A DNA stretch of 54,448 bases from Candidatus Woesearchaeota archaeon (GCA_016928115.1 JAFGLI010000005.1:1-54448), one strand, 5' to 3'; positions 1 to 54,448 are shown, numbered from the stretch's first letter. Notes: generated by a model not told the origin, from the letters alone. A program made the numbers and translations.

Positions 1-238
1 TGACAAAATATTACTTAGATACATGCATCTGGAGGGATTATTTTGAGGACAGAAAAGACAGGTTTAGACCTTTGGGAGAATATCATTAAAAATCTCCAGA
101 AAAATAAATATCCCTAAGAATGATGTACTTCATGCAATTCTGGCAAGAGACAATAATGCAATATTGGTTACAAGGGACAAACATTTTTACAAACTTGCAG
201 AAAAAATTATTGTAAAAAAACCTGAAGAGTTAATCTAA
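1..238 (+). pseudogene. Decayed VapC-type PIN-domain toxin
   Basis: The window opens on TGACAAAATATTAC; if the preceding base is A, this is the ATG start of MTKYYLDTCIWRDYF, a typical VapC start with the first catalytic Asp. The frame stops at 87-89, after RPLGEYH. In the next frame, from about 85, the protein resumes as KINIPKNDVLHAILARD and LVTRDKHF, the conserved C-terminal PIN core with its acidic residues, and ends at 236-238. About 79 codons remain against roughly 130 in the family, so the middle is deleted and the frame is broken. Its end overlaps the convergent RHH gene by 9 nt. It is very probably an inactive toxin remnant. Confidence 0.75.
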
Positions 239-484
239 ACTAATATTTAATCTTCTGGCTATATCTTTTATAGCAATCTCTCCAGCTTCTTTTTCAGTCA
301 TTTTTGCTTTACCCTTTAAACTTCCTTTTAAATCATATAGTTTTTTTATTAATTCTTCCTTTTCTTTTATCTTATCCCTTATAGCTTCTCTTATGAATTC
401 TGTTTTTGTAGTATAGCAGGGATTCATGGATTTTTCCAGTTCATTATATAATCCATCTCCTATTTTAATTGTTATTGATTTCAA
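230..484 (-). CDS. RHH antitoxin-like protein (VapB type)
   Basis: This is an 84-aa protein. The N-terminal strand SITIKIGDGLYNEL and the helix FIREAIRDKIKEKEEL fit a ribbon-helix-helix DNA-binding fold. The C-terminal part (MTEKEAGEIAIKDIARRLN) resembles the tail of the VapB at 31102-31329 (LTEKDALELAKKIN), which suggests a shared toxin-binding tail. VapB normally precedes VapC on the same strand; here the only PIN sequence nearby is convergent and broken, so this is either an orphan antitoxin or a stand-alone regulator. Ten-bp direct repeats lie just before the start codon and are a likely autoregulatory operator. The family call is good; the partner is unknown. Confidence 0.7.
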   Translation of the reverse strand: MKSITIKIGDGLYNELEKSMNPCYTTKTEFIREAIRDKIKEKEELIKKLYDLKGSLKGKAKMTEKEAGEIAIKDIARRLNISLD

Positions 485-485
485 G

Positions 486-518
486 GTAAGACTAAGTAAG
501 ACTAAGTAATTTATAAAT
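486..518 (-). promoter_or_regulatory. TATA box and 10-bp direct-repeat operator of the RHH gene
   Basis: The 10-mer GTAAGACTAA occurs at 486-495 and 496-505, followed by GTAA. The palindromic TATA box ATTTATAAAT (509-518) lies about 30 nt upstream of the antitoxin ATG (484). The repeats therefore sit between the TATA box and the start, over the expected transcription start. Direct repeats one helical turn apart are typical operators of RHH autorepressors, so binding by the adjacent gene product is inferred. Confidence 0.55.
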
Positions 519-542
519 TTTTTGGTTTTTATTACGAAAATA

Positions 543-550
543 TTTATATA
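543..550 (+). promoter_or_regulatory. TATA box of the 573 gene
   Basis: TTTATATA centred about 27 nt before the ATG at 573. The spacing puts the transcription start at or next to the ATG, so a leaderless mRNA is expected. No Shine-Dalgarno (SD) sequence is visible. Confidence 0.55.
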
Positions 551-572
551 CTAATTTTCATTTACTCCAATA

Positions 573-1142
573 ATGAAAGAAAACCAGGAAATTCCATATC
601 TTATATCAGAAGGAAAATTTTGGCTATCTGTATTTTTTTCTGCTTCCAATCTAGAAACATTCTTAAGAAAAAAGGAATTTGAACTGACGAAAGAAGAAAT
701 TAATGTTCAAACAGAATTGGGGATGGATGAATTTTGTAATAAATATAAAAAATTTACAGATAAAATTAAAGAATTATATGATAAATATGCTAAACTGCCA
801 AGATATAAAAGATTCTTAAAATATATGAAGATAACTTTCTTACAGATAGGACTGCCAGAATACATTGCCAAGACAAACGGTATTTCAACTGTTATGGTCG
901 GCTACACTGAAAGCAATAGGCTCAGGGCTTCGTTAACAGGCGAGCCCATAAAAGAAGGATATCATAACGGCTTAATAGAACTATGGGCACTAACAAAGGA
1001 AAATATGTTTCTGAAAGAAAAATATAATAAAACAAATACTGAAGAATACAAAGAACTAAAAGAAGACTTTGATTATTATGATGAAATGTTCAATGATGAA
1101 ATGGGAAAATTAGAGAAAACCATTAAAGATTATTTGTTCTGA
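573..1142 (+). CDS. Hypothetical protein, 189 aa
   Basis: Not recognised. It is a soluble, Lys/Glu-rich, largely helical protein with no signal peptide or clear membrane segment. The N-terminal third is rich in aromatic residues; the middle (about residues 85-125) is less charged, with VMVGYTESNRLRASLTGEPI and a glycine-containing turn; the C-terminus is a probable helix pair. The start has a well-placed TATA box. It stands alone between a decayed toxin-antitoxin locus and a transporter. The codon pattern looks coding throughout, so the gene is probably real, but no function can be given. Confidence 0.6.
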   Translation: MKENQEIPYLISEGKFWLSVFFSASNLETFLRKKEFELTKEEINVQTELGMDEFCNKYKKFTDKIKELYDKYAKLPRYKRFLKYMKITFLQIGLPEYIAKTNGISTVMVGYTESNRLRASLTGEPIKEGYHNGLIELWALTKENMFLKEKYNKTNTEEYKELKEDFDYYDEMFNDEMGKLEKTIKDYLF

Positions 1143-1212
1143 ACTAATTTCTGAAATTAATTCTATTATAAAAATAAAAACATTAATAAACCCGTAATCC
1201 GGAAAATTAAAC

Positions 1213-2493
1213 ATGAGAGAGCATTGGTCAAAACTGGGTTTTATATTAGCATCAATAGGCTCTGCTATTGGTTTGGGGAATATATGGAGATTTCCTTATA
1301 TTGTGGGGGAAAACGGAGGAGGTGCCTTTCTCATAGCTTATTTTACAGCAATAATAATCTTTGGTTTTCCTTTAATGATTATGGAATTTGCCATAGGTGA
1401 AAAGTTCAAAGGCTCTGTTGTGACATCACTGAAGAAAATACACCCGAAGATAAAATACATTGGGTATTTTGCAGTTTTTGTTTGCCTGGGAATATTAAGC
1501 TATTATTTAGTTATTACAGGATGGACTCTTGCCTATTCTGTTTTCTCTATATTCACACAGATTGATTTCACTGTTTTCACAAATACATTATACCCAATAG
1601 CAATGTTTTTCATCACATTGTTAATCATAACTTTTATTGTAAGGACAGGTATAAAAAAAGGGATTGAGAGGGTATGTGATGTTTTACTGCCAACTTTATT
1701 CATTCTCGTAATATTGCTGGTTGTAAAAGCTCTTACGCTGCCGAATGCAATAGAAGGAATCAGGTTTTACTTAACACCCAACATCAGTTCATTATCTAAC
1801 CCAAGTATGTGGCTCATGGCAATAGCCCAGGCTTTGTTTTCATTATCTTTGGGAACAGGCATTTTGATTACATATGGAAGTTACCTGAAAAAAACCAACA
1901 TCCCGAAATCAAGCATCATAGTCATAATCTCAGACACTTTAATTGCTGTATTGGCTGGTTTTATTATTTTTCCAATAGTATTCTCATTTGGAATAAATCC
2001 TGCCACAGGGCCGCAGCTGGCATTCATAACCCTGCCAAAAATATTCTCATTTATGGCATTCGGGAATTTCTTCCAGACCATATTTTTCCTTTTATTATTC
2101 ATAGGCGCATTGACTTCAGCAATTTCAATGATGGAAGTCGGCACTACAACACTGATAGATGAATTCAGGTTAAACAGAAAAAAAGCCACTTTAATAGTTC
2201 TGGGAATCATATTTATTGCAGGACTGCCCTCTGCTTTAAGCTACAGTGGTTTCAGCTTTACGGTTTTCGGGAAAACATTTCTGGATATGATGGACCATTT
2301 ATTCGGGGATATATTATTGCCTGTATGTGCTTTGGTTATAACTACAGGAATCATGTGGTTTATTAAGCCAAAAGAATTATTAAATGAAATCAATAAGAAC
2401 TCTAAAATAAAAATACCTGGGTTTATAGTTCCTGTTTTAAAATATTTTATACCTGCCTTATTATTAATTATTGTTCTTATGGAATTAGTTTAA
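1213..2493 (+). CDS. Neurotransmitter:sodium symporter (NSS) family transporter
   Basis: This 426-aa protein has about 11 hydrophobic segments. The first carries the NSS signature GSAIGLGNIWRFPY followed by ENGGGAF, which in LeuT-fold transporters forms the unwound part of TM1 and contributes to the sodium and substrate sites. Length and helix count fit the shorter 11-12 TM prokaryotic members such as Tyt1 or MhsT. The family imports amino acids or related solutes with Na+; the substrate cannot be read from sequence. It is a single gene, ending 4 nt from the convergent ClpX-like gene. The Na+/K+-type ATPase at 33320-36034 could maintain the gradient it uses. Confidence 0.92.
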   Translation: MREHWSKLGFILASIGSAIGLGNIWRFPYIVGENGGGAFLIAYFTAIIIFGFPLMIMEFAIGEKFKGSVVTSLKKIHPKIKYIGYFAVFVCLGILSYYLVITGWTLAYSVFSIFTQIDFTVFTNTLYPIAMFFITLLIITFIVRTGIKKGIERVCDVLLPTLFILVILLVVKALTLPNAIEGIRFYLTPNISSLSNPSMWLMAIAQALFSLSLGTGILITYGSYLKKTNIPKSSIIVIISDTLIAVLAGFIIFPIVFSFGINPATGPQLAFITLPKIFSFMAFGNFFQTIFFLLLFIGALTSAISMMEVGTTTLIDEFRLNRKKATLIVLGIIFIAGLPSALSYSGFSFTVFGKTFLDMMDHLFGDILLPVCALVITTGIMWFIKPKELLNEINKNSKIKIPGFIVPVLKYFIPALLLIIVLMELV

Positions 2494-2497
2494 GAAA

Positions 2498-4066
2498 TCA
2501 TCCTAAAAGTCTTTGCTCTGCATATTTTCTGTCAATAACCAATTCGCCTTTATAATTGCCGGGCTTTTCAAACATATACTCCTCAAGAATATCCTCTATC
2601 TTTCCTGATATTGCCCTTGCGCCTATCTTTTCATGTGATGCCTCTTCTGCTATAAAATCTATTGCATCATCAGTGAACCTTAAGCCTATATTATGAATCC
2701 TGAAAAAATCCTTATAATCATTTAAAGGTGTATCTTTGCTTTCATTCAATATCTTTTTAAGGTGGTCTTTGTTCAGAGGATGGTATTTAACAATCTTCTG
2801 CACCCTTCCCATGAACTCCCTTTTCATCCCGTATTTAATTAAATCTTCTCTTGATATGGGGTCTTTTTCAATAATATTCTCAAAAGCGCCTGAAGCTATA
2901 AATAAAATATGGTTTGTTGTCAACGACAGATTTTTCCCGTTTATTTCAAAAGAGTTATAGCCTCCTTCAATTAGCTTTAACAACTCTTCCTGCACACCTT
3001 CTCCGCTTACATCTTTGCCGAAAGTATTTTCAGATGCTATCTTGTCTATCTCATCAAGATAAACTATTCCCATCTGTGCAAGATAAGGGTTTTCATCTGC
3101 CTTGTAATATAAATCCATAAGAATGGATTCAACATTTTTCCCCACATATCCTGTCTTGCTGAATTTGGACATATCCTCCTCTATAAAAGGAATATTTATC
3201 TCCTCGGAAAGTTTCCTTAATGAATAAGTCTTGCCGCAGCCCGTGGGGCCTATGAATATTATATTTGTTTTTGAGGGCGGAGTATCTTTTAAAGCCTTGT
3301 TTATGTCTCCCCCGTTGTTTTTAAGCTCATCATGTATTTTTTTTCTCAATAATCCGTAATGAAAGGAAACAGCAGAGGAAAGAACCCGTTTTCCCCTCTC
3401 CTGGCCCATTATGTACTTATCTAGGGATTTTTTTATTTCAAACGGAATTTTAGTGGTTTTCAGTATGGGCTCTATTTTTCTTATTGTCTCATTTTTGTCT
3501 TTATTTATAATTATATTGCATGAATGTGTCTTATCTGATTCATTAAAAAGCAATTTTGCAATCTCTTTTTTTGTTTCATCATCATATTTTGCAATCTCTT
3601 TTTGGCAGTGCAGATATAACCTTGAAAAAAAATCATAGCTGTGGTCAATTATGTCCCGGGGCTTTTGAAAAACAAACTCATTCTCATTTTTTTCAATGTC
3701 TTTTAAATACATATTCATTATATGGCCTGTAACATCCTTTTTCTCATATTCCAGAGAAATCTCCTCCTTATCTACAGTTATGTTGCTTAGGTTTTTCATA
3801 TCCTCAAGAATATTTCCGGCTAAGCCAAGAGAATAATATAAGTCAGCCAGTTTTTTATTTTCTGCAGGAATTTTCCCCTCACAGTCTTTTTCCATCTGAT
3901 TATATCTGGAAAAATTATCTGTAATAATTTCACAAAGGGAGTTCAATTCTCTGGGCAGAAAATAGCTGTTGTCGCTGTATCTGCCAAGATAATTAAAAAA
4001 ATTCATTTGCTTTAGCTTTTCTATGGTTTTTCTCCTTTCATTATCCTTGGTCTTTTCTAAGGTCAT
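2498..4066 (-). CDS. ClpX-like AAA+ unfoldase without ClpP-docking loop
   Basis: This is a 522-aa protein. Residues about 1-210 are a helical region with no match to the ClpX zinc-binding domain. From about 215 it follows ClpX closely: a segment ending KSLDKYIMGQERGKRVL, Walker A GPTGCGKT (about 272-279), pore loop GYVG, Walker B IVYLDEIDKI (about 335), DVSGEGVQEELLKLIEG, the arginine-finger region EFMGRV, and the sensor-2 motif GARAISG. Between SGAF and EDLIKYG there are only about ten residues, where ClpX has a long insertion carrying the IGF tripeptide that docks ClpP. The ATPase and pore look intact but ClpP partnering appears lost. It is the last gene of a six-gene operon, 33 nt after the coiled-coil gene. 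ClpX is uncommon in archaea, so transfer from bacteria is possible. Confidence 0.85.
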   Translation of the reverse strand: MTLEKTKDNERRKTIEKLKQMNFFNYLGRYSDNSYFLPRELNSLCEIITDNFSRYNQMEKDCEGKIPAENKKLADLYYSLGLAGNILEDMKNLSNITVDKEEISLEYEKKDVTGHIMNMYLKDIEKNENEFVFQKPRDIIDHSYDFFSRLYLHCQKEIAKYDDETKKEIAKLLFNESDKTHSCNIIINKDKNETIRKIEPILKTTKIPFEIKKSLDKYIMGQERGKRVLSSAVSFHYGLLRKKIHDELKNNGGDINKALKDTPPSKTNIIFIGPTGCGKTYSLRKLSEEINIPFIEEDMSKFSKTGYVGKNVESILMDLYYKADENPYLAQMGIVYLDEIDKIASENTFGKDVSGEGVQEELLKLIEGGYNSFEINGKNLSLTTNHILFIASGAFENIIEKDPISREDLIKYGMKREFMGRVQKIVKYHPLNKDHLKKILNESKDTPLNDYKDFFRIHNIGLRFTDDAIDFIAEEASHEKIGARAISGKIEDILEEYMFEKPGNYKGELVIDRKYAEQRLLG

Positions 4067-4099
4067 TTTAATAATAAAGAAAATAATATTTTGTTGTTT

Positions 4100-5305
4100 T
4101 CATTCCAAATCATCACCATGAAGACCGCCTTCAGCTATTCTAAGCTCTGCCTTGTTTTTGGCTTCTTTTCCTCCATTGTAAAATGACTGCTCAATTTCAC
4201 TGGTTGCCTGGTTAAAATCTCTCATCTGCTCATCAGTATACATCTCTCCGTTCAGGGAAGAAAGGTTTTCCTCATAGTTCTTGGTTTGTTCTGTTATCCC
4301 TTCAAATAATTTATAGAGTATGTTATTCATTATACTCCTGAATTTGCCTATATGGGCCATTATCTCACCGTTCTTCTCAGTAACAGAAGTTGTCTCAATT
4401 ATGAGGTCTTTGCACATTTCACCCATATAAAGATAATCATCAAGGGCATATGAGTTGTCTTCACATATATTTATCTGCACATCAAAATTTTTAACCACAT
4501 CATTTATTACTTTATACATCTCATAAGTCCTATTATAGGAGCTTGAAAACCTTTTTTTCTCAATCTCCATTTTCCGCTTTTTTCTTAAAGAGCTTTTTAA
4601 AATAGTTTCCAGCTTTATTCTTTTTTTGGGGCTGACTCTTTGTATTGTACCTTTATCTATATTTTCCAGGTCTGATTTGTAGTTTTCTATCCTTGAGTCA
4701 ATCCTGTTTATTGTATTATCATAATCCTTTATCAGCTTCTCATACCTGAAATTGCTCTCTTTAATATTGGACCTTTTTTTCTTTAATATATCCAGATTCT
4801 GTTTTCCCTTGTATAAATTCTCTTTTACCTCTTCTCTTAATTCCATGCCGTATTCCATACATAATTCTAATTTATTTTTAGGAGAAATATCAATATTTTT
4901 GACTACTTTTTTTGGTGAAAATGCTTTTTTTATTATATCTATTAATCTTTTGGTTCCCTGCTGAACCATTCCTGGCTTTTCTTCATATTCTATTTTATCT
5001 TTGGTCATTTTATCGTAGAGGCTGTCCATTTCAGCCCTTTTATCCTTTATTTTCAGTTTTCTCGTTCTTTCATTGGCAGTTAAATCAGCTGCCTCTTTTT
5101 TATATTTATTAATCTCCTGCGGATTATAATCAATTTCTTTTTCAATTCTTTTTTCTATCTCCTCAACCGTTAAATCACCTTCAATTACCAGTTTTGTATA
5201 AGGAGACATATATTCGTCGCTTTTATTATCCTGCTCTTCAGAAACTGAATCATCTATTTTTTCTTTTTCTAAATTATCTTCTAAAGAAATAGCTTTTTCA
5301 TCCAT
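4100..5305 (-). CDS. Long coiled-coil protein of the ClpX-like operon
   Basis: This 401-aa protein starts MDEKAISLEDN. An upstream in-frame ATG at 5314 is disfavoured because a GGAG site lies 9 nt before 5305 but touches 5314. It is extremely Lys/Glu-rich, with heptad-like patterns over most of its length (about 40-110, 150-250 and 310-390) and a proline-containing break near SPKKVVKNIDISPKN. No membrane segment or enzyme motif is visible. The start overlaps the end of the small membrane-protein gene by 8 nt. It may be a scaffold or adaptor between the membrane proteins and the unfoldase; that is inference from the operon. Confidence 0.7.
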   Translation of the reverse strand: MDEKAISLEDNLEKEKIDDSVSEEQDNKSDEYMSPYTKLVIEGDLTVEEIEKRIEKEIDYNPQEINKYKKEAADLTANERTRKLKIKDKRAEMDSLYDKMTKDKIEYEEKPGMVQQGTKRLIDIIKKAFSPKKVVKNIDISPKNKLELCMEYGMELREEVKENLYKGKQNLDILKKKRSNIKESNFRYEKLIKDYDNTINRIDSRIENYKSDLENIDKGTIQRVSPKKRIKLETILKSSLRKKRKMEIEKKRFSSSYNRTYEMYKVINDVVKNFDVQINICEDNSYALDDYLYMGEMCKDLIIETTSVTEKNGEIMAHIGKFRSIMNNILYKLFEGITEQTKNYEENLSSLNGEMYTDEQMRDFNQATSEIEQSFYNGGKEAKNKAELRIAEGGLHGDDLE

Positions 5306-5600
5306 TTTTATCATCTCCGGGATTATTTTTTTCCTTATGGTAATTATTTATATCATATATTTTCTTTGCTGAATATCCAAATGCCCCCAGAACATAGAGC
5401 CAATCTGGTCCGGGCAGCCAATCTAAACCAGGAGAGGTTGCTGCAAATGAACCTAATATGCCTATGGTTAATTTAATGTATTCAGTTTCTATCTTATCCG
5501 GAATCCTGGAAAATTTTTCTTTGGTTTTGTTTAATTTTTCTTCAAGTTTTTTTCTTTTTTCCTCAGTATTTTTTTTTAATCTTTCAGTTAAGTCTTCCAT
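5298..5600 (-). CDS. Small membrane protein with N-terminal coiled coil
   Basis: This is a 100-aa protein. The first 35 residues are a charged helix (LTERLKKNTEEKRKKLEEKL). A hydrophobic stretch, about 47-80, runs through LTIGILGSFAAT and WLYVLGAFGY, and a charged tail follows. The ATG at 5600 is chosen because GGTGGT lies just upstream; an in-frame GTG at 5609 is part of that site. It lies 2 nt after the nuclease gene and overlaps the coiled-coil gene by 8 nt, so the three are translationally linked. The family is not recognised. Confidence 0.6.
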   Translation of the reverse strand: MEDLTERLKKNTEEKRKKLEEKLNKTKEKFSRIPDKIETEYIKLTIGILGSFAATSPGLDWLPGPDWLYVLGAFGYSAKKIYDINNYHKEKNNPGDDKNG

Positions 5601-5602
5601 TA

Positions 5603-6070
5603 TTACCACCGTTTTATTTTTATATTATTTATCTGGTCCTCCAGACTTGTTTTTTTATGAAAATAATAGTTTATTGTTCCAACCAAACCCAAACGCTTGT
5701 AATTTAATTTTTCCAGACAATTTTTATTCCAGAGTTTTATTTTGTGATTGTGGGCATATTGTTTTGCTCGTTCAACATAATCCTGGTTTGTAACCATAAT
5801 GCCCCTTGAATGTTTTATATTTAATAACTCCAAAACTCCCGCAAACTTAGCAACTTCTTTTAATGAAACATTTTCATTGGTTTTGTATTTGCATTCAAAA
5901 TATGTTTTTCTCAGCAAGCCTGCCCTTATATCAATCTGGTATCTTGTATTTTCTGAAAACCTTTTTTTGCTTTCTAAAATCAAATTATGCTTCAGATTAT
6001 TATAACCTAAATCATTCAGTAAATTATAAATCCATATCTCGAATTTTTTCCCCGATTCTGTTGTATTCAT
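5603..6070 (-). CDS. Mrr-like PD-(D/E)XK endonuclease
   Basis: This is a 155-aa protein. It shows the restriction-endonuclease (Mrr_cat) pattern: GKKFEIWIYNLLNDLGY near the N-terminus, then YQIDIRAG, FECKYK and later RGIMVTNQDYVERAKQYA with IKLWN. The Asp of QIDI and the Glu and Lys of ECK are the expected metal and catalytic residues, so the active site looks intact. Stand-alone Mrr-type domains cut modified or foreign DNA or act in DNA repair. The start overlaps the previous gene by 47 nt in another frame; MNTTESGKKFE is kept because the family motif begins right there. Finding a nuclease inside a membrane/AAA+ operon is unusual. Confidence 0.75.
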   Translation of the reverse strand: MNTTESGKKFEIWIYNLLNDLGYNNLKHNLILESKKRFSENTRYQIDIRAGLLRKTYFECKYKTNENVSLKEVAKFAGVLELLNIKHSRGIMVTNQDYVERAKQYAHNHKIKLWNKNCLEKLNYKRLGLVGTINYYFHKKTSLEDQINNIKIKRW

Positions 6071-6230
6071 TTTTATTGTATTCTTTATTTATGGTCTCTT
6101 CAATCTTTGATTTTTCTATGTAATGTTTTTTGAGTTCTTTTCCATTTAATTCAGAAACACAACCCCTGAAAGCAAAATAAAGCATTGTGCCTATTGCTGC
6201 ATATTTGATGGCTTTTTTTATAAGTGTCAT
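6024..6230 (-). CDS. Single-pass small membrane protein
   Basis: This is a 68-aa protein. The ATG at 6230 begins 1 nt after the stop of the upstream gene; a longer reading from 6293 would run 62 nt into that gene and is not needed. One membrane segment (about residues 8-23, AIKYAAIGTMLYFAF) is followed by a charged, helical cytosolic or external tail of about 45 residues. The tail overlaps the nuclease gene by 47 nt. The family is not recognised. Confidence 0.55.
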   Translation of the reverse strand: MTLIKKAIKYAAIGTMLYFAFRGCVSELNGKELKKHYIEKSKIEETINKEYNKNEYNRIGEKIRDMDL

Positions 6231-6231
6231 T

Positions 6232-6699
6232 TTAATTGAATTTTTTATACATGTCTGCGCCGAAATCTTTAAGCCTATCTTCAAGCTTATCATACAGTTC
6301 TCTGAACTCTTTTTTTATGCCTTCTAGTTTATTTTTTAGATCTTCACCCTTACCTCCAACATAACCTTCAGGCCTGACTATTCTTTCTATGTTATTTTTT
6401 TTATTTACAAGATAAAGGGCTTTCTGGTCGTTTTTTACCCGTATTTCAAGGTCATAATCATCAAGATTCTCAACAGTCTCAGAAGATTTAGGGCAATTTG
6501 CATATCTTATATGGTTATCAGCCCATCTTTTTACATTATTAATATCTCCCAGATATGCTATCCCGCCAAAAAGCGCACTATACAAAAACAATTTCCCGAA
6601 AAACCTCTTTACAGGCGAGTTTTTTCTGTATTGGCTTTTTTCCTTATTTTCTTTCATTTCATCAAGCCTTTTTTCAATTTCAGACAGTTTATCAGTCAT
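6232..6699 (-). CDS. Membrane-anchored protein, first gene of the ClpX-like operon
   Basis: This is a 155-aa protein. A charged N-terminal helix (1-30) precedes one membrane segment (about 33-51, FFGKLFLYSALFGGIAYLG). The remaining 100 residues include a predicted strand-rich part (DYDLEIRVKNDQKALYLVNK) and a terminal coiled coil (KLEGIKKEFRELYDKLEDRL). A strong SD (GGAGG, 6 nt before the ATG) marks the start. With the other small membrane proteins it could form a membrane platform for the operon. The family is not recognised. Confidence 0.65.
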   Translation of the reverse strand: MTDKLSEIEKRLDEMKENKEKSQYRKNSPVKRFFGKLFLYSALFGGIAYLGDINNVKRWADNHIRYANCPKSSETVENLDDYDLEIRVKNDQKALYLVNKKNNIERIVRPEGYVGGKGEDLKNKLEGIKKEFRELYDKLEDRLKDFGADMYKKFN

Positions 6700-6910
6700 T
6701 TTTATCCTCCGAATTATTATTTGTAAATATGGGTAAATCTTTTTAATAAGCCTTTAGCCAGAAATTTCGCAAGATTAACAAAAAAATCAAAAATAATTAG
6801 AATTTCTATGGAAAAAATACAAATATAAACTTTAAAGTGACTAGTAAGCGATAAGTTTATATATTCTTGTACATATATATAAGAGTATATATTTATTTTA
6901 TGGCTTTAAA
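6700..6910. promoter_or_regulatory. Divergent promoter region
   Basis: This AT-rich spacer has no gene. On the minus strand GGAGG sits before the ATG at 6699, with a TATA-like CTTATTAAAA about 40-50 nt upstream of the start, so the ClpX-like operon has a short leader. On the plus strand GTATATATTTA (about 6883-6893) lies about 22 nt before the ATG at 6911 and suits a leaderless start. Several alternating TA runs (6855-6893) leave the exact plus-strand start open. Confidence 0.4.
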
Positions 6911-7171
6911 ATGGAAAAGGAAAAACTGACAGATGAAATACTGGAAGAACTGGAAGGGGATACATTAAATGAAAAACTTGAAACTGCTGTTTTCTACAAT
7001 TACAATGTAATTTGCTTTTTAGAGAAATACCTGAAAGAGAATAAAGAAAACTTATCAAAAGATGTTAATATTGAGTTTGAAAATGGTTTTATCAAATATA
7101 AACTAAAAAACAAAGTACTTTGCTTTAAAGAAATTCCAGAAGAGGGGATTATTTACTGGCATAATGAATAA
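6911..7171 (+). CDS. Small acidic hypothetical protein, 86 aa
   Basis: Not recognised. The first half is an acidic helix (LTDEILEELEGDTLNEKLE). The second half looks like a small beta sheet (VNIEFENGFIKYKLKNKVLCFKEI) ending in IYWHNE. There is no signal or membrane segment. It is the first of two plus-strand genes separated by 19 nt, probably one transcript, divergent from the ClpX-like operon. Confidence 0.55.
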   Translation: MEKEKLTDEILEELEGDTLNEKLETAVFYNYNVICFLEKYLKENKENLSKDVNIEFENGFIKYKLKNKVLCFKEIPEEGIIYWHNE

Positions 7172-7190
7172 ATAACTGAGAATTCATAAA

Positions 7191-8078
7191 ATGGAAAATA
7201 AAAGTTATAATAATATGGAAAAAAGATTAAATTGTGAAAGAGAACTGGAAGAAAATATAGAAAGATTAGAAGAAATATCAAGTAAAAAATTTTTACATGA
7301 CCCTTTTATTCCTTACAGGATTAAAGAAATAAGTGAAGGAGATAATAAAGAATATAAAAAATATTTTATTGAAAAAATAAACTATATGAAAGAAAAAGAA
7401 ATGGTTTTTGACATAGCTAAATTTTCAGTAGAAAAAAGACTTCTTGAAGAAGGAAAACAAGCTATAGAAGAAATTATAGAAAAATATGAAAGAAAAGGCG
7501 AAGAGTTCTACTGTATTGCTGGTTATTATGCTTCAACACCAATAGTGGTTTATTCTGAATTTATTAATATCCATCCAGATAAAGAAAAATTAATTCAATA
7601 TAGTATTGAAATGCTTGAAAGAGCCATAAAAGATATGAAAGAAGGAAAATTTTATTTTCTCGCAGAAAGTGTGGCTAATCTTGGTATTGAATTTAGCAGG
7701 AATATTGGATTAAAAAATAAAATAAAAAAATTCAGAGATAAAAAGAAAAAATATATGGAAAAAAGGGTGAATTTAATTGACTTTTTAGATGAAGAAATAG
7801 AATGCCCCAAATTCATTTACCAAAAAGCCATAAAAGAAGGTTTAGGAAAAAAATCTATTCTATATCTTATGGATGGATTATCCCACAAAATAGAATCAAA
7901 ATTAGATTGTGAAATTCTAAAAGAAGACATTGATTTCTTGGCTTTTTCATATAAAAATCAAATAATATTTGAAAGAGCATATATGCCAAGATACAATCCA
8001 AATGATTCTATCCGAAAAATAATGAAAAAACAAAAAGACTGTAAAATAATATTAGATAATTTAAAACTGCAAAAATAA
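7191..8078 (+). CDS. Helical hypothetical protein, 295 aa
   Basis: Not recognised. It is almost entirely alpha-helical and rich in Lys, Glu and Ile. The spacing of helices, with small residues at turns (FYCIAGYYASTPIVVYSEF, FYFLAESVANLGIEFSRN), suggests a helical-repeat solenoid of the TPR/HEAT kind, though no consensus repeat can be aligned by eye. The C-terminal part contains IKEGLGKKSILYLMDGLSHKIE. It follows the 86-aa gene by 19 nt without a good SD. Confidence 0.55.
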   Translation: MENKSYNNMEKRLNCERELEENIERLEEISSKKFLHDPFIPYRIKEISEGDNKEYKKYFIEKINYMKEKEMVFDIAKFSVEKRLLEEGKQAIEEIIEKYERKGEEFYCIAGYYASTPIVVYSEFINIHPDKEKLIQYSIEMLERAIKDMKEGKFYFLAESVANLGIEFSRNIGLKNKIKKFRDKKKKYMEKRVNLIDFLDEEIECPKFIYQKAIKEGLGKKSILYLMDGLSHKIESKLDCEILKEDIDFLAFSYKNQIIFERAYMPRYNPNDSIRKIMKKQKDCKIILDNLKLQK

Positions 8079-8124
8079 TTAACACAAGATTTAAAAATAA
8101 GTAATTTTTCTTAGTCTTATAAAC

Positions 8125-8199
8125 AGCGGGGTGGGGCAGCCAGGAGTGCCCGGAGGGCTCATAACCCTCAGGTCGGAGGTTCAAATCCTTTCCCCGCTA
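8125..8199 (+). tRNA. Initiator tRNA-Met (CAT)
   Basis: The acceptor AGCGGGG pairs with CCCCGCT, giving the A1-U72 pair of archaeal initiators. The anticodon loop is CTCATAA on a stem ending in three G-C pairs (GAGGG/CCCTC), the second initiator hallmark. The T-arm is GGAGG TTCAAAT CCTTT. It has no intron. A TATA-like TTAAAAAT lies about 30 nt upstream. Hairpins begin right at the discriminator base. Confidence 0.93.
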
Positions 8200-8306
8200 T
8201 CCTTTTAAAAAAGGATAGTTACTCAAATCCAAAGGATTTGTGAACTTCAAAAATCTTATAGATTTTTGTAAGGACCCAAAACTTAAGTTCGCAGCAAAGC
8301 TGCGAA
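8198..8306 (+). repeat. Run of four short perfect hairpins after initiator tRNA
   Basis: Four separate inverted repeats follow the tRNA: ATCCTTTT/AAAAGGAT (8199-8216), CAAATCC-AAA-GGATTTG (8224-8240), CAAAAATC-TTATA-GATTTTTG (8248-8268) and TTCGCAGC-AAA-GCTGCGAA (8288-8306). Stems are 7-8 perfect pairs with 2-5 nt loops and unrelated stem sequences. They could be terminators, processing signals or remains of small palindromic elements. No reading frame spans them. Confidence 0.7.
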
Positions 8307-8348
8307 TGAAAAAAATAATTTAAGATTAATTTAATTATTCTTAATAAG

Positions 8349-9296
8349 ATGAAACGAAAATTCAAACTTGATTCTGAGCTTGTATTGGCGCCAATGGAAG
8401 AATACACAGATATAGCATTCAGGTTATTATGTAAGGGATACGGAAGTGCTATGCAATTTACTGAAATGATATATCCTGAAGGTGTTCTGCATAATAATAA
8501 AAAAACCAGAAAGAGGCTTTTGACATCAGAAAAGGAAAAGCCGGTTATATTGCAATTATTTGGATCTGACCCTGAAAAGCTGTATGAAACAGCAATAAAG
8601 CAAAAAGACAAGTTTGATGGTGTTGACTTAAATCTGGGGTGTTCTGTGAAAAACATAATGGAAAACGGCTACGGCGCTGCTTTGCTGGATAAACCAAAAC
8701 AGGTTGAAAAGATAATCCTGAAACTGAAAACAATAAAAAACATGTGGGTAAGCGCCAAGATAAGACTGGGAATAAACAACAAAAAACAAGGCCTGAAAAT
8801 AGCAAGAATACTGGATGAATGTGATATTGATTTCATAACAGTCCACGGCAGGACAGCAGAGCAGAAGTTCTCAGGAAAAACAGACTTGAAGGCGATAAAA
8901 GAAATTGTAAAAAAAGTAAATATCCCTGTCATAGGAAATGGCGACATAAAAAAGCCTGAAGATGCTGAGAAGATGTTAAGATATACAGGATGTGACTATG
9001 TCATGGTGGGCAGGGAAGCACTGAAGAACCCCGTGATATTCAGGCAATGGAAAGAATACAGGGAAAAAAGAAATTATAAACAATTAACCTTAAATGATAA
9101 GAATGATATATTCACAAAATATCTAAAACTGGCTTTAAAATACAATATAGACTTTAAAAAAATAAAATGGCATATGCAGTATTTTTCAAAAGAGATGGAA
9201 AAAGGCTCTGAATTAAGGGAAAAAATAAACAAGGCTGATTCCCTAAAAAAATTACAGAAAATATGGTATTATTACTTAAAAAAACAAAAAACTTAA
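8349..9296 (+). CDS. dus: tRNA-dihydrouridine synthase
   Basis: This 315-aa flavoenzyme reduces uridine to dihydrouridine in the tRNA D-loop. The TIM-barrel markers of the Dus family are present: LAPMEEYTD at the N-terminus, GVDLNLGCSVKN with the catalytic Cys followed by NGYGAALL, VSAKIRLG, TVHGRTAEQKFSG, VIGNGDI and YVMVGREALKNP for FMN phosphate binding. The motif reads GCS where most members have GCP; the Cys is kept. The C-terminal helical tRNA-binding part (about 240-315) is present. It lies just downstream of the initiator tRNA and its hairpin cluster. Confidence 0.9.
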   Translation: MKRKFKLDSELVLAPMEEYTDIAFRLLCKGYGSAMQFTEMIYPEGVLHNNKKTRKRLLTSEKEKPVILQLFGSDPEKLYETAIKQKDKFDGVDLNLGCSVKNIMENGYGAALLDKPKQVEKIILKLKTIKNMWVSAKIRLGINNKKQGLKIARILDECDIDFITVHGRTAEQKFSGKTDLKAIKEIVKKVNIPVIGNGDIKKPEDAEKMLRYTGCDYVMVGREALKNPVIFRQWKEYREKRNYKQLTLNDKNDIFTKYLKLALKYNIDFKKIKWHMQYFSKEMEKGSELREKINKADSLKKLQKIWYYYLKKQKT

Positions 9297-9327
9297 ATAT
9301 CTTTTAACCCAGAAAAAATAATATAAG

Positions 9328-9528
9328 ATGAAATTTGGAAGAATGCTGGAGTTTTTTATTGTTGGCTTGGTCTTGGGAATTCTAGAGGATATAATTGCTA
9401 TAGGAGTTTCAACTGATGTTTCAATTACATGGAATACAATTGGCATTATAGGATTGGTTGCTTTGCCTTTTGCTGTATTCAGTGAATTGATTGTGGATAA
9501 ATTCAAGCTGTTTAATAATTCAGAATAA
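9328..9528 (+). CDS. Two-helix small membrane protein, 66 aa
   Basis: A short protein with two membrane segments (about 8-28, FFIVGLVLGILEDIIAIGV, and 35-54, TIGIIGLVALPFAVFSELI) and a charged C-terminal tail. The start follows the dus stop by about 30 nt and has a TATA-like TTAAATATC in that gap. The composition is clearly that of a membrane protein rather than chance frame. The family is not recognised. Confidence 0.55.
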   Translation: MKFGRMLEFFIVGLVLGILEDIIAIGVSTDVSITWNTIGIIGLVALPFAVFSELIVDKFKLFNNSE

Positions 9529-9599
9529 ATTATGTTCTGTTAATCAATATTGTCTGATTTATTTATGTAATACTTATTTATATGACACATGAAGAAATA

Positions 9600-9692
9600 A
9601 GCCCTTGCTGGGAATTGCACCCAGGACCTATGGATTTTTCTTTAATAATAATCAATACGAATCCATTGCTCTACTGGCTGAGCTACAAGGGC
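9600..9692 (-). tRNA. tRNA-Thr (CGT) with 20-nt intron
   Basis: Reading the minus strand: acceptor GCCCTTG/CAAGGGC, D-stem GCTC/GAGC, anticodon stem ATGGA/TCCAT with loop TTCGTA...A, T-arm CTGGG TGCAATT CCCAG and discriminator T, shared with the other tRNA-Thr here. The canonical intron lies between positions 37 and 38 (9636-9655) and is very AT-rich. The D-loop reads AGCCAGTA, so G18 is replaced by A, which is unusual. Confidence 0.85.
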
Positions 9693-9716
9693 ATTTATAG
9701 AAAAGAATATTTTTCT

Positions 9717-9872
9717 TTATTTAACTTTTTCCAAAATCTTGTCCCTTGTCTTTAAGCCGGACTGGCATTCACTGCAGACCAATATCCTCTTTTTTTTGTT
9801 TTTGATATAAGTGCCCCTTGGCTTTTTCAGAATCGTCGTTTCAATATTTTTCCCGCATATACTGCATTTCAT
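9717..9872 (-). CDS. 51-aa zinc-ribbon protein
   Basis: The protein begins MKCSICGKNIETTIL and contains VCSECQSGLKTRDKI, so two CxxC knuckles about 30 residues apart form a zinc ribbon with a Lys/Arg-rich linker. The start is directly after the TGA of the protease gene, and a perfect GGAGGT site lies inside the last codons of that gene, 6 nt before the ATG. That makes the gene convincing despite its size. It is translationally tied to the M50 protease; a nucleic-acid or protein adaptor role is possible. Confidence 0.7.
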   Translation of the reverse strand: MKCSICGKNIETTILKKPRGTYIKNKKKRILVCSECQSGLKTRDKILEKVK

Positions 9873-10469
9873 TCATATACCTCCAAGACTAAAACCTATT
9901 ATCAGCAGAATAAACCCCATAAAAACCATTGCCCCGTAAACCTTTGAACTCCATCTTAATATCTTTGCGCCATCCATTATGCCAAAAGGAATAAGGTTGA
10001 ATAAACCAAGCCATGTGTTAACCAGAAAACCGTATTTTGCCAGTTCCATTAAAAATCCGCTGCTTAAAAAAAGCAAAGGCAGGAACAAAACCGCAAATAT
10101 CAGATTCACAAGAGGCCCGGCCATGCTTATTTTTCCGTTCTGCTGCCTGTTAACCCTACCCATTATAATTACTGCGCCCGGGGCAGCAAAGACAAAACCG
10201 AAAAAAGACATGAACAAAGCCACCAGCAACATAGACATATTGGCCCTGAATTCAGCCCAGCAGTGATAATGCTGTGCTACAATCTTATGCCCCATTTCAT
10301 GCAGGATAAATCCAATACCGACGGCAACAGCACTTATTACAAGATAATGCCAGAATACAAAGTTTCCTCCATTAAGGACATTTGCAAAAGCAATAGTTAT
10401 AATAGCCCATGCTATGAATAAATCCTTCATTTCTGTTTCAGAGGTTAATATCCTTCTTTTCTTTATCAT
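9873..10469 (-). CDS. M50 (site-2 protease) family membrane metallopeptidase
   Basis: This is a 198-aa protein with about five or six membrane segments. The zinc motif HEMGH lies within one (FILHEMGHKIVAQ), and the third-ligand motif appears as NLIPFGIMDGAKIL, matching NPxPxxxxDG. Both are intact, so it should cleave transmembrane or membrane-proximal substrates. It has no PDZ or CBS domain, as in minimal archaeal forms. It is followed without a gap by the 51-aa zinc-ribbon gene. The substrate is unknown. Confidence 0.88.
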   Translation of the reverse strand: MIKKRRILTSETEMKDLFIAWAIITIAFANVLNGGNFVFWHYLVISAVAVGIGFILHEMGHKIVAQHYHCWAEFRANMSMLLVALFMSFFGFVFAAPGAVIIMGRVNRQQNGKISMAGPLVNLIFAVLFLPLLFLSSGFLMELAKYGFLVNTWLGLFNLIPFGIMDGAKILRWSSKVYGAMVFMGFILLIIGFSLGGI

Positions 10470-10553
10470 ATTAATAATAGTAGAATATAATTAATCTTTT
10501 TTAAATTTACCTGTTTAGACTTTACTACTTAAAAAGAGTAAGAAAACGAAAAT

Positions 10554-10561
10554 TTTATAAA
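10554..10561 (+). promoter_or_regulatory. TATA box of the 10604 gene
   Basis: TTTATAAA, 43 nt before the ATG. Transcription would start near 10580, leaving a leader of about 24 nt that holds AGGGGG about 8 nt before the ATG. This promoter therefore gives a leadered mRNA, unlike many neighbours. Confidence 0.5.
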
Positions 10562-10603
10562 TGAATTCCTTTTTATAGTTGATAATATTCAGGGGGAAAT
10601 AAA

Positions 10604-11350
10604 ATGAATCATAATGAAAATGAGCATAATGATAAAATCATGTTATCTTTGATTTTGACCACAGTAGCTATACTGGTGCTTTTAATATCAGACAACATAA
10701 TCCTGAAAGGTCTTCTTTTTGCAGGAATTATATTGCTGCAGTCAATGGTTCTTTACCATTTATTCAATAAAGAAAAGGATTTTTCATCTATTGAATGGTA
10801 TGTATTCGGATGTTTTATTTTTACATGTATTTTCCTGGCATTATATATCCTTACCCCTAACGGATTCAGAAGCCTTTTCGGGCTGCAGGTCATAATAATG
10901 GACTCACTAGGCATTATATTGTTTAATGTGCTGCCTGAAAATGAATACCTAAAGGAAACAGCAGTTCCTATGAAGGAAATAAAAATAGAAAAACCCAAAG
11001 CCCCTTCAAAAGAGGATGTATTCATGGACCTGATCAGGGAAGCAAGAGACCTTAAGATGAAGGAAGAGCAGAAAAAAATTGATGACATAACAAAACAGAC
11101 CAAAAGAATTGAGGATATTGGGAAGAAATTTGAGAAAATGATGAAAAAAAGAAAGAAAAGCAAAAAGAAAAAAGTAAAGAAAGAAACAAAGAAAGAAAAA
11201 TATTCTCTTATAGGAACAAAGAGCGGGAACAAATACCATAAGCCTGGATGCAGAATGCTGAAGAATGTACCTAAAAAAGAAATCATAAGATTCGAGGACA
11301 GGAAGCAGGCAAACAACAAAGGCTATACTAAATGTAAATTCTGCCAGTGA
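10604..11350 (+). CDS. Membrane protein with C-terminal Ada-like zinc domain
   Basis: This is a 248-aa protein. Four membrane segments fill the first 105 residues. A highly basic coiled-coil linker (about 125-200, with runs of Lys) follows, and then a 45-residue module reading GTKSGNKYHKPGCRML ... GYTKCKFC. The spacing of Cys and His, with the F-x-D/S-R-xx-A element, matches the metal-binding domain of Ada (PF02805), also found in stand-alone nucleases and membrane proteins. The domain would lie in the cytosol near the membrane and could bind DNA phosphates or other ligands; its function here is unknown. Confidence 0.7.
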   Translation: MNHNENEHNDKIMLSLILTTVAILVLLISDNIILKGLLFAGIILLQSMVLYHLFNKEKDFSSIEWYVFGCFIFTCIFLALYILTPNGFRSLFGLQVIIMDSLGIILFNVLPENEYLKETAVPMKEIKIEKPKAPSKEDVFMDLIREARDLKMKEEQKKIDDITKQTKRIEDIGKKFEKMMKKRKKSKKKKVKKETKKEKYSLIGTKSGNKYHKPGCRMLKNVPKKEIIRFEDRKQANNKGYTKCKFCQ

Positions 11351-11367
11351 TATTAATTTCAAAAACA

Positions 11368-11375
11368 TTTATAAA
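11368..11375 (+). promoter_or_regulatory. TATA box of the DHH gene
   Basis: TTTATAAA centred about 29 nt before the ATG at 11401, which fits a leaderless transcript. Confidence 0.55.
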
Positions 11376-11400
11376 TTCTTTTTTATAACCTTTAATATTT

Positions 11401-12429
11401 ATGATTCCCGAAAATAAAATAAAAGAGCTAAGAGCTGAACTGGAAAATTCTCACCGGCCTTTGTTTTTCTTTGATGATGATTCTGACGGCCTGGCTTCTT
11501 TTCTGTTATTCTACAGATTTATAAAAGAGGGAAAGGGCGTTATAACAAAAGACGGTCCAAAGATTGAGAAAAAATATGCAAGGAAAGTGGATGAATACAT
11601 GCCTGATAAGGTATTCATACTTGACAAGCCGATTGTTGAGCAGGATTTTATTGACAGCGTAAAACAGAAGATAATATGGCTTGACCATCATCCTGCTGTA
11701 AAAAGGAAGAATATTCATTATTATAATCCAAGACTATATGATAAAGATAACAATCTGCCCACTGCCTATTGGGCTTACAGAACTGTTGAGCAGGACTTAT
11801 GGATCGCCATGATTGGGATAGTTGGAGACTGGCAGCTTCCTGAAAAACCTGCAAAAGAATTCAGAACCGAATATCCTGACCTGCTTCCTGAAAATGTAAA
11901 AAAGCCCGAGGATGCACTTTTTAAAACAAAACTAGGGGAACTGATAAGAATAATATCATTCAACCTTAAAGGCACTATCAATGACTCTATGAAATCAGTA
12001 AAAGTAATGACAAGAATCAAAGAGCCTTATGAAATACTAAAACGAAAAACCCCTGCAGGGAAATACCTATACAAGAAATATCTCGGGGAAAATAAAAAAT
12101 ATCAGAAACTAATGAAAAAGGTAAAAATAACAAAAGACAAAATCTTATTCTTTTTTTATAAAAGTATAAATAATTCATTTACAGGGGATTTAAGCAATGA
12201 GTTATTATACAGGCATCCTGACAAGATAATATTTATAGCAAGGGAAGTCAACGACAGGGTTCAGTGCTCCCTGAGGTCAAAAAAAATAAAACTGCCTGAA
12301 ATCATAGAAAAATCTCTTGTAAATATTAACGGCTACGGCGGTGGGCATGACCATGCCTGCGGCGCCTCCATAAGCAGGGATGATTTTGATAAATTCCTGA
12401 ATAATTTCAGGAAATTTCTAAAAAATTAA
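11401..12429 (+). CDS. DHH family phosphoesterase (RecJ-like)
   Basis: This is a 342-aa protein. The N-terminal domain has the metal motifs DDDSDGLAS, then IIWLDHHP (the DHH motif) and GIVGDW. The C-terminal DHHA1 domain ends with NINGYGGGHDHACGAS, the substrate-binding GGGH motif. The length is that of compact archaeal RecJ-like or nano-RNase-like proteins, shorter than the GINS-associated GAN nuclease. It should hydrolyse single-stranded nucleic acid or short oligonucleotides in a Mn2+-dependent way. It is upstream of the aIF5B gene but separated by 80 nt with its own TATA-like sequence. Confidence 0.85.
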   Translation: MIPENKIKELRAELENSHRPLFFFDDDSDGLASFLLFYRFIKEGKGVITKDGPKIEKKYARKVDEYMPDKVFILDKPIVEQDFIDSVKQKIIWLDHHPAVKRKNIHYYNPRLYDKDNNLPTAYWAYRTVEQDLWIAMIGIVGDWQLPEKPAKEFRTEYPDLLPENVKKPEDALFKTKLGELIRIISFNLKGTINDSMKSVKVMTRIKEPYEILKRKTPAGKYLYKKYLGENKKYQKLMKKVKITKDKILFFFYKSINNSFTGDLSNELLYRHPDKIIFIAREVNDRVQCSLRSKKIKLPEIIEKSLVNINGYGGGHDHACGASISRDDFDKFLNNFRKFLKN

Positions 12430-12509
12430 TGAAAATAAAATTCACAATGTTTTGAGTTAATATATAATCCAGTAGATTTAAAAATAACAGTTTTTTCTAT
12501 ATCTGTAAA

Positions 12510-14273
12510 ATGCCAATCAGATCTCCGATTGTCTCAGTACTGGGGCATGTAGACCATGGAAAGAGCAGCATCCTTGACTCAATTAGAGGCAGCTGTATAA
12601 TTGACAGGGAGGCAGGCAAGATAACCCAGGCAATAGGAGCTTCTATATTGCCTATAGAAACAATAAAAGAAGGATGCAAAAAATTCATACAGGACCCTGA
12701 AAAGATAAAAATCCCCGGCTTGTTGTTTATAGATACGCCAGGACATTCTGCTTTTACAACCCTTAGGAAGAGAGGAGGTTCTTTAGCAGACATAGCTATT
12801 TTGGTTATAGATATAAACGAGGGCATAATGCCACAGACAGAGGAATCAATTAATATATTGCTCCAGAACAAGACTCCTTTCGTCATAGCACTGAACAAAC
12901 TGGACTTAGTTCACGGATTCCAGCAAAAAGAGGAGCATTCTGTACTGAAAATAATAGAAAGCCAGTTTAATGAAGTTAAGAATGACATAGAAGGCAAGAT
13001 TTATGATATTGTAGGCAAATTATATGATAAATTTAAGATAGAAGCGGATTTCTTCAATAGGATTGACTTCACAAAAAAAGTGGCCATTGTACCGTGCTCT
13101 GCAAAAACAAAAATAGGGCTGCCTGAGCTGATGATGGTTATTATCGGATTGTCCCAGAAATACTTAAAGGATTCACTTGAGATACACCCTGAGGAAAAGG
13201 CAAAAGGGACTATTCTTGAGGTAAAGGAAATAAAAGGGCATGGCTGCTGCATTGATACAATAATCTATGACGGAATACTGAATGTTGATGACAACATAAT
13301 GATAGCAGGCCTTGATAATGTCATCGAAACCAAAGTGAGGGCTTTGTTAAAGCCTAAGGCATTGAATGAGATTATGGACAGAAAAAGCAAGTTTGACTCT
13401 GTTGACAGCGCTGAAGCGGCAACTGCATTAAGGATAAGTGCTCCGGGCATGGAAAAGGTCCTTTCAGGAATGCCATTTATGGCTTTTGATGAAAAGGACA
13501 GGGAAAAAACAGAAAAAGAGCTGAGGGAGCAGGTTGAGGAGGTTATTATAGATACTGACAAGTCGGGCGTTGTTGTGAAAACTGACAGCTTAGGCTCTTT
13601 GGAGGCAATGATAACCATACTGAAAGAAAATAATATTTTGATTAAAAAGGCTTCAATCGGGAATATAAGCAAGAAGGACTTTGCAGAGGCAGAGAGCAAT
13701 TATGAGCAGAACCCACTTGACTCTGTTATTCTGGGATTCAATGTCAAGGACTGCAGTGAAACAAGCGATGAGAAAGTAAAAATTATTATCGGGGACATAA
13801 TCTATAAGATTGTCGAGGACCTTGAGGAATGGAAAACGCAGAAAATAAAGGAAAAAGAGTCTATGGAAAAAAAGGGCCTTGAAAAGCCTTTCAAGATACA
13901 GTTTTTAAGGAATACTACATTCAGAAAAAGTCATCCTGCAATAATAGGTGTGGATGTTCTGGAAGGGACGCTTGTAAAAGGAATGTCTCTTATGAATGAA
14001 GAAGGAAAATTATATAATACAACAATCAAAAGCCTACAGGAGAAAAACAAGTCAGTTGAAGAAGCCCCTGCAGGAAAACAGGTGGCTGTATCCCTGCCCG
14101 ATATGACTGTAGGAAGGCAGATACATGAAGAAGATATATTTTATTCTTTCATTGATGAAAAAACCTTCAGGAAACTAAAGGAGAAATCAGATTACCTGAA
14201 TGATTCTGAAAAAAATGTTCTTAGAAAAATAGCAAAAATAATGAGAAAGAACAATCCTGTTTGGGGGGTTTAA
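12510..14273 (+). CDS. infB: Translation initiation factor aIF5B
   Basis: This 587-aa GTPase promotes ribosomal subunit joining. G-domain motifs are complete: GHVDHGKSS (G1), DTPGH (G3), NKLD (G4) and CSAKT (G5), followed by domain II, the alpha/beta/alpha domain III (KTDSLGSLEAMI) and the C-terminal domain IV that binds initiator tRNA. The length equals the archaeal core without the long eukaryotic N-terminal extension. The initiator tRNA is 4 kb away on the same strand. The start MPIRSPIVSVLGHVDHGK is the usual one. Confidence 0.96.
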   Translation: MPIRSPIVSVLGHVDHGKSSILDSIRGSCIIDREAGKITQAIGASILPIETIKEGCKKFIQDPEKIKIPGLLFIDTPGHSAFTTLRKRGGSLADIAILVIDINEGIMPQTEESINILLQNKTPFVIALNKLDLVHGFQQKEEHSVLKIIESQFNEVKNDIEGKIYDIVGKLYDKFKIEADFFNRIDFTKKVAIVPCSAKTKIGLPELMMVIIGLSQKYLKDSLEIHPEEKAKGTILEVKEIKGHGCCIDTIIYDGILNVDDNIMIAGLDNVIETKVRALLKPKALNEIMDRKSKFDSVDSAEAATALRISAPGMEKVLSGMPFMAFDEKDREKTEKELREQVEEVIIDTDKSGVVVKTDSLGSLEAMITILKENNILIKKASIGNISKKDFAEAESNYEQNPLDSVILGFNVKDCSETSDEKVKIIIGDIIYKIVEDLEEWKTQKIKEKESMEKKGLEKPFKIQFLRNTTFRKSHPAIIGVDVLEGTLVKGMSLMNEEGKLYNTTIKSLQEKNKSVEEAPAGKQVAVSLPDMTVGRQIHEEDIFYSFIDEKTFRKLKEKSDYLNDSEKNVLRKIAKIMRKNNPVWGV

Positions 14274-14277
14274 TTAT

Positions 14278-15132
14278 TTATTTAGAATTGTAATTTATTT
14301 CTCTTTTAAATGCATCATACATAAAAGAAGCTTCTTTATTCACATTCAAATCATTCACTTCTTCCAAATATTTCTTCATATTTTGTATTGAATTTGTGGA
14401 CCTTCTTACTAAAGCCTGTAATGGAGGATATCTCAATTTTTTATTTTCAACAGAAAGCACAGATATATCATGAGCATAAGCACCGCCAATCATAAAGAAA
14501 GCATGTCTGTCCCACCATTTATTTTTTGGAAAATTAGCCACAATCAAATCATAAGTTGCTATTTTTTTAAAATCCTCATGTGTATCTTCAGATTTTTTGA
14601 TAAATTCTTTCCGGGGTTGTTTTTCACTAAGTTCATCTATAATGTCTGATAACTCCCCGCTAATTTCTCCACAAAAATATACTTTTTTCACAGGGATAAT
14701 TCCCTGACTATTTACAGGATATTTGCTCTTAATCTTCTTTTTTGGTTTGTTTGTTAATTCAAAACCATTGTTTAAAAAATTAATAGCTTTTTCAGAATCT
14801 GTAAAATATTTGTCAGCCACTTTTCTCAATAAAACATCTTCTTTTTTATGTCCGTCTTCTTCATCCACAATAATTATATAATTTCCATGTGCATAAGAAG
14901 CTCCTATTTCAGCATAAGTGGCTGTTCCTCTGTCTTTGTTTTTAGGAAAAACTGCTAACAAAACAGGACAGTTTTCTGCTGCGTTCATATCATCAATAAC
15001 TAGCTTTGCTATACACGACTGCCTGTGGTTTCTGGGGTCACGTAATGGATATTCAGGCAATGCTTCAATTAATTTATCCCTGAAACCATAAAAAGAGCCT
15101 ACTAAATATATTTCTGGTTTAATTTCCCCCAT
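14278..15132 (-). CDS. Tandem nucleoside 2-deoxyribosyltransferase-like protein
   Basis: This 284-aa protein is built from two similar halves. The first (1-120) begins EIYLVGSF and has DPRNHRQS, DMNAAE and RGTATYAEIGASYAHG with the Glu expected to be the catalytic nucleophile. The second (about 145-260) begins VYFCGEIS and has DLIVANFPKN and DRHAFFMIGGAYAHD, where Met replaces that Glu. One active and one degenerate domain are therefore predicted. Relatives handle deoxynucleoside bases or nucleotide signals; the substrate here is unknown. A GGGGGT ribosome site and a structured leader precede the start. Confidence 0.65.
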   Translation of the reverse strand: MGEIKPEIYLVGSFYGFRDKLIEALPEYPLRDPRNHRQSCIAKLVIDDMNAAENCPVLLAVFPKNKDRGTATYAEIGASYAHGNYIIIVDEEDGHKKEDVLLRKVADKYFTDSEKAINFLNNGFELTNKPKKKIKSKYPVNSQGIIPVKKVYFCGEISGELSDIIDELSEKQPRKEFIKKSEDTHEDFKKIATYDLIVANFPKNKWWDRHAFFMIGGAYAHDISVLSVENKKLRYPPLQALVRRSTNSIQNMKKYLEEVNDLNVNKEASFMYDAFKREINYNSK

Positions 15133-15135
15133 TTT

Positions 15136-15225
15136 TTACCCCCATAATACCTAAGAAAAATCTTAGGGTGAATAAAATCTATTAACTCACCCTTTTTTAT
15201 TAAAAAAAATAAAATAGTTTATAAA
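15136..15225 (-). promoter_or_regulatory. Promoter and structured 5' leader with overlapping hairpins
   Basis: The minus-strand TATA box TTTATAAA (15218-15225) predicts transcription from about 15195. The leader of about 60 nt starts with GGGTGA (15192-15187) pairing with TCACCC (15171-15166), then CCTAAGA-TTTT-TCTTAGG (15167-15150), then a GGGGGT site before the ATG at 15132. The two stems share two bases (15166-15167), so they cannot both form fully. A switch-like control is possible but not shown. Confidence 0.45.
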
Positions 15226-15259
15226 TTTTTTTATAAAGGAAAAAATATATTTTGATTAT

Positions 15260-15676
15260 TCATTTAAAAGGATAAATCTTTCCTGTTTCTTTGTAATATT
15301 TAATTGTTTTTATTAAATTTATAATTATTAAAGATATCATTACTATTAAAACCAAGAATACTAATTTATTATACTGCAATGCTCCTGAAAAATCACCCTT
15401 CAGCAATCTTGTCATAGCATGACTCATGCCGCAGGCAGGGCATTTACAATCAGCAAATATGCCTGAAGCAGGACAGTTGCCCCTTAAAATAAAAGGAATT
15501 ATAAAATTTCTGAATATACACATATCAGGCATAATGTCTAAATAATAAGTAGGAAGAAAACCTAAAAATAATAAAATAAAAACAAAATTAATCAGTCTGA
15601 CTTGTGGATTACCAAAACTGATTAAGTCTAAAAAAACTTTTTTTAGTTTGTTTATGGTCTTTATGAGCTGACCCAT
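15260..15676 (-). CDS. DUF2752 family membrane protein
   Basis: This is a 138-aa protein. It has about three membrane segments, with the DUF2752 signature CKCPACGMSHAMTRLLKGDFSGAL between the first and second. The paired cysteines and the following (T/S)R helix define the family, whose function is not established. The ATG lies within the last codons of the TM2 gene, overlapping it by 16 nt, so the two are co-translated. Confidence 0.85.
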   Translation of the reverse strand: MGQLIKTINKLKKVFLDLISFGNPQVRLINFVFILLFLGFLPTYYLDIMPDMCIFRNFIIPFILRGNCPASGIFADCKCPACGMSHAMTRLLKGDFSGALQYNKLVFLVLIVMISLIIINLIKTIKYYKETGKIYPFK

Positions 15677-15870
15677 TCTATGTTTTCAAATTCATGTTTG
15701 GTAGCAATCAGGATAAGGTCTACTAACCACCAGATACCACAACCACCCAAAGTAATAAGCTTTAATATACCTAATCCAATATGACCCATAATAAACCTGT
15801 CAACCCCGAGTTGACCGAATAAGATAGACATTACCAGGGTCAAAACCCAGTTTACTTTCTTTTTTGCCAA
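15661..15870 (-). CDS. TM2-domain membrane protein, TTG start
   Basis: This is a 69-aa protein. Two membrane segments flank the TM2 signature: FGQLGVDRFIMGHIGLGILKL followed by GGCGIWWLVDLILI. TM2 proteins occur widely and often have only this domain. The TTG at 15870 is preferred because GAGGTGAT lies at the right distance before it, whereas the ATGs at 15879 and 15876 are inside that site. It overlaps the DUF2752 gene by 16 nt. Confidence 0.85.
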   Translation of the reverse strand: MAKKKVNWVLTLVMSILFGQLGVDRFIMGHIGLGILKLITLGGCGIWWLVDLILIATKHEFENIEWVSS

Positions 15871-15923
15871 AATCATCACCTCAAAATTTTAAATTTAATA
15901 AAAATAAAAAATTTATTCAAAAC

Positions 15924-16253
15924 CTAAAAATCCCATTTCTCTGCATATTTGCCTATTACTGGTAAAGGTTCTTGCTTATCAGTCAAGGAATTAATTATTC
16001 CTATAATCCATAATACAAACACCAATATCCATAAAACAGCACCTATTAATGCTCCAAGGAAAGGAATATATCCCAAAATTGTAGCTATAATCCCCATAGC
16101 TATCCATGCTATAAACAGAATTAGTCCCTGCTTAGCATGGTAAAGGCTGAATTTGCCTCTTTCTTTTTTTGTCAGCAATACTATAACTACTCCTATTATA
16201 GATATTAAATAACAAAGCAATGCGAAAATCTTTTCTTCATCTTTTTTTGCCAA
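15924..16253 (-). CDS. DUF4870 (Tic20-like) membrane protein, TTG start
   Basis: This is a 109-aa protein. It has three or four membrane segments and the family pattern FALLCYLISIIGVVIVLL, YHAKQGLILFIAW and IIGIINSLTDKQEPLPVIG. The start is TTG at 16253 with GGGGTGAT just before it. The initiation region matches that of the TM2 gene almost base for base (GGTGAT, four bases, TTG GCA AAA AA). It lies 53 nt upstream of the TM2 gene, probably in the same operon. The function of the family is unknown. Confidence 0.8.
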   Translation of the reverse strand: MAKKDEEKIFALLCYLISIIGVVIVLLTKKERGKFSLYHAKQGLILFIAWIAMGIIATILGYIPFLGALIGAVLWILVFVLWIIGIINSLTDKQEPLPVIGKYAEKWDF

Positions 16254-16349
16254 AATTATCACCCCAACGTTTTAAAAAATTAATATTTAAACTTAAATAA
16301 CAGTGATTGTTTTTAAATTTTATTATTTTTTCATCTTAAACAGGTAAAA

Positions 16350-16357
16350 TTTATAAA
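16350..16357 (+). promoter_or_regulatory. TATA box of the PIN-ATPase gene
   Basis: TTTATAAA about 28 nt before the ATG at 16381, the spacing expected for a leaderless mRNA. Confidence 0.55.
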
Positions 16358-16380
16358 CTTCTTTTAAATAACTTTAGGTT

Positions 16381-18249
16381 ATGGGGAAAAAACAGAATAA
16401 ACCGGGAAATATTGAGAAAATAGTCCCTGACACAAGCGTAATAATTGAAGGAATCATTTCTGAAAAAATAAGGAAAAAAGAATTATCTGTAAGTGAAATA
16501 CTGATTCATGAGGCAATACTACAGGAATTGGAGCACCAGGCAAATAAAAACAATGAGACAGGCTTTATGGGGCTTGATGAAATCAATAAACTAAGAAATA
16601 TTGCTGATGAACAGAATATAAAAATAAATTTCTCAGGCTCGCGCTTAAAGGATTGGCAGATAAAAAAAGCATACCTGGGAGAAATAGACAGCCTTATCAG
16701 AGACCTTGCGTATAATGAAAATGCTGCATTAATAACTGCAGACATGGTTCAGGCAGAAGTCGCAAAAGCCAAAGGCATAGAGGTATTGCTTATTAAATTC
16801 AAAAAAGGAAAAAAGAGAAAGATAAAGCTTGAAAAATTCTTTGATAAAAATACTATGAGCGTGCATCTGAAGGAAAACTGCTTTCCAAAGGCAAAGAAGG
16901 GGCTGCCTGGAAAATGGGAATTTGTAATTATAAATAAAAAACAGCTGAAAAAGGATTTTATTTTGGGCATGATAAAAGAAATCATAGAAGAGGCAAACAG
17001 CAGGGATGACGGGTTTATTGAGATTGAAAGAAAAGGCTCAACCATCGTACAATTATCAAATTACAGGATAGTCATCACAAGGCCTCCTTTCTCAGACAAT
17101 TATGAGATAACTGCAACAAGGCCTGTAAAAAAATTAGAACTAAAGGATTATGATATAGATGAAAAGCTCATGGAAAGGATAAAAAAGCAGGCAGAAGGCA
17201 TTCTGATTTCAGGCGCACCAGGGCATGGAAAATCCACATTTGCCCAGGCTCTGGCTGAGTTCTACTCAAAAGAAGATAAGATAATAAAGACAATAGAAGT
17301 CCCAAGGGACCTTATGTTAAATGATGAGATTACCCAATATGCTCTTTCACACGGAAGCAAGCAGGAGATACATGACATACTGCTTTTATCAAGGCCTGAT
17401 TATACTATATTTGATGAAATAAGGAACACAGATGACTTCAGATTATTCTCTGATTTAAGGCTTTCGGGTGTGGGGATGATTGGCGTTGTTCATGCAACAG
17501 AATCAATTGACGCAATACAAAGGTTTATAGGCAGGATAGAACTGGGTGTTATTCCTCATGTTATTGATACTGTGATTTTTATAAAAAACGGAAAGATAGA
17601 CAGGGTTTTTAACCTTAAGATGGAAGTGAAAGTTCCATCAGGAATGCTTGAAGCAGACTTGGCAAGGCCTGTCGTATGCATCTATAACTTCAAAAACTCA
17701 AAACTGGAATTCGAGATTTATTCATACGGCGAGGAGACGGTGGTTGTGCCTGTGCAGAAAGAGACAACAACACCTTTGCAGAAACTTGCCTCTGAAAAAA
17801 TAGAGGAATATTTCGGGAGATACTCAAAAAACATAAAAGCAGATATGGTGTCAAATAACAAGGTTATCATATATGTGCCTAAGAAAAAGAAAGCTGCAAT
17901 AATAGGCAAAAACGGGAGCAATATAGAAAGGATTGAGTCTGAGCTTGGCTTGAGCATTGATGTGAGGGCAATGGATGAAAAGGATTCAGATAATAATATA
18001 TCTCATAATGATAATACTAAAGAATTAAACAATATCCCTTATTCTGTTAAAATCCATAAAAGAAACATAACCTTTACATTGGACAAAGAGCAGAAAAACA
18101 GGGAAGTTGATGTTTACGTAAACAGCCAGTACTTGATAACTGTAAAGACAACAAAAAAAGCACTCATAAGGATTAATAAAAATTCAAAACAAGCTAAGAT
18201 TATCATAAACTGCTTAAAGTCAGGGGAGGATTTGGAGATTAAAGGATAA
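16381..18249 (+). CDS. PIN-ATPase-KH protein (PINA type)
   Basis: This is a 622-aa protein. The N-terminal PIN domain (about 15-145) begins VPDTSVIIEG and retains acidic residues through LITADMVQ. A PilT/VirB11-like ATPase follows, with Walker A GAPGHGKST (about 279), DYTIFDEIRN, and the HATESIDAIQRF box. A KH domain (about 495-540) contains IIGKNGSNIERIE, and a basic tail follows. This architecture is the archaeal PINA/COG1855 family, for which Holliday-junction branch migration has been described in Sulfolobus. The stop shares one base with the PIG-L start (TAATG), so the downstream sugar genes are co-transcribed. Confidence 0.9.
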   Translation: MGKKQNKPGNIEKIVPDTSVIIEGIISEKIRKKELSVSEILIHEAILQELEHQANKNNETGFMGLDEINKLRNIADEQNIKINFSGSRLKDWQIKKAYLGEIDSLIRDLAYNENAALITADMVQAEVAKAKGIEVLLIKFKKGKKRKIKLEKFFDKNTMSVHLKENCFPKAKKGLPGKWEFVIINKKQLKKDFILGMIKEIIEEANSRDDGFIEIERKGSTIVQLSNYRIVITRPPFSDNYEITATRPVKKLELKDYDIDEKLMERIKKQAEGILISGAPGHGKSTFAQALAEFYSKEDKIIKTIEVPRDLMLNDEITQYALSHGSKQEIHDILLLSRPDYTIFDEIRNTDDFRLFSDLRLSGVGMIGVVHATESIDAIQRFIGRIELGVIPHVIDTVIFIKNGKIDRVFNLKMEVKVPSGMLEADLARPVVCIYNFKNSKLEFEIYSYGEETVVVPVQKETTTPLQKLASEKIEEYFGRYSKNIKADMVSNNKVIIYVPKKKKAAIIGKNGSNIERIESELGLSIDVRAMDEKDSDNNISHNDNTKELNNIPYSVKIHKRNITFTLDKEQKNREVDVYVNSQYLITVKTTKKALIRINKNSKQAKIIINCLKSGEDLEIKG

Positions 18250-18917
18250 TGAAAACCAAAAAATCTGTTCTGGTAATAGCTGCACACCCCGATGATGAGA
18301 TTTTCGGGCCGGGAGCCACAATAGCAAGATATGCTGAAGAAGGCATTGATGTATATACTGTTGTTTTCTCATACGGAGAGATGAGCCACCCCCATTTTAA
18401 GCCAGAGGAGATCATGAAGATAAGAAAGAGGGAGTCTGAAAGGGCAAACTCGATAATAGGGGGGAAGAAGGTTTATTTTCTGGGTTTAAAAGAAACCAGG
18501 TTTGAAAAGGAGTTTTATGAAAAAGGGGCATATAAAAAGGTTGAAGAAATAATAAAAAGGCACAACCCTGAAAAGATATTCATACATTCCCAGGATGATG
18601 TCCATCATGACCACAGGGCTGTAAATAAGATATTTATTGAAAACTATGAAAGGATGAGCCTGAATGCACAGGTATATACATTCAATGTTTCAAATATCCT
18701 TGACATAAAAAAAAGAAACCGCCCAAGATTAGTTATAAACACTTCAAAAACATTCCACAAGAAAATAAATGCCCTGAAATGCTTCCGCAGCCAGATTAAC
18801 CCGTTAAGCTATGTATTCACAAACAACATATTATTTATTGTTACTTACATAAAATCAGTAATCAACGGGATGAAATACGGATGCAAGCACAGCGAGGTAT
18901 TTTTCAGATTAAAATAA
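18249..18917 (+). CDS. PIG-L/LmbE family N-deacetylase
   Basis: This is a 222-aa zinc hydrolase. The first strand ends in AAHPDDE (zinc ligands His and Asp), and a later motif reads DDVHHDHRAVN with the third ligand. The family removes acetyl groups from N-acetylglucosamine conjugates such as GlcNAc-phosphatidylinositol (PIG-L) or GlcNAc-inositol (MshB). The glycosyltransferase begins 2 nt downstream. The pair therefore resembles the PIG-A/PIG-L or MshA/MshB step: attach GlcNAc, then deacetylate it. The acceptor is unknown. Confidence 0.9.
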   Translation: MKTKKSVLVIAAHPDDEIFGPGATIARYAEEGIDVYTVVFSYGEMSHPHFKPEEIMKIRKRESERANSIIGGKKVYFLGLKETRFEKEFYEKGAYKKVEEIIKRHNPEKIFIHSQDDVHHDHRAVNKIFIENYERMSLNAQVYTFNVSNILDIKKRNRPRLVINTSKTFHKKINALKCFRSQINPLSYVFTNNILFIVTYIKSVINGMKYGCKHSEVFFRLK

Positions 18918-18918
18918 A

Positions 18919-20052
18919 ATGAAAAAACTATTGATTACAACAGACCTTTATCTGCCAAAATGGGACGGGGTTTCAAGATTCCTCAATGAGATAGTACCGA
19001 GGCTGAAAAAAAACTTTGACATTATAATCATAGCCCCTGATTTCGGCGAATATAAGGAAAAAAATGCAAAATTAGTCAGGATGCCTGTGATAAAAAGGCT
19101 GAAATTCGTTAATTACCCTGTGCCGAGAATAAACAAAAAGATAATTGCAAGAGAGATAAAAAAAGCAGATATTGTATTCAACCAGACGATAGGGCCTATA
19201 GGATATTACGCAATAAAAAGGTGCAAGAGAACAAAAAAGCCAATAGTCTCATTCATACATTCTATTGAATGGGAACTGTTTCCAAAAGCATTGTCAAGCA
19301 ATCTACTGAAAAAGATTGCCTATCCTATTGTCAAAAGAATGACGAGAAAGCTCTACAACGGGGTAAGCTGCCTGTTTGTCCCTTCCTACCACATAGCAGA
19401 AGCCCTTATGTGGCAGGGAATATATTCAAGGATGGAAATAGTTCATCTGGGGACAGATATAAAAAAATTCTTTCCTTCAAAAAACAGGAATAAAATAAGA
19501 AAAGAGATAAACCTTAATCCAAAACCAATAATTATAGGCTATCACGGGAGGATAAGCGAGGAAAAAGACCTTATGACTTTATTAAGGGCATATATGAGAA
19601 TAAGGTCCAAAAACAGGGAAAAAGAAATAAACCTGCTCATAGTGGGGGACGGACTGGAAAAGCTGAAAAACAAGCTAAAATCAAAGCAGGGTGTTTTTCT
19701 GGTGGGAAAACAAGATAATGTTTTGCCTTACCTTCAGGCGATGGACATTTATGTATTACCTAGTTTAACTGAAACAACATCTCTTTCAACATTAGAAGCA
19801 ATGTCATGTGAACTTCCTGTAATAGTTACTGAAGTTGGCTTTATTAAAGACTATATTGAACAAGGCAAAAATGGCTTGTTCTTTGAAAAGCAGAACCCAT
19901 TCCATCTGGCAAAACAAATTGAACTGCTGATAAACAATCCTTCATTAAGAAAAGAATTGGGCAAAAAAGCAAGGGAAACCGTAAAGGAAAAATTCAACTG
20001 GGACAACACTTCTTCTGAGATAGAAATGTTATTGGAAAGCATGGTTGAATAA
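18919..20052 (+). CDS. GT4-type glycosyltransferase
   Basis: This is a 377-aa protein. It has two Rossmann-like halves of GT-B fold. The N-terminal half begins LLITTDLYLPKWDGVSRF. The C-terminal half has IIGYHGRISEEKDL, LLIVGDG, the EX7E donor-binding motif ETTSLSTLE, and a C-terminal helix as in GT4 retaining enzymes. There is no signal peptide, so it acts at the cytosolic side. Its position right behind the PIG-L deacetylase supports transfer of GlcNAc to a lipid, inositol or similar acceptor. Confidence 0.9.
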   Translation: MKKLLITTDLYLPKWDGVSRFLNEIVPRLKKNFDIIIIAPDFGEYKEKNAKLVRMPVIKRLKFVNYPVPRINKKIIAREIKKADIVFNQTIGPIGYYAIKRCKRTKKPIVSFIHSIEWELFPKALSSNLLKKIAYPIVKRMTRKLYNGVSCLFVPSYHIAEALMWQGIYSRMEIVHLGTDIKKFFPSKNRNKIRKEINLNPKPIIIGYHGRISEEKDLMTLLRAYMRIRSKNREKEINLLIVGDGLEKLKNKLKSKQGVFLVGKQDNVLPYLQAMDIYVLPSLTETTSLSTLEAMSCELPVIVTEVGFIKDYIEQGKNGLFFEKQNPFHLAKQIELLINNPSLRKELGKKARETVKEKFNWDNTSSEIEMLLESMVE

Positions 20053-20071
20053 TATTTAATGTTGGTGATAT

Positions 20072-21319
20072 TTAAATAAAATTTACGTGGGGGGGCTTAT
20101 TATCTATATCAATACTCTTATAAAATTCATTTGCCTCTTTTTCAGAGAAAATGCCAAGATCTCTAATATTTAATAATAAATTATTAAGACTTTTTAATTT
20201 AAAATAAGGAGGGGTTTTTATTTCACCAGAATCCATTTTCATCATCAATTCCTTTCTTTTATTTCCATACCACACATCTTTTAAACTAGTATTTTTTATA
20301 TCACCAATACAAAATCCTTCCATCCCATTATGCTCTGAAGTAATATACATTCTACCATCATAATCAAAACTTGCAGACCATGGGTGGGATATATTTGGTA
20401 TGTTTTGGTATGGCAGGGATAAATTATTAAATCCTTCTTTATTTATTAAAACACGCATTCCGGAAGATTCAACTTTATTGGCTATTTTATCCTCCAATAG
20501 GTCTGGTATTTCAGCAAAAATCTCTGAATTTGGCTGTTCAGTCACAACATTTAAATCATCATCAAAATAATAAACTTCTGGTCTAAACGCAACATAATCT
20601 ATTCCTCCCTCTGAATCTTCATATAACTGCAATAAAACATCTGAAATCTCATCCAGTTCTTCATAATTTTTCTCATTTATAATATAACCAATTCCAATAT
20701 TCGTTGGGACATTTAATTTAGTTTTGGTCCTGCCCAAATCCACAATATTTCTTTTTATATTATTAAATATTATCGGATTTTTACCATTATATCCATATAT
20801 CAGACCATGAGTTATAGAGGTTCCTGCATTAAGACTAACTCTTATAAAAACAGGTTTTATTTCCAAAAGTTTTTCGAAATCTCCTTCCTTAAACAAAGCA
20901 CCATTAGTATATAATCCTATTTCAAAACCACTTTCTTTTGCTTGTTTCATAAATTCTAAATATAAAGGATTCTTCAGAGGCTCCCCACCGCCAGTAAATA
21001 TAAGAGATTTAATATATGAACCTTTTAAACCACCAATAATTGAATCAAAAACCTCCTGACTCATTAATCTCTTTTTTCCCTTGTCTTTTTCCTTTGATTT
21101 GTTTTGAACATATGTGCATTTAGGACAATTAAAATTACAGTCAAGTGAAGGCACAATCTCAACACAAACAGGCTGAACATCAAAATAATTTCCTTTTAAA
21201 AAACTGGAAAAATTTTCTTTATGGAATAATGCTTTTTTAGAAGGGTCATACATATTATAACTATTATTACTTCTATTCAAACCTAAAATAGAATATAATT
21301 TATCTGTTTTTTTTATCAT
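20072..21319 (-). CDS. Radical SAM protein
   Basis: This is a 415-aa protein. The iron-sulfur motif is CNFNCPKC (about residue 59), and the barrel has SLIFTGGGEPLKNP (the GGE motif contacting S-adenosylmethionine), FEIGLYTNGALF and a Ser-Leu-Asn strand (IRVSLNAG). The C-terminal half carries WSASFDYDGRMYIT and FCIGDIKNTSLKDVWYG, which recall SPASM-type auxiliary domains, but only one Cys is visible there, so a second cluster is doubtful. No peptide substrate gene is adjacent. The reaction is unknown. It is convergent with the glycosyltransferase. Confidence 0.85.
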   Translation of the reverse strand: MIKKTDKLYSILGLNRSNNSYNMYDPSKKALFHKENFSSFLKGNYFDVQPVCVEIVPSLDCNFNCPKCTYVQNKSKEKDKGKKRLMSQEVFDSIIGGLKGSYIKSLIFTGGGEPLKNPLYLEFMKQAKESGFEIGLYTNGALFKEGDFEKLLEIKPVFIRVSLNAGTSITHGLIYGYNGKNPIIFNNIKRNIVDLGRTKTKLNVPTNIGIGYIINEKNYEELDEISDVLLQLYEDSEGGIDYVAFRPEVYYFDDDLNVVTEQPNSEIFAEIPDLLEDKIANKVESSGMRVLINKEGFNNLSLPYQNIPNISHPWSASFDYDGRMYITSEHNGMEGFCIGDIKNTSLKDVWYGNKRKELMMKMDSGEIKTPPYFKLKSLNNLLLNIRDLGIFSEKEANEFYKSIDIDNKPPHVNFI

Positions 21320-21488
21320 ATATATTAATAATACAAGGTAATATATAAATTTTTTGTATATAACGCCTAAAAAGTAGTAAAAAATAAAATTAGTGATAAA
21401 CTATTAATGGCTCTTAAAATTCATAAGGTTTATATATTATTTATTTTTGTTTAGATAATATATTATAATTCATATAAGTACTTAGAAA

Positions 21489-24400
21489 ATGGTCAAGATA
21501 AACCGAATGGTAATGCAGAATTTCAAGTCCTTTGCAAAAAAGACAGAGCTGATTTTCAACAAGGACTTCAATTGCATTATAGGGCCAAACGGCTCTGGAA
21601 AAAGCAATGTTACAGATGCACTGTGTTTTGTTCTGGGAAAATTATCCACTAAAGGAATGAGGGCTGAAAGGACAACCCATCTCATATATAACGGGGGGAA
21701 GAATAAAAAGCCTGCTGACTGGGCTAAAGTCTCATTATATATAGATAATAAAAACAGGATTTTCCCTTTTGATACCAAAGAGGTCAAGATTACAAGGATT
21801 CTAAAAAGAAAGGAAAAAGAGAATGAAGAAGACTCTGCCCAGGGAGTTTACAGGATAAATGAGAAAACATCAACAAGGCAGGAAATCCTTGAGTTGCTGG
21901 CTGCAGCCAAGATAAACCCTGACGGCTATAATATAATTCTGCAGGGAAACATAAATACTCTGATAGAAATGTCCTCTGTTGAAAGAAGAGGCATAATTGA
22001 ACAAATAGCAGGCATAGGTGTCTATGAGGAAAGAAAGGGAAAAGCCCTGAGGGAACTGGAAAAGGTTGAGAAGAAGATAAACGAGGCCAATATTATACTT
22101 GAGGAAAGGGGAACCTACCTGGACAAGCTGAAAAAAGAAAGGGACCAGGCCTTAAAGTTCAAGGACTTAAAAGATAAGATAAAAAGAAACAAGGCAACCC
22201 TTGTTTTCAGAAGGCTTGAAGACAACAAGAAGAAATCAACAAAACAGGATAATGAAATACAAAAGAAGCAAAGCAATATTGATAAGATAAATGAGGAAAT
22301 AACAAACTTAAAGGAAAAGCTCGAAAAGAAAAAGGAGGAAATAAGCAAGATAAACAAAAAAATAGAGGAAAAGGGGGAAAAAGAGCAGGTAGAGATACAC
22401 AGGGAAGTTGAAAATATGAAGGTTGACATGGCCTCATCCAGGGAAAGGATACACAACCTCAAGGACCAGATTGTAAAGATAAAGGAAAGGAAAGCTGAAC
22501 TTAAAAACAGCCTTGATGAAATAAAATCAAAGATTGTGTTTATTGAAAATGACAATAAAAAAATAAAGGAAAATATAGATAAAAAAGATAATTCAGTCCG
22601 GGAAATAGAAAAAAATATAGAGGATTTCCAGAAAGAGAAAAACCTTGAAAACCTTGATGAGCTTAACACTGAAATTGAAGAGAATGATAAAAAAACTGAG
22701 AAACTACAGGAAGAAATAGAGGAATTAAGAAAAGAGCAGCAGGAATTATTAAGAAAAAAAGACAGGCTTGAGATTTATATTGAAAACATAGACAGCAAGA
22801 TACTAAAGATATCCGGAATAAAAGAAAAGAACAAAAAACAGCTAAATGAGCTTGAGACCAAAAAGAAAACATTCAAAGAGATATCTGCAGAATTAAATAC
22901 CCTGCTTACAGAGGACAGCTCGCTGGATGCCCAGTTAAAAACCGCAAGGGGAAAACTGGAAAGCAAGAAAGAAGAGCTTACTAATGAAAAATCAAAGCAT
23001 GCCTCAATATCAAGGGGCATTGCAGGAAGCATTGCAGTAACAAGAATCATAGAGCAGAAGGAAAACAACAGCATAAAAGGGATAAAAGGGACAATAGGGA
23101 ACCTGGGAAAAGTGAATGAGGAATATTCTCTTGCTTTGGAGGTTGCTGCAGGCTCAAGGATAAAAAGCATAGTTGTGGAAAATGACAATGTTGCAGCAGA
23201 GTGCATAGATTTCCTGAAGAAAAGAAAAATAGGCGTTGCTAATTTTCTTCCGTTGAATAAGCTGAGGGAAACAAATGATGGCTTATCCAAAGAAATAATG
23301 AAACAGGAAGGAGTTATAGGAAAGGCTATTGACCTTATTGATTTTGACCCTAAGCTGAAAAAAGCATTCAGCTATGTTTTCGGAAACACAATCATTGTAA
23401 AAAATGTTGAAACAGCAAGAAGGATAGGCATAGGAAAAATAAGGATGGTTACCATAGAGGGGGATTTGATTGAGAAAAGCGGTGCAATGGTCGGAGGCTA
23501 CAGGACAAAAACATCTCACGGCATGGGCTTCAGGAAAAAAGAGGTCAGCGAGAACATTGAATTACTGAACAAGGAAATCGATGAGCTGAATAATACCATA
23601 TCAAAATTAAAAAGCAAAAAAGAGGAAACAGAAGATAAAATACAGGAACTGAGGGAGAAAAAAGCCGAGCTTGAAGGCGAGGTAATTAAGCTTGAAAAAT
23701 CCCTTCATATTGATTCTGAGGACCTGTCTGCAACAAAAGATGAAAAGGACATGAAAGAAAAAGAGCTGAAGGAGACTGAATATAATTTAGGGAAACTAAT
23801 GACAGAAATAAGCGAAAAGAACAAAGAGATTACCGGGATGAAAACAAGGAAGCAGACCTTAAGGGACAAGGTAAATAATTTAAGGAGCCCCGAGGTTCTT
23901 GCGGAAATGAGAGCCTTTGAGGACAAGAGAAAACAATTAAAAGAAGACATTATTGAGCTTAACGGCAATTTAAAGAATAATATATCACAGATAGAAAATG
24001 TGCTTGGGCCTGAAAAAGAGAACATAGAAAAGATCCTGAAACAGCAGGAGAAAGAGATGAAGGAGTTCGACAGGGAAAAAGAATCGCTGGATAAGGAAAT
24101 AGGCAAAAAAGAGAAAACAATAAAGGAAAAAGAGAAGCTCCAGGAGGAATTCCATAAAAAATTCAGGGACCTTTTTGAGAAAAGGTCTGAATTCGAGAAA
24201 GAGATTTCAAATATGGAGAACTCAATAAACAATAAGCAGGACAATATAAGGAATACAGAGATTGAATTGAATAAGACAACAATAGAAGATGCCCAGATAA
24301 AGGCAAAAATCTCAGGACTGGAGGAGGAGTTCTCACAATATAAGGGAATTGAAATTTTTAAAGACAAGCCTGAAAACAAGATTGTAAGTGAGATAAACAA

Positions 24401-25013
24401 ATTCGGGGAAATGGTTGAGAATATAGGGACTGTAAACATGAAGGCGCTTGAGATATATGAAAAGGTCGAGGTTGAGTTCGAGGTTCTGAAAGAAAAGAAA
24501 AATTCCCTGACAAACGAGAAAGATACTATACTGGTCATGATTAATAAAATAGACACAAAGAAAAAAGAATTGTTTATGGAAACATTTGATGTACTTAACA
24601 AAAACTTCAAGATAATATTTTCGAAATTATCATCAAAAGGGGATGCTTTTCTGGAATTAGAGGATGAAAACTACCCTTTTAATGCGGGAATTAATATAAA
24701 AGTAAGGATAAAGGGCAAAAAATTCCTTGACATATTCTCCTTATCTGGAGGAGAGAAAACACTTACTGCCCTGGCTTTCCTGTTTGCTGTGCAGGAATAT
24801 GACCCCGCTCCTTTTTATGTATTGGATGAGGTTGATGCTGCCCTTGACAAAAGGAACTCTGAAAGATTGGCCAAACTGATAAAAGCATATTCCTCTAAAG
24901 CGCAGTATATAATAGTAACCCATAATGACTCAATAATAAGCGAATGCAGCACAATATACGGTGTTTCAATGGGCAAGGAAAATGTAAGCAAGGTCACAAG
25001 CCTTGAGATTTAA
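21489..25013 (+). CDS. smc: SMC chromosome-condensation ATPase
   Basis: This is a 1174-aa protein of full family length. The head starts with MQNFKSFAKK and Walker A GPNGSGKSNV. Two long Lys/Glu-rich coiled coils flank a hinge (about 515-680) with GIKGTIGNLG and a conserved KSGAMVGGYR. The C-terminal head has the signature LSGGEKTLTALAFLFA and Walker B FYVLDEVDAALD. It forms the ring that organises and segregates DNA. No scpA or scpB gene follows; the next gene is a prepilin peptidase. The upstream spacer contains several TATA-like runs. Confidence 0.96.
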   Translation: MVKINRMVMQNFKSFAKKTELIFNKDFNCIIGPNGSGKSNVTDALCFVLGKLSTKGMRAERTTHLIYNGGKNKKPADWAKVSLYIDNKNRIFPFDTKEVKITRILKRKEKENEEDSAQGVYRINEKTSTRQEILELLAAAKINPDGYNIILQGNINTLIEMSSVERRGIIEQIAGIGVYEERKGKALRELEKVEKKINEANIILEERGTYLDKLKKERDQALKFKDLKDKIKRNKATLVFRRLEDNKKKSTKQDNEIQKKQSNIDKINEEITNLKEKLEKKKEEISKINKKIEEKGEKEQVEIHREVENMKVDMASSRERIHNLKDQIVKIKERKAELKNSLDEIKSKIVFIENDNKKIKENIDKKDNSVREIEKNIEDFQKEKNLENLDELNTEIEENDKKTEKLQEEIEELRKEQQELLRKKDRLEIYIENIDSKILKISGIKEKNKKQLNELETKKKTFKEISAELNTLLTEDSSLDAQLKTARGKLESKKEELTNEKSKHASISRGIAGSIAVTRIIEQKENNSIKGIKGTIGNLGKVNEEYSLALEVAAGSRIKSIVVENDNVAAECIDFLKKRKIGVANFLPLNKLRETNDGLSKEIMKQEGVIGKAIDLIDFDPKLKKAFSYVFGNTIIVKNVETARRIGIGKIRMVTIEGDLIEKSGAMVGGYRTKTSHGMGFRKKEVSENIELLNKEIDELNNTISKLKSKKEETEDKIQELREKKAELEGEVIKLEKSLHIDSEDLSATKDEKDMKEKELKETEYNLGKLMTEISEKNKEITGMKTRKQTLRDKVNNLRSPEVLAEMRAFEDKRKQLKEDIIELNGNLKNNISQIENVLGPEKENIEKILKQQEKEMKEFDREKESLDKEIGKKEKTIKEKEKLQEEFHKKFRDLFEKRSEFEKEISNMENSINNKQDNIRNTEIELNKTTIEDAQIKAKISGLEEEFSQYKGIEIFKDKPENKIVSEINKFGEMVENIGTVNMKALEIYEKVEVEFEVLKEKKNSLTNEKDTILVMINKIDTKKKELFMETFDVLNKNFKIIFSKLSSKGDAFLELEDENYPFNAGINIKVRIKGKKFLDIFSLSGGEKTLTALAFLFAVQEYDPAPFYVLDEVDAALDKRNSERLAKLIKAYSSKAQYIIVTHNDSIISECSTIYGVSMGKENVSKVTSLEI

Positions 25014-25032
25014 AGTTCTATCAATAAAAATA

Positions 25033-25040
25033 TTTATAAA
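25033..25040 (+). promoter_or_regulatory. TATA box of the prepilin peptidase gene
   Basis: TTTATAAA, about 25 nt before the ATG at 25062, in the 48-nt gap after smc. It suggests an independent, leaderless transcript. Confidence 0.5.
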
Positions 25041-25061
25041 TAAATCATTACAGATAAAAAC

Positions 25062-25919
25062 ATGATATTTATAAACGGGATATTTTTGGGCGCCATATTG
25101 TTCTTTGCTTCTATATTTGACATAAAAACAAGGGAAGTCCCTGACTGGCTGTCATACTCACTGATATATTTTTCAGTTGCGGCATCATTAATATATTCAA
25201 TCATTCAGGCCAATTATGTTTATATACTGAACTCAGTTCTGGGGCTTGCCGCCGGATTTGTACTTGCAATATTGTTATTTTATCTTGGGCAGTGGGGCGG
25301 AGGGGATTCTAAATTACTTATGGGCCTTGGCTCATCCATAGGAATCGGCTTTTCTCTTGCAAATATAGATTTTTTCGTTATCCTGATTAACATATTCATA
25401 GTGGGCTTTTTGTATGGATTTATTTATTCTGTAATGCTTGCATTAAAGCACAGAAAGAAATTTTCAGAAGGATTCAAAAACAAGATAAGGACAAAGCCAA
25501 CCCTTTTTCTAAGAAGAACAGTCATAATAATTGTTTTCCTGGGGATTATGGCTTCTTTTTTCCTGCCATTGTATCTGAAAATTTTTACAATAGGATTCAC
25601 AGGAATCCTTTTCTTCATATTTTATTTGTGGATATTCACGCAGGTAATTGAAGAGACCTGCATGATAAAGAAAACAGATATAAATAAATTGACTATAGGA
25701 GACTGGCTTGTTGAGCCTGTAAAAATCAGAAATAAAATAATAATCGGGAAATCCAAAACCGGCCTGACAAAAAAACAGGTCGATGAGCTTAGGCTGTTGA
25801 GTAAAAAAGGCAAAATCAAAAAAGTTATTATAAAAGAAGGCATTCCATTTATTCCCAGCTTCTTCATAGGTTATCTGGTCTTTATTGCATACGGGAACTG
25901 GATGCTGTTTGTATTTTAA
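25062..25919 (+). CDS. Archaeal prepilin peptidase (A24 family)
   Basis: This is a 285-aa membrane aspartyl protease. The first catalytic Asp is in FDIKTREVPDW after TM1 and the second is in the GxGD-type motif GGGDSKLL. About seven hydrophobic segments are visible. A C-terminal cytosolic part of about 80 residues (ETCMIKKTDINKL onward), then a last hydrophobic helix, resembles FlaK/EppA-type relatives with extra domains. It cleaves class III signal peptides; the prepilin-like genes at 27927 and 28669 are likely substrates. Its end overlaps the convergent HIT gene by 4 nt. Confidence 0.9.
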   Translation: MIFINGIFLGAILFFASIFDIKTREVPDWLSYSLIYFSVAASLIYSIIQANYVYILNSVLGLAAGFVLAILLFYLGQWGGGDSKLLMGLGSSIGIGFSLANIDFFVILINIFIVGFLYGFIYSVMLALKHRKKFSEGFKNKIRTKPTLFLRRTVIIIVFLGIMASFFLPLYLKIFTIGFTGILFFIFYLWIFTQVIEETCMIKKTDINKLTIGDWLVEPVKIRNKIIIGKSKTGLTKKQVDELRLLSKKGKIKKVIIKEGIPFIPSFFIGYLVFIAYGNWMLFVF

Positions 25920-26443
25920 GGTGTTCTTTTCAAAGCCTCTATCAGATAATTCTTTTCCCCGTTTTGTTCTTTTATTGTCTCCTGCTTGTTATCTTCTTTT
26001 TTGGAAACAATCTCTCTGGTTTCAGTGCTTTTGCCAATAGAAATATCACTTGTTGTTTCAGATAGTTTTTTCTTTACAGCTTCGAGCTGCTCAGGGCTTG
26101 CCCTCTTGGGTTTCCATTCAAAATTAATATTGTCGCTCTGCCTCCTTGGTATGATGTCTATGGAAAAATGACTCAACTCCTGACCTGCAGGAATCCCGTT
26201 TCTGACAATTATATTTGTCCCATGTGCCTGCAGGGACTCAAATAACAAGGTGGAAATCTTATTGGCTGTATTGAAAAGAGTTTTTATCTCATCATCAGGA
26301 ACCTGCTCCATTATCGTATAATGCTTTTTGGGAAAAATCTTTAAATGCCCTAATGCAACAGGCTTTTCTGCCAGGGATATAATTATATCATCATCCTCAT
26401 ATATTATTCCGGAATAGTCTTTTTCACAGATTCTGCATGTCAT
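25916..26443 (-). CDS. HIT-fold protein with degenerate active site (second of pair)
   Basis: This is a 175-aa protein. The CRIC zinc-type pair and the HIT fold are evident (YEDDDIIISLAEKPVALGHLKIFPKKHYTIM, then NGIPAGQELSHFSIDIIPR). The triad HxHxH reads H-F-S-I-D, so the nucleophilic middle His is Ser and the last His is Asp. Nucleotide transferase or hydrolase activity is unlikely. Residues about 115-175 are a charged, low-complexity extension. It starts 3 nt after the sister gene, and the two are one transcript. A binding or regulatory role is more likely than catalysis. Confidence 0.85.
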   Translation of the reverse strand: MTCRICEKDYSGIIYEDDDIIISLAEKPVALGHLKIFPKKHYTIMEQVPDDEIKTLFNTANKISTLLFESLQAHGTNIIVRNGIPAGQELSHFSIDIIPRRQSDNINFEWKPKRASPEQLEAVKKKLSETTSDISIGKSTETREIVSKKEDNKQETIKEQNGEKNYLIEALKRTP

Positions 26444-26446
26444 TTT

Positions 26447-27136
26447 TTATTTATTTAAAAATAATCTTGATATCTTATCAAGGTCAGGTGTTTCTTTTGG
26501 TGTGTGTTTTATTTTTTCTTTTGGCTTTTGTTCGGATTTTTCCTTAGGTTGTTCTTGTTTTGGCTCTGTTTTTGGTTGTTCAGGTTCTTCTTTCGCTTCA
26601 TATTCGGGAATTTCATTTTCGGGCTTTTCTTCAGCCATGATATCCCTGCCTGTAACCAGCCTGGGCATTATCTGCTTCATCATCTTTTGTAATTTATCTA
26701 ATTTTTCCCCAGGTATTTTTATTTCCTTAAACTCAAATAATTCATCATTCTCTTTTCTTGGTATTACATGTATCATAAAATGAGGCGCCTTCTGCCCTGC
26801 TATCTGGCCGTTGGCAGCAAAGATGGTTGTTCCCTCAGCATCAAGTGTTTTAAGTACTGCCTGTGAAAGCTCTCTTGCAACTATGAACATATGCCCTATT
26901 AATTCTTCAGGCATATTGGGCATTATCATAAAGTGCTCTTTTGGCAGAATTAAAAGATGCCCTTCAGAAGCAGGATTAATATCCAGAATTACAGAAACAT
27001 AATCATCCTCATACACTTTTTTAGAAGGAATCTCATTTTTTATAATCTTACAGAATATACAGTTTTTCTTCTGCAGTTCAATTATTTCCTCAGGAGACAT
27101 ATTCTCCAAATCTTCTTGAGTGATATTTTCAGGCAT
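26447..27136 (-). CDS. HIT-fold protein with degenerate active site (first of pair)
   Basis: This is a 229-aa protein. After a 25-residue acidic lead (ITQEDLENMSPEEIIEL) comes CIFCKIIKNEIPSKKVYEDD, the usual HIT start, then GHLLILPKEHF and NGQIAGQKAPHFMIHVIPR. The triad is H-F-M-I-H: Met replaces the nucleophilic His. The C-terminal 65 residues form a Pro/Glu/Lys-rich linker (EEKPENEIPEYEAKEEPEQP) ending in a short helix. The TATA box TTTATAAA about 27 nt upstream marks a leaderless start. Together with the next gene it forms a pseudoenzyme pair. Confidence 0.88.
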   Translation of the reverse strand: MPENITQEDLENMSPEEIIELQKKNCIFCKIIKNEIPSKKVYEDDYVSVILDINPASEGHLLILPKEHFMIMPNMPEELIGHMFIVARELSQAVLKTLDAEGTTIFAANGQIAGQKAPHFMIHVIPRKENDELFEFKEIKIPGEKLDKLQKMMKQIMPRLVTGRDIMAEEKPENEIPEYEAKEEPEQPKTEPKQEQPKEKSEQKPKEKIKHTPKETPDLDKISRLFLNK

Positions 27137-27250
27137 GTTTTAACTATATAAAAGGAAAGTTTATAAATATTTTTAAAATATACTTTAATCATTAAAAAGT
27201 AGTGATTAAATAGATATATTTAAATATAATAGACATTTATTTTATCTAAA
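27137..27250. promoter_or_regulatory. Divergent promoters between the HIT pair and the DUF218-like gene
   Basis: Minus strand: TTTATAAA near 27160-27167 serves the HIT operon. Plus strand: TTTAAATATAA around 27218-27229 lies about 25 nt before the ATG at 27251. Nothing else is apparent. Confidence 0.45.
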
Positions 27251-27838
27251 ATGATGAATCTATTGGAAAATTTAACTGAAAAACAGATTAAAAATTTCGA
27301 AGACAAGCTGGATTTGGTTGAAATAAACTCAAGAAAATACCGGACAATAAAGGACTATAAGCCAGATATAATTATTGGCTTGTCTTTTGGAACCACATCA
27401 TATAATGACAGATTAGCCCAAGCTGTAAAAGATGCTGAGGATTATTTTGGTTTTGGCTGTATTATAGCACAAAGTGAGATATATCAGAGCTATACAGAAA
27501 ATTTCAATAGAAAACCAATAAAAATAGGAAACAATAACAGCAAAGAATCATTATGGAAATCAGATTTAACAACACGGGATGTGCTGCTTAAAACAAAAGA
27601 TTTGCTTAATAAATATGCTCCTGAATACAATAATATTCTTTATGTAGCCCATCCAGCCCATATTTATAGGGTTTTACATGACGGGAAAAAATTAGATCTT
27701 GAAGGAAAACCATTTATTGAAGATGAAATAATATGGAGTGATAAAAAAGATATCCAGAAATGGACTACTTCTCAAAACAGGTGGCCTCTGAGGGAAATTC
27801 TTGCCAGAGTTAAATACAATCTAGAAGAAATCTTCTGA
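27251..27838 (+). CDS. DUF218/YdcF-like protein (tentative)
   Basis: This 195-aa soluble protein may start at the second ATG (27254). A first strand IIIGLSFGTTSYNDRLAQAV, then CIIAQSEIYQSY, LTTRDVLLKTKDLL and NILYVAHPAHIYRVL follow the order of the YdcF/ElyC/SanA (DUF218) fold: strand-loop, donor strand, Ser/Thr helix, then a strand ending in a His-rich loop. The resemblance is by pattern only. Family members act on envelope or nucleotide-like substrates. It stands alone. Confidence 0.4.
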   Translation: MMNLLENLTEKQIKNFEDKLDLVEINSRKYRTIKDYKPDIIIGLSFGTTSYNDRLAQAVKDAEDYFGFGCIIAQSEIYQSYTENFNRKPIKIGNNNSKESLWKSDLTTRDVLLKTKDLLNKYAPEYNNILYVAHPAHIYRVLHDGKKLDLEGKPFIEDEIIWSDKKDIQKWTTSQNRWPLREILARVKYNLEEIF

Positions 27839-27926
27839 TAAAAATACGAAAATTATTTAAATGAAAGATAATAAGAATTATACAGGAGCAGATATATAAT
27901 CCATTATTAAAAAAGAGGTGTTTCAC

Positions 27927-28427
27927 ATGAAATCAAATAATAAAAAAGGTTCTCTGGAATTAAGCGTGAATTCTATTGTTATCCTGATAATTGCTATTGC
28001 TATTCTTGGTTTGGCTCTGGGCTTTATAAAGGCTAATTTCGGAAGCTTAAGCCAGAAGCTGGAGCAGTCAACAGCAGAAATCCCTGATGCGCCAATGGCC
28101 ACTGCATCTGAGCCGATTACAATACATTCTGAAAATCTGATTGTTGGAAAGGGTCAGCAGGTTCCTGTAAAATTTAGTGTTTACTGCCCTGAAGATACGG
28201 GTGAATGTGTAAACACAATGATAGATATTGATAAATGTGATGAAGCTTTCTCAAAAATAGATCAAATAGAAAAAAATATTAACGCAGGAAGAACACAGCA
28301 GTTTAATACTCTAATAATATTTTCAGGAACCTCCGGACAGACTTATTTATGCAGCGCTGTTTTCACATATGAGGGTTTAACCGAGCCTTATACAAAAACA
28401 GCAGACTTTGCGGTAAAAATAATCTAA
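27927..28427 (+). CDS. Prepilin-like protein with class III signal peptide
   Basis: This is a 166-aa protein. The N-terminus MKSNNKKG/SLELSVNSIV is a class III leader, with cleavage expected after Gly8, followed by a 20-residue hydrophobic helix. The remaining 130 residues are a soluble beta-rich domain with four or five Cys, including CPEDTGEC. The ATG at 27927 is chosen over an in-frame GTG because GAGGTG lies 6 nt upstream. It heads a three-gene cassette with a membrane protein and another prepilin and should be processed by the A24 peptidase 2 kb upstream. Confidence 0.8.
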   Translation: MKSNNKKGSLELSVNSIVILIIAIAILGLALGFIKANFGSLSQKLEQSTAEIPDAPMATASEPITIHSENLIVGKGQQVPVKFSVYCPEDTGECVNTMIDIDKCDEAFSKIDQIEKNINAGRTQQFNTLIIFSGTSGQTYLCSAVFTYEGLTEPYTKTADFAVKII

Positions 28428-28437
28428 GGTGATAATG

Positions 28438-28662
28438 ATGAAAAGAAGATTAACCAAAAAAGAGGAATTTGACATTATGAAACTGGTTTTAGATAAGTTC
28501 TTATTATTGGGTGTTTTCATAATGGGTTATGGTTTCTGGAAAATGGTCGAGTATACTTACACTGACTTATGGATGGGATTATTGATTCTGATTTCAGGAG
28601 CTATAGTGTTGGTAATATTTATGATGCTGCTGGTCAGGGAATATGAGTTTATAAAAAGATAG
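28438..28662 (+). CDS. Two-helix membrane protein in the pilin cassette
   Basis: This is a 74-aa protein. Two hydrophobic helices (about 18-36, LVLDKFLLLGVFIMGYGF, and 43-65, LWMGLLILISGAIVLVIFMML) follow a charged N-terminal helix. The start at 28438 is preferred because AGGTGAT is 4-6 nt upstream. It sits 10 nt after one prepilin and 6 nt before the next and could be a small pilus-platform or assembly partner, which is inference. Confidence 0.65.
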   Translation: MKRRLTKKEEFDIMKLVLDKFLLLGVFIMGYGFWKMVEYTYTDLWMGLLILISGAIVLVIFMMLLVREYEFIKR

Positions 28663-28668
28663 TAAAAA

Positions 28669-29172
28669 ATGAATAAAAAAGCAGCCATACAGTTAAGTGC
28701 TAATTTTATTATAATTCTTATTATAGGAATAGTTCTTTTGGGAATGGGTTTTTATATCTTCAACAGAGTTTTTCAGGAAGGAATGGACTTAAACAGGGAG
28801 ATAAGCTCAGAGACTGACAGGCAGATAAGGAACATACTTGACTCAGGGGACAGGGTTGCTATTGCTGTAAATGAAAAAAAAGTTTCGGGGGATTATTCTG
28901 ACTTCTGGATAGGTATAAGGAATATATATGACACTGAAAAAACCTTCAATATTATTATAAACAAAGAAGGATTTCAAGGATGTACTATCTATGATGAGAA
29001 TTTGCAGTATTTCGAGGAAGTTTCCATTCCTGGCAATGATTATGCTGCCAAGCTCATATTAATAAAGCCTGTTTATGATGAAAACTCTAATCAATGCAGC
29101 GGTATTGTAAGGGTAAAAATAGAAAATAATGATTACGGTTCTCCACAATTAATTACAATGATAAAGCCTTAA
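28669..29172 (+). CDS. Second prepilin-like protein
   Basis: This is a 167-aa protein. The short class III leader MNKKA/AIQLSANFIIILII is cleaved after Ala5, followed by the hydrophobic stem helix to about residue 28. The external domain is mixed helix and strand, with a Cys pair (GCTIYD, QCSGIV) about 37 residues apart that could form a disulfide. It is the last gene of the cassette and its stop overlaps the convergent tpiA stop by 4 nt. It is a minor or major pilin. Confidence 0.78.
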   Translation: MNKKAAIQLSANFIIILIIGIVLLGMGFYIFNRVFQEGMDLNREISSETDRQIRNILDSGDRVAIAVNEKKVSGDYSDFWIGIRNIYDTEKTFNIIINKEGFQGCTIYDENLQYFEEVSIPGNDYAAKLILIKPVYDENSNQCSGIVRVKIENNDYGSPQLITMIKP

Positions 29173-29852
29173 TCAAAGCCTTTTAACAATTCTTCAAGTT
29201 TTTTTCTTGGGTTTTTTGCTTTTACAATTCCTGAAGCTATTAAAACACCCTGTGTCCCGAGTTCAATTGCTTTTCTTACATCTTCCATGGTTTTTATGCC
29301 TGCACCGCAGAGAACAGGAATGTTTGGATCAATTTTCTTTATTTTTTCTATGGATTCTTTTATTAACTCAGGCTTTGCACTGCTTACAGAAATATTTCCC
29401 CCTATCAGTTCAGGAGGCTCTATTGCAATTGCATCAGGCTTAAACACAGCTATTGATTCAGCTATCTCAGTATTATTAGCGCATGCAACAGTCATCAGGT
29501 TAAGCTCTTTGGCTATTTCTATGCTTTTCTCCAGATCATCTATCCTGAACTTGTCTTCAGAATGATTAAGCAAGCAGCCCACTGCACCGTTTTCCTTTAA
29601 ATCCTCGGGGGCAACATGGCCGGTATGTGCGCCGTAATCAATGGGGTCCATATGCTCACTGAAAATAGGTATGGAAACTTCATGGCTTATTCTGTATATG
29701 TCAGGCTCCTGGACTGCAATTATTATATTTTTACCTGTTTTCTTGGCTGTCTCTTCGCATATTTGAGCCAGTTCCAAAGCCTTTATGCCCGTACCTTCTT
29801 TGTAGGTTTTGAAATTTACAATAAAAACAGGTAAATTAATCCTTTTTTCCAT
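29169..29852 (-). CDS. tpiA: Triosephosphate isomerase
   Basis: This 227-aa enzyme of the short archaeal type interconverts dihydroxyacetone phosphate and glyceraldehyde-3-phosphate. Catalytic residues are visible: Lys in VNFKTYK, His in LLNHSED and Glu in IAIEPPELIG, with phosphate-binding GAGIKT and GVLIASGIV. The start MEKRINLP at 29852 gives the normal family N-terminus; an upstream in-frame ATG would add twelve unrelated residues. It overlaps the end of the zinc-finger gene by 17 nt, so the two are coupled. Confidence 0.95.
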   Translation of the reverse strand: MEKRINLPVFIVNFKTYKEGTGIKALELAQICEETAKKTGKNIIIAVQEPDIYRISHEVSIPIFSEHMDPIDYGAHTGHVAPEDLKENGAVGCLLNHSEDKFRIDDLEKSIEIAKELNLMTVACANNTEIAESIAVFKPDAIAIEPPELIGGNISVSSAKPELIKESIEKIKKIDPNIPVLCGAGIKTMEDVRKAIELGTQGVLIASGIVKAKNPRKKLEELLKGFD

Positions 29853-30201
29853 AGAACCTTTCCCTGATAATCCTTTCTTCATCATCATCTTCCTCTTCTT
29901 CCTTGCTTAGTTTTTTCTTATCTATATTATATCTTTTTGAAATATCTTTTTTTATTTCATCTATTTTATCATCATCTAAACTATAATCCATGTTTCTTAT
30001 GTGACTTGTTGTTTTTTTATCTTTTTTAGAAAGATTTTCCATTTTATCCAGATACTTGAAAACCCCCTGCTTGCTTACTTTTTTCCAGCAGTCAGGGCAG
30101 TATTTCTTTCCTTTGCTGGAATTAATGCATTTCTCGCATATAGGCTTCCCGCACCATGAGCAATAGCTTTTTGCCTCTTCATTATGAAATGAGCATTTCA
30201 T
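29836..30201 (-). CDS. B-box-type zinc finger protein
   Basis: This is a 121-aa protein. The first 45 residues hold a B-box-like pattern: MKCSFHNEE (CxxH), YCSWCGKPICEKCI and KKYCPDCW, enough ligands for two zinc ions. The rest is a charged helical tail with an acidic run (KEEEEDDDEE). There is no membrane segment. In other archaea such fingers often head membrane proteins; this one is free-standing. It is upstream of, and overlaps, tpiA. Confidence 0.75.
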   Translation of the reverse strand: MKCSFHNEEAKSYCSWCGKPICEKCINSSKGKKYCPDCWKKVSKQGVFKYLDKMENLSKKDKKTTSHIRNMDYSLDDDKIDEIKKDISKRYNIDKKKLSKEEEEDDDEERIIRERFYGKKD

Positions 30202-30339
30202 CTTGTTTTAATTTTAAGTGTTTAATGTTTATTAATTTTTTTGTTTTTTGTTATTTATTGTGTTGTTATTTAAAAGTTATAATATATAAAAAGATTTATA
30301 AATAATGCTTAGTTCTTATTAATAATTAAGAGGATAAAA

Positions 30340-30636
30340 ATGAAAGAATATTATCATAAAGAACCGGATGGCGATGAATGTATTTTTGAAAAAATCTTTT
30401 TCTATAAGGGCAAAGGATTATTGGTAGTTAAAAGAAAAGGGTATTTTTTAGATGAAAATAGAGTAAAAACCAAGAGAATTGTTATGGTGGAGGGTTTTGT
30501 TGATAAATATAAACAGCAGAGAAATGCACTTGGTGTCGAAACATCATTTGTTAAGCCAATACCATCAGAACTGGAAGGAACCATAACAGAACTTCTAAAT
30601 TCAAACGGCTTGAAAGAAGAGATATATTTTGCATAA
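30340..30636 (+). CDS. Hypothetical protein, 98 aa
   Basis: Not recognised. It is predicted to be mostly beta, with strand-rich stretches (CIFEKIFFYKGKGLLVVKR, RIVMVEGFVDKY) and a C-terminal helix. It has no membrane segment. A TATA box (TTTATAAA, about 30295-30302) is about 40 nt upstream, and AGAGGATAAAA before the ATG supplies a ribosome site. It is a single gene. Confidence 0.55.
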   Translation: MKEYYHKEPDGDECIFEKIFFYKGKGLLVVKRKGYFLDENRVKTKRIVMVEGFVDKYKQQRNALGVETSFVKPIPSELEGTITELLNSNGLKEEIYFA

Positions 30637-30692
30637 ATATAGTAAACCATTAATTTTTTGATTTTAAGAAAAAAAGATGTTTTTTGATAGAA

Positions 30693-31097
30693 TTAAAATA
30701 ATTTTAACAATTCTTTTGTAGAATATACTGTTAGTTTATTTTGTTTTTTTAATTCTTTATCATTAGACCAAAGAGAACATTTTAATTTTAATGCCAATGC
30801 AAAATATTCTATGTCATAAGGATCAGGACAAATCTTTTCTGCTTTGGGAATAAAATCTTTAAATTCTGAATAAGAAAGGAAATTAATTTTAGAAGAGATT
30901 AAAGATAAAAATAATTCAAATTCTTCTTTAGATAACCTGGATTTGGATAATATCTCTTTTTCATGTTTTTTAAATTCTTTTATTAAAAAATCAGGTGCAA
31001 ATAATTTAATTTTGTCATTAAATATTAAATCCGGTGTTTTGCTATGTTTTGGGATTAATGCAGACATTATTATATTTGCATCTATCACAAGCTCCAT
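30693..31097 (-). CDS. VapC-type PIN-domain toxin
   Basis: This is a 134-aa protein starting MELVIDANIIMSAL (ATG 31097; GGGGT is just upstream). PIN acidic residues are present: Asp in VIDAN, Glu of FKKHEKE, Asp in CPDPYDIEYFALAL, and the C-terminal SNDKELK. It is a probable Mg2+-dependent ribonuclease toxin cutting tRNA or rRNA. It directly follows the RHH antitoxin gene (4-nt gap), the normal VapBC order, and unlike the remnant at 1-238 appears intact. Confidence 0.88.
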   Translation of the reverse strand: MELVIDANIIMSALIPKHSKTPDLIFNDKIKLFAPDFLIKEFKKHEKEILSKSRLSKEEFELFLSLISSKINFLSYSEFKDFIPKAEKICPDPYDIEYFALALKLKCSLWSNDKELKKQNKLTVYSTKELLKLF

Positions 31098-31101
31098 ATA
31101 T

Positions 31102-31329
31102 TTACCCCATTTCAGCATATTTTTTATGGAGAGATTTATTTATTTTTTTAGCTAATTCCAAAGCATCTTTTTCAGTCAGTTTGGATTTGGAGGTTATAGA
31201 TTTCAAAATATTCAATTCCTCAATCTTCTTTTTTATTGCAGTTCTTGCTACTTCAGACCAGTTTATTTCTCTGGATTTGTCCATTTCTTTCTTTAAGTCC
31301 TCAGGAACTGATAAAGTTATGGTTGGCAT
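31102..31329 (-). CDS. VapB-type RHH antitoxin
   Basis: This is a 75-aa protein. PTITLSVPEDLKKEMD is the DNA-binding ribbon, INWSEVARTAIKKKIEE the helix pair, and LTEKDALELAKKIN the toxin-wrapping tail. GAGGTG lies 5 nt before the ATG. The gene precedes the VapC gene in one operon and should repress it while neutralising the toxin. The C-terminal motif is shared with the antitoxin at 230-484. Confidence 0.88.
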   Translation of the reverse strand: MPTITLSVPEDLKKEMDKSREINWSEVARTAIKKKIEELNILKSITSKSKLTEKDALELAKKINKSLHKKYAEMG

Positions 31330-31469
31330 ATTTACACCTCTATTTAATTTATTTAATTATGTGTAAATATTTAATATATATAAATCTTTCCTTTTAAAGA
31401 AGAATTATTTTTATTATTTAAGCATTTTGTGTATATGTCCGATGGTTTTTTGGTTTTATTGGATTATAT

Positions 31470-31805
31470 TTATGTAATATTTTCATATTTTTCCATTAGT
31501 TTTTTAGTATCATAGTCAGAAATGGTTTCTTTATGTTCTTCAGAAGGGCTTTTTAAAAAAGATATTAATGATTTATTGTATATAAGTCTAGTTATAGAAT
31601 CTGCAAACAAGCCTGTAAGATAAACAAATCCCAATATTGTTAAAGAAGCATACATATCCCCGGGCCATGTTAAAGCTCCTTCATTATATTTTTCTAAATA
31701 TTTAATGAAATTAATCCCGTAAAGAACAGAACCTGTCCATATCATCCCCTCTAACATACCCAGAAACCTATTAGATTGGCTTTTTAACTTGTTAATAAGG
31801 GACAT
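31470..31805 (-). CDS. Membrane protein, 111 aa
   Basis: Not recognised. It has two or three hydrophobic segments (MLEGMIWTGSVLYGINFI about 17-34; YASLTILGFVYLTGLFADS about 52-70) and a charged cytosolic tail ending KLMEKYENIT. No strong ribosome site is seen; TTGTATAAAAAGG about 20-30 nt upstream may be a TATA box. It is an isolated gene before the tRNA pair. Confidence 0.5.
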   Translation of the reverse strand: MSLINKLKSQSNRFLGMLEGMIWTGSVLYGINFIKYLEKYNEGALTWPGDMYASLTILGFVYLTGLFADSITRLIYNKSLISFLKSPSEEHKETISDYDTKKLMEKYENIT

Positions 31806-31859
31806 TATTGGTTTTAATTAGATTTGGTTGTATAAAAAGGTTATTGAAATAAAGAAAAA

Positions 31860-31984
31860 CGCCTAGGCCCGGATTTGAATTTCCCAACCTATAAGAATTT
31901 TCTAATTATCCCTAAAAGGTTTCCGGGAATCCCAGAGGGACCGGCTCTCAAGGCCGGCGCAATACCAGGTTATGCGACCTAGGC
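31860..31984 (-). tRNA. tRNA-Ser (TGA) with 43-nt intron in the T-arm
   Basis: Reading the minus strand: acceptor GCCTAGG/CCTAGGC, D-stem GCA/TGC, anticodon loop CTTGAGA on CCGGC/GCCGG, long variable arm CCC-TCT-GGG, discriminator G as expected for Ser. The T-stem 5' strand CCCGG and the T-loop TTCAAAT with CCGGG are separated by 31880-31922. Removing these 43 nt gives a perfect 82-nt tRNA-Ser. TTCCC pairs with GGGAA, then GGA bulges, then AACC pairs with GGTT: the bulge-helix geometry cut by archaeal splicing endonuclease. Confidence 0.85.
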
Positions 31985-32028
31985 GCTGTTTTTGAAAAAA
32001 TATGCAAAATCCAATAAAAAAAGCAAAA

Positions 32029-32161
32029 TGCAGGTGGCGAGATTTGAACTCGCGACTTCCACGTTGCACTGCTTAATGTTTTACAGCAGTTTATATATAA
32101 AAAAGCTGTTATATAAGCATTTATGAGCGTGGTGCTCTAAACCAGACTGAACTACACCTGC
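32029..32161 (-). tRNA. tRNA-Met (CAT), elongator, with 57-nt intron
   Basis: The acceptor GCAGGTG/CACCTGC, D-stem GTTC/GAGC, anticodon stem CCACG/CGTGG with loop CTCATA...A, T-arm GCGAG TTCAAAT CTCGC and discriminator A are present. The intron is at the canonical 37/38 site (32065-32121) and folds on itself (TGCTTA/TAAGCA, ACAGC/GCTGT). It lacks initiator features. A CAT anticodon could also belong to tRNA-Ile2 read as ATA; the G1-C2 acceptor favours Met. Confidence 0.8.
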
Positions 32162-32210
32162 ATACTATATATAGAGAAACAAAAATTTAAAAGATTTATA
32201 AATATTATGA

Positions 32211-32621
32211 TTAGTCAAGAGAATCAGAAATCTTTTTCCTGTAATCCTCCATTTCTTCATTATTAATATATCCTTCTTCAGGCCAGCTTTTCAGCCCATC
32301 ATTATTAAACCTTGGTATGATATGAAAATGAGTATGAAAAACAAGCTGTCCTGCTGCTTTCCCGTTATTTAAACTCAGATTAAATCCATCTGCACCAGTT
32401 CCTTTTACAACAGCATCAGCAACTTTTTTCAGAAACTCAACAAGGTCACTTTCCTCTGCTTTTGGAAAATCAAATAAATTTTTAGAATGTTCTTTAGGTA
32501 TAACTAAGGTATGCCCTTTGTTTACAGGGCCTATTGACAAAAAAGCCAGAAACTCTTTGTCCTCATATATTTTAGCACACGGAATCTCCCCTTTTACAAT
32601 CTTGCAGAATATGCAGTCCAT
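32211..32621 (-). CDS. HIT-family hydrolase with intact triad
   Basis: This is a 136-aa protein. It begins MDCIFCKIVKGEIPCAKIYED, continues GHTLVIPKEHS and NNGKAAGQ, and ends in the complete triad FHTHFHIIPRF (HxHxH). It is a normal HINT/Fhit-like nucleotide hydrolase of family length. It contrasts with the two HIT proteins at 25916-27136, which lack the middle His. It lies 12 nt after the HAD gene and is probably co-transcribed. Confidence 0.93.
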   Translation of the reverse strand: MDCIFCKIVKGEIPCAKIYEDKEFLAFLSIGPVNKGHTLVIPKEHSKNLFDFPKAEESDLVEFLKKVADAVVKGTGADGFNLSLNNGKAAGQLVFHTHFHIIPRFNNDGLKSWPEEGYINNEEMEDYRKKISDSLD

Positions 32622-32633
32622 TTTAATCAGCCT

Positions 32634-33269
32634 TTAAAAATTATCCTTAATCCAGGCCAGGGCTTCTTTCATATCACTTACTTTGGGCTCATAATCCCTT
32701 CTTCCTGTCCTGTCTATTAACAAGGATTTTGCATTGATATTCCTGGCACTGTCCATGTCTGACTTTATTGAATCGCCCACAACCAGAATATCCTCCGGCT
32801 TTAGCTTTATTTTCTTCAGCTGTTTCTTCAAAATATCCTTTTTCAGCGCCTTTTCCTTAAAGGAAAGAAAAACATCTTTAAAATATTTTTTCAGCTCATA
32901 CTTGTCAACAATGTCCTTTGAAAAAACATCACAGTTTGCAAACATATACAGGTTATAATTTTTAGACAGTTCTTTTAAAATATCAAAAACACCCTTATAA
33001 GGCTTGCTCAGTAATTTGTTCTTATTCCACATGCCTATAAGCCTTTCCATCTGCTCATCAGTTATCCTTGCATCAAAAGCATCGCCAATAGAACTAAATG
33101 CCTCTTTAAGCTCTTTATATGAGCCAGTCATCAGGGTTTTTTCTAACTCCTGAATATAAGTCGGAAAATCCATCCTTATATTAAGAATATACTTAATCTG
33201 CTTCACAGGGCTTGGAAAAACACCGTTTTCTATTATTGTTCCTTGCATATCAAAAAATATTGTTTTCAT
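32634..33269 (-). CDS. HAD-superfamily hydrolase
   Basis: This is a 211-aa protein. Motif I reads FFDMQGTI, with the nucleophilic Asp but Gln in place of the usual second Asp. A helical cap (about 20-85) follows, then motif II MFANCD, motif III Lys near EKALKKD and motif IV VVGDSIKSDMDSA. The missing general-acid Asp suggests weak phosphatase activity or a different reaction, since some HAD dehalogenases also lack it. It is the first gene of a pair with the intact HIT protein. Confidence 0.85.
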   Translation of the reverse strand: MKTIFFDMQGTIIENGVFPSPVKQIKYILNIRMDFPTYIQELEKTLMTGSYKELKEAFSSIGDAFDARITDEQMERLIGMWNKNKLLSKPYKGVFDILKELSKNYNLYMFANCDVFSKDIVDKYELKKYFKDVFLSFKEKALKKDILKKQLKKIKLKPEDILVVGDSIKSDMDSARNINAKSLLIDRTGRRDYEPKVSDMKEALAWIKDNF

Positions 33270-33319
33270 TTTACCCCTTTTATTTATAGAAAAAACAAGG
33301 ATATTTAAAGATTTTCATT

Positions 33320-36034
33320 TTACCAAGCTAAATATCTTTCAAAGAACCCATTTCCTTTTCTTACAAAATACTTTCTTGTTTCACTATAAACAAATGTTAA
33401 TACAAAAAAAGGAAGGGGCAATAATAATTCTTTTATAGTTAATGGTTGTGTTCCGAAAAAAACATGTGAAAAAGGAGAATATATTATTATGGACAACAAT
33501 ATTAATTCAGTTAATATTCCCAAACAGATTAATTTATTATTAAAAATATATTTAAAACCTTTTTTGAATAAAGATTGTCTTCTTGTTCTGCACACTAAAA
33601 CATCAGCTATTTGACATATAACAATACTAGCAAAAAATGCACCGACTGCTTTCATATATAAAGGATTATTAAATGCTAGTTCTTGTCCCCATATCCATCC
33701 ATTATTAAACAAAACAAAAAAGAAAGAAAAAAATCCGGCTGCTGCCTGTATAGGCCCTATAAAACCATATGAATTCAATAATAATTTTGAAGTTAATAAT
33801 CTTTCATCTTTTGACCTTGGTGGTTTTTTCATAACATCTTCTTCTGGTTTTTCCACACCCAAACCAATTGCGGGTAATAAATCAGTTCCTAAGTCTATAG
33901 ATAAAATCAAAACAACAGTTAAAGGTAGTGGAATAGGTAATAAAATAAAGGCAATAAAGGGCAAAATTTCAGGGATATTACTTGTTAATATATATGCTAT
34001 AAACCTTTTTATATTATCAAAAATATTCCTCCCTTCTTCAACAGCATTTACAATAGTAGCAAAATTATCATCCATTAAAACCATATTACTTGCTTCTCTG
34101 GCAACTTCTGTCCCTGAAATACCCATTGAAACACCCATATCAGCATTCTTCAAAGCAGGAGCATCATTAACACCATCTCCTGTAACAGTAACTATTTCAC
34201 CATTTTCTTGTAAAGCTTTTACAATCCTTAATTTCTGGGCAGGATTTGTCCTTGCAAAGATTATATTCTCTTTTTTAAGCTCTTTTTTTAATTTATCCTC
34301 TTCCATATTATGCAGTTCCTCTCCTGTAATAATATTAGCTTCCTTATCATTATCAACCATGCCGACTTCCCTTGCTATTGCCTCAGCAGTCAGCCCGTAG
34401 TCTCCTGTAATCATTATCACCTTGATTCCTGCAGTCCGGCATTTTTCAACAGCTTCAGGAACCCCCTCCCTTGGAGGGTCTCTCATTCCGGATAAAGCTA
34501 TGAAGATGAAATCATTCTCATCTTTACTACTGAATCCAGAAGATTCAACAGGCTTGTAAGCAAAAGCCAGAACCCTTTCACCTCTAGAGGCAAATTTTTT
34601 GTAATGCTCGTATATCATATTCCTGTTTTCATCTGAAAGAGATATCACTTCACCGTTTGATAAAATCCTGCTGCATTTTGCCAGGACAATTTCAGGAGCT
34701 CCTTTCATATAGGCAGTTATCTGGCCACCCTCCTGGTTCAGGGTTATCATCCTCTTGGTTTTTGAGTCAAAAGGCTCCTCATGAACCCTGGGATTTGATT
34801 TGTTCAGTACATCAACATCAATAAAATTATTTGAAAAACTCATCAAAGAGGTTTCAGTGGGGTCGCCCTTGAATTTTCTTTCCTTGTCATCATTGTCATA
34901 TTTGGAATTGTTGCATAAAACCATTGTCTTCATCATATGCAACAAGCCTGAAGTGTCTTTCATATCCTTTTCATGAACATTCTTTTCCCTGAAATTAATG
35001 AATACTGAATTTACAGCCATATTGTTTTTGGTAAGTGTTCCTGTCTTGTCAGTGCATATAACTGTGGTTGAGCCTAATGTCTCAACAGACTCAAGATTCT
35101 TTATCAGGGCATTCTTCTTCGCCATCCTCTTTGAGACCATACTCAGGCATAATGTCACTGTAGGCAGTAATCCTTCAGGGACATTTGCAACTATAATGCC
35201 TATGGCAAATACAAGGCTGCCTATCATCCTGTGTCCTAATAAAAGACTGATTATGAAAAAGCTAAAGCCCAGGAAAACAGCAATTGATGATATTATCCTG
35301 ATAAAATACCTTATTTCCTTGTGCAGAGGGGTTTCAACAGCTTTTGTCTCTTTTGTTAATAAAACAATATTTCCTATCTGGGTATTCATGCCTGTACCGT
35401 AAACAACAGCCTTCCCATTGCCTGCCTGTACTAAAGTGCCTGAAAAAACCATATTCCTTGACTCAAGTATATGTTCATGTGTGCATTCAGTCTTCCTCAG
35501 CTGGGGCTCTGATTCCCCTGTTATGGATGAGTTATCCACCTTTAGGGAATTCTCCTCAATAAGCCTTGCATCTGCAGGAACTTTCCCTCCTTCTGATAAG
35601 AATATTATATCCCCGGGAACTAATTCCCCGGCAAGAATCTCCTTTCTTTTCCCGTCCCTTAAAACATCCACCTTATCAGGCATCATTTTCTTAAAGGACT
35701 CCATGATCTTTTCAGACTGGTATTCCTGTATAAATGTAAAAACAGCATTCAACAGAACAACAGCCCCAAGGGCAACCCCGATATAAAAATTGCCTTCATT
35801 GGGAGACATATACTCTGCAAGAAAAGCGAGCATAGAGCCCAGAATCAGAAGCAGGGCGAAGAAGTTTTTAAACTGGTTTAAGAACTTCAGAACGCCCGGT
35901 ATTTTCTTTTTTGTTTCCAGGGCATTATGGCCATATTCCTTTAACCTTTTTTCAGCTTCCTCTGTTGACAAGCCTGACTCAGAAGACCTTACCTGCTTAT
36001 ACAGCTCACCCAACTCGATTTTATGTTCGTTCAT
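33320..36034 (-). CDS. P-type ATPase of the Na+/K+-ATPase (P2C) type
   Basis: This is a 904-aa ion pump. The phosphorylation motif is CTDKTGTLT, the actuator motif TGES, and the hinge TGDGVNDAPALKNADMG. Subfamily markers match animal Na+/K+-ATPase: M4 VANVPEGLLPTVTLCLS, NLESVETLGST before the Asp, M5 SNIPEI, M6 IDLGTDLLPA, M8 ICQIADVLVCRTRRQS, and a C-terminus with FVYSETRKYFVRK. Residues equivalent to Glu327, Glu779, Asp804, Asp808, Gln923 and Asp926 of the pump are all kept. It probably exports Na+ in exchange for K+ or H+, without a beta subunit. Single gene. Confidence 0.93.
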   Translation of the reverse strand: MNEHKIELGELYKQVRSSESGLSTEEAEKRLKEYGHNALETKKKIPGVLKFLNQFKNFFALLLILGSMLAFLAEYMSPNEGNFYIGVALGAVVLLNAVFTFIQEYQSEKIMESFKKMMPDKVDVLRDGKRKEILAGELVPGDIIFLSEGGKVPADARLIEENSLKVDNSSITGESEPQLRKTECTHEHILESRNMVFSGTLVQAGNGKAVVYGTGMNTQIGNIVLLTKETKAVETPLHKEIRYFIRIISSIAVFLGFSFFIISLLLGHRMIGSLVFAIGIIVANVPEGLLPTVTLCLSMVSKRMAKKNALIKNLESVETLGSTTVICTDKTGTLTKNNMAVNSVFINFREKNVHEKDMKDTSGLLHMMKTMVLCNNSKYDNDDKERKFKGDPTETSLMSFSNNFIDVDVLNKSNPRVHEEPFDSKTKRMITLNQEGGQITAYMKGAPEIVLAKCSRILSNGEVISLSDENRNMIYEHYKKFASRGERVLAFAYKPVESSGFSSKDENDFIFIALSGMRDPPREGVPEAVEKCRTAGIKVIMITGDYGLTAEAIAREVGMVDNDKEANIITGEELHNMEEDKLKKELKKENIIFARTNPAQKLRIVKALQENGEIVTVTGDGVNDAPALKNADMGVSMGISGTEVAREASNMVLMDDNFATIVNAVEEGRNIFDNIKRFIAYILTSNIPEILPFIAFILLPIPLPLTVVLILSIDLGTDLLPAIGLGVEKPEEDVMKKPPRSKDERLLTSKLLLNSYGFIGPIQAAAGFFSFFFVLFNNGWIWGQELAFNNPLYMKAVGAFFASIVICQIADVLVCRTRRQSLFKKGFKYIFNNKLICLGILTELILLSIIIYSPFSHVFFGTQPLTIKELLLPLPFFVLTFVYSETRKYFVRKGNGFFERYLAW

Positions 36035-36053
36035 ATTCCTCTTTTTTCATTAA

Positions 36054-36112
36054 GGGTTTACACGGAGTGTATAACCCTTCTTTTAAGGTAATAGCCCTTT
36101 TAAAGGGCTATT
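36054..36112. repeat. Two hairpins abutting tRNA-Ala
   Basis: GGGTT.ACAC-GGA-GTGT..AACCC (36054-36077) and AATAGCCC/GGGCTATT (36090-36112) occupy the gap between the ATPase gene and the 3' end of tRNA-Ala. The second stem includes the discriminator base, as does the first hairpin behind the initiator tRNA. They may act in termination or 3' processing. Confidence 0.6.
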
Positions 36113-36185
36113 GGACAGACCGGGATTTGAACCCGGGGCCTCACCCTAGCCAAGGGCGTATTCTACCGGACTGAACTACCTGCCC
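36112..36185 (-). tRNA. tRNA-Ala (GGC)
   Basis: Acceptor GGGCAGG/TCTGTCC contains the G3-U70 pair that identifies tRNA-Ala. D-stem GTTC/GAAT, anticodon loop TTGGCTA on CGCCC/GGGTG, T-arm CCGGG TTCAAAT CCCGG, discriminator A. It has no intron in this copy. The first 20 nt are repeated upstream at 36258-36277. Confidence 0.93.
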
Positions 36186-36257
36186 ATTTTTTCAGTTAGT
36201 GGAGCTTCTGAAAGGAATGCCCCACCAAGTCCTTCTTCAGGGTCTTCGAAAGACCCT

Positions 36258-36277
36258 CCGGACTGAACTACCTGCCC
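36258..36277 (-). repeat. Duplicate of the first 20 nt of tRNA-Ala
   Basis: CCGGACTGAACTACCTGCCC is identical to 36166-36185, which encodes nucleotides 1-20 of tRNA-Ala. The two copies are in direct orientation 92 nt apart. Between them lies a perfect 8-bp hairpin, AGGGTCTT-CGA-AAGACCCT (36239-36257), touching the upstream copy. This fits an insertion that duplicated its target, or a 5' tRNA fragment. Confidence 0.8.
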
Positions 36278-36419
36278 TTTTTATTTAAATCTGAATATAT
36301 GTATTATGGATGGATTATTTAATTCTGCAATAAACCCCTTTCCCATCAATTAATGTTTATAACTTATTATTTATAAATTTAATCACAATTTATTTAAATA
36401 GTATATATATTATAAAAAT

Positions 36420-38117
36420 ATGGAGCTAATAATAAGAAAATACGCCCTTGAAAATGCTGTAAAGCACAACGGCAAAGCCCAGATCGGCTCAGTAATAGGT
36501 TCAATAATACAGGAAAAGCCTGAAGTTAAAAAGAACATACAAAAAATAAAGGAAGAAGTAATAAGAATCGTTGAAGAAGTCAATTCAACAAATAAGGAGA
36601 ATCAACTGGAGGAATTAAAGCACATAGCCCCTGAATTGCTGGAAAAGAAAAAAGAGGAAAAGGACATTTTTGAAAGCCTGAAACTGCCTAAAAAACAGGG
36701 ACTGGTAACTGCTTTCCCCCCAGGGCCTGAGAAATATCCTCATCTGGGCCATGCAAAAGCATGCATCCTGAATTACTTGCTGGCTAAAAAACATAACGGG
36801 AAATTCATTTTAAGATTTGAAGACACCAATCCTAATTTAGTAAAAAAAGAATTCTATGAGATATTCGAGGAAAACCTCTCATGGCTGGGTGTTGAATGGG
36901 ACAAACTGCAGTATGCCTCGGACAACATGGAATTATTCTATAAGATGGGTGAAAAACTCATCAGGAGAGGGCATGCTTATGTGTGCTTCTGTGAACAGAA
37001 CAAGATAAAACAGTCAAGAAAAACAGGAAAAGAATGCAAATGCAGAAAAAAAAGCGCAAAAGAGAACCTGAAAGCATGGAGGGAAATGAAAAACTATGAG
37101 GAAGGCTCATGTGTTGTAAGAATGAAAATCGACCTTAAGCATAAAAATACAACCATGAGGGACCCTGCAATTTTCAGGATAATTGAAAGCAGGCATGCAA
37201 GGCTTGGAAATGAATATAAAATATGGCCTAACTATGATTTTCAGAATGCTGTAATGGACGGCTATTATGGTGTTGATTTCAGGATAAGGAGCAAGGAATT
37301 TGAATTAAGAGGGGAATTACAGAATTATATTCAGAAACTTTTGCGTCTAAAACAAACAAAGACTTATGAGATTGCAAGGTTTGAGATAAAAGGGGTTCCA
37401 TCCTCAGGCAGAATTATAAGGGAAATGATTGAGAGCAATAAGCTAATGGGCTGGGACGACCCGCAGTTAACAACATTGGTTGCATTGAAAAGAAGGGGCT
37501 TTAAGCCAGAGGCAATAGTAGACTTCCTTATCTCAACAGGAATAAGCAAAGCAGAATCAGTCCTTGAATGGGATGACCTGATAATACACAACAAAAGGCT
37601 GCTGGATAAAGAAGCAAAAAGGTATTTTTTCATAGAAGAACCCAGAAAAATAATCATAGAGAATTCACCAAAAATAAATGCTAAAATCCCATTGCATCCT
37701 GAAAACAAAAGACTAGGCTTCAGGGAATTCAGAACAGGAAACGAATTTTATATTGAAGAAAAAGACCTGGAAAAAATACAAAAAATGGGCGATAACAGCA
37801 TGATAAGGCTTATGGACTGCATTAATTTCATTAAAAAAAATAATAAATTCACTTTTCATTCTGCAGAATATAAAAACTATAAAAGCCATAAGGGAAACAA
37901 GATAATCATTCACTGGCTTCCTGCAGACAATGAAAACAAAAAAAACCTCATCAATGTCGAGATACTGATGCCTGACCATGAAATCAAAAAAGGGCTGGGC
38001 TCTTCTTATTTAAAAAAGATTAAGACAGAAGACGTTATTCAATTTGAAAGATTTGGCTTCTGTAAATTAGACTCAGAAGAAAAAAGGGTAATGAAATTCT
38101 GGTTTACGCATAAATAG
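36420..38117 (+). CDS. gltX: Glutamyl-tRNA synthetase, archaeal type
   Basis: This 565-aa protein ligates Glu to tRNA-Glu (and probably tRNA-Gln). It has the archaeal N-terminal helical extension (1-95), then FPPGPEKYPHLGHAKA (HIGH motif as HLGH), RFEDTNP, and a GlnRS-like C-terminal beta-barrel half. In place of the KMSKS loop, archaeal relatives have SKR; here the segment reads VPSSGRIIRE, so the second catalytic Lys is Gly. GWDDPQL follows as expected. Activity may be reduced or the loop may work differently. It is leaderless, with a TATA run around 36396-36412. Confidence 0.9.
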   Translation: MELIIRKYALENAVKHNGKAQIGSVIGSIIQEKPEVKKNIQKIKEEVIRIVEEVNSTNKENQLEELKHIAPELLEKKKEEKDIFESLKLPKKQGLVTAFPPGPEKYPHLGHAKACILNYLLAKKHNGKFILRFEDTNPNLVKKEFYEIFEENLSWLGVEWDKLQYASDNMELFYKMGEKLIRRGHAYVCFCEQNKIKQSRKTGKECKCRKKSAKENLKAWREMKNYEEGSCVVRMKIDLKHKNTTMRDPAIFRIIESRHARLGNEYKIWPNYDFQNAVMDGYYGVDFRIRSKEFELRGELQNYIQKLLRLKQTKTYEIARFEIKGVPSSGRIIREMIESNKLMGWDDPQLTTLVALKRRGFKPEAIVDFLISTGISKAESVLEWDDLIIHNKRLLDKEAKRYFFIEEPRKIIIENSPKINAKIPLHPENKRLGFREFRTGNEFYIEEKDLEKIQKMGDNSMIRLMDCINFIKKNNKFTFHSAEYKNYKSHKGNKIIIHWLPADNENKKNLINVEILMPDHEIKKGLGSSYLKKIKTEDVIQFERFGFCKLDSEEKRVMKFWFTHK

Positions 38118-38152
38118 TAAAAAATATAAATAAAATAAGACTAAACAATAAA

Positions 38153-38494
38153 ATGAAACCGGATTACGGAACAGAGGAAATAAGCGAAACATATAACAAA
38201 GAATTAGAAAGAGGAAACGCTAAATTAAAGTATAATTCAGTTAAAGAAATAAAAAGAAAAAAATTAATTTACTACCCAAAATCCCTGGAAATAAATTTAA
38301 AAATAAAAGATGAAAAGGGAAATGAAAAACCATTTGATTTTGGATTCAGATTAGAAAATGAAACAGAGATAAAGCAAACCAAAGGAAATAATGTGAACGA
38401 ATTGGAAAATGCTGTTTGGGATGAATTATTCAGAAAGCAATATTCAAGAGAAACAAGGGATGTGATAACTGAAGTAAAAAAATTGCTTAACTGA
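38153..38494 (+). CDS. Hypothetical protein, 113 aa
   Basis: Not recognised. The protein is charged and soluble. The middle looks like a small beta sheet (KKLIYYPKSLEINLKIKD, FDFGFRLENETEIKQT) and the end is helical (NELENAVWDELFRKQYSRE). It has no membrane segment. It follows gltX by 35 nt and precedes the histone gene by 46 nt, which has its own ribosome site. Confidence 0.55.
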   Translation: MKPDYGTEEISETYNKELERGNAKLKYNSVKEIKRKKLIYYPKSLEINLKIKDEKGNEKPFDFGFRLENETEIKQTKGNNVNELENAVWDELFRKQYSRETRDVITEVKKLLN

Positions 38495-38540
38495 AAAAAT
38501 TTATAAATGAAAACTATATTAAATAAAAAAGGTGATTTAT

Positions 38541-38711
38541 ATGAGCGGCTCGATTGTCGTCAAAGCAAAAATAAAAGAAATCGCAGGCAAATATAATGTG
38601 TCCGGAGATTTTCCTGATGCGCTGGATGAAAAAGTAAAGGAAATGGTAATAAAAGCCATTAAAAGAGCAGAAGCAAACGGAAGAAGGACAGTCATGGCCA
38701 AGGACTTATAA
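38541..38711 (+). CDS. 56-aa single histone-fold protein
   Basis: The sequence starts MSGSIVVKAKIKEIAG, then VSGDFPDALDEKVKEMV, KAIKRAEANGRRTV and MAKDL. This is a complete, minimal histone fold: short helix 1, a long central helix, the RxTV loop strand and the terminal KDL. It resembles the short histones of bacteria (Bd0055 of Bdellovibrio) and the 'face-to-face' group of archaea more than the 65-70 aa nucleosomal HMf-type histones, which have a longer last helix. GGTGAT 4 nt before the ATG is a perfect ribosome site. It should bind DNA as a dimer or tetramer. Confidence 0.8.
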   Translation: MSGSIVVKAKIKEIAGKYNVSGDFPDALDEKVKEMVIKAIKRAEANGRRTVMAKDL

Positions 38712-38724
38712 CAACACATAAAAA

Positions 38725-39099
38725 TCACTGGCCTGTTTTTTCTATCTTTGATTCTATTTTTTCCTTTAATTTTTTAATCTTTGTTTCTATCCTTTCAAGT
38801 TCTTCTTCAGTATATTCCCCGGAATCCCTTATTTTAAGAAATATTGATTCTGCTTCTGAAATTTTATCTTTCAGGTTTTCCAATATGTCATATTCTTCTT
38901 CCGGACTTTTAAATCCCCTTGGGCTTTTATCATAACCAGGAAAATAAAAATCATGTATCTTTGCTGTTGTGTAATTTTTTTCAGGAGAAGTCCTGGGTTT
39001 TGGAGATATATTATTAAAAATCCTGCCTCCTGTGCTTAGATTTAACTCTTTTGCATTCCTTGCCATTGCAGAATAAAGGTCTTTTGTGAAAGAAATCAT
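38725..39099 (-). CDS. Coiled-coil hypothetical protein, 124 aa
   Basis: Not recognised. The first half is polar with Pro and Gly; the second half (about 70-122) is one long charged helix (YDILENLKDKISEAESIFLK, then LERIETKIKKLKEKIESKI). The ATG overlaps the stop of the upstream gene (ATGA), so both are made together. Scaffold-like pair; function unknown. Confidence 0.6.
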   Translation of the reverse strand: MISFTKDLYSAMARNAKELNLSTGGRIFNNISPKPRTSPEKNYTTAKIHDFYFPGYDKSPRGFKSPEEEYDILENLKDKISEAESIFLKIRDSGEYTEEELERIETKIKKLKEKIESKIEKTGQ

Positions 39100-39653
39100 T
39101 TTTTAAGCCTGTTAAAAAGCCCCCCCCGTTTATCTTCTTCCCTGGATGTTTTGTTTTCAGACAGGCCAAACAATCCGTCTTTTTTTACAGGAGGCGGAGG
39201 CATCTGCCTGTTTCCCGGCATCGGGCCCATACTCCTGTTCTGAAAATCATTATCTTTTTTTAGTACGGGTGGCTTGTTAAGATTCAAATTCTGGGCTCCT
39301 GAAACAGAAGGATAAAAAGGTTTCTGCATTCCGGAAGGCTTGTTTGAATAATGCTCCTTAATCATGTTTGAAAGTGCAACTATCCCTCCTGCTATCTTCT
39401 GGTTTTGCTCCTCAATCCTGCTCAGCCTTTCTGCCGGCTTGCTGTTTTCATATTCCTCCATGATCTCGGCATTTGTTTTTTCAAAAATTGAAATTAGTTT
39501 TTTTAAGGATTCATTTAATTCCTCCATAGAATCCAGAAGATTCCTGCCTGTTTCAGTATTACCATAAGGGCTTTTTTTAAGCTTTTCAACTTCCTTTCTT
39601 AATCTTTCTATTTCCTCATGGGGCAGAAGTTCGTATTCCTCTTTTTTAGCCAT
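39096..39653 (-). CDS. Coiled-coil protein with proline-rich tail, 185 aa
   Basis: Not recognised. It starts MAKKEEYELLPHEEIERLRK; ATG 39653 is chosen because GAGGTG lies 6 nt upstream, while an in-frame GTG at 39662 lies in that site. Helical, coiled-coil segments cover about 10-115, followed by a disordered Pro/Asn-rich tail with MPPPPVKK and repeated GLF motifs (DGLFGLSE, GGLFNRLKK). The two GLF motifs suggest short binding peptides. First gene of a two-gene operon. Confidence 0.6.
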   Translation of the reverse strand: MAKKEEYELLPHEEIERLRKEVEKLKKSPYGNTETGRNLLDSMEELNESLKKLISIFEKTNAEIMEEYENSKPAERLSRIEEQNQKIAGGIVALSNMIKEHYSNKPSGMQKPFYPSVSGAQNLNLNKPPVLKKDNDFQNRSMGPMPGNRQMPPPPVKKDGLFGLSENKTSREEDKRGGLFNRLKK

Positions 39654-39776
39654 TATACCCACCTCTCATCATAATTATTATTAGAATATCAATACATATT
39701 TTTAAATGTTACTGATATATAACGATTATGCAACATTTTTTAACGAAAATCTAATCAGAAAACTATCTATGAATAA

Positions 39777-39884
39777 TTAAGTCTTTTGCCTCTGCCTTCT
39801 TCTTTTGGATTTCTTCATCCTTTTTCTCTGCCATTTCCAGCGCATCTGGCCTTTCTTTTTCCATCTACGGGAACTTCTTTTCAT
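39777..39884 (-). CDS. rpl41e: Ribosomal protein eL41, 35 aa
   Basis: The product starts MKRSSRRWKKKGQ and ends MRWKWQRKRMKKSKRRRQRQ plus KT. From Met14 it aligns with eL41, whose usual form is about 25 residues (pattern M-R-x-K-W-x-x-K-R-M-x-x-x-K-R). More than half the residues are Arg or Lys. The TATA box TTTATAAAA (about 39906-39914) is about 27 nt before the ATG at 39884, so the longer leaderless start is likelier than Met14 (39845). eL41 sits at the subunit interface of archaeal and eukaryotic ribosomes. It is often missed because of its size. Confidence 0.75.
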   Translation of the reverse strand: MKRSSRRWKKKGQMRWKWQRKRMKKSKRRRQRQKT

Positions 39885-39908
39885 CTTCACTAAAGAATTA
39901 TGGGGGTT

Positions 39909-40049
39909 TTATAAATCTTTTGGTATATTTTTTCTTTTTTCCTTCTTGTGTTTCTCTATAATCGGAATATCAGAACCCTCATTATATTCATAGCCTTGTT
40001 TTTCAAGCTCTTTTTTAAATTCTTTTGATTTTTTTTCTGACAATCTCAT
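39909..40049 (-). CDS. Possible 46-aa basic peptide
   Basis: A short frame, MRLSEKKSKEFKKELEKQGY then a charged tail ending KNIPKDL. Lys/Glu composition resembles other small genes here, and TTTATAAT lies upstream, though closer than usual. It ends inside the eL41 TATA box. No family is recognised; it could be chance. Confidence 0.35.
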   Translation of the reverse strand: MRLSEKKSKEFKKELEKQGYEYNEGSDIPIIEKHKKEKRKNIPKDL

Positions 40050-40076
40050 AATATATTATAAACGGTTTTAAGTTTA

Positions 40077-40448
40077 TTAATTTTTTGCCTTAAAAAAAAG
40101 CCAATTATTTTCCCCTGCTTTTTCAAATTTCAGAAGAACATATTTTCCTTTAAGTTTTTTTCCATTTAAATAAAATACTAATTTTTTATCTGTTCTGGAA
40201 TCCATTTCATAAGTTCCTTTGTCCCATATCTTAACAGTTCCTGCACCATACAAACCTTCAGGAATTTCTCCTTCAAAATCTATATAATTCAAGTCATGGT
40301 CCTCAACCAGTATTGCCAGTCTTTTAATATCTGGTTTAATGGGGGGTTTTTTAGGTATAGCCCATGATTTAAGAACATTATCTAACTCTAACCTAAAATC
40401 CCAGTGCAGCTTAGAAGCATCATGTTCCTGAACCACGAATCTCGGCAT
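40077..40448 (-). CDS. Stand-alone LigD-type 3'-phosphoesterase
   Basis: This is a 123-aa protein. The start FVVQEHDASKLHWDFRLELD carries the conserved His, Asp and Arg of the PE domain of bacterial LigD, followed by LKSWAIPK, VEDHDLNYIDFEG and PEGLYGAGTVKIWDKG. The domain removes 3'-phosphates and ribonucleotides from DNA ends before ligation. Here it is alone, without ligase or polymerase domains, a form known in some archaea. No Ku or ligase gene is next to it. Confidence 0.93.
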   Translation of the reverse strand: MPRFVVQEHDASKLHWDFRLELDNVLKSWAIPKKPPIKPDIKRLAILVEDHDLNYIDFEGEIPEGLYGAGTVKIWDKGTYEMDSRTDKKLVFYLNGKKLKGKYVLLKFEKAGENNWLFFKAKN

Positions 40449-40479
40449 TTTATGTTTAATTTTTATGAAATATTAAAAA

Positions 40480-40720
40480 AGCCTCTGGGGGGAGTTGAAC
40501 CCCCGACCTGCTGATAGCTTGATTGGTCTTTGGACATTTAGCTTTTACGCTATATGGGGCTAAGCAAAGCGCATGCCCTAAAGTTTTTCCGGGTCACTGA
40601 GAAACGCTTTTGCGTTTCTGGTGTGTTCAGGAATCCAATTTCTTGGATTCCCGACATTTTTAGCGAAGCGTCCAAAAAACCTCTACAAGTCAGCCGCTAT
40701 AGCCACTAAGCCACAGAGGC
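40480..40720 (-). tRNA. tRNA-Thr (TGT) with 168-nt structured intron
   Basis: Exons give acceptor GCCTCTG/CAGAGGC, D-stem GCT/AGC, anticodon stem GCTGA/TCAGC with loop CTTGTA...A, T-arm GGGGG TTCAACT CCCCC and discriminator T. The intron at site 37/38 covers 40516-40683, so the 73-nt tRNA sits in a 241-nt gene. Such length is unusual for a tRNA intron. Confidence 0.85.
40516..40683 (-). other. tRNA-Thr intron with branched hairpins
   Basis: A closing stem TTTGGAC/GTCCAAA (40529-40535 with 40670-40676) encloses two near-perfect hairpins: AGAAACGC-TTTT-GCGTTTCT (40600-40619) and GGAATCCAA-TTTC-TTGGATTCC (40630-40651), and a small TAGC/GCTA stem (about 40539-40552). No reading frame or C/D box pair was found. 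The hairpins resemble, in size only, those next to the initiator and Ala tRNAs. Confidence 0.65.
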
Positions 40721-40809
40721 ACATATAAATTAAAGATTAATACGTACATTTATATAATTTACGGTAACCTGATAAAAAAATATTTATATTATAATTAAAT
40801 ATTCAAACT

Positions 40810-41937
40810 ATGTTTGGCTTAATATACTTAAAAAAAGGAACCCACATATTTAAAAGAGCCAGAAGAATAAAGAAGCAAGGCTTAAAAAAATATTCAGGTA
40901 ATGCAGAAAAAATATGCGAACATATTATTGAGGACTGCTGGGACAACAAACATAAATATTTCAGGGTAAGCACAGGAAATTTCCCTGAGTTCTGGAGCAG
41001 GGACTTCTCATGGGTGTGTGAATCATTAATAAAATTAGGATTTAAAAAACAAGTAAAGCAAACCCTGGAATATGCACTTGAAATATTTGAAAAAAACAAT
41101 AAAATAACTACAACAATATCCCTGAAACAAAAGCCTTTTGATTTTCCTTATTATGCACCTGATTCCCTGGCTTCAATATTAAAATGCTTAACATTATTGA
41201 AAGATAAAAAACCCGTAAATAACCACAAAAACTTCCTGGAAAAGGAAATAGACCGTTTCTATAAAACAGCAATAGACAAAAAAACAGGGCTTATAAGAAA
41301 AGACAGGTATTTTTCATCAATGAAAGACTTTTCAAAAAGAAAAAGCTCATGCTATGACAACTGCATGGCTTTCATCATCCAAAATTCATCTGAAAAGCTG
41401 AAATTAAAAAATCCTCTAAAAAAATATGATTATGAAAAACTCATAATGAAAAATTTCTGGAAAAACAACCATTTCCTTGATGACCTGTCAGGAAAAGACT
41501 ATATAGCAGGAGATGCTAACTTATTCCCTTTCTGGTCAGGGCTTATAAAAGACAAAAAAATAATGAAAAAGGCATTTGAGAGTATAAAAAAAGAAAAGCT
41601 GGATAAGCCATTGCCTTTGAGATACACTACAAAAGACAAAGATGTCAGGTTTATATTCTGGGATATGCTTATTAAAGATTATGAAAAAGATGTGGTATGG
41701 ACCCACATGGGTCTGCCTTATGTGGAATTAACAGGAATAATAGACAAAAAACTTCAGGAAGAATATATTAAGAAGTACAGAGAATTAATTGAAAAATACC
41801 ATAATTTCCCGGAGGTTTTAAAGCCTAATATAGACCCTTATGAAAATTTCTTTTATTTCTGTGACGGCTCTATGATATGGTGCGCTAATTATTTATGGCT
41901 TTCTAAAAATAAAGAGAAAATCAAAGATAAAAAATAA
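40810..41937 (+). CDS. Six-hairpin glycosidase-like protein
   Basis: This 375-aa soluble protein has alternating helices typical of an (alpha/alpha)6 barrel. FWSRDFSWVCESLIKLGF matches the RD-containing loop-helix of amylo-1,6-glucosidase, GH15 and related barrels; IAGDANLFPFWSGLI, PLRYTTKDKDVRF, VVWTHMGLPYVELTG and the final FCDGSMIWCANYLWL fit later hairpins. There is no signal peptide, so it would act on cytosolic sugars or glycans. Substrate and mechanism cannot be assigned. The start has a TATA box (40783-40790) about 23 nt upstream. Its end overlaps the convergent DUF212 gene by 17 nt. Confidence 0.7.
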   Translation: MFGLIYLKKGTHIFKRARRIKKQGLKKYSGNAEKICEHIIEDCWDNKHKYFRVSTGNFPEFWSRDFSWVCESLIKLGFKKQVKQTLEYALEIFEKNNKITTTISLKQKPFDFPYYAPDSLASILKCLTLLKDKKPVNNHKNFLEKEIDRFYKTAIDKKTGLIRKDRYFSSMKDFSKRKSSCYDNCMAFIIQNSSEKLKLKNPLKKYDYEKLIMKNFWKNNHFLDDLSGKDYIAGDANLFPFWSGLIKDKKIMKKAFESIKKEKLDKPLPLRYTTKDKDVRFIFWDMLIKDYEKDVVWTHMGLPYVELTGIIDKKLQEEYIKKYRELIEKYHNFPEVLKPNIDPYENFFYFCDGSMIWCANYLWLSKNKEKIKDKK

Positions 41938-42328
41938 GGCTTATTATAAATCCCAGCATTATGCCTGCAAGAACCTGCAAAGGCTTATGACCAACCCTTT
42001 CATTTAATGTTTTATGGAGTATATGTAATTTTCTCATTACCTTATTTAAGTCCTTGGCCTCAAGCTCAGTCTCGTATCTGACTTTCATTGCATCATTGAG
42101 TATTATAAGGGAAAAAACAAAAACCACGAAAAACAATAAAGAAAAGCCCTGGTTAAAATACACAACCAGAGTCAATGATGTAACAACAGCAGAATGTGTG
42201 CTGGGCATGCCCCCGTCCTGAAGATAAGACCAGAAATAAAGCTTTCCCATGCTGAATGAATCTATTACAAACTTAAATGTCTGCGAAATAAAAAAAGTAA
42301 GCCCCAAAACAAGGATTAATTTTATCAT
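41921..42328 (-). CDS. DUF212 (divergent PAP2-like) membrane protein
   Basis: This is a 135-aa protein starting MIKLILVLGLTFF (ATG 42328; an in-frame TTG 9 nt upstream is not needed). The family signature is DGGMPSTHSAVVTSL, then NDAMKVRYE, LNERVGHKPLQV and a last hydrophobic helix. The PSTHS and GHKP elements resemble phosphatidic-acid phosphatase motifs, so it may act on lipid or polyprenyl phosphates. It is the last gene behind MoxR-DUF58-VWA, 51 nt downstream. Confidence 0.88.
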   Translation of the reverse strand: MIKLILVLGLTFFISQTFKFVIDSFSMGKLYFWSYLQDGGMPSTHSAVVTSLTLVVYFNQGFSLLFFVVFVFSLIILNDAMKVRYETELEAKDLNKVMRKLHILHKTLNERVGHKPLQVLAGIMLGFIISLIFYL

Positions 42329-42379
42329 TTTTATCAATATTCTTATTGTTTATATATAAATATTTAGCATATTATAAAA

Positions 42380-43342
42380 TTATGGTATGAACCTGAATTT
42401 TGTATTTATAAGGCCCCATTCAATAAACAACAACAGCAATCCTATTATCAAAAAGCCGTAACTCAGGTCAAAGTCCAGCCAGGCATTTTCTTTCTCTGAA
42501 ATAAACTCATTATATATTTCAGCCAGCTCCTCACGGTTCTGCGCTTCATAAAAATTCCCTCCTGTCTGGTTGGCAATTGTAATCAAAGTCTCTTTATCAT
42601 AAACAGATGATATATTATAATATTCCGGAAGATAGCCTATAGGCCCTGACTCAGAGCCTAAACCAATAGTATGTATAACCACGTGCTTTTCATTCACATA
42701 TTCTATTGCCTCGTTTACTGAATCAAAGCTGAAACTTCCGACTGTTGTGCTTCCGTCTGTAAATAAAAGTATAATTTTATGTTTATCTGAATTTACCAGC
42801 AGATTCGTGGCTGTAATAATGGCCCCCTCTATATTTGTTCCCCCTGAGTTTAGTGCATCCAGCTGATTTATCTTTTCCTTTATTTTATTTTTATTGGTTG
42901 TGAGTTCCTGCTCCACCATCGGAACCCCTGCAAACTTAACCAGCCCGAAAGAAGTCCTTGAGTCCATACTATCAATAAATTCCCAGGTTATTTCTTTCGC
43001 TGCCTCAAGCCTTGTGGGCTCAATATCTTTAGCAACCATGGAGGCACTTACATCCATTGCAATAACAAAATCATTAGTATTTGAAAAGCCGTAAACCCAT
43101 AAGACCATTCCTGATACAGCAAGAATTAAGCATAAAAGAATCCCCGCTCTCAATATAAGAATGCTTATATTCCTGGTTAAAATAGACTCCCCCGTAATCC
43201 TTTTCAATGCCTGGAAATTAGCAAATTTAATGCCCTTTTTTTTAGTATGCTTTAAAAATACAAAATGAGATATCATAAGAAGGGGTATGCTTAATAAAAA
43301 CCACAAAAACAAGGGCCTCTGGAATGTTATGTCTATCATCAT
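42380..43342 (-). CDS. Membrane-anchored VWA-domain protein (BatA-like)
   Basis: This is a 320-aa protein. Two membrane segments (about 8-26 and 56-80) and one at the C-terminus (about 296-315) flank a von Willebrand A domain at about 88-285. The metal-site motif DVSASM, then the Thr in NSGGTN and Asp in LLFTDGS form a full MIDAS. With MoxR and DUF58 upstream it matches the aerotolerance/Bat type operon, where the ATPase remodels a VWA-bearing complex. It probably faces outside or binds envelope proteins. Confidence 0.9.
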   Translation of the reverse strand: MMIDITFQRPLFLWFLLSIPLLMISHFVFLKHTKKKGIKFANFQALKRITGESILTRNISILILRAGILLCLILAVSGMVLWVYGFSNTNDFVIAMDVSASMVAKDIEPTRLEAAKEITWEFIDSMDSRTSFGLVKFAGVPMVEQELTTNKNKIKEKINQLDALNSGGTNIEGAIITATNLLVNSDKHKIILLFTDGSTTVGSFSFDSVNEAIEYVNEKHVVIHTIGLGSESGPIGYLPEYYNISSVYDKETLITIANQTGGNFYEAQNREELAEIYNEFISEKENAWLDFDLSYGFLIIGLLLLFIEWGLINTKFRFIP

Positions 43343-43373
43343 TTTCGTATTTTATCTATTATTCTTACATTTA

Positions 43374-44276
43374 TTACATATTCTGCTGCACATATTGCCT
43401 TTTTCTGAAAAATTTGAGCAGGGGGTCATAAAAATCCTCATCTGTTTTTATCTTGAGAAAATCTGATTTGGTTGCTTTGAACCTTTTTTCTATCTCAAAT
43501 TCCTCTTTTTTAACATATTCCCTGTATAATTCACGGTATTTATTCATGTCAACCTTCATTTTTTCCCCGCTGTAGGGATCTTCCAAAATATACTGGCCTA
43601 TATCCTCAGGAAGTTCGCTGTCTCTCGGGTCCCTTACCATGATGCCTATTACCTCGTAATTCTGTGAGAGCATATTCAGGTATTTGTACCAGTTATCATT
43701 CAATCCCAAAAAGTCAGAAATAATAATCAGCATTGCATTAGTGGTTAAAAAAGTTGAAGTCAGCTTGCATATTGCCTCAAAATCAAAATTACCGCCATAA
43801 TTCTCAGGATTAAGAAGCTCCTGGGTTATTTTATAATACATCCCATGCCCCATATTTGGCTCAATCTTAACTATGAACTTATCTGTAAACATCCCCATGC
43901 CAACATTGTCCCCTGCCTCAAGTATGGCATAAATCATCGTATCAATCAGCTCAGCTGCATATTCGCACTTAAGCTTCCCTGTGGATGAAAACAGCATGGA
44001 ATTGCTCACATCAAACAAAAAGAATGTATTGACTGACCTTTCAATCTCGTATTCCCTGACCAATGTTTCCTTGGCCCTTAATGTGGCTTTCCAGTCTATC
44101 TGGCTTGCATCATCATTATAATTATAAGAACGAAAGCCTGCAAATTCCATGCCTCTTCCCCTGAATGCAGAAGACCAGTTACCTTCAAGCATCTTGTTCA
44201 GTATATTTTTTTTTGTATATACCTCTAATTTTTTTATCTTGGGGGTTAAATCAAGCTTTATCTCTTTTATTGCCAT
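43374..44276 (-). CDS. DUF58 family protein
   Basis: This is a 300-aa protein. The family signature is GRGMEFAGFRSYNYNDDASQIDWKAT followed by LVREYE. The C-terminal half is a VWA-like domain (FFLFDVSNSML) with a MIDAS-like DxSxS. No membrane segment is seen, so it is cytosolic. DUF58 proteins pair with MoxR ATPases. The gene starts 78 nt after moxR and ends 31 nt before the VWA gene. Confidence 0.9.
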   Translation of the reverse strand: MAIKEIKLDLTPKIKKLEVYTKKNILNKMLEGNWSSAFRGRGMEFAGFRSYNYNDDASQIDWKATLRAKETLVREYEIERSVNTFFLFDVSNSMLFSSTGKLKCEYAAELIDTMIYAILEAGDNVGMGMFTDKFIVKIEPNMGHGMYYKITQELLNPENYGGNFDFEAICKLTSTFLTTNAMLIIISDFLGLNDNWYKYLNMLSQNYEVIGIMVRDPRDSELPEDIGQYILEDPYSGEKMKVDMNKYRELYREYVKKEEFEIEKRFKATKSDFLKIKTDEDFYDPLLKFFRKRQYVQQNM

Positions 44277-44354
44277 AGTATCCCTTGCTGATTCAATTGA
44301 AAAAGAAAATAATCCCTCATATTAGTTTAGCATATTATTTTGTTTATTTTTTAT

Positions 44355-45371
44355 TTATTCTATAGGAACCTTTTTCAGTACATCATCAATAATCTGGTCA
44401 GTGGTTATTTCCTCAGCCTGGCCTTCATAATTAAGCAGTATCCTGTGCCTTAAAATAGGATGGGCCACTTTTTTTACATCATCAGGAGTAACATATGCCC
44501 TGCCTTCCAGAAGAGCATGGACTTTTGAAGCTATGAAAAGGGAAATGCTTGCCCTGGGGCTTCCCCCGAAATCAATATATTTGCCTGTTTCAACATTATA
44601 TTTTTCAGGGTGCCTTGTAGCGTCAACTATTTTTATAATATACTTCTCTATTTTCTTATTAAGGTATATCTTCTTCACATCCCTCTGCGCCTCGATTATT
44701 TTTTCAGGCGTTAAGATGGGATTTATATCAAAATCCTGGAAATTATAAAGGCTTATGTTCCTGTGCAATATCTCCTGCTCTTCCTCAGTATCCGGATAAG
44801 ACATAAGAACCTTATAAAAAAACCTGTCAACCTGTGCTTCCGGGAGCTTATATGTACCAAGGCTTTCCAAAGGGTTCTGTGTAGCCATTACAAAAAAAGG
44901 GCTTGGCAGTGAAAAAGACTCCTTGCCTATTGTAACCTGGCGTTCCTGCATTGCCTCCAGTAAAGCAGACTGGACTTTTGGCGGAGCCCTGTTTATCTCA
45001 TCTGCAAGAACAAAATTTGCAAAAACAGGTCCTTTTACACTGTAAAAGCCTCTTCCTTCCTCATATGTGGTTATTCCTATTATATCAGTAGGCAATAAAT
45101 CAGGAGTAAACTGTATCCTTGAAAACTGGCCTCCAGTAATTCTGGCAAGAGCCCTTATTATCAGGGTCTTTGCTATCCCCGGGACACCTTCAACAAGAAT
45201 ATGGCCGTTGCATAAAATAGCCTCCATCAGGTGCTCAATTATATCCTCCTGACCCACAACTATTTTGGACAGCTCTTTTTTCAGGTCAGAGAAAATTTTC
45301 TGGTATTTATCCAGCAGTGACTTAAACTCTTCTGTATTGTACCTCTTTTTTTCAACCATGTGTTCAAACAT
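44355..45371 (-). CDS. MoxR-family AAA+ ATPase
   Basis: This is a 338-aa protein. Walker A is GVPGIAKT, Walker B is VLADEINRAPPKVQSALLEAMQE, and sensor 1 is FVMATQNPLE, the typical MoxR set, with a C-terminal lid (GGSPRASISL). It acts as a chaperone that remodels VWA proteins or metal enzymes, here presumably the DUF58 and VWA products. It heads the operon; TTTATATAAA (about 45392-45401) is about 25 nt upstream. Confidence 0.95.
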   Translation of the reverse strand: MFEHMVEKKRYNTEEFKSLLDKYQKIFSDLKKELSKIVVGQEDIIEHLMEAILCNGHILVEGVPGIAKTLIIRALARITGGQFSRIQFTPDLLPTDIIGITTYEEGRGFYSVKGPVFANFVLADEINRAPPKVQSALLEAMQERQVTIGKESFSLPSPFFVMATQNPLESLGTYKLPEAQVDRFFYKVLMSYPDTEEEQEILHRNISLYNFQDFDINPILTPEKIIEAQRDVKKIYLNKKIEKYIIKIVDATRHPEKYNVETGKYIDFGGSPRASISLFIASKVHALLEGRAYVTPDDVKKVAHPILRHRILLNYEGQAEEITTDQIIDDVLKKVPIE

Positions 45372-45466
45372 AATCAGTAATATTAAACATCTCTTTATAT
45401 AAAAAACTTATTGTTTTTTTTGGAGAAAAAAATAGTAATATTTAAATACCTTTTTCATTAATAGCT

Positions 45467-46318
45467 ATGTATATGGAGCAAGACATAAAAAAAGGGGATG
45501 AGAAGGAAAAAAACAGTAAAGAAGAAGCAGAAAAAAAGAATATAAGAATGATTAAAACAGGCAAAAAGAAAAAAGAGATAAGCGAGGAAGAAAAAAAAAT
45601 AAGTGTAAAAAAGAAATATGAAACAAAAATAAATTACCTTCTGAAAAAATCAAGGATAAGTGATGAGGAATTTCTGGAGACAACAAGAAACTTTTTCAAG
45701 GAATTTCTTAATATTGATTATGAATTCACTTATGAAGAGCTGCAGAATGAACTTAGCAGGATTTTTATTGAACCGAAAATAAGAAGAGACATCAACAATC
45801 TCCTGGACTCAATTTCATACACAGAATTCTTCGAGGAGGGAAGCTTCAGCACAGAAGAATTAAAACTGCTGATAAGGAAACTGGATGCTCTTATTAAAAA
45901 ACTTATACCTGAAGAAAAGGAAAACACAAAAGAAAACAACTCCGGAGGAATATTCCCTTTTTCATTAATAAGAAGGCTCAGGAATAAAAGGAAAAAAGAG
46001 GCTAAAGCTGAAGCAACTGCGGGGAATAAAGAAACTGAAAAAGAGATAAAAGAAGCCATATTGTCAATAAAAAAAGAATATTTGCCTGATAATAAAAAGC
46101 ATAAGCAGTTATATGAAAATATCCCTGGACCGGATGCAGAGATTGATGAAATGATGGAAGAAGTATATGCAAATATAGAAAAAAACAACCATGAAAAAGC
46201 AAAAATAATATACAACAAAGTGCTTGAAAAATACAATAACATGGATACTATAAGGAAAAAAATATTTTATGAAGAAATAAACCAATTATATTATAAGCTT
46301 AATGAAAAGAACATATAA
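45467..46318 (+). CDS. Cytosolic protein sharing the tail domain of the 671-aa surface protein
   Basis: This is a 283-aa protein. The first 60 residues are Lys/Glu-rich and disordered. Two helical modules follow: about 60-145 (EFLNIDYEFTYEELQNEL, FSTEELKLLIRKLDALIK) and about 220-283 (IDEMMEEVYANIEKNNHEKA). Both line up, in order, with the cytosolic part of the membrane protein at 50350-52365 (ALDMDYEFDKEILQKTLEER; IESLYKLMYNVHAA). No membrane segment is present. It may compete with or bind the same partners as that cytosolic tail. It is divergent from moxR. Confidence 0.6.
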   Translation: MYMEQDIKKGDEKEKNSKEEAEKKNIRMIKTGKKKKEISEEEKKISVKKKYETKINYLLKKSRISDEEFLETTRNFFKEFLNIDYEFTYEELQNELSRIFIEPKIRRDINNLLDSISYTEFFEEGSFSTEELKLLIRKLDALIKKLIPEEKENTKENNSGGIFPFSLIRRLRNKRKKEAKAEATAGNKETEKEIKEAILSIKKEYLPDNKKHKQLYENIPGPDAEIDEMMEEVYANIEKNNHEKAKIIYNKVLEKYNNMDTIRKKIFYEEINQLYYKLNEKNI

Positions 46319-46326
46319 TAACTAAA

Positions 46327-49300
46327 TTATTCTTCTATAATTCTGGATTCTTTCTTTTTCATTATAAAAAACAATATTCCTGTGGATACTATAAGACCGC
46401 CAAGTATGAATGTATATTTCTGATAGCCCCTGTATAAGCCAAGAAAATTAAACAAAGAGGGCTTTTGTGCTTCCCTTTCCTTGTTAACCATATATTTGCA
46501 TCCCTGAACAACTGAATCTATAAGCCTCCTTGCCTCCTGATAATCCCCATGAAACAATTCATCTTCAGCCTTTTTCAGCAATTCATTCAGCTCCTGGCAT
46601 TCAGGGTTCTGTGACAATAAGTCACGTGCAAAAGTAACCTTGGCTTCAATCTGTTTTTTCTCAGCAGTTGTTTCAAGGGAATTTATGAATATTGTTGAAA
46701 CATCTGAGAAAGAAGGCTCAGTTACATTAGCAATTACCCTTATCTCATAACTTCCCTCTCCCCTGTAATTGGATATTGTAAGGGTTGTCTTCTTGGAGCC
46801 ATTTACAGGAATCTCAGCAAAATATTTTGTTGAATAGCTCAGGCTTACATTGGTGACATTTGTATCTGCCTTTAAAAAAATCTGGTTAAGGTCTGTATGC
46901 CAATTATTTCTCAGTGTTATGGGTATCTGTATAGTCTCGTTTTTATACATGACAACAAGCTCAGGGGTTATTATATCCAGAGGCTTTGGCGTTTCAACCT
47001 CCTCTATTATAGGAAGAGGCAGGCTTATTGTGGAAGTGCCCCCACCTGAAGTTGTTGTTTCAGTTTCAGTTGAGCCTGATTCAGGAACTTCGCTTACATT
47101 TATCTCTATTAATGAGCTTGAGACTGTCTGCCCATAAGGGTCTGTTGCTGTGAAGTTGACAAAACAGGTCCCGACTTCCTCAGGAGTAAGCTCCAGGCCG
47201 TTATTATTATAAATCTCGAATGTAACATAATTGTCGCATGTAGTGCCCCATGAATAATTAAGGTCAAGGGTTTCATTATCACTTGCTTTTACAAAACTGT
47301 CGCCATTAATATCATCATCAGGGTCATAGAAATGCTGCTCCTCATTATAATAGCCGAAATAATTGCTGATTCTTGTAACTGCATCTATTGAATCATTATC
47401 TGTAAAATTATCAAGAGCATTGAGAAGCTGCGGGGGCCTGTTTACATTAGCTATCGTGATATTCCATGTGAATGAGTCATTTTCATACATGCCGTCATCC
47501 ACTATTACAGTAAGGTTTCTTATTCCTGAAGAGAAAAAATCAAAGTTCCTGCTTAAATATGAATCATTTCCTGTAAGAGAGCCGTCAAGATACCAGCTGT
47601 AATTCAGGGTTTCATTCTGCTCATTATCCACAGATATGTTGAAAACCACTGTTGTGTTCTCTGAAAAGTTTATGCTTGTCAGGGAATCAGGGAAATTGGT
47701 TATATTGTTCACAGCCCATCCGGTCAGGTTTGTATAATTAATCAAAGGCCTTCCATAAGGCGTTATATTTATAACTTCGGGCGGCTGTGAGATATTATAT
47801 ACTGTAAAGGTTACATTTTCCTGTGTTGTGATGTTATTAAAGCTGTCTGTAACAGAGATGTTCATATAATAATTTCCTACATCGCTGACTGAAGGGTTAA
47901 AAGTGAAATATGCTGTTGTATTGCTTAACTGTGTCAGGGTTATAAAGCTCTGGGAGTCATTTACACTGAAACTAAATACAAGGCTTTCATTTATGCCGCT
48001 AAAAGAAAGGTCGTTATCTGAAGCATAGATGTATTTTATTGTTGTATGGTTTGCTACAAGTGAAGGCAGATTGACTGTCTGCAGTACTGGAGGATTGTTT
48101 GTATGGTTTATCTCAAGGTACATCAATCCTGAGGCTTCTGCACCTACAGAATCAGTGATATTTATTCTTATTGTATGATTCCCCACCTGGCTCTGCAATG
48201 GAGTGAAGTTTATTATTCCTGTTGTGGATGAGATATTGAACAAACTGCTGTTATCTTCAAATAAATCTATATAATCACCAACATCTGAATCATTCACATA
48301 TAAGCTCAGGTTTATGAAACAGGTCCGGTTATGGTTTACAGAGTCATATTCTGCACATGAAAAATTTAAATCCTGGGTAAAATAAGGTGGGCTGTTATTT
48401 CCCACATTTATTATCATTATTATTGAGGTTAAGTTGGATGAATTGTCCATTACAGTTATATTTATATTATACTGCCCTGTATAAGATGAGTTTGTGGACC
48501 ATTGTATAAGGCCTGTTGCATGGTTCATTGAGTCATTGATAAAGCTCTCATTTGCATTATATGTTAAAGACTCATTTGCCCTTGTGCCAAGCAAAAGGTC
48601 AGGGTCAGTAGCATTTACCCTGTAAACAAAATCAGTGTTCTGGTAAGTTGTAAGATTAGAAATGTTGTTTCCTGCGTTGTTTCCTGCATAAGCACTTATT
48701 TCATGAAGTTCAGGGGGGTCATTTACATTCGTAAGATTAAATACTTTAGTGTAATTGCCCTCGCCCCCCAATCCATCAGTTGCAGTTATTGTCACATTAT
48801 TGCATAAAACATGCGTATTGTTCAGGGTCAGGTTTATCAGGCCTGTTGCATTATTGCCTGTACCTGTGGTTTCTATGTCCCATGGGTCATTCAATGCACA
48901 ATTATTGGCTGTGATAACGAAGGTAATATTATCAGTATTATCAATATCAGTGGCATTTACATGAACAGTATATAATTGGTTCTGTGTGCCTGAAACATCC
49001 TGAACATAAGTTATGTTTGGGTCGTGATTCACAGAATTTATCTCAAGGATAAAGCTGTGTATTGTGGTTTCTGAATCATTTCCATCAGTATCAGTACAGT
49101 TTATAGCTATGGTCCAGTTTCCTATATCATCACCGCCTTCCTCTGGGTCAAAAATGACATTGGCGCTTGTGCTGGATGACTGCTCTAAAATAACCCCTGA
49201 AAGGTTGGTTGATGAGTTTACAAGGGAAAAATTCAAAGGAAGATTATTTTCCTCATCTGTAGCTGTGATAGTATAATTCAAAGTTTCATTCTCATGGATT

Positions 49301-50001
49301 GACTGGTTGCTTAAGCTGAAAGCAGGGGCATCGTTAACAGGAATGACTGTAAAGTTAATCCCTTTTAATACACCGTCTGTTCCGTCAAAAACAGAGAATA
49401 TTATTTGTGTTGTATTGCTTTCTGTTGTAGGATAGCAGTCAACAGTACCATTATCTGAGTCCACAGTGCAGTATTCAGATGAGCCCATAGTTCCATATGT
49501 CAGAGAGTCCCCGTCAGAATCTGTTGTGTTGATTGTATAATAACTATGGCTGTCCTCATATATGGAGTCATTATCCTCTATATCAATACTATTGTTGTCA
49601 TAGATGGTTGGCTTTACCGGAGGACTATTTTTTATTGTGACACTCACTGTTGCTGAAACAGCATCTGTCCCATTGGATAAGGTAACATTGCAGAGCCAGT
49701 TCTGCCCTTTTGATGTGTTTGCACTGCTTATTATGCTGTAATTTTCAGTTATATCTGTATCATTCCTGAAAGAATTGCTGTTTAAAAACCAGGAAACATT
49801 CATCTCTGCCGTATCTGAAGAAGGCACCCAGCTGCAGTTGATGTTTTTGTTTGTGGTTATATTGCTGCTTCCTGCAATTGAAGGGTTTGAATCAAAGGAA
49901 ACTGAGTATATGAAGTCTGAACTGATTAAAACCGATATTATTATTAAAGCTGTTATTACAAAAGCAAATGCTTTATTATTTTCTTTTTTATTTTTTTGCA
50001 T
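46327..50001 (-). CDS. Giant cell-surface protein with Ig/cadherin-like repeats
   Basis: This is a 1224-aa protein. A signal-anchor (about 14-35) is followed by at least eight repeats of about 90-110 residues, each starting near N-x-P-P/APxF and containing DxDGDxLTY- or ATDPDxL-like calcium-type loops, as in cadherin-like and He_PIG domains. Asn-x-Ser/Thr sites are extremely common, implying heavy N-glycosylation. Near the C-terminus lie a Ser/Thr/Gly linker, a helical module with two Cys (about 1150) and one membrane segment (about 1192-1212) with a short basic tail. The ATG at 50001 lies inside the upstream RHH gene. Likely adhesin or envelope component. Confidence 0.85.
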   Translation of the reverse strand: MQKNKKENNKAFAFVITALIIISVLISSDFIYSVSFDSNPSIAGSSNITTNKNINCSWVPSSDTAEMNVSWFLNSNSFRNDTDITENYSIISSANTSKGQNWLCNVTLSNGTDAVSATVSVTIKNSPPVKPTIYDNNSIDIEDNDSIYEDSHSYYTINTTDSDGDSLTYGTMGSSEYCTVDSDNGTVDCYPTTESNTTQIIFSVFDGTDGVLKGINFTVIPVNDAPAFSLSNQSIHENETLNYTITATDEENNLPLNFSLVNSSTNLSGVILEQSSSTSANVIFDPEEGGDDIGNWTIAINCTDTDGNDSETTIHSFILEINSVNHDPNITYVQDVSGTQNQLYTVHVNATDIDNTDNITFVITANNCALNDPWDIETTGTGNNATGLINLTLNNTHVLCNNVTITATDGLGGEGNYTKVFNLTNVNDPPELHEISAYAGNNAGNNISNLTTYQNTDFVYRVNATDPDLLLGTRANESLTYNANESFINDSMNHATGLIQWSTNSSYTGQYNINITVMDNSSNLTSIIMIINVGNNSPPYFTQDLNFSCAEYDSVNHNRTCFINLSLYVNDSDVGDYIDLFEDNSSLFNISSTTGIINFTPLQSQVGNHTIRINITDSVGAEASGLMYLEINHTNNPPVLQTVNLPSLVANHTTIKYIYASDNDLSFSGINESLVFSFSVNDSQSFITLTQLSNTTAYFTFNPSVSDVGNYYMNISVTDSFNNITTQENVTFTVYNISQPPEVINITPYGRPLINYTNLTGWAVNNITNFPDSLTSINFSENTTVVFNISVDNEQNETLNYSWYLDGSLTGNDSYLSRNFDFFSSGIRNLTVIVDDGMYENDSFTWNITIANVNRPPQLLNALDNFTDNDSIDAVTRISNYFGYYNEEQHFYDPDDDINGDSFVKASDNETLDLNYSWGTTCDNYVTFEIYNNNGLELTPEEVGTCFVNFTATDPYGQTVSSSLIEINVSEVPESGSTETETTTSGGGTSTISLPLPIIEEVETPKPLDIITPELVVMYKNETIQIPITLRNNWHTDLNQIFLKADTNVTNVSLSYSTKYFAEIPVNGSKKTTLTISNYRGEGSYEIRVIANVTEPSFSDVSTIFINSLETTAEKKQIEAKVTFARDLLSQNPECQELNELLKKAEDELFHGDYQEARRLIDSVVQGCKYMVNKEREAQKPSLFNFLGLYRGYQKYTFILGGLIVSTGILFFIMKKKESRIIEE

Positions 50002-50113
50002 TTTTATCAAGTATATTTATTATATAATCCTTTAGTGTTGTATCATTTTTTACAGACTCGAGCTTTATTTTCTTGTGCAACTCGTTTGGTATCTCTATAT
50101 TTATATTAACCAT
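49988..50113 (-). CDS. Small RHH protein, 41 aa, second of a tandem pair
   Basis: The product starts MVNINIEIPNELHKKIKLES and continues to a helix (TLKDYIINILDKN). The ribbon-helix-helix fold is clear and the first 17 residues are nearly identical to the neighbouring 43-aa protein. Its ATG lies 8 nt inside that gene, and its own end overlaps the start of the giant surface-protein gene by 14 nt, so three genes are translationally linked. Probable DNA-binding autoregulator. Confidence 0.7.
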   Translation of the reverse strand: MVNINIEIPNELHKKIKLESVKNDTTLKDYIINILDKNAKK

Positions 50114-50237
50114 TTTTTTCAATAACTTCCTCTAAGGTTTTTATGACATATTCTTTTAAAGTAATCTCGCGGGTGACAGAATTAATCTTTATCTTCTTGT
50201 GCAGCTCATCAGGGATTTCTATATTTATGTTGACCAT
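50106..50237 (-). CDS. Small RHH protein, 43 aa, first of a tandem pair
   Basis: The product starts MVNINIEIPDELHKKIKINS and continues EITLKEYVIKTLEEVIEK. This is a minimal CopG/Arc-type RHH domain without an extra toxin-binding tail. The pair arose by tandem duplication (MVNINIEIP-D/N-ELHKKIK in both). Inverted TAACT-type repeats upstream may be its operator. It may control the surface-protein gene two genes downstream. Confidence 0.7.
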   Translation of the reverse strand: MVNINIEIPDELHKKIKINSVTREITLKEYVIKTLEEVIEKNG

Positions 50238-50257
50238 TTTTACATATTGAAATCAAT

Positions 50258-50314
50258 AAGTTAACTAACTTAACTAAGTCTTATAACTTATTATTTAGAA
50301 TATAATTTATAAAT
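50258..50314 (-). promoter_or_regulatory. Promoter and inverted-repeat operator of the RHH/surface-protein operon
   Basis: AAGTTA-AC-TAACTT (50258-50271) is an inverted repeat followed by another TAACTAAGT. TATA-like ATTTATAAAT (50305-50314) and TTATAACTTA (50281-50290) lie upstream of the ATG at 50237. The repeats suit binding by RHH dimers; the true transcription start is uncertain. Confidence 0.4.
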
Positions 50315-50349
50315 ATTGCGGTTTGTGCACCGGATTCAGCAATAAAAAG

Positions 50350-52365
50350 CTATTTTTCAAAAAAATCTACTGTCTCCCCTATGTACCTCATCTCTTCAAA
50401 CAGCCTTGAAACATCCTCATATGAAGCCTGCTTGTTCTTGAAAGAAAGCTCCTCATATTTTTCTATGACGTTCATATAGATGTTCCTTGCATGAACCATG
50501 CTGTCCAGATGTATTGCAGCATGGACATTATACATAAGCTTATAGAGTGACTCAATTTCATAATCCCTTGAATCCTGCTCAACAGGGTATTCCTGTTTTA
50601 TCTCTTTTTTATTCATCACAGAGAACATATATATGAGAGTCTTAATCTCCTGCGACCATACAGCCAGGTGGATGTCATCTATAACTGCCTTATTCACATA
50701 AAAGTTAAACTCCAGCTCCTCAAAGTTATTCCACAAGGATGAAAATAACTTATTCAGGTTCCTGGGCAGCTTTCTTTCCTCGAGTGTTTTCTGTAAAATC
50801 TCTTTATCAAACTCATAATCCATATCCAGGGCAAGTGAAAGGAATCTCCTTATAATCCCAACCAGCTCAGACAGATGGTCCTGCATGGTTATTTTTCCTT
50901 TTTTCTGTTTTTCAGCTATCTTTTTAATAAGACTGCTTTTCTTCTTTTCATTCCACAACACATAATCTTTTTCCCATATCCTTAAATCCTCAAGCAGGTC
51001 ATTTTTCATATTATTGTCAAGCAGGATAAGCTTCCTGTGCTTTTTGCTTAGTTTAAAAAGTATTTTTGCAAACAATGAATGGAACTGCTTTCTGAATAAT
51101 CTGTATGCAAAAAACAATATTAGCATAACCAAAAGTATGAGGGCTATTATGAATATAAAAAAATCTTCCCTTGTCTCTATAACGCCCGGAATCTGAACTA
51201 TGGGGCATGGAGGGCATGGGCCTCCGCAGTCTATTCCCTCTTCACCCGGGTCTTTTATGCCGTTATTGCATGTATCATATAAGCAGGCTCTTGATGTATC
51301 CGGCTTGTTGTATTCAGTCCCGCAGTCATTCTGGTCTGTGCATTCCCTGTATTGGGTGCCGTTGGGCTGGCATAATCCCCATTCTTTACATACCCAGTCT
51401 TCATCACATGCCCTTTTAATATAAGTGCAGTTTTTTTCAATAACCCTTTTATAATCATTGGGGTTGCATGCGTTCCTGTCATAGCATTCCTGAATCATTG
51501 TGCCGTTGGGCCTGCATGGGCCAAAGGAATTGCAGTACCAGTCAGGTATGCAGGATCCTATTGAGAATCCTCCTCCGCCTCCACCGCTGCCAGTTCCTCC
51601 TCCACCAGGTTCTTCCTCCTCAGGGCATCTTGCATTAAGCTCGACAAGATTGCTGTTTTCAGTAAGCCCGTAAGGGTCAACAGCAGTAAATATAACATAT
51701 TCCTTTACACAGTTGGACGCTGATAATATAACCCTGCTGTTTGACCTTATAGTCACTGTGATTACATTATTTCCCGCCACCATATAACTCAGGTTGTCAC
51801 CATCAGGGTCGTCAAAATAGTCATTAAGGTAAAAGGGGCTTAGTATCTGCGAATAGAGCCATTCCTGGTCAGGTATGTCCTCTATTAAGTAAGGTGGGTC
51901 ATTTACATTTATAATTGTAAAATTATACAATTCATAAACCTCGCTGTTTGAACAGTGCAGATTATCTGTCAATATTATCAATGAGGAATGGTTTCCCACC
52001 AATGAATTGTTTGTTGTAAAATTTATCCATCCGTCTTCACTGATATTAAATACAGTTACATTAGTTAGAAATGCGGAGCTGAATGTTAATGTATTATTAT
52101 CAAAGTCAGATGCATTTAACTTGCATGACACATTATCTCCCTGGCTTATATTAGTGGGGCATGTTTCATTTGGCAGGTTAATAAAATAAGGGGGGTGGTT
52201 TATGCATAACTCTGCACTTGCCTGGGCTGCCCTTGCTGTGGGTATCTGCTCCATATATTCTGTAAGAGAATAAGACCTGCAGACAAGATATATGTTCTGC
52301 GTAAATGTGAATACACAAAACAGGATTACTGCTGCTGCAAGTAACATATTTGGCTTATTTTTCAT
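50350..52365 (-). CDS. Membrane receptor-like surface protein with TSR-like repeats
   Basis: This is a 671-aa protein. The signal segment (about 8-28) is followed by two Ig/cadherin-like domains (about 50-250), a Gly-rich hinge, two thrombospondin-like Cys repeats (DWYCNSFGPC and DWVCKEWGLC, each with PNGT and a later C...C), and CNNGIKDPGEEGIDCGGPC. One membrane helix (about 410-432) leads to a 240-residue helical cytosolic region related to the 45467-46318 protein. The layout suits an adhesin or sensor that connects the surface to a cytosolic partner. Its ATG lies inside the upstream RHH gene. Confidence 0.8.
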   Translation of the reverse strand: MKNKPNMLLAAAVILFCVFTFTQNIYLVCRSYSLTEYMEQIPTARAAQASAELCINHPPYFINLPNETCPTNISQGDNVSCKLNASDFDNNTLTFSSAFLTNVTVFNISEDGWINFTTNNSLVGNHSSLIILTDNLHCSNSEVYELYNFTIINVNDPPYLIEDIPDQEWLYSQILSPFYLNDYFDDPDGDNLSYMVAGNNVITVTIRSNSRVILSASNCVKEYVIFTAVDPYGLTENSNLVELNARCPEEEEPGGGGTGSGGGGGGFSIGSCIPDWYCNSFGPCRPNGTMIQECYDRNACNPNDYKRVIEKNCTYIKRACDEDWVCKEWGLCQPNGTQYRECTDQNDCGTEYNKPDTSRACLYDTCNNGIKDPGEEGIDCGGPCPPCPIVQIPGVIETREDFFIFIIALILLVMLILFFAYRLFRKQFHSLFAKILFKLSKKHRKLILLDNNMKNDLLEDLRIWEKDYVLWNEKKKSSLIKKIAEKQKKGKITMQDHLSELVGIIRRFLSLALDMDYEFDKEILQKTLEERKLPRNLNKLFSSLWNNFEELEFNFYVNKAVIDDIHLAVWSQEIKTLIYMFSVMNKKEIKQEYPVEQDSRDYEIESLYKLMYNVHAAIHLDSMVHARNIYMNVIEKYEELSFKNKQASYEDVSRLFEEMRYIGETVDFFEK

Positions 52366-52603
52366 TTTTTATATTCACCAGGATTTTTTCTCCAAGACTC
52401 TTTTTTATCTCTTTTTCAGAAATCAATCCTTTCTTATACATTGTTTTAATATCAGAATAAATCTCCTTCTTTTTTTCATAGACCTTTTCAGCCAAAGCAG
52501 CTTTTATCCACTCTGACTTATTTATATTCAATACGGATGATATTTTAGAAATATCTTTCAGCAAATCTTCAGGAAACCTTATATTAATCTGCCTGGTTTT
52601 CAT
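52355..52603 (-). CDS. RHH regulator overlapping the surface-protein gene
   Basis: This 82-aa protein starts MKTRQINIRFPEDLLKDI (an in-frame ATG at 52615 is possible). The helix NKSEWIKAALAEKVYEKK completes the RHH fold, and a Lys/Glu-rich tail follows. A TATA box (TTTATAAAT, about 52634-52642) and an inverted repeat TAGCA...TGCTA just before the start suggest autoregulation. Its last 11 nt overlap the start of the 671-aa membrane-protein gene, the same arrangement as at 50001. Confidence 0.72.
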   Translation of the reverse strand: MKTRQINIRFPEDLLKDISKISSVLNINKSEWIKAALAEKVYEKKKEIYSDIKTMYKKGLISEKEIKKSLGEKILVNIKNEK

Positions 52604-52694
52604 TATGTATAGCATTTAATAGTATTTGCTATTTATAAAGTTTATTGAAAAGTCTGTTTTGTTAATTATATCAATTATATAAAGAAGACAAATC

Positions 52695-53150
52695 TTAACC
52701 AAACAAAGAAGGCCTCAGGAAATAAAACTGCACTGTTCCATTATAAAAACCGTATTCCATATTCTCATAAGCAATTGTTTTGAAAGTTACAGTCTCCGTA
52801 GTATTGGCTTCAAGAAAAAAATTATTCTTATCCACTGTAATTAATTTGGAGATATTTCCCTCTACCTTTATCTTAACAACGGCATCCCGGGGATAATTAA
52901 TATCTATTTTTTTTATGGATGTGCTTCCGTGGGGGATTATGCCAAAAAGAAGTTCATCAGTGCCTCCCGCCAGGCCCAAGGTATTCCCTAAAGTGACTTC
53001 TGCATAAAATTCATTATAATCCAAAACAATATAATTGTAATAAAATATACATATTAAACTGGAAATAATAATTATAATCGCTATTAAAACAATAATAAGC
53101 CTCAAATAAGAATTATTTTTGTTTTCTGAAATATTTTTCTTCTTTGTCAT
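52695..53150 (-). CDS. Signal-anchored extracellular protein, 151 aa
   Basis: This is a 151-aa protein. A short charged N-terminus precedes one membrane helix (about 16-36, LIIVLIAIIIIISSLICIFYY). The remainder is a beta-rich external domain (FYAEVTLGNTLGLAGG, HGSTSIKKIDINYP, TVTFKTIAYENMEYGFYNGTVQF), an Ig-like layout resembling the N-terminal part of the neighbouring 395-aa protein. The ATG overlaps the stop of that gene (ATGA). Probably an envelope or pilus-associated component. Confidence 0.65.
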   Translation of the reverse strand: MTKKKNISENKNNSYLRLIIVLIAIIIIISSLICIFYYNYIVLDYNEFYAEVTLGNTLGLAGGTDELLFGIIPHGSTSIKKIDINYPRDAVVKIKVEGNISKLITVDKNNFFLEANTTETVTFKTIAYENMEYGFYNGTVQFYFLRPSLFG

Positions 53151-54334
53151 TTCTTCTTCCTGGCTTTCATAATCTTATAAGCAAAATAGCTTATGTTCCC
53201 TATTACTATTAATATTAATATTATTAAAAGCAATGAAGTCACAGATAATGTTATTGTAACGCCCTTATATTTCTGGCCTTCAGGAATCTCCCCTTTAACA
53301 ACAGAGACTTTAACATCCTTTTCAGTATTAGTATTTAAATAAAAAACATTAAGGTTCACATCATATTCCCCTAATTCCAGGCCGTTTGTATTTATATAGC
53401 CCTCCAGGGTTTTTTTCTGGAATTTATCTAAATCTATATTTGGGGTTTTTGACTGTATATCTCCATTTTCTGTTTTCAGGGTTATAATCCCATAAACATC
53501 CTCAATATCATTTCCCCAATCACTCTCAATTTTAATATCGAACTTGTTTATAGCATCAGTATAAAGCTCATGTGTCCAGTTATTGATAAAAATATTCGGA
53601 GACCCGATCCTGAAGCTGTCATTAATGCCTGTCTTGTTTTTGCCATCATAAATTACAGTTGATTTTGCTGTGTAAATGCCTGGTGTTAAGCCGTCAGTGG
53701 AAAAATTAACGTTTAAAGTTTTATCCTCATCTGAAATAAGATTGGTAATGGGGGTTTTTAATGTTTTTATTTTATCCTCATCAGGATTAAATACATCAAC
53801 CTCACCATAAAGAACAGTTATATTATCCTTTCCCCAGCTTTTTACCCTGAAAACCATTTCAGAGTCTTCTCCTACATTGGTATCTGAAGCCCTGAATTCA
53901 TACTCAATATATTCTCCCGGATATAAACATTTTACCTGTATAAGGATACCAATAGCTGCAACTGCACCCACATTATTTCCTTGTGTTGGTGCAGGAGCAA
54001 CCCTTATCCTGTTTTTATACATTCCAGGTTCTAGTTCCTCATAAGGCAGTTCAAGTTTTACATTTACTGCCCTGGGTCCTCCGTCAGGGTCAGGGTCTGT
54101 CAGGGTTATATATTCTTCCAAAGGCCCTTCAACAGTCACCCTTATATTCTCTGCTCCTCCAACTAAAAAATCCCATTCTTTTTCCAAGCCAGGCTCAAAA
54201 GTTACAGTCCTCTGGCTTAAAGGAGGAGCATTTGTAATAATTGCTGAGCCAAGACCTGAAAACAAGAAAAGAAAAACTAAAGAAAAGACTAGCAAGAAAA
54301 TACTTTTATTCCAAATACCTCTTTTTATTACCAT
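53147..54334 (-). CDS. Surface protein with Ig-like domains and C-terminal anchor
   Basis: This is a 395-aa protein. A signal peptide (about 10-31, SIFLLVFSLVFLFLFSGLG) is followed by at least three beta-sandwich domains with CARDB-like spacing (VTFEPGLEKEWDF; EFRASDTNVGEDSEMVFRVK; NKFDIKIESDWGNDIEDV), several N-glycosylation sites, and a membrane segment (about 368-389) with a basic stop-transfer tail. It faces outward. It lies in one operon with the partial gene upstream (33-nt gap) and the 151-aa gene downstream. Confidence 0.8.
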   Translation of the reverse strand: MVIKRGIWNKSIFLLVFSLVFLFLFSGLGSAIITNAPPLSQRTVTFEPGLEKEWDFLVGGAENIRVTVEGPLEEYITLTDPDPDGGPRAVNVKLELPYEELEPGMYKNRIRVAPAPTQGNNVGAVAAIGILIQVKCLYPGEYIEYEFRASDTNVGEDSEMVFRVKSWGKDNITVLYGEVDVFNPDEDKIKTLKTPITNLISDEDKTLNVNFSTDGLTPGIYTAKSTVIYDGKNKTGINDSFRIGSPNIFINNWTHELYTDAINKFDIKIESDWGNDIEDVYGIITLKTENGDIQSKTPNIDLDKFQKKTLEGYINTNGLELGEYDVNLNVFYLNTNTEKDVKVSVVKGEIPEGQKYKGVTITLSVTSLLLIILILIVIGNISYFAYKIMKARKKK

Positions 54335-54366
54335 AATTTAAATATTAAAAAATAAATAAAAAAATT

Positions 54367-54448
54367 TCAGTAATCCCCTGTTGCTGTGAAGGTTACTGTC
54401 TTTCCGGGCGTGGTTGTATCAGCATCATAAGGTATGCTTACGAATACA
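54367..54448 (-). CDS. C-terminal end of a surface or pilin-like protein (partial)
   Basis: Only 26 codons are in the window: VFVSIPYDADTTTPGKTVTF and then TATGDY before a TGA stop. The composition (Thr-rich, alternating strand) fits the last strands of an Ig-like or pilin-type external domain. The gene continues beyond the right edge; no anchor follows, so the protein may be secreted, or anchored through its N-terminus. Confidence 0.6.
   Translation of the reverse strand, partial: VFVSIPYDADTTTPGKTVTFTATGDY

Follow-up and report, generated by a model that had tools for sequence, protein, structure and literature searches.

The MoxR-vWA 'FtsH' ternary conflict systems combine an FtsH-type AAA+ ATPase with unique alpha-helical proteins and sometimes with E1, Ubl or JAB components, and such conflict systems typically swap modules while retaining a conserved core (PMC7159879, eLife 2020). 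The McrBC/CoCoNuT Type IV restriction systems are built from an AAA+ motor, a PD-(D/E)XK-type nuclease and coiled coils, and CoCoNuTs are reported to be nearly absent from archaea (PMC11090510). Here we analyze a six-gene operon in a 54,448-nucleotide stretch of DNA (hereafter the window) from Candidatus Woesearchaeota archaeon (GCA_016928115.1, JAFGLI010000005.1:1-54448) that resembles both kinds of system, yet lacks the defining components of each.

As in the MoxR-vWA FtsH systems, the window operon encodes an AAA+ remodelling motor, and five related clusters carry a MoxR-type AAA+ gene together with a vWA protein gene (L146, L085, L090, L092 and L093; L085 belongs to the window's own family). 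The window operon differs in having transmembrane (TM) anchors and an Mrr nuclease, and its motor has a single AAA+ domain in place of the tandem FtsH arrangement. None of its six proteins matches MoxR or vWA in Pfam or NCBIfam and, since both are lacking, the operon is not a member of that class. With the McrBC/CoCoNuT systems it shares the combination of an AAA+ motor, a PD-(D/E)XK-type nuclease and coiled coils, but the motors of the window's family are ClpX-like or classical AAA+ proteins rather than the McrB GTPase; the window protein scores 18.6 bits with the AAA_5 group that includes McrB, below the cut-off of 22, and its best families are AAA_2 and ClpX. The nuclease is of the Mrr_cat family, not McrC, and membrane anchors are present. 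With PADLOC 2.0, the best matches (5e-4 to 1e-3) were to ATPase-containing models and covered the P-loop region only, leaving no convincing anti-phage match. Four of the proteins, here called s155, s89, m103 and cc404, had no convincing match in Pfam, NCBIfam, PADLOC or PHROGs. An earlier note on this DNA knew of no described system with the same set, and none was found in these four collections or in the literature searched.

The six ORFs were confirmed to lie on the minus strand, closely spaced and running from 6699 to 2498, and their coordinates bear out the description in the earlier note of same-strand genes that overlap or are separated by at most 33 nt. The s155 gene is followed after 1 nt by s89, which overlaps the nuclease gene by 47 nt. 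At the next junction, the nuclease and m103 genes overlap by 0-7 nt or are 2 nt apart, according to the m103 start codon chosen (GTG at 5609 or ATG at 5600). The m103 gene overlaps that of cc404 by 17 nt, and a gap of 33 nt separates cc404 from the ClpX-like gene. The host genome (G000) comprises 773,797 bases (about 0.77 Mb), is 91.5% complete and looks like that of a DPANN-type archaeon. GC and GC3 of the operon are the same as those of the remainder of the window, so that its base composition is ordinary, and the surrounding genes are largely housekeeping; an archaeal-type gene for an aIF5B-like translation factor is found at 12510-14273. No methylase or self-recognition gene accompanies the operon. 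A tRNA-Met gene lies at 8125-8199, 1.4 kb from the operon's 5' end, with the unassigned ORFs 6911-7171 and 7191-8078 in between, but a tRNA-linked island was rejected, as no consistent tRNA occurs in relatives. Elsewhere in the window, a PIN-like toxin ORF directly preceded by a ribbon-helix-helix-like ORF (30693-31329) is likely a toxin-antitoxin pair, and a further ribbon-helix-helix-like ORF is found at 230-484. Three genes in a row at 42380-45371, of which the outer two encode a MoxR-like ATPase and a vWA (MIDAS) protein and the middle one lies at 43374-44276, are probably the common MoxR-DUF58-vWA operon and are unrelated to the operon studied here.

Three of the proteins are predicted membrane proteins. 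The first, s155 (6232..6699, 155 aa), has a basic N-terminus and one TM segment at about residues 33-51, followed by a 'GD' motif, a C-terminal beta-hairpin-like stretch that includes YLVNK, and an amphipathic tail. Searches with phmmer matched it to proteins of G426 (2.8e-13) and G046 (1.8e-8), and an iterated profile found matches in the clusters of 12-13 relatives and, among the loci searched, none outside clusters. The aligned family (alignment A7; clusters L042-L159) has as its hallmarks the basic N-terminus, the TM segment, 'GD', a beta-hairpin with 'YLxN' and the amphipathic tail, and s155 is the defining member of this new family of TM-anchored proteins. The second gene, s89 (6024..6230), encodes a small one-TM protein with a Cys after the TM segment. 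The ATG at 6230, conserved in G046, G426 and G090, is a likelier start than 6293 and yields 68 aa. Relatives of s89 were found in G046 (5.7e-7), G072 (1e-4) and G426 (9e-4). For the third, m103 (5298..5609), the ORF and its hydropathy indicate a helical N-terminus and a hydrophobic segment that is possibly membrane-embedded; no relatives were found.

The nuclease gene (5603..6070, 155 aa) encodes an Mrr-type PD-(D/E)XK protein, which matches Pfam Mrr_cat (PF04471) with 49.3 bits against a gathering cut-off of 21 (E 6.3e-13); its profile matches PDB 1y88 at 3.3e-5. The intact D...ECK residues recognized in the earlier note are indeed conserved, D47 and E59-C60-K61 being invariant in all 10 aligned sequences (alignment A4). 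The protein thus has the Mrr_cat fold and catalytic residues of Mrr and AF1548-like nucleases, but it consists of the catalytic domain only and is often in an operon with TM anchors. Mrr_cat covers residues 6-121, and the DNA-binding N-terminal domain of Mrr is absent by Pfam, which sets the protein apart from a Type IV restriction enzyme. Neither a signal peptide nor a TM segment was found in it. Relatives are present in many genomes, and the distribution is patchy: scores of at least about 54 bits were obtained in 35 of 353 genomes of the order. Members of the same family also occur as stand-alone genes without a cluster (L082, L083, L084 and L086).

The soluble coiled-coil protein cc404 (4100..5314) was also foreseen, with a length of 401 aa; the ORF gives 404 aa, and 401 is obtained only from the next in-frame ATG. 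An AF2 single-sequence model predicts a long antiparallel helical hairpin at residues 145-307, with pLDDT of 82-97 in about residues 170-280. A fold search with this model returned nothing at E <= 0.001; only generic coiled coils came up, led by those of Smc and Vipp1 with E values no better than 0.014. No sequence relatives of cc404 were detectable in 145 genomes of the order, and viral and GTDB contig collections held no close relatives of either cc404 or the ClpX-like protein.

The last gene (2498..4066) encodes a 522-aa ATPase with Pfam matches to AAA_2 (75.3 bits, 7.3e-21) and ClpB_D2-small (34.4 bits), and its best PDB matches are ClpX structures (2.8e-52). Like ClpX, it has the AAA+ core, a GYVG pore loop and the D2-small lid; the Walker A and B motifs and the pore loop are kept as GPTGCGKT, VYLDEID and TGYVG. 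It differs in carrying a new N-domain of 170 aa, which has no Pfam match and in particular no zinc-binding domain; about 170 residues corresponding to this N-domain are missing from its nearest relatives. In alignments to ClpX and the G046 homologue, the region of the IGF loop, by which ClpX docks ClpP, is deleted. The scores fall short of both ClpX equivalog cut-offs (TIGR00382, 260.8 against 359 bits; NF003745, 224.7 against 370.75 bits), and no CLP_protease gene for ClpP was found in the 91.5% complete genome. By these sequence measures the ATPase is ClpX-like but not ClpX. The genome does encode a 20S proteasome, but the protein terminates in QRLLG and lacks an HbYX motif for docking to it; the protein is therefore likelier to be a remodeller than part of a protease. 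Close relatives occur in one other genus only (46% identity in G046 and 49% in G426, over the AAA+ part). Phage ClpX proteins were considered as close relatives and rejected, since the matches were only generic AAA+. A separate ClpX-like gene at L022 (3446-4690), in the assembly of a relative, has an N-terminal zinc-finger-like stretch and possibly reflects a bacterial contaminant contig or a transfer.

The order s155-s89-nuclease recurs in G046, a genome of another family, where the s89 relative overlaps the start of the nuclease gene in an equivalent way, and both order and overlap are kept in G426. In these two congeners the cluster has retained its place on the chromosome, close to an S24e-like ribosomal protein gene, which suggests vertical inheritance. 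Six genomes (G072, G090, G057, G062, G426 and G548) have, after the nuclease, a coiled coil of 345-386 aa and then a classical AAA+ ATPase. A profile of four such ATPases (A5) was run together with the nuclease profile on the 353 genomes of the order. The two genes were found within 6 kb on the same strand in G550, G091, G048, G073, G425, G068, G108, G549 and G083, nine genomes that had contributed to neither profile. They are 9 of 15 such non-seed genomes with both genes, against a chance adjacency of about 1% per genome (12 kb in about 1 Mb). Of the 25 loci examined for an AAA+ gene that is of A5 type or related to it, 24 have another gene directly upstream, at a distance of less than 120 nt. 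Taking gene calls in relatives as the longest ORFs, uncurated, these upstream genes are of 318-434 aa in all but a few cases, the outliers including a Cdc48-type gene at L028. They are coil-rich: among ORFs of like size, their median falls on the 93rd percentile. The first three genes keep their order and their overlap, and the pair of coiled coil and AAA+ gene is repeated, which shows that the grouping exceeds chance.

A family of clusters can thus be delineated across the 353 genomes, composed of a membrane anchor, an optional Mrr nuclease, a coiled coil of 318-434 aa and an AAA+ ATPase. The window operon belongs to it by virtue of its s155-family TM anchor and of the coiled coil directly upstream of the AAA+ gene. 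The nuclease is not part of the core, since about half of the AAA+/coiled-coil clusters have no detectable Mrr gene. By its position next to the AAA+ gene, cc404 holds the slot that coiled coils hold in relatives, but homology to those proteins was not detected by sequence; hhalign likewise found none between the N-domains of the ClpX-like protein and the classical AAA+ proteins of the same slot. The motors vary, the window having a ClpX-like protein and the other clusters two or more classical AAA+ types. In G046 and G426 the ClpX-like genes belong to a separate cluster, apart from s155-s89-nuclease, and the A5 profile matched nothing in the window genome at E <= 1e-20. The simplest reading is that the motor was replaced, a ClpX-type ring taking the slot in which a classical AAA+ ring is the norm. 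Loss of the AAA+ gene in G046 on account of its ClpX-like gene was also considered, an idea weakened by G426, which has both. The earlier note had pictured a membrane platform with a nuclease and an unfoldase, to be checked by synteny. The unit and its composition of anchor, coiled coil, AAA+ and nuclease do recur; a universal nuclease and a fixed ClpX-like partner do not, the latter occupying the motor slot in the window genome only. The unit is real, and what is conserved is its architecture, whereas the motor is specific to the lineage. At L045 (11226-13697, G057), the gene directly downstream of the cluster AAA+ gene encodes a protein that combines a transglutaminase core with a P-loop-like stretch.

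The roles that had been proposed for the set, defence, plasmid control or protein extraction, are still conjectural. Our preferred reading, which we hold at somewhat less than even confidence, is of a DNA nuclease under the control of a membrane-anchored AAA+ remodelling motor, both encoded in the operon and probably acting against invaders. The s155, s89 and m103 proteins would anchor the machine in the cytoplasmic membrane, and cc404 would be a rigid adaptor linking the anchor to the AAA+ ring. The ClpX-like ring would pull on or disassemble a protein substrate without handing it over to a protease, and the Mrr-type nuclease would be the effector, held or released through this remodelling. 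A membrane event or incoming DNA might thereby be sensed and DNA cut. The kept order and overlap of s155-s89-nuclease, the linkage of nuclease and AAA+ genes in nine genomes, the coil-rich genes upstream of AAA+ genes, the cluster-only s155 anchors, the invariant nuclease residues, the patchy distribution and the lack of ClpP and E1 in the genome all point towards such a reading. Against it stand the want of a PADLOC match and of a methylase or self-recognition gene, the largely housekeeping neighbours, the stable position, and the frequent absence of Mrr. The exchange of motors and the add-on MoxR-vWA, E1 and YkuD modules fit the pattern of conflict systems (PMC7159879).

The YkuD modules bear on the main rival, in which the anchors, coiled coil and AAA+ protein build or remodel surface structures, such as those of symbiont-host contact, while the nuclease processes DNA there in an accessory role. 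We consider this unlikely but serious, and it owes its rank to the YkuD link in relatives. Genes for YkuD L,D-transpeptidases are present in 64 of the 353 genomes (for example L043 3709-4776, L046 2393-3352 and L091 2122-7315). To our knowledge, bacterial-type peptidoglycan synthesis is not known in archaea, which makes YkuD unexpected. In ten genomes (G062, G072, G543, G041, G512, G513, G144, G514, G003 and G004), YkuD and Mrr are separated by no more than about 6 kb, and YkuD is found in 18 of 35 genomes with the stronger Mrr matches versus 46 of 318 others (Fisher 2e-6, ignoring kinship). An envelope or cell-contact role would also agree with a LysM-like match, below cut-off, at L043, with the transglutaminase core at L045 and with the stable position in G046 and G426. 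But YkuD is ruled out as a component of the window system by its absence from the window genome, no wall-type enzyme is encoded in the operon, and a conserved catalytic nuclease would be unexpected in such a machine.

ThiF/E1 genes occur in clusters with partners of 375-415 aa at L019 (4285-10984), L119 (7012-15817) and L143 (2216-7601); at L019 and L119 these are joined by response regulators, a conserved protein of 121-123 aa, a ClpX-like ATPase and a protein with weak resemblance to JAB. From their gene content, these clusters look like a Ubl-type pathway, so far undescribed, that has an unfoldase of its own. Besides the 121-123 aa protein, the weakly JAB-like protein and ThiF/E1, the ClpX-like cluster of G046 and G426 has a pair of proteins of about 400 aa each. 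That the nearest ClpX-like relatives keep such company (L019, L119) would suit membrane protein extraction or quality control, in which the ring extracts membrane proteins and the nuclease is an unrelated passenger, as would the intact pore loop and the presence of the 20S proteasome. We think this quite improbable: the window genome has neither ThiF/E1 nor ClpP, the QRLLG end offers no HbYX motif, and the nuclease is conserved together with the anchors, which argues that it is no passenger. It is very unlikely that the complex imports and cuts foreign DNA as a nutrient; membrane anchors and a nuclease in a 0.77 Mb genome, possibly that of an auxotroph, would be in keeping with DNA uptake or nucleotide scavenging, but the operon has no pore or channel protein, and the Mrr domain has neither signal peptide nor TM segment. 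There is equally little probability that a conserved anchor-nuclease(-coil) operon merely has a functionally unlinked ClpX-like gene drifted in beside it, as its adjacency in the window genome only, and its other cluster in the genus of G046 and G426, might suggest, since, in a genome without an A5-type gene, it fills precisely the AAA+ slot, and its spacing of 33 nt is typical.

Beyond the membrane-anchored, nuclease-controlling motor that we prefer for the window, the clusters may represent an undescribed class of archaeal membrane machine, a possibility put forward tentatively and with the balance against it. Its core would consist of a TM-anchored beta-hairpin protein of the s155 family, a rod-like coiled coil and an AAA+ motor open to exchange, here a ClpX-type ring, and nuclease, MoxR-vWA, Ubl-conjugation and transpeptidase components would be alternative plug-in effectors. 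A machine for defence or membrane remodelling, if that is what the clusters encode, would be an uncharacterized system that recurs within one archaeal order, in tens of genomes and many families. If the reading is true, the motor of a multi-gene system would be replaceable by one of another AAA+ subfamily while the anchors, coiled coil and nuclease stay, and these genes would offer testable candidates for how archaea with small genomes handle foreign DNA or cell contact.
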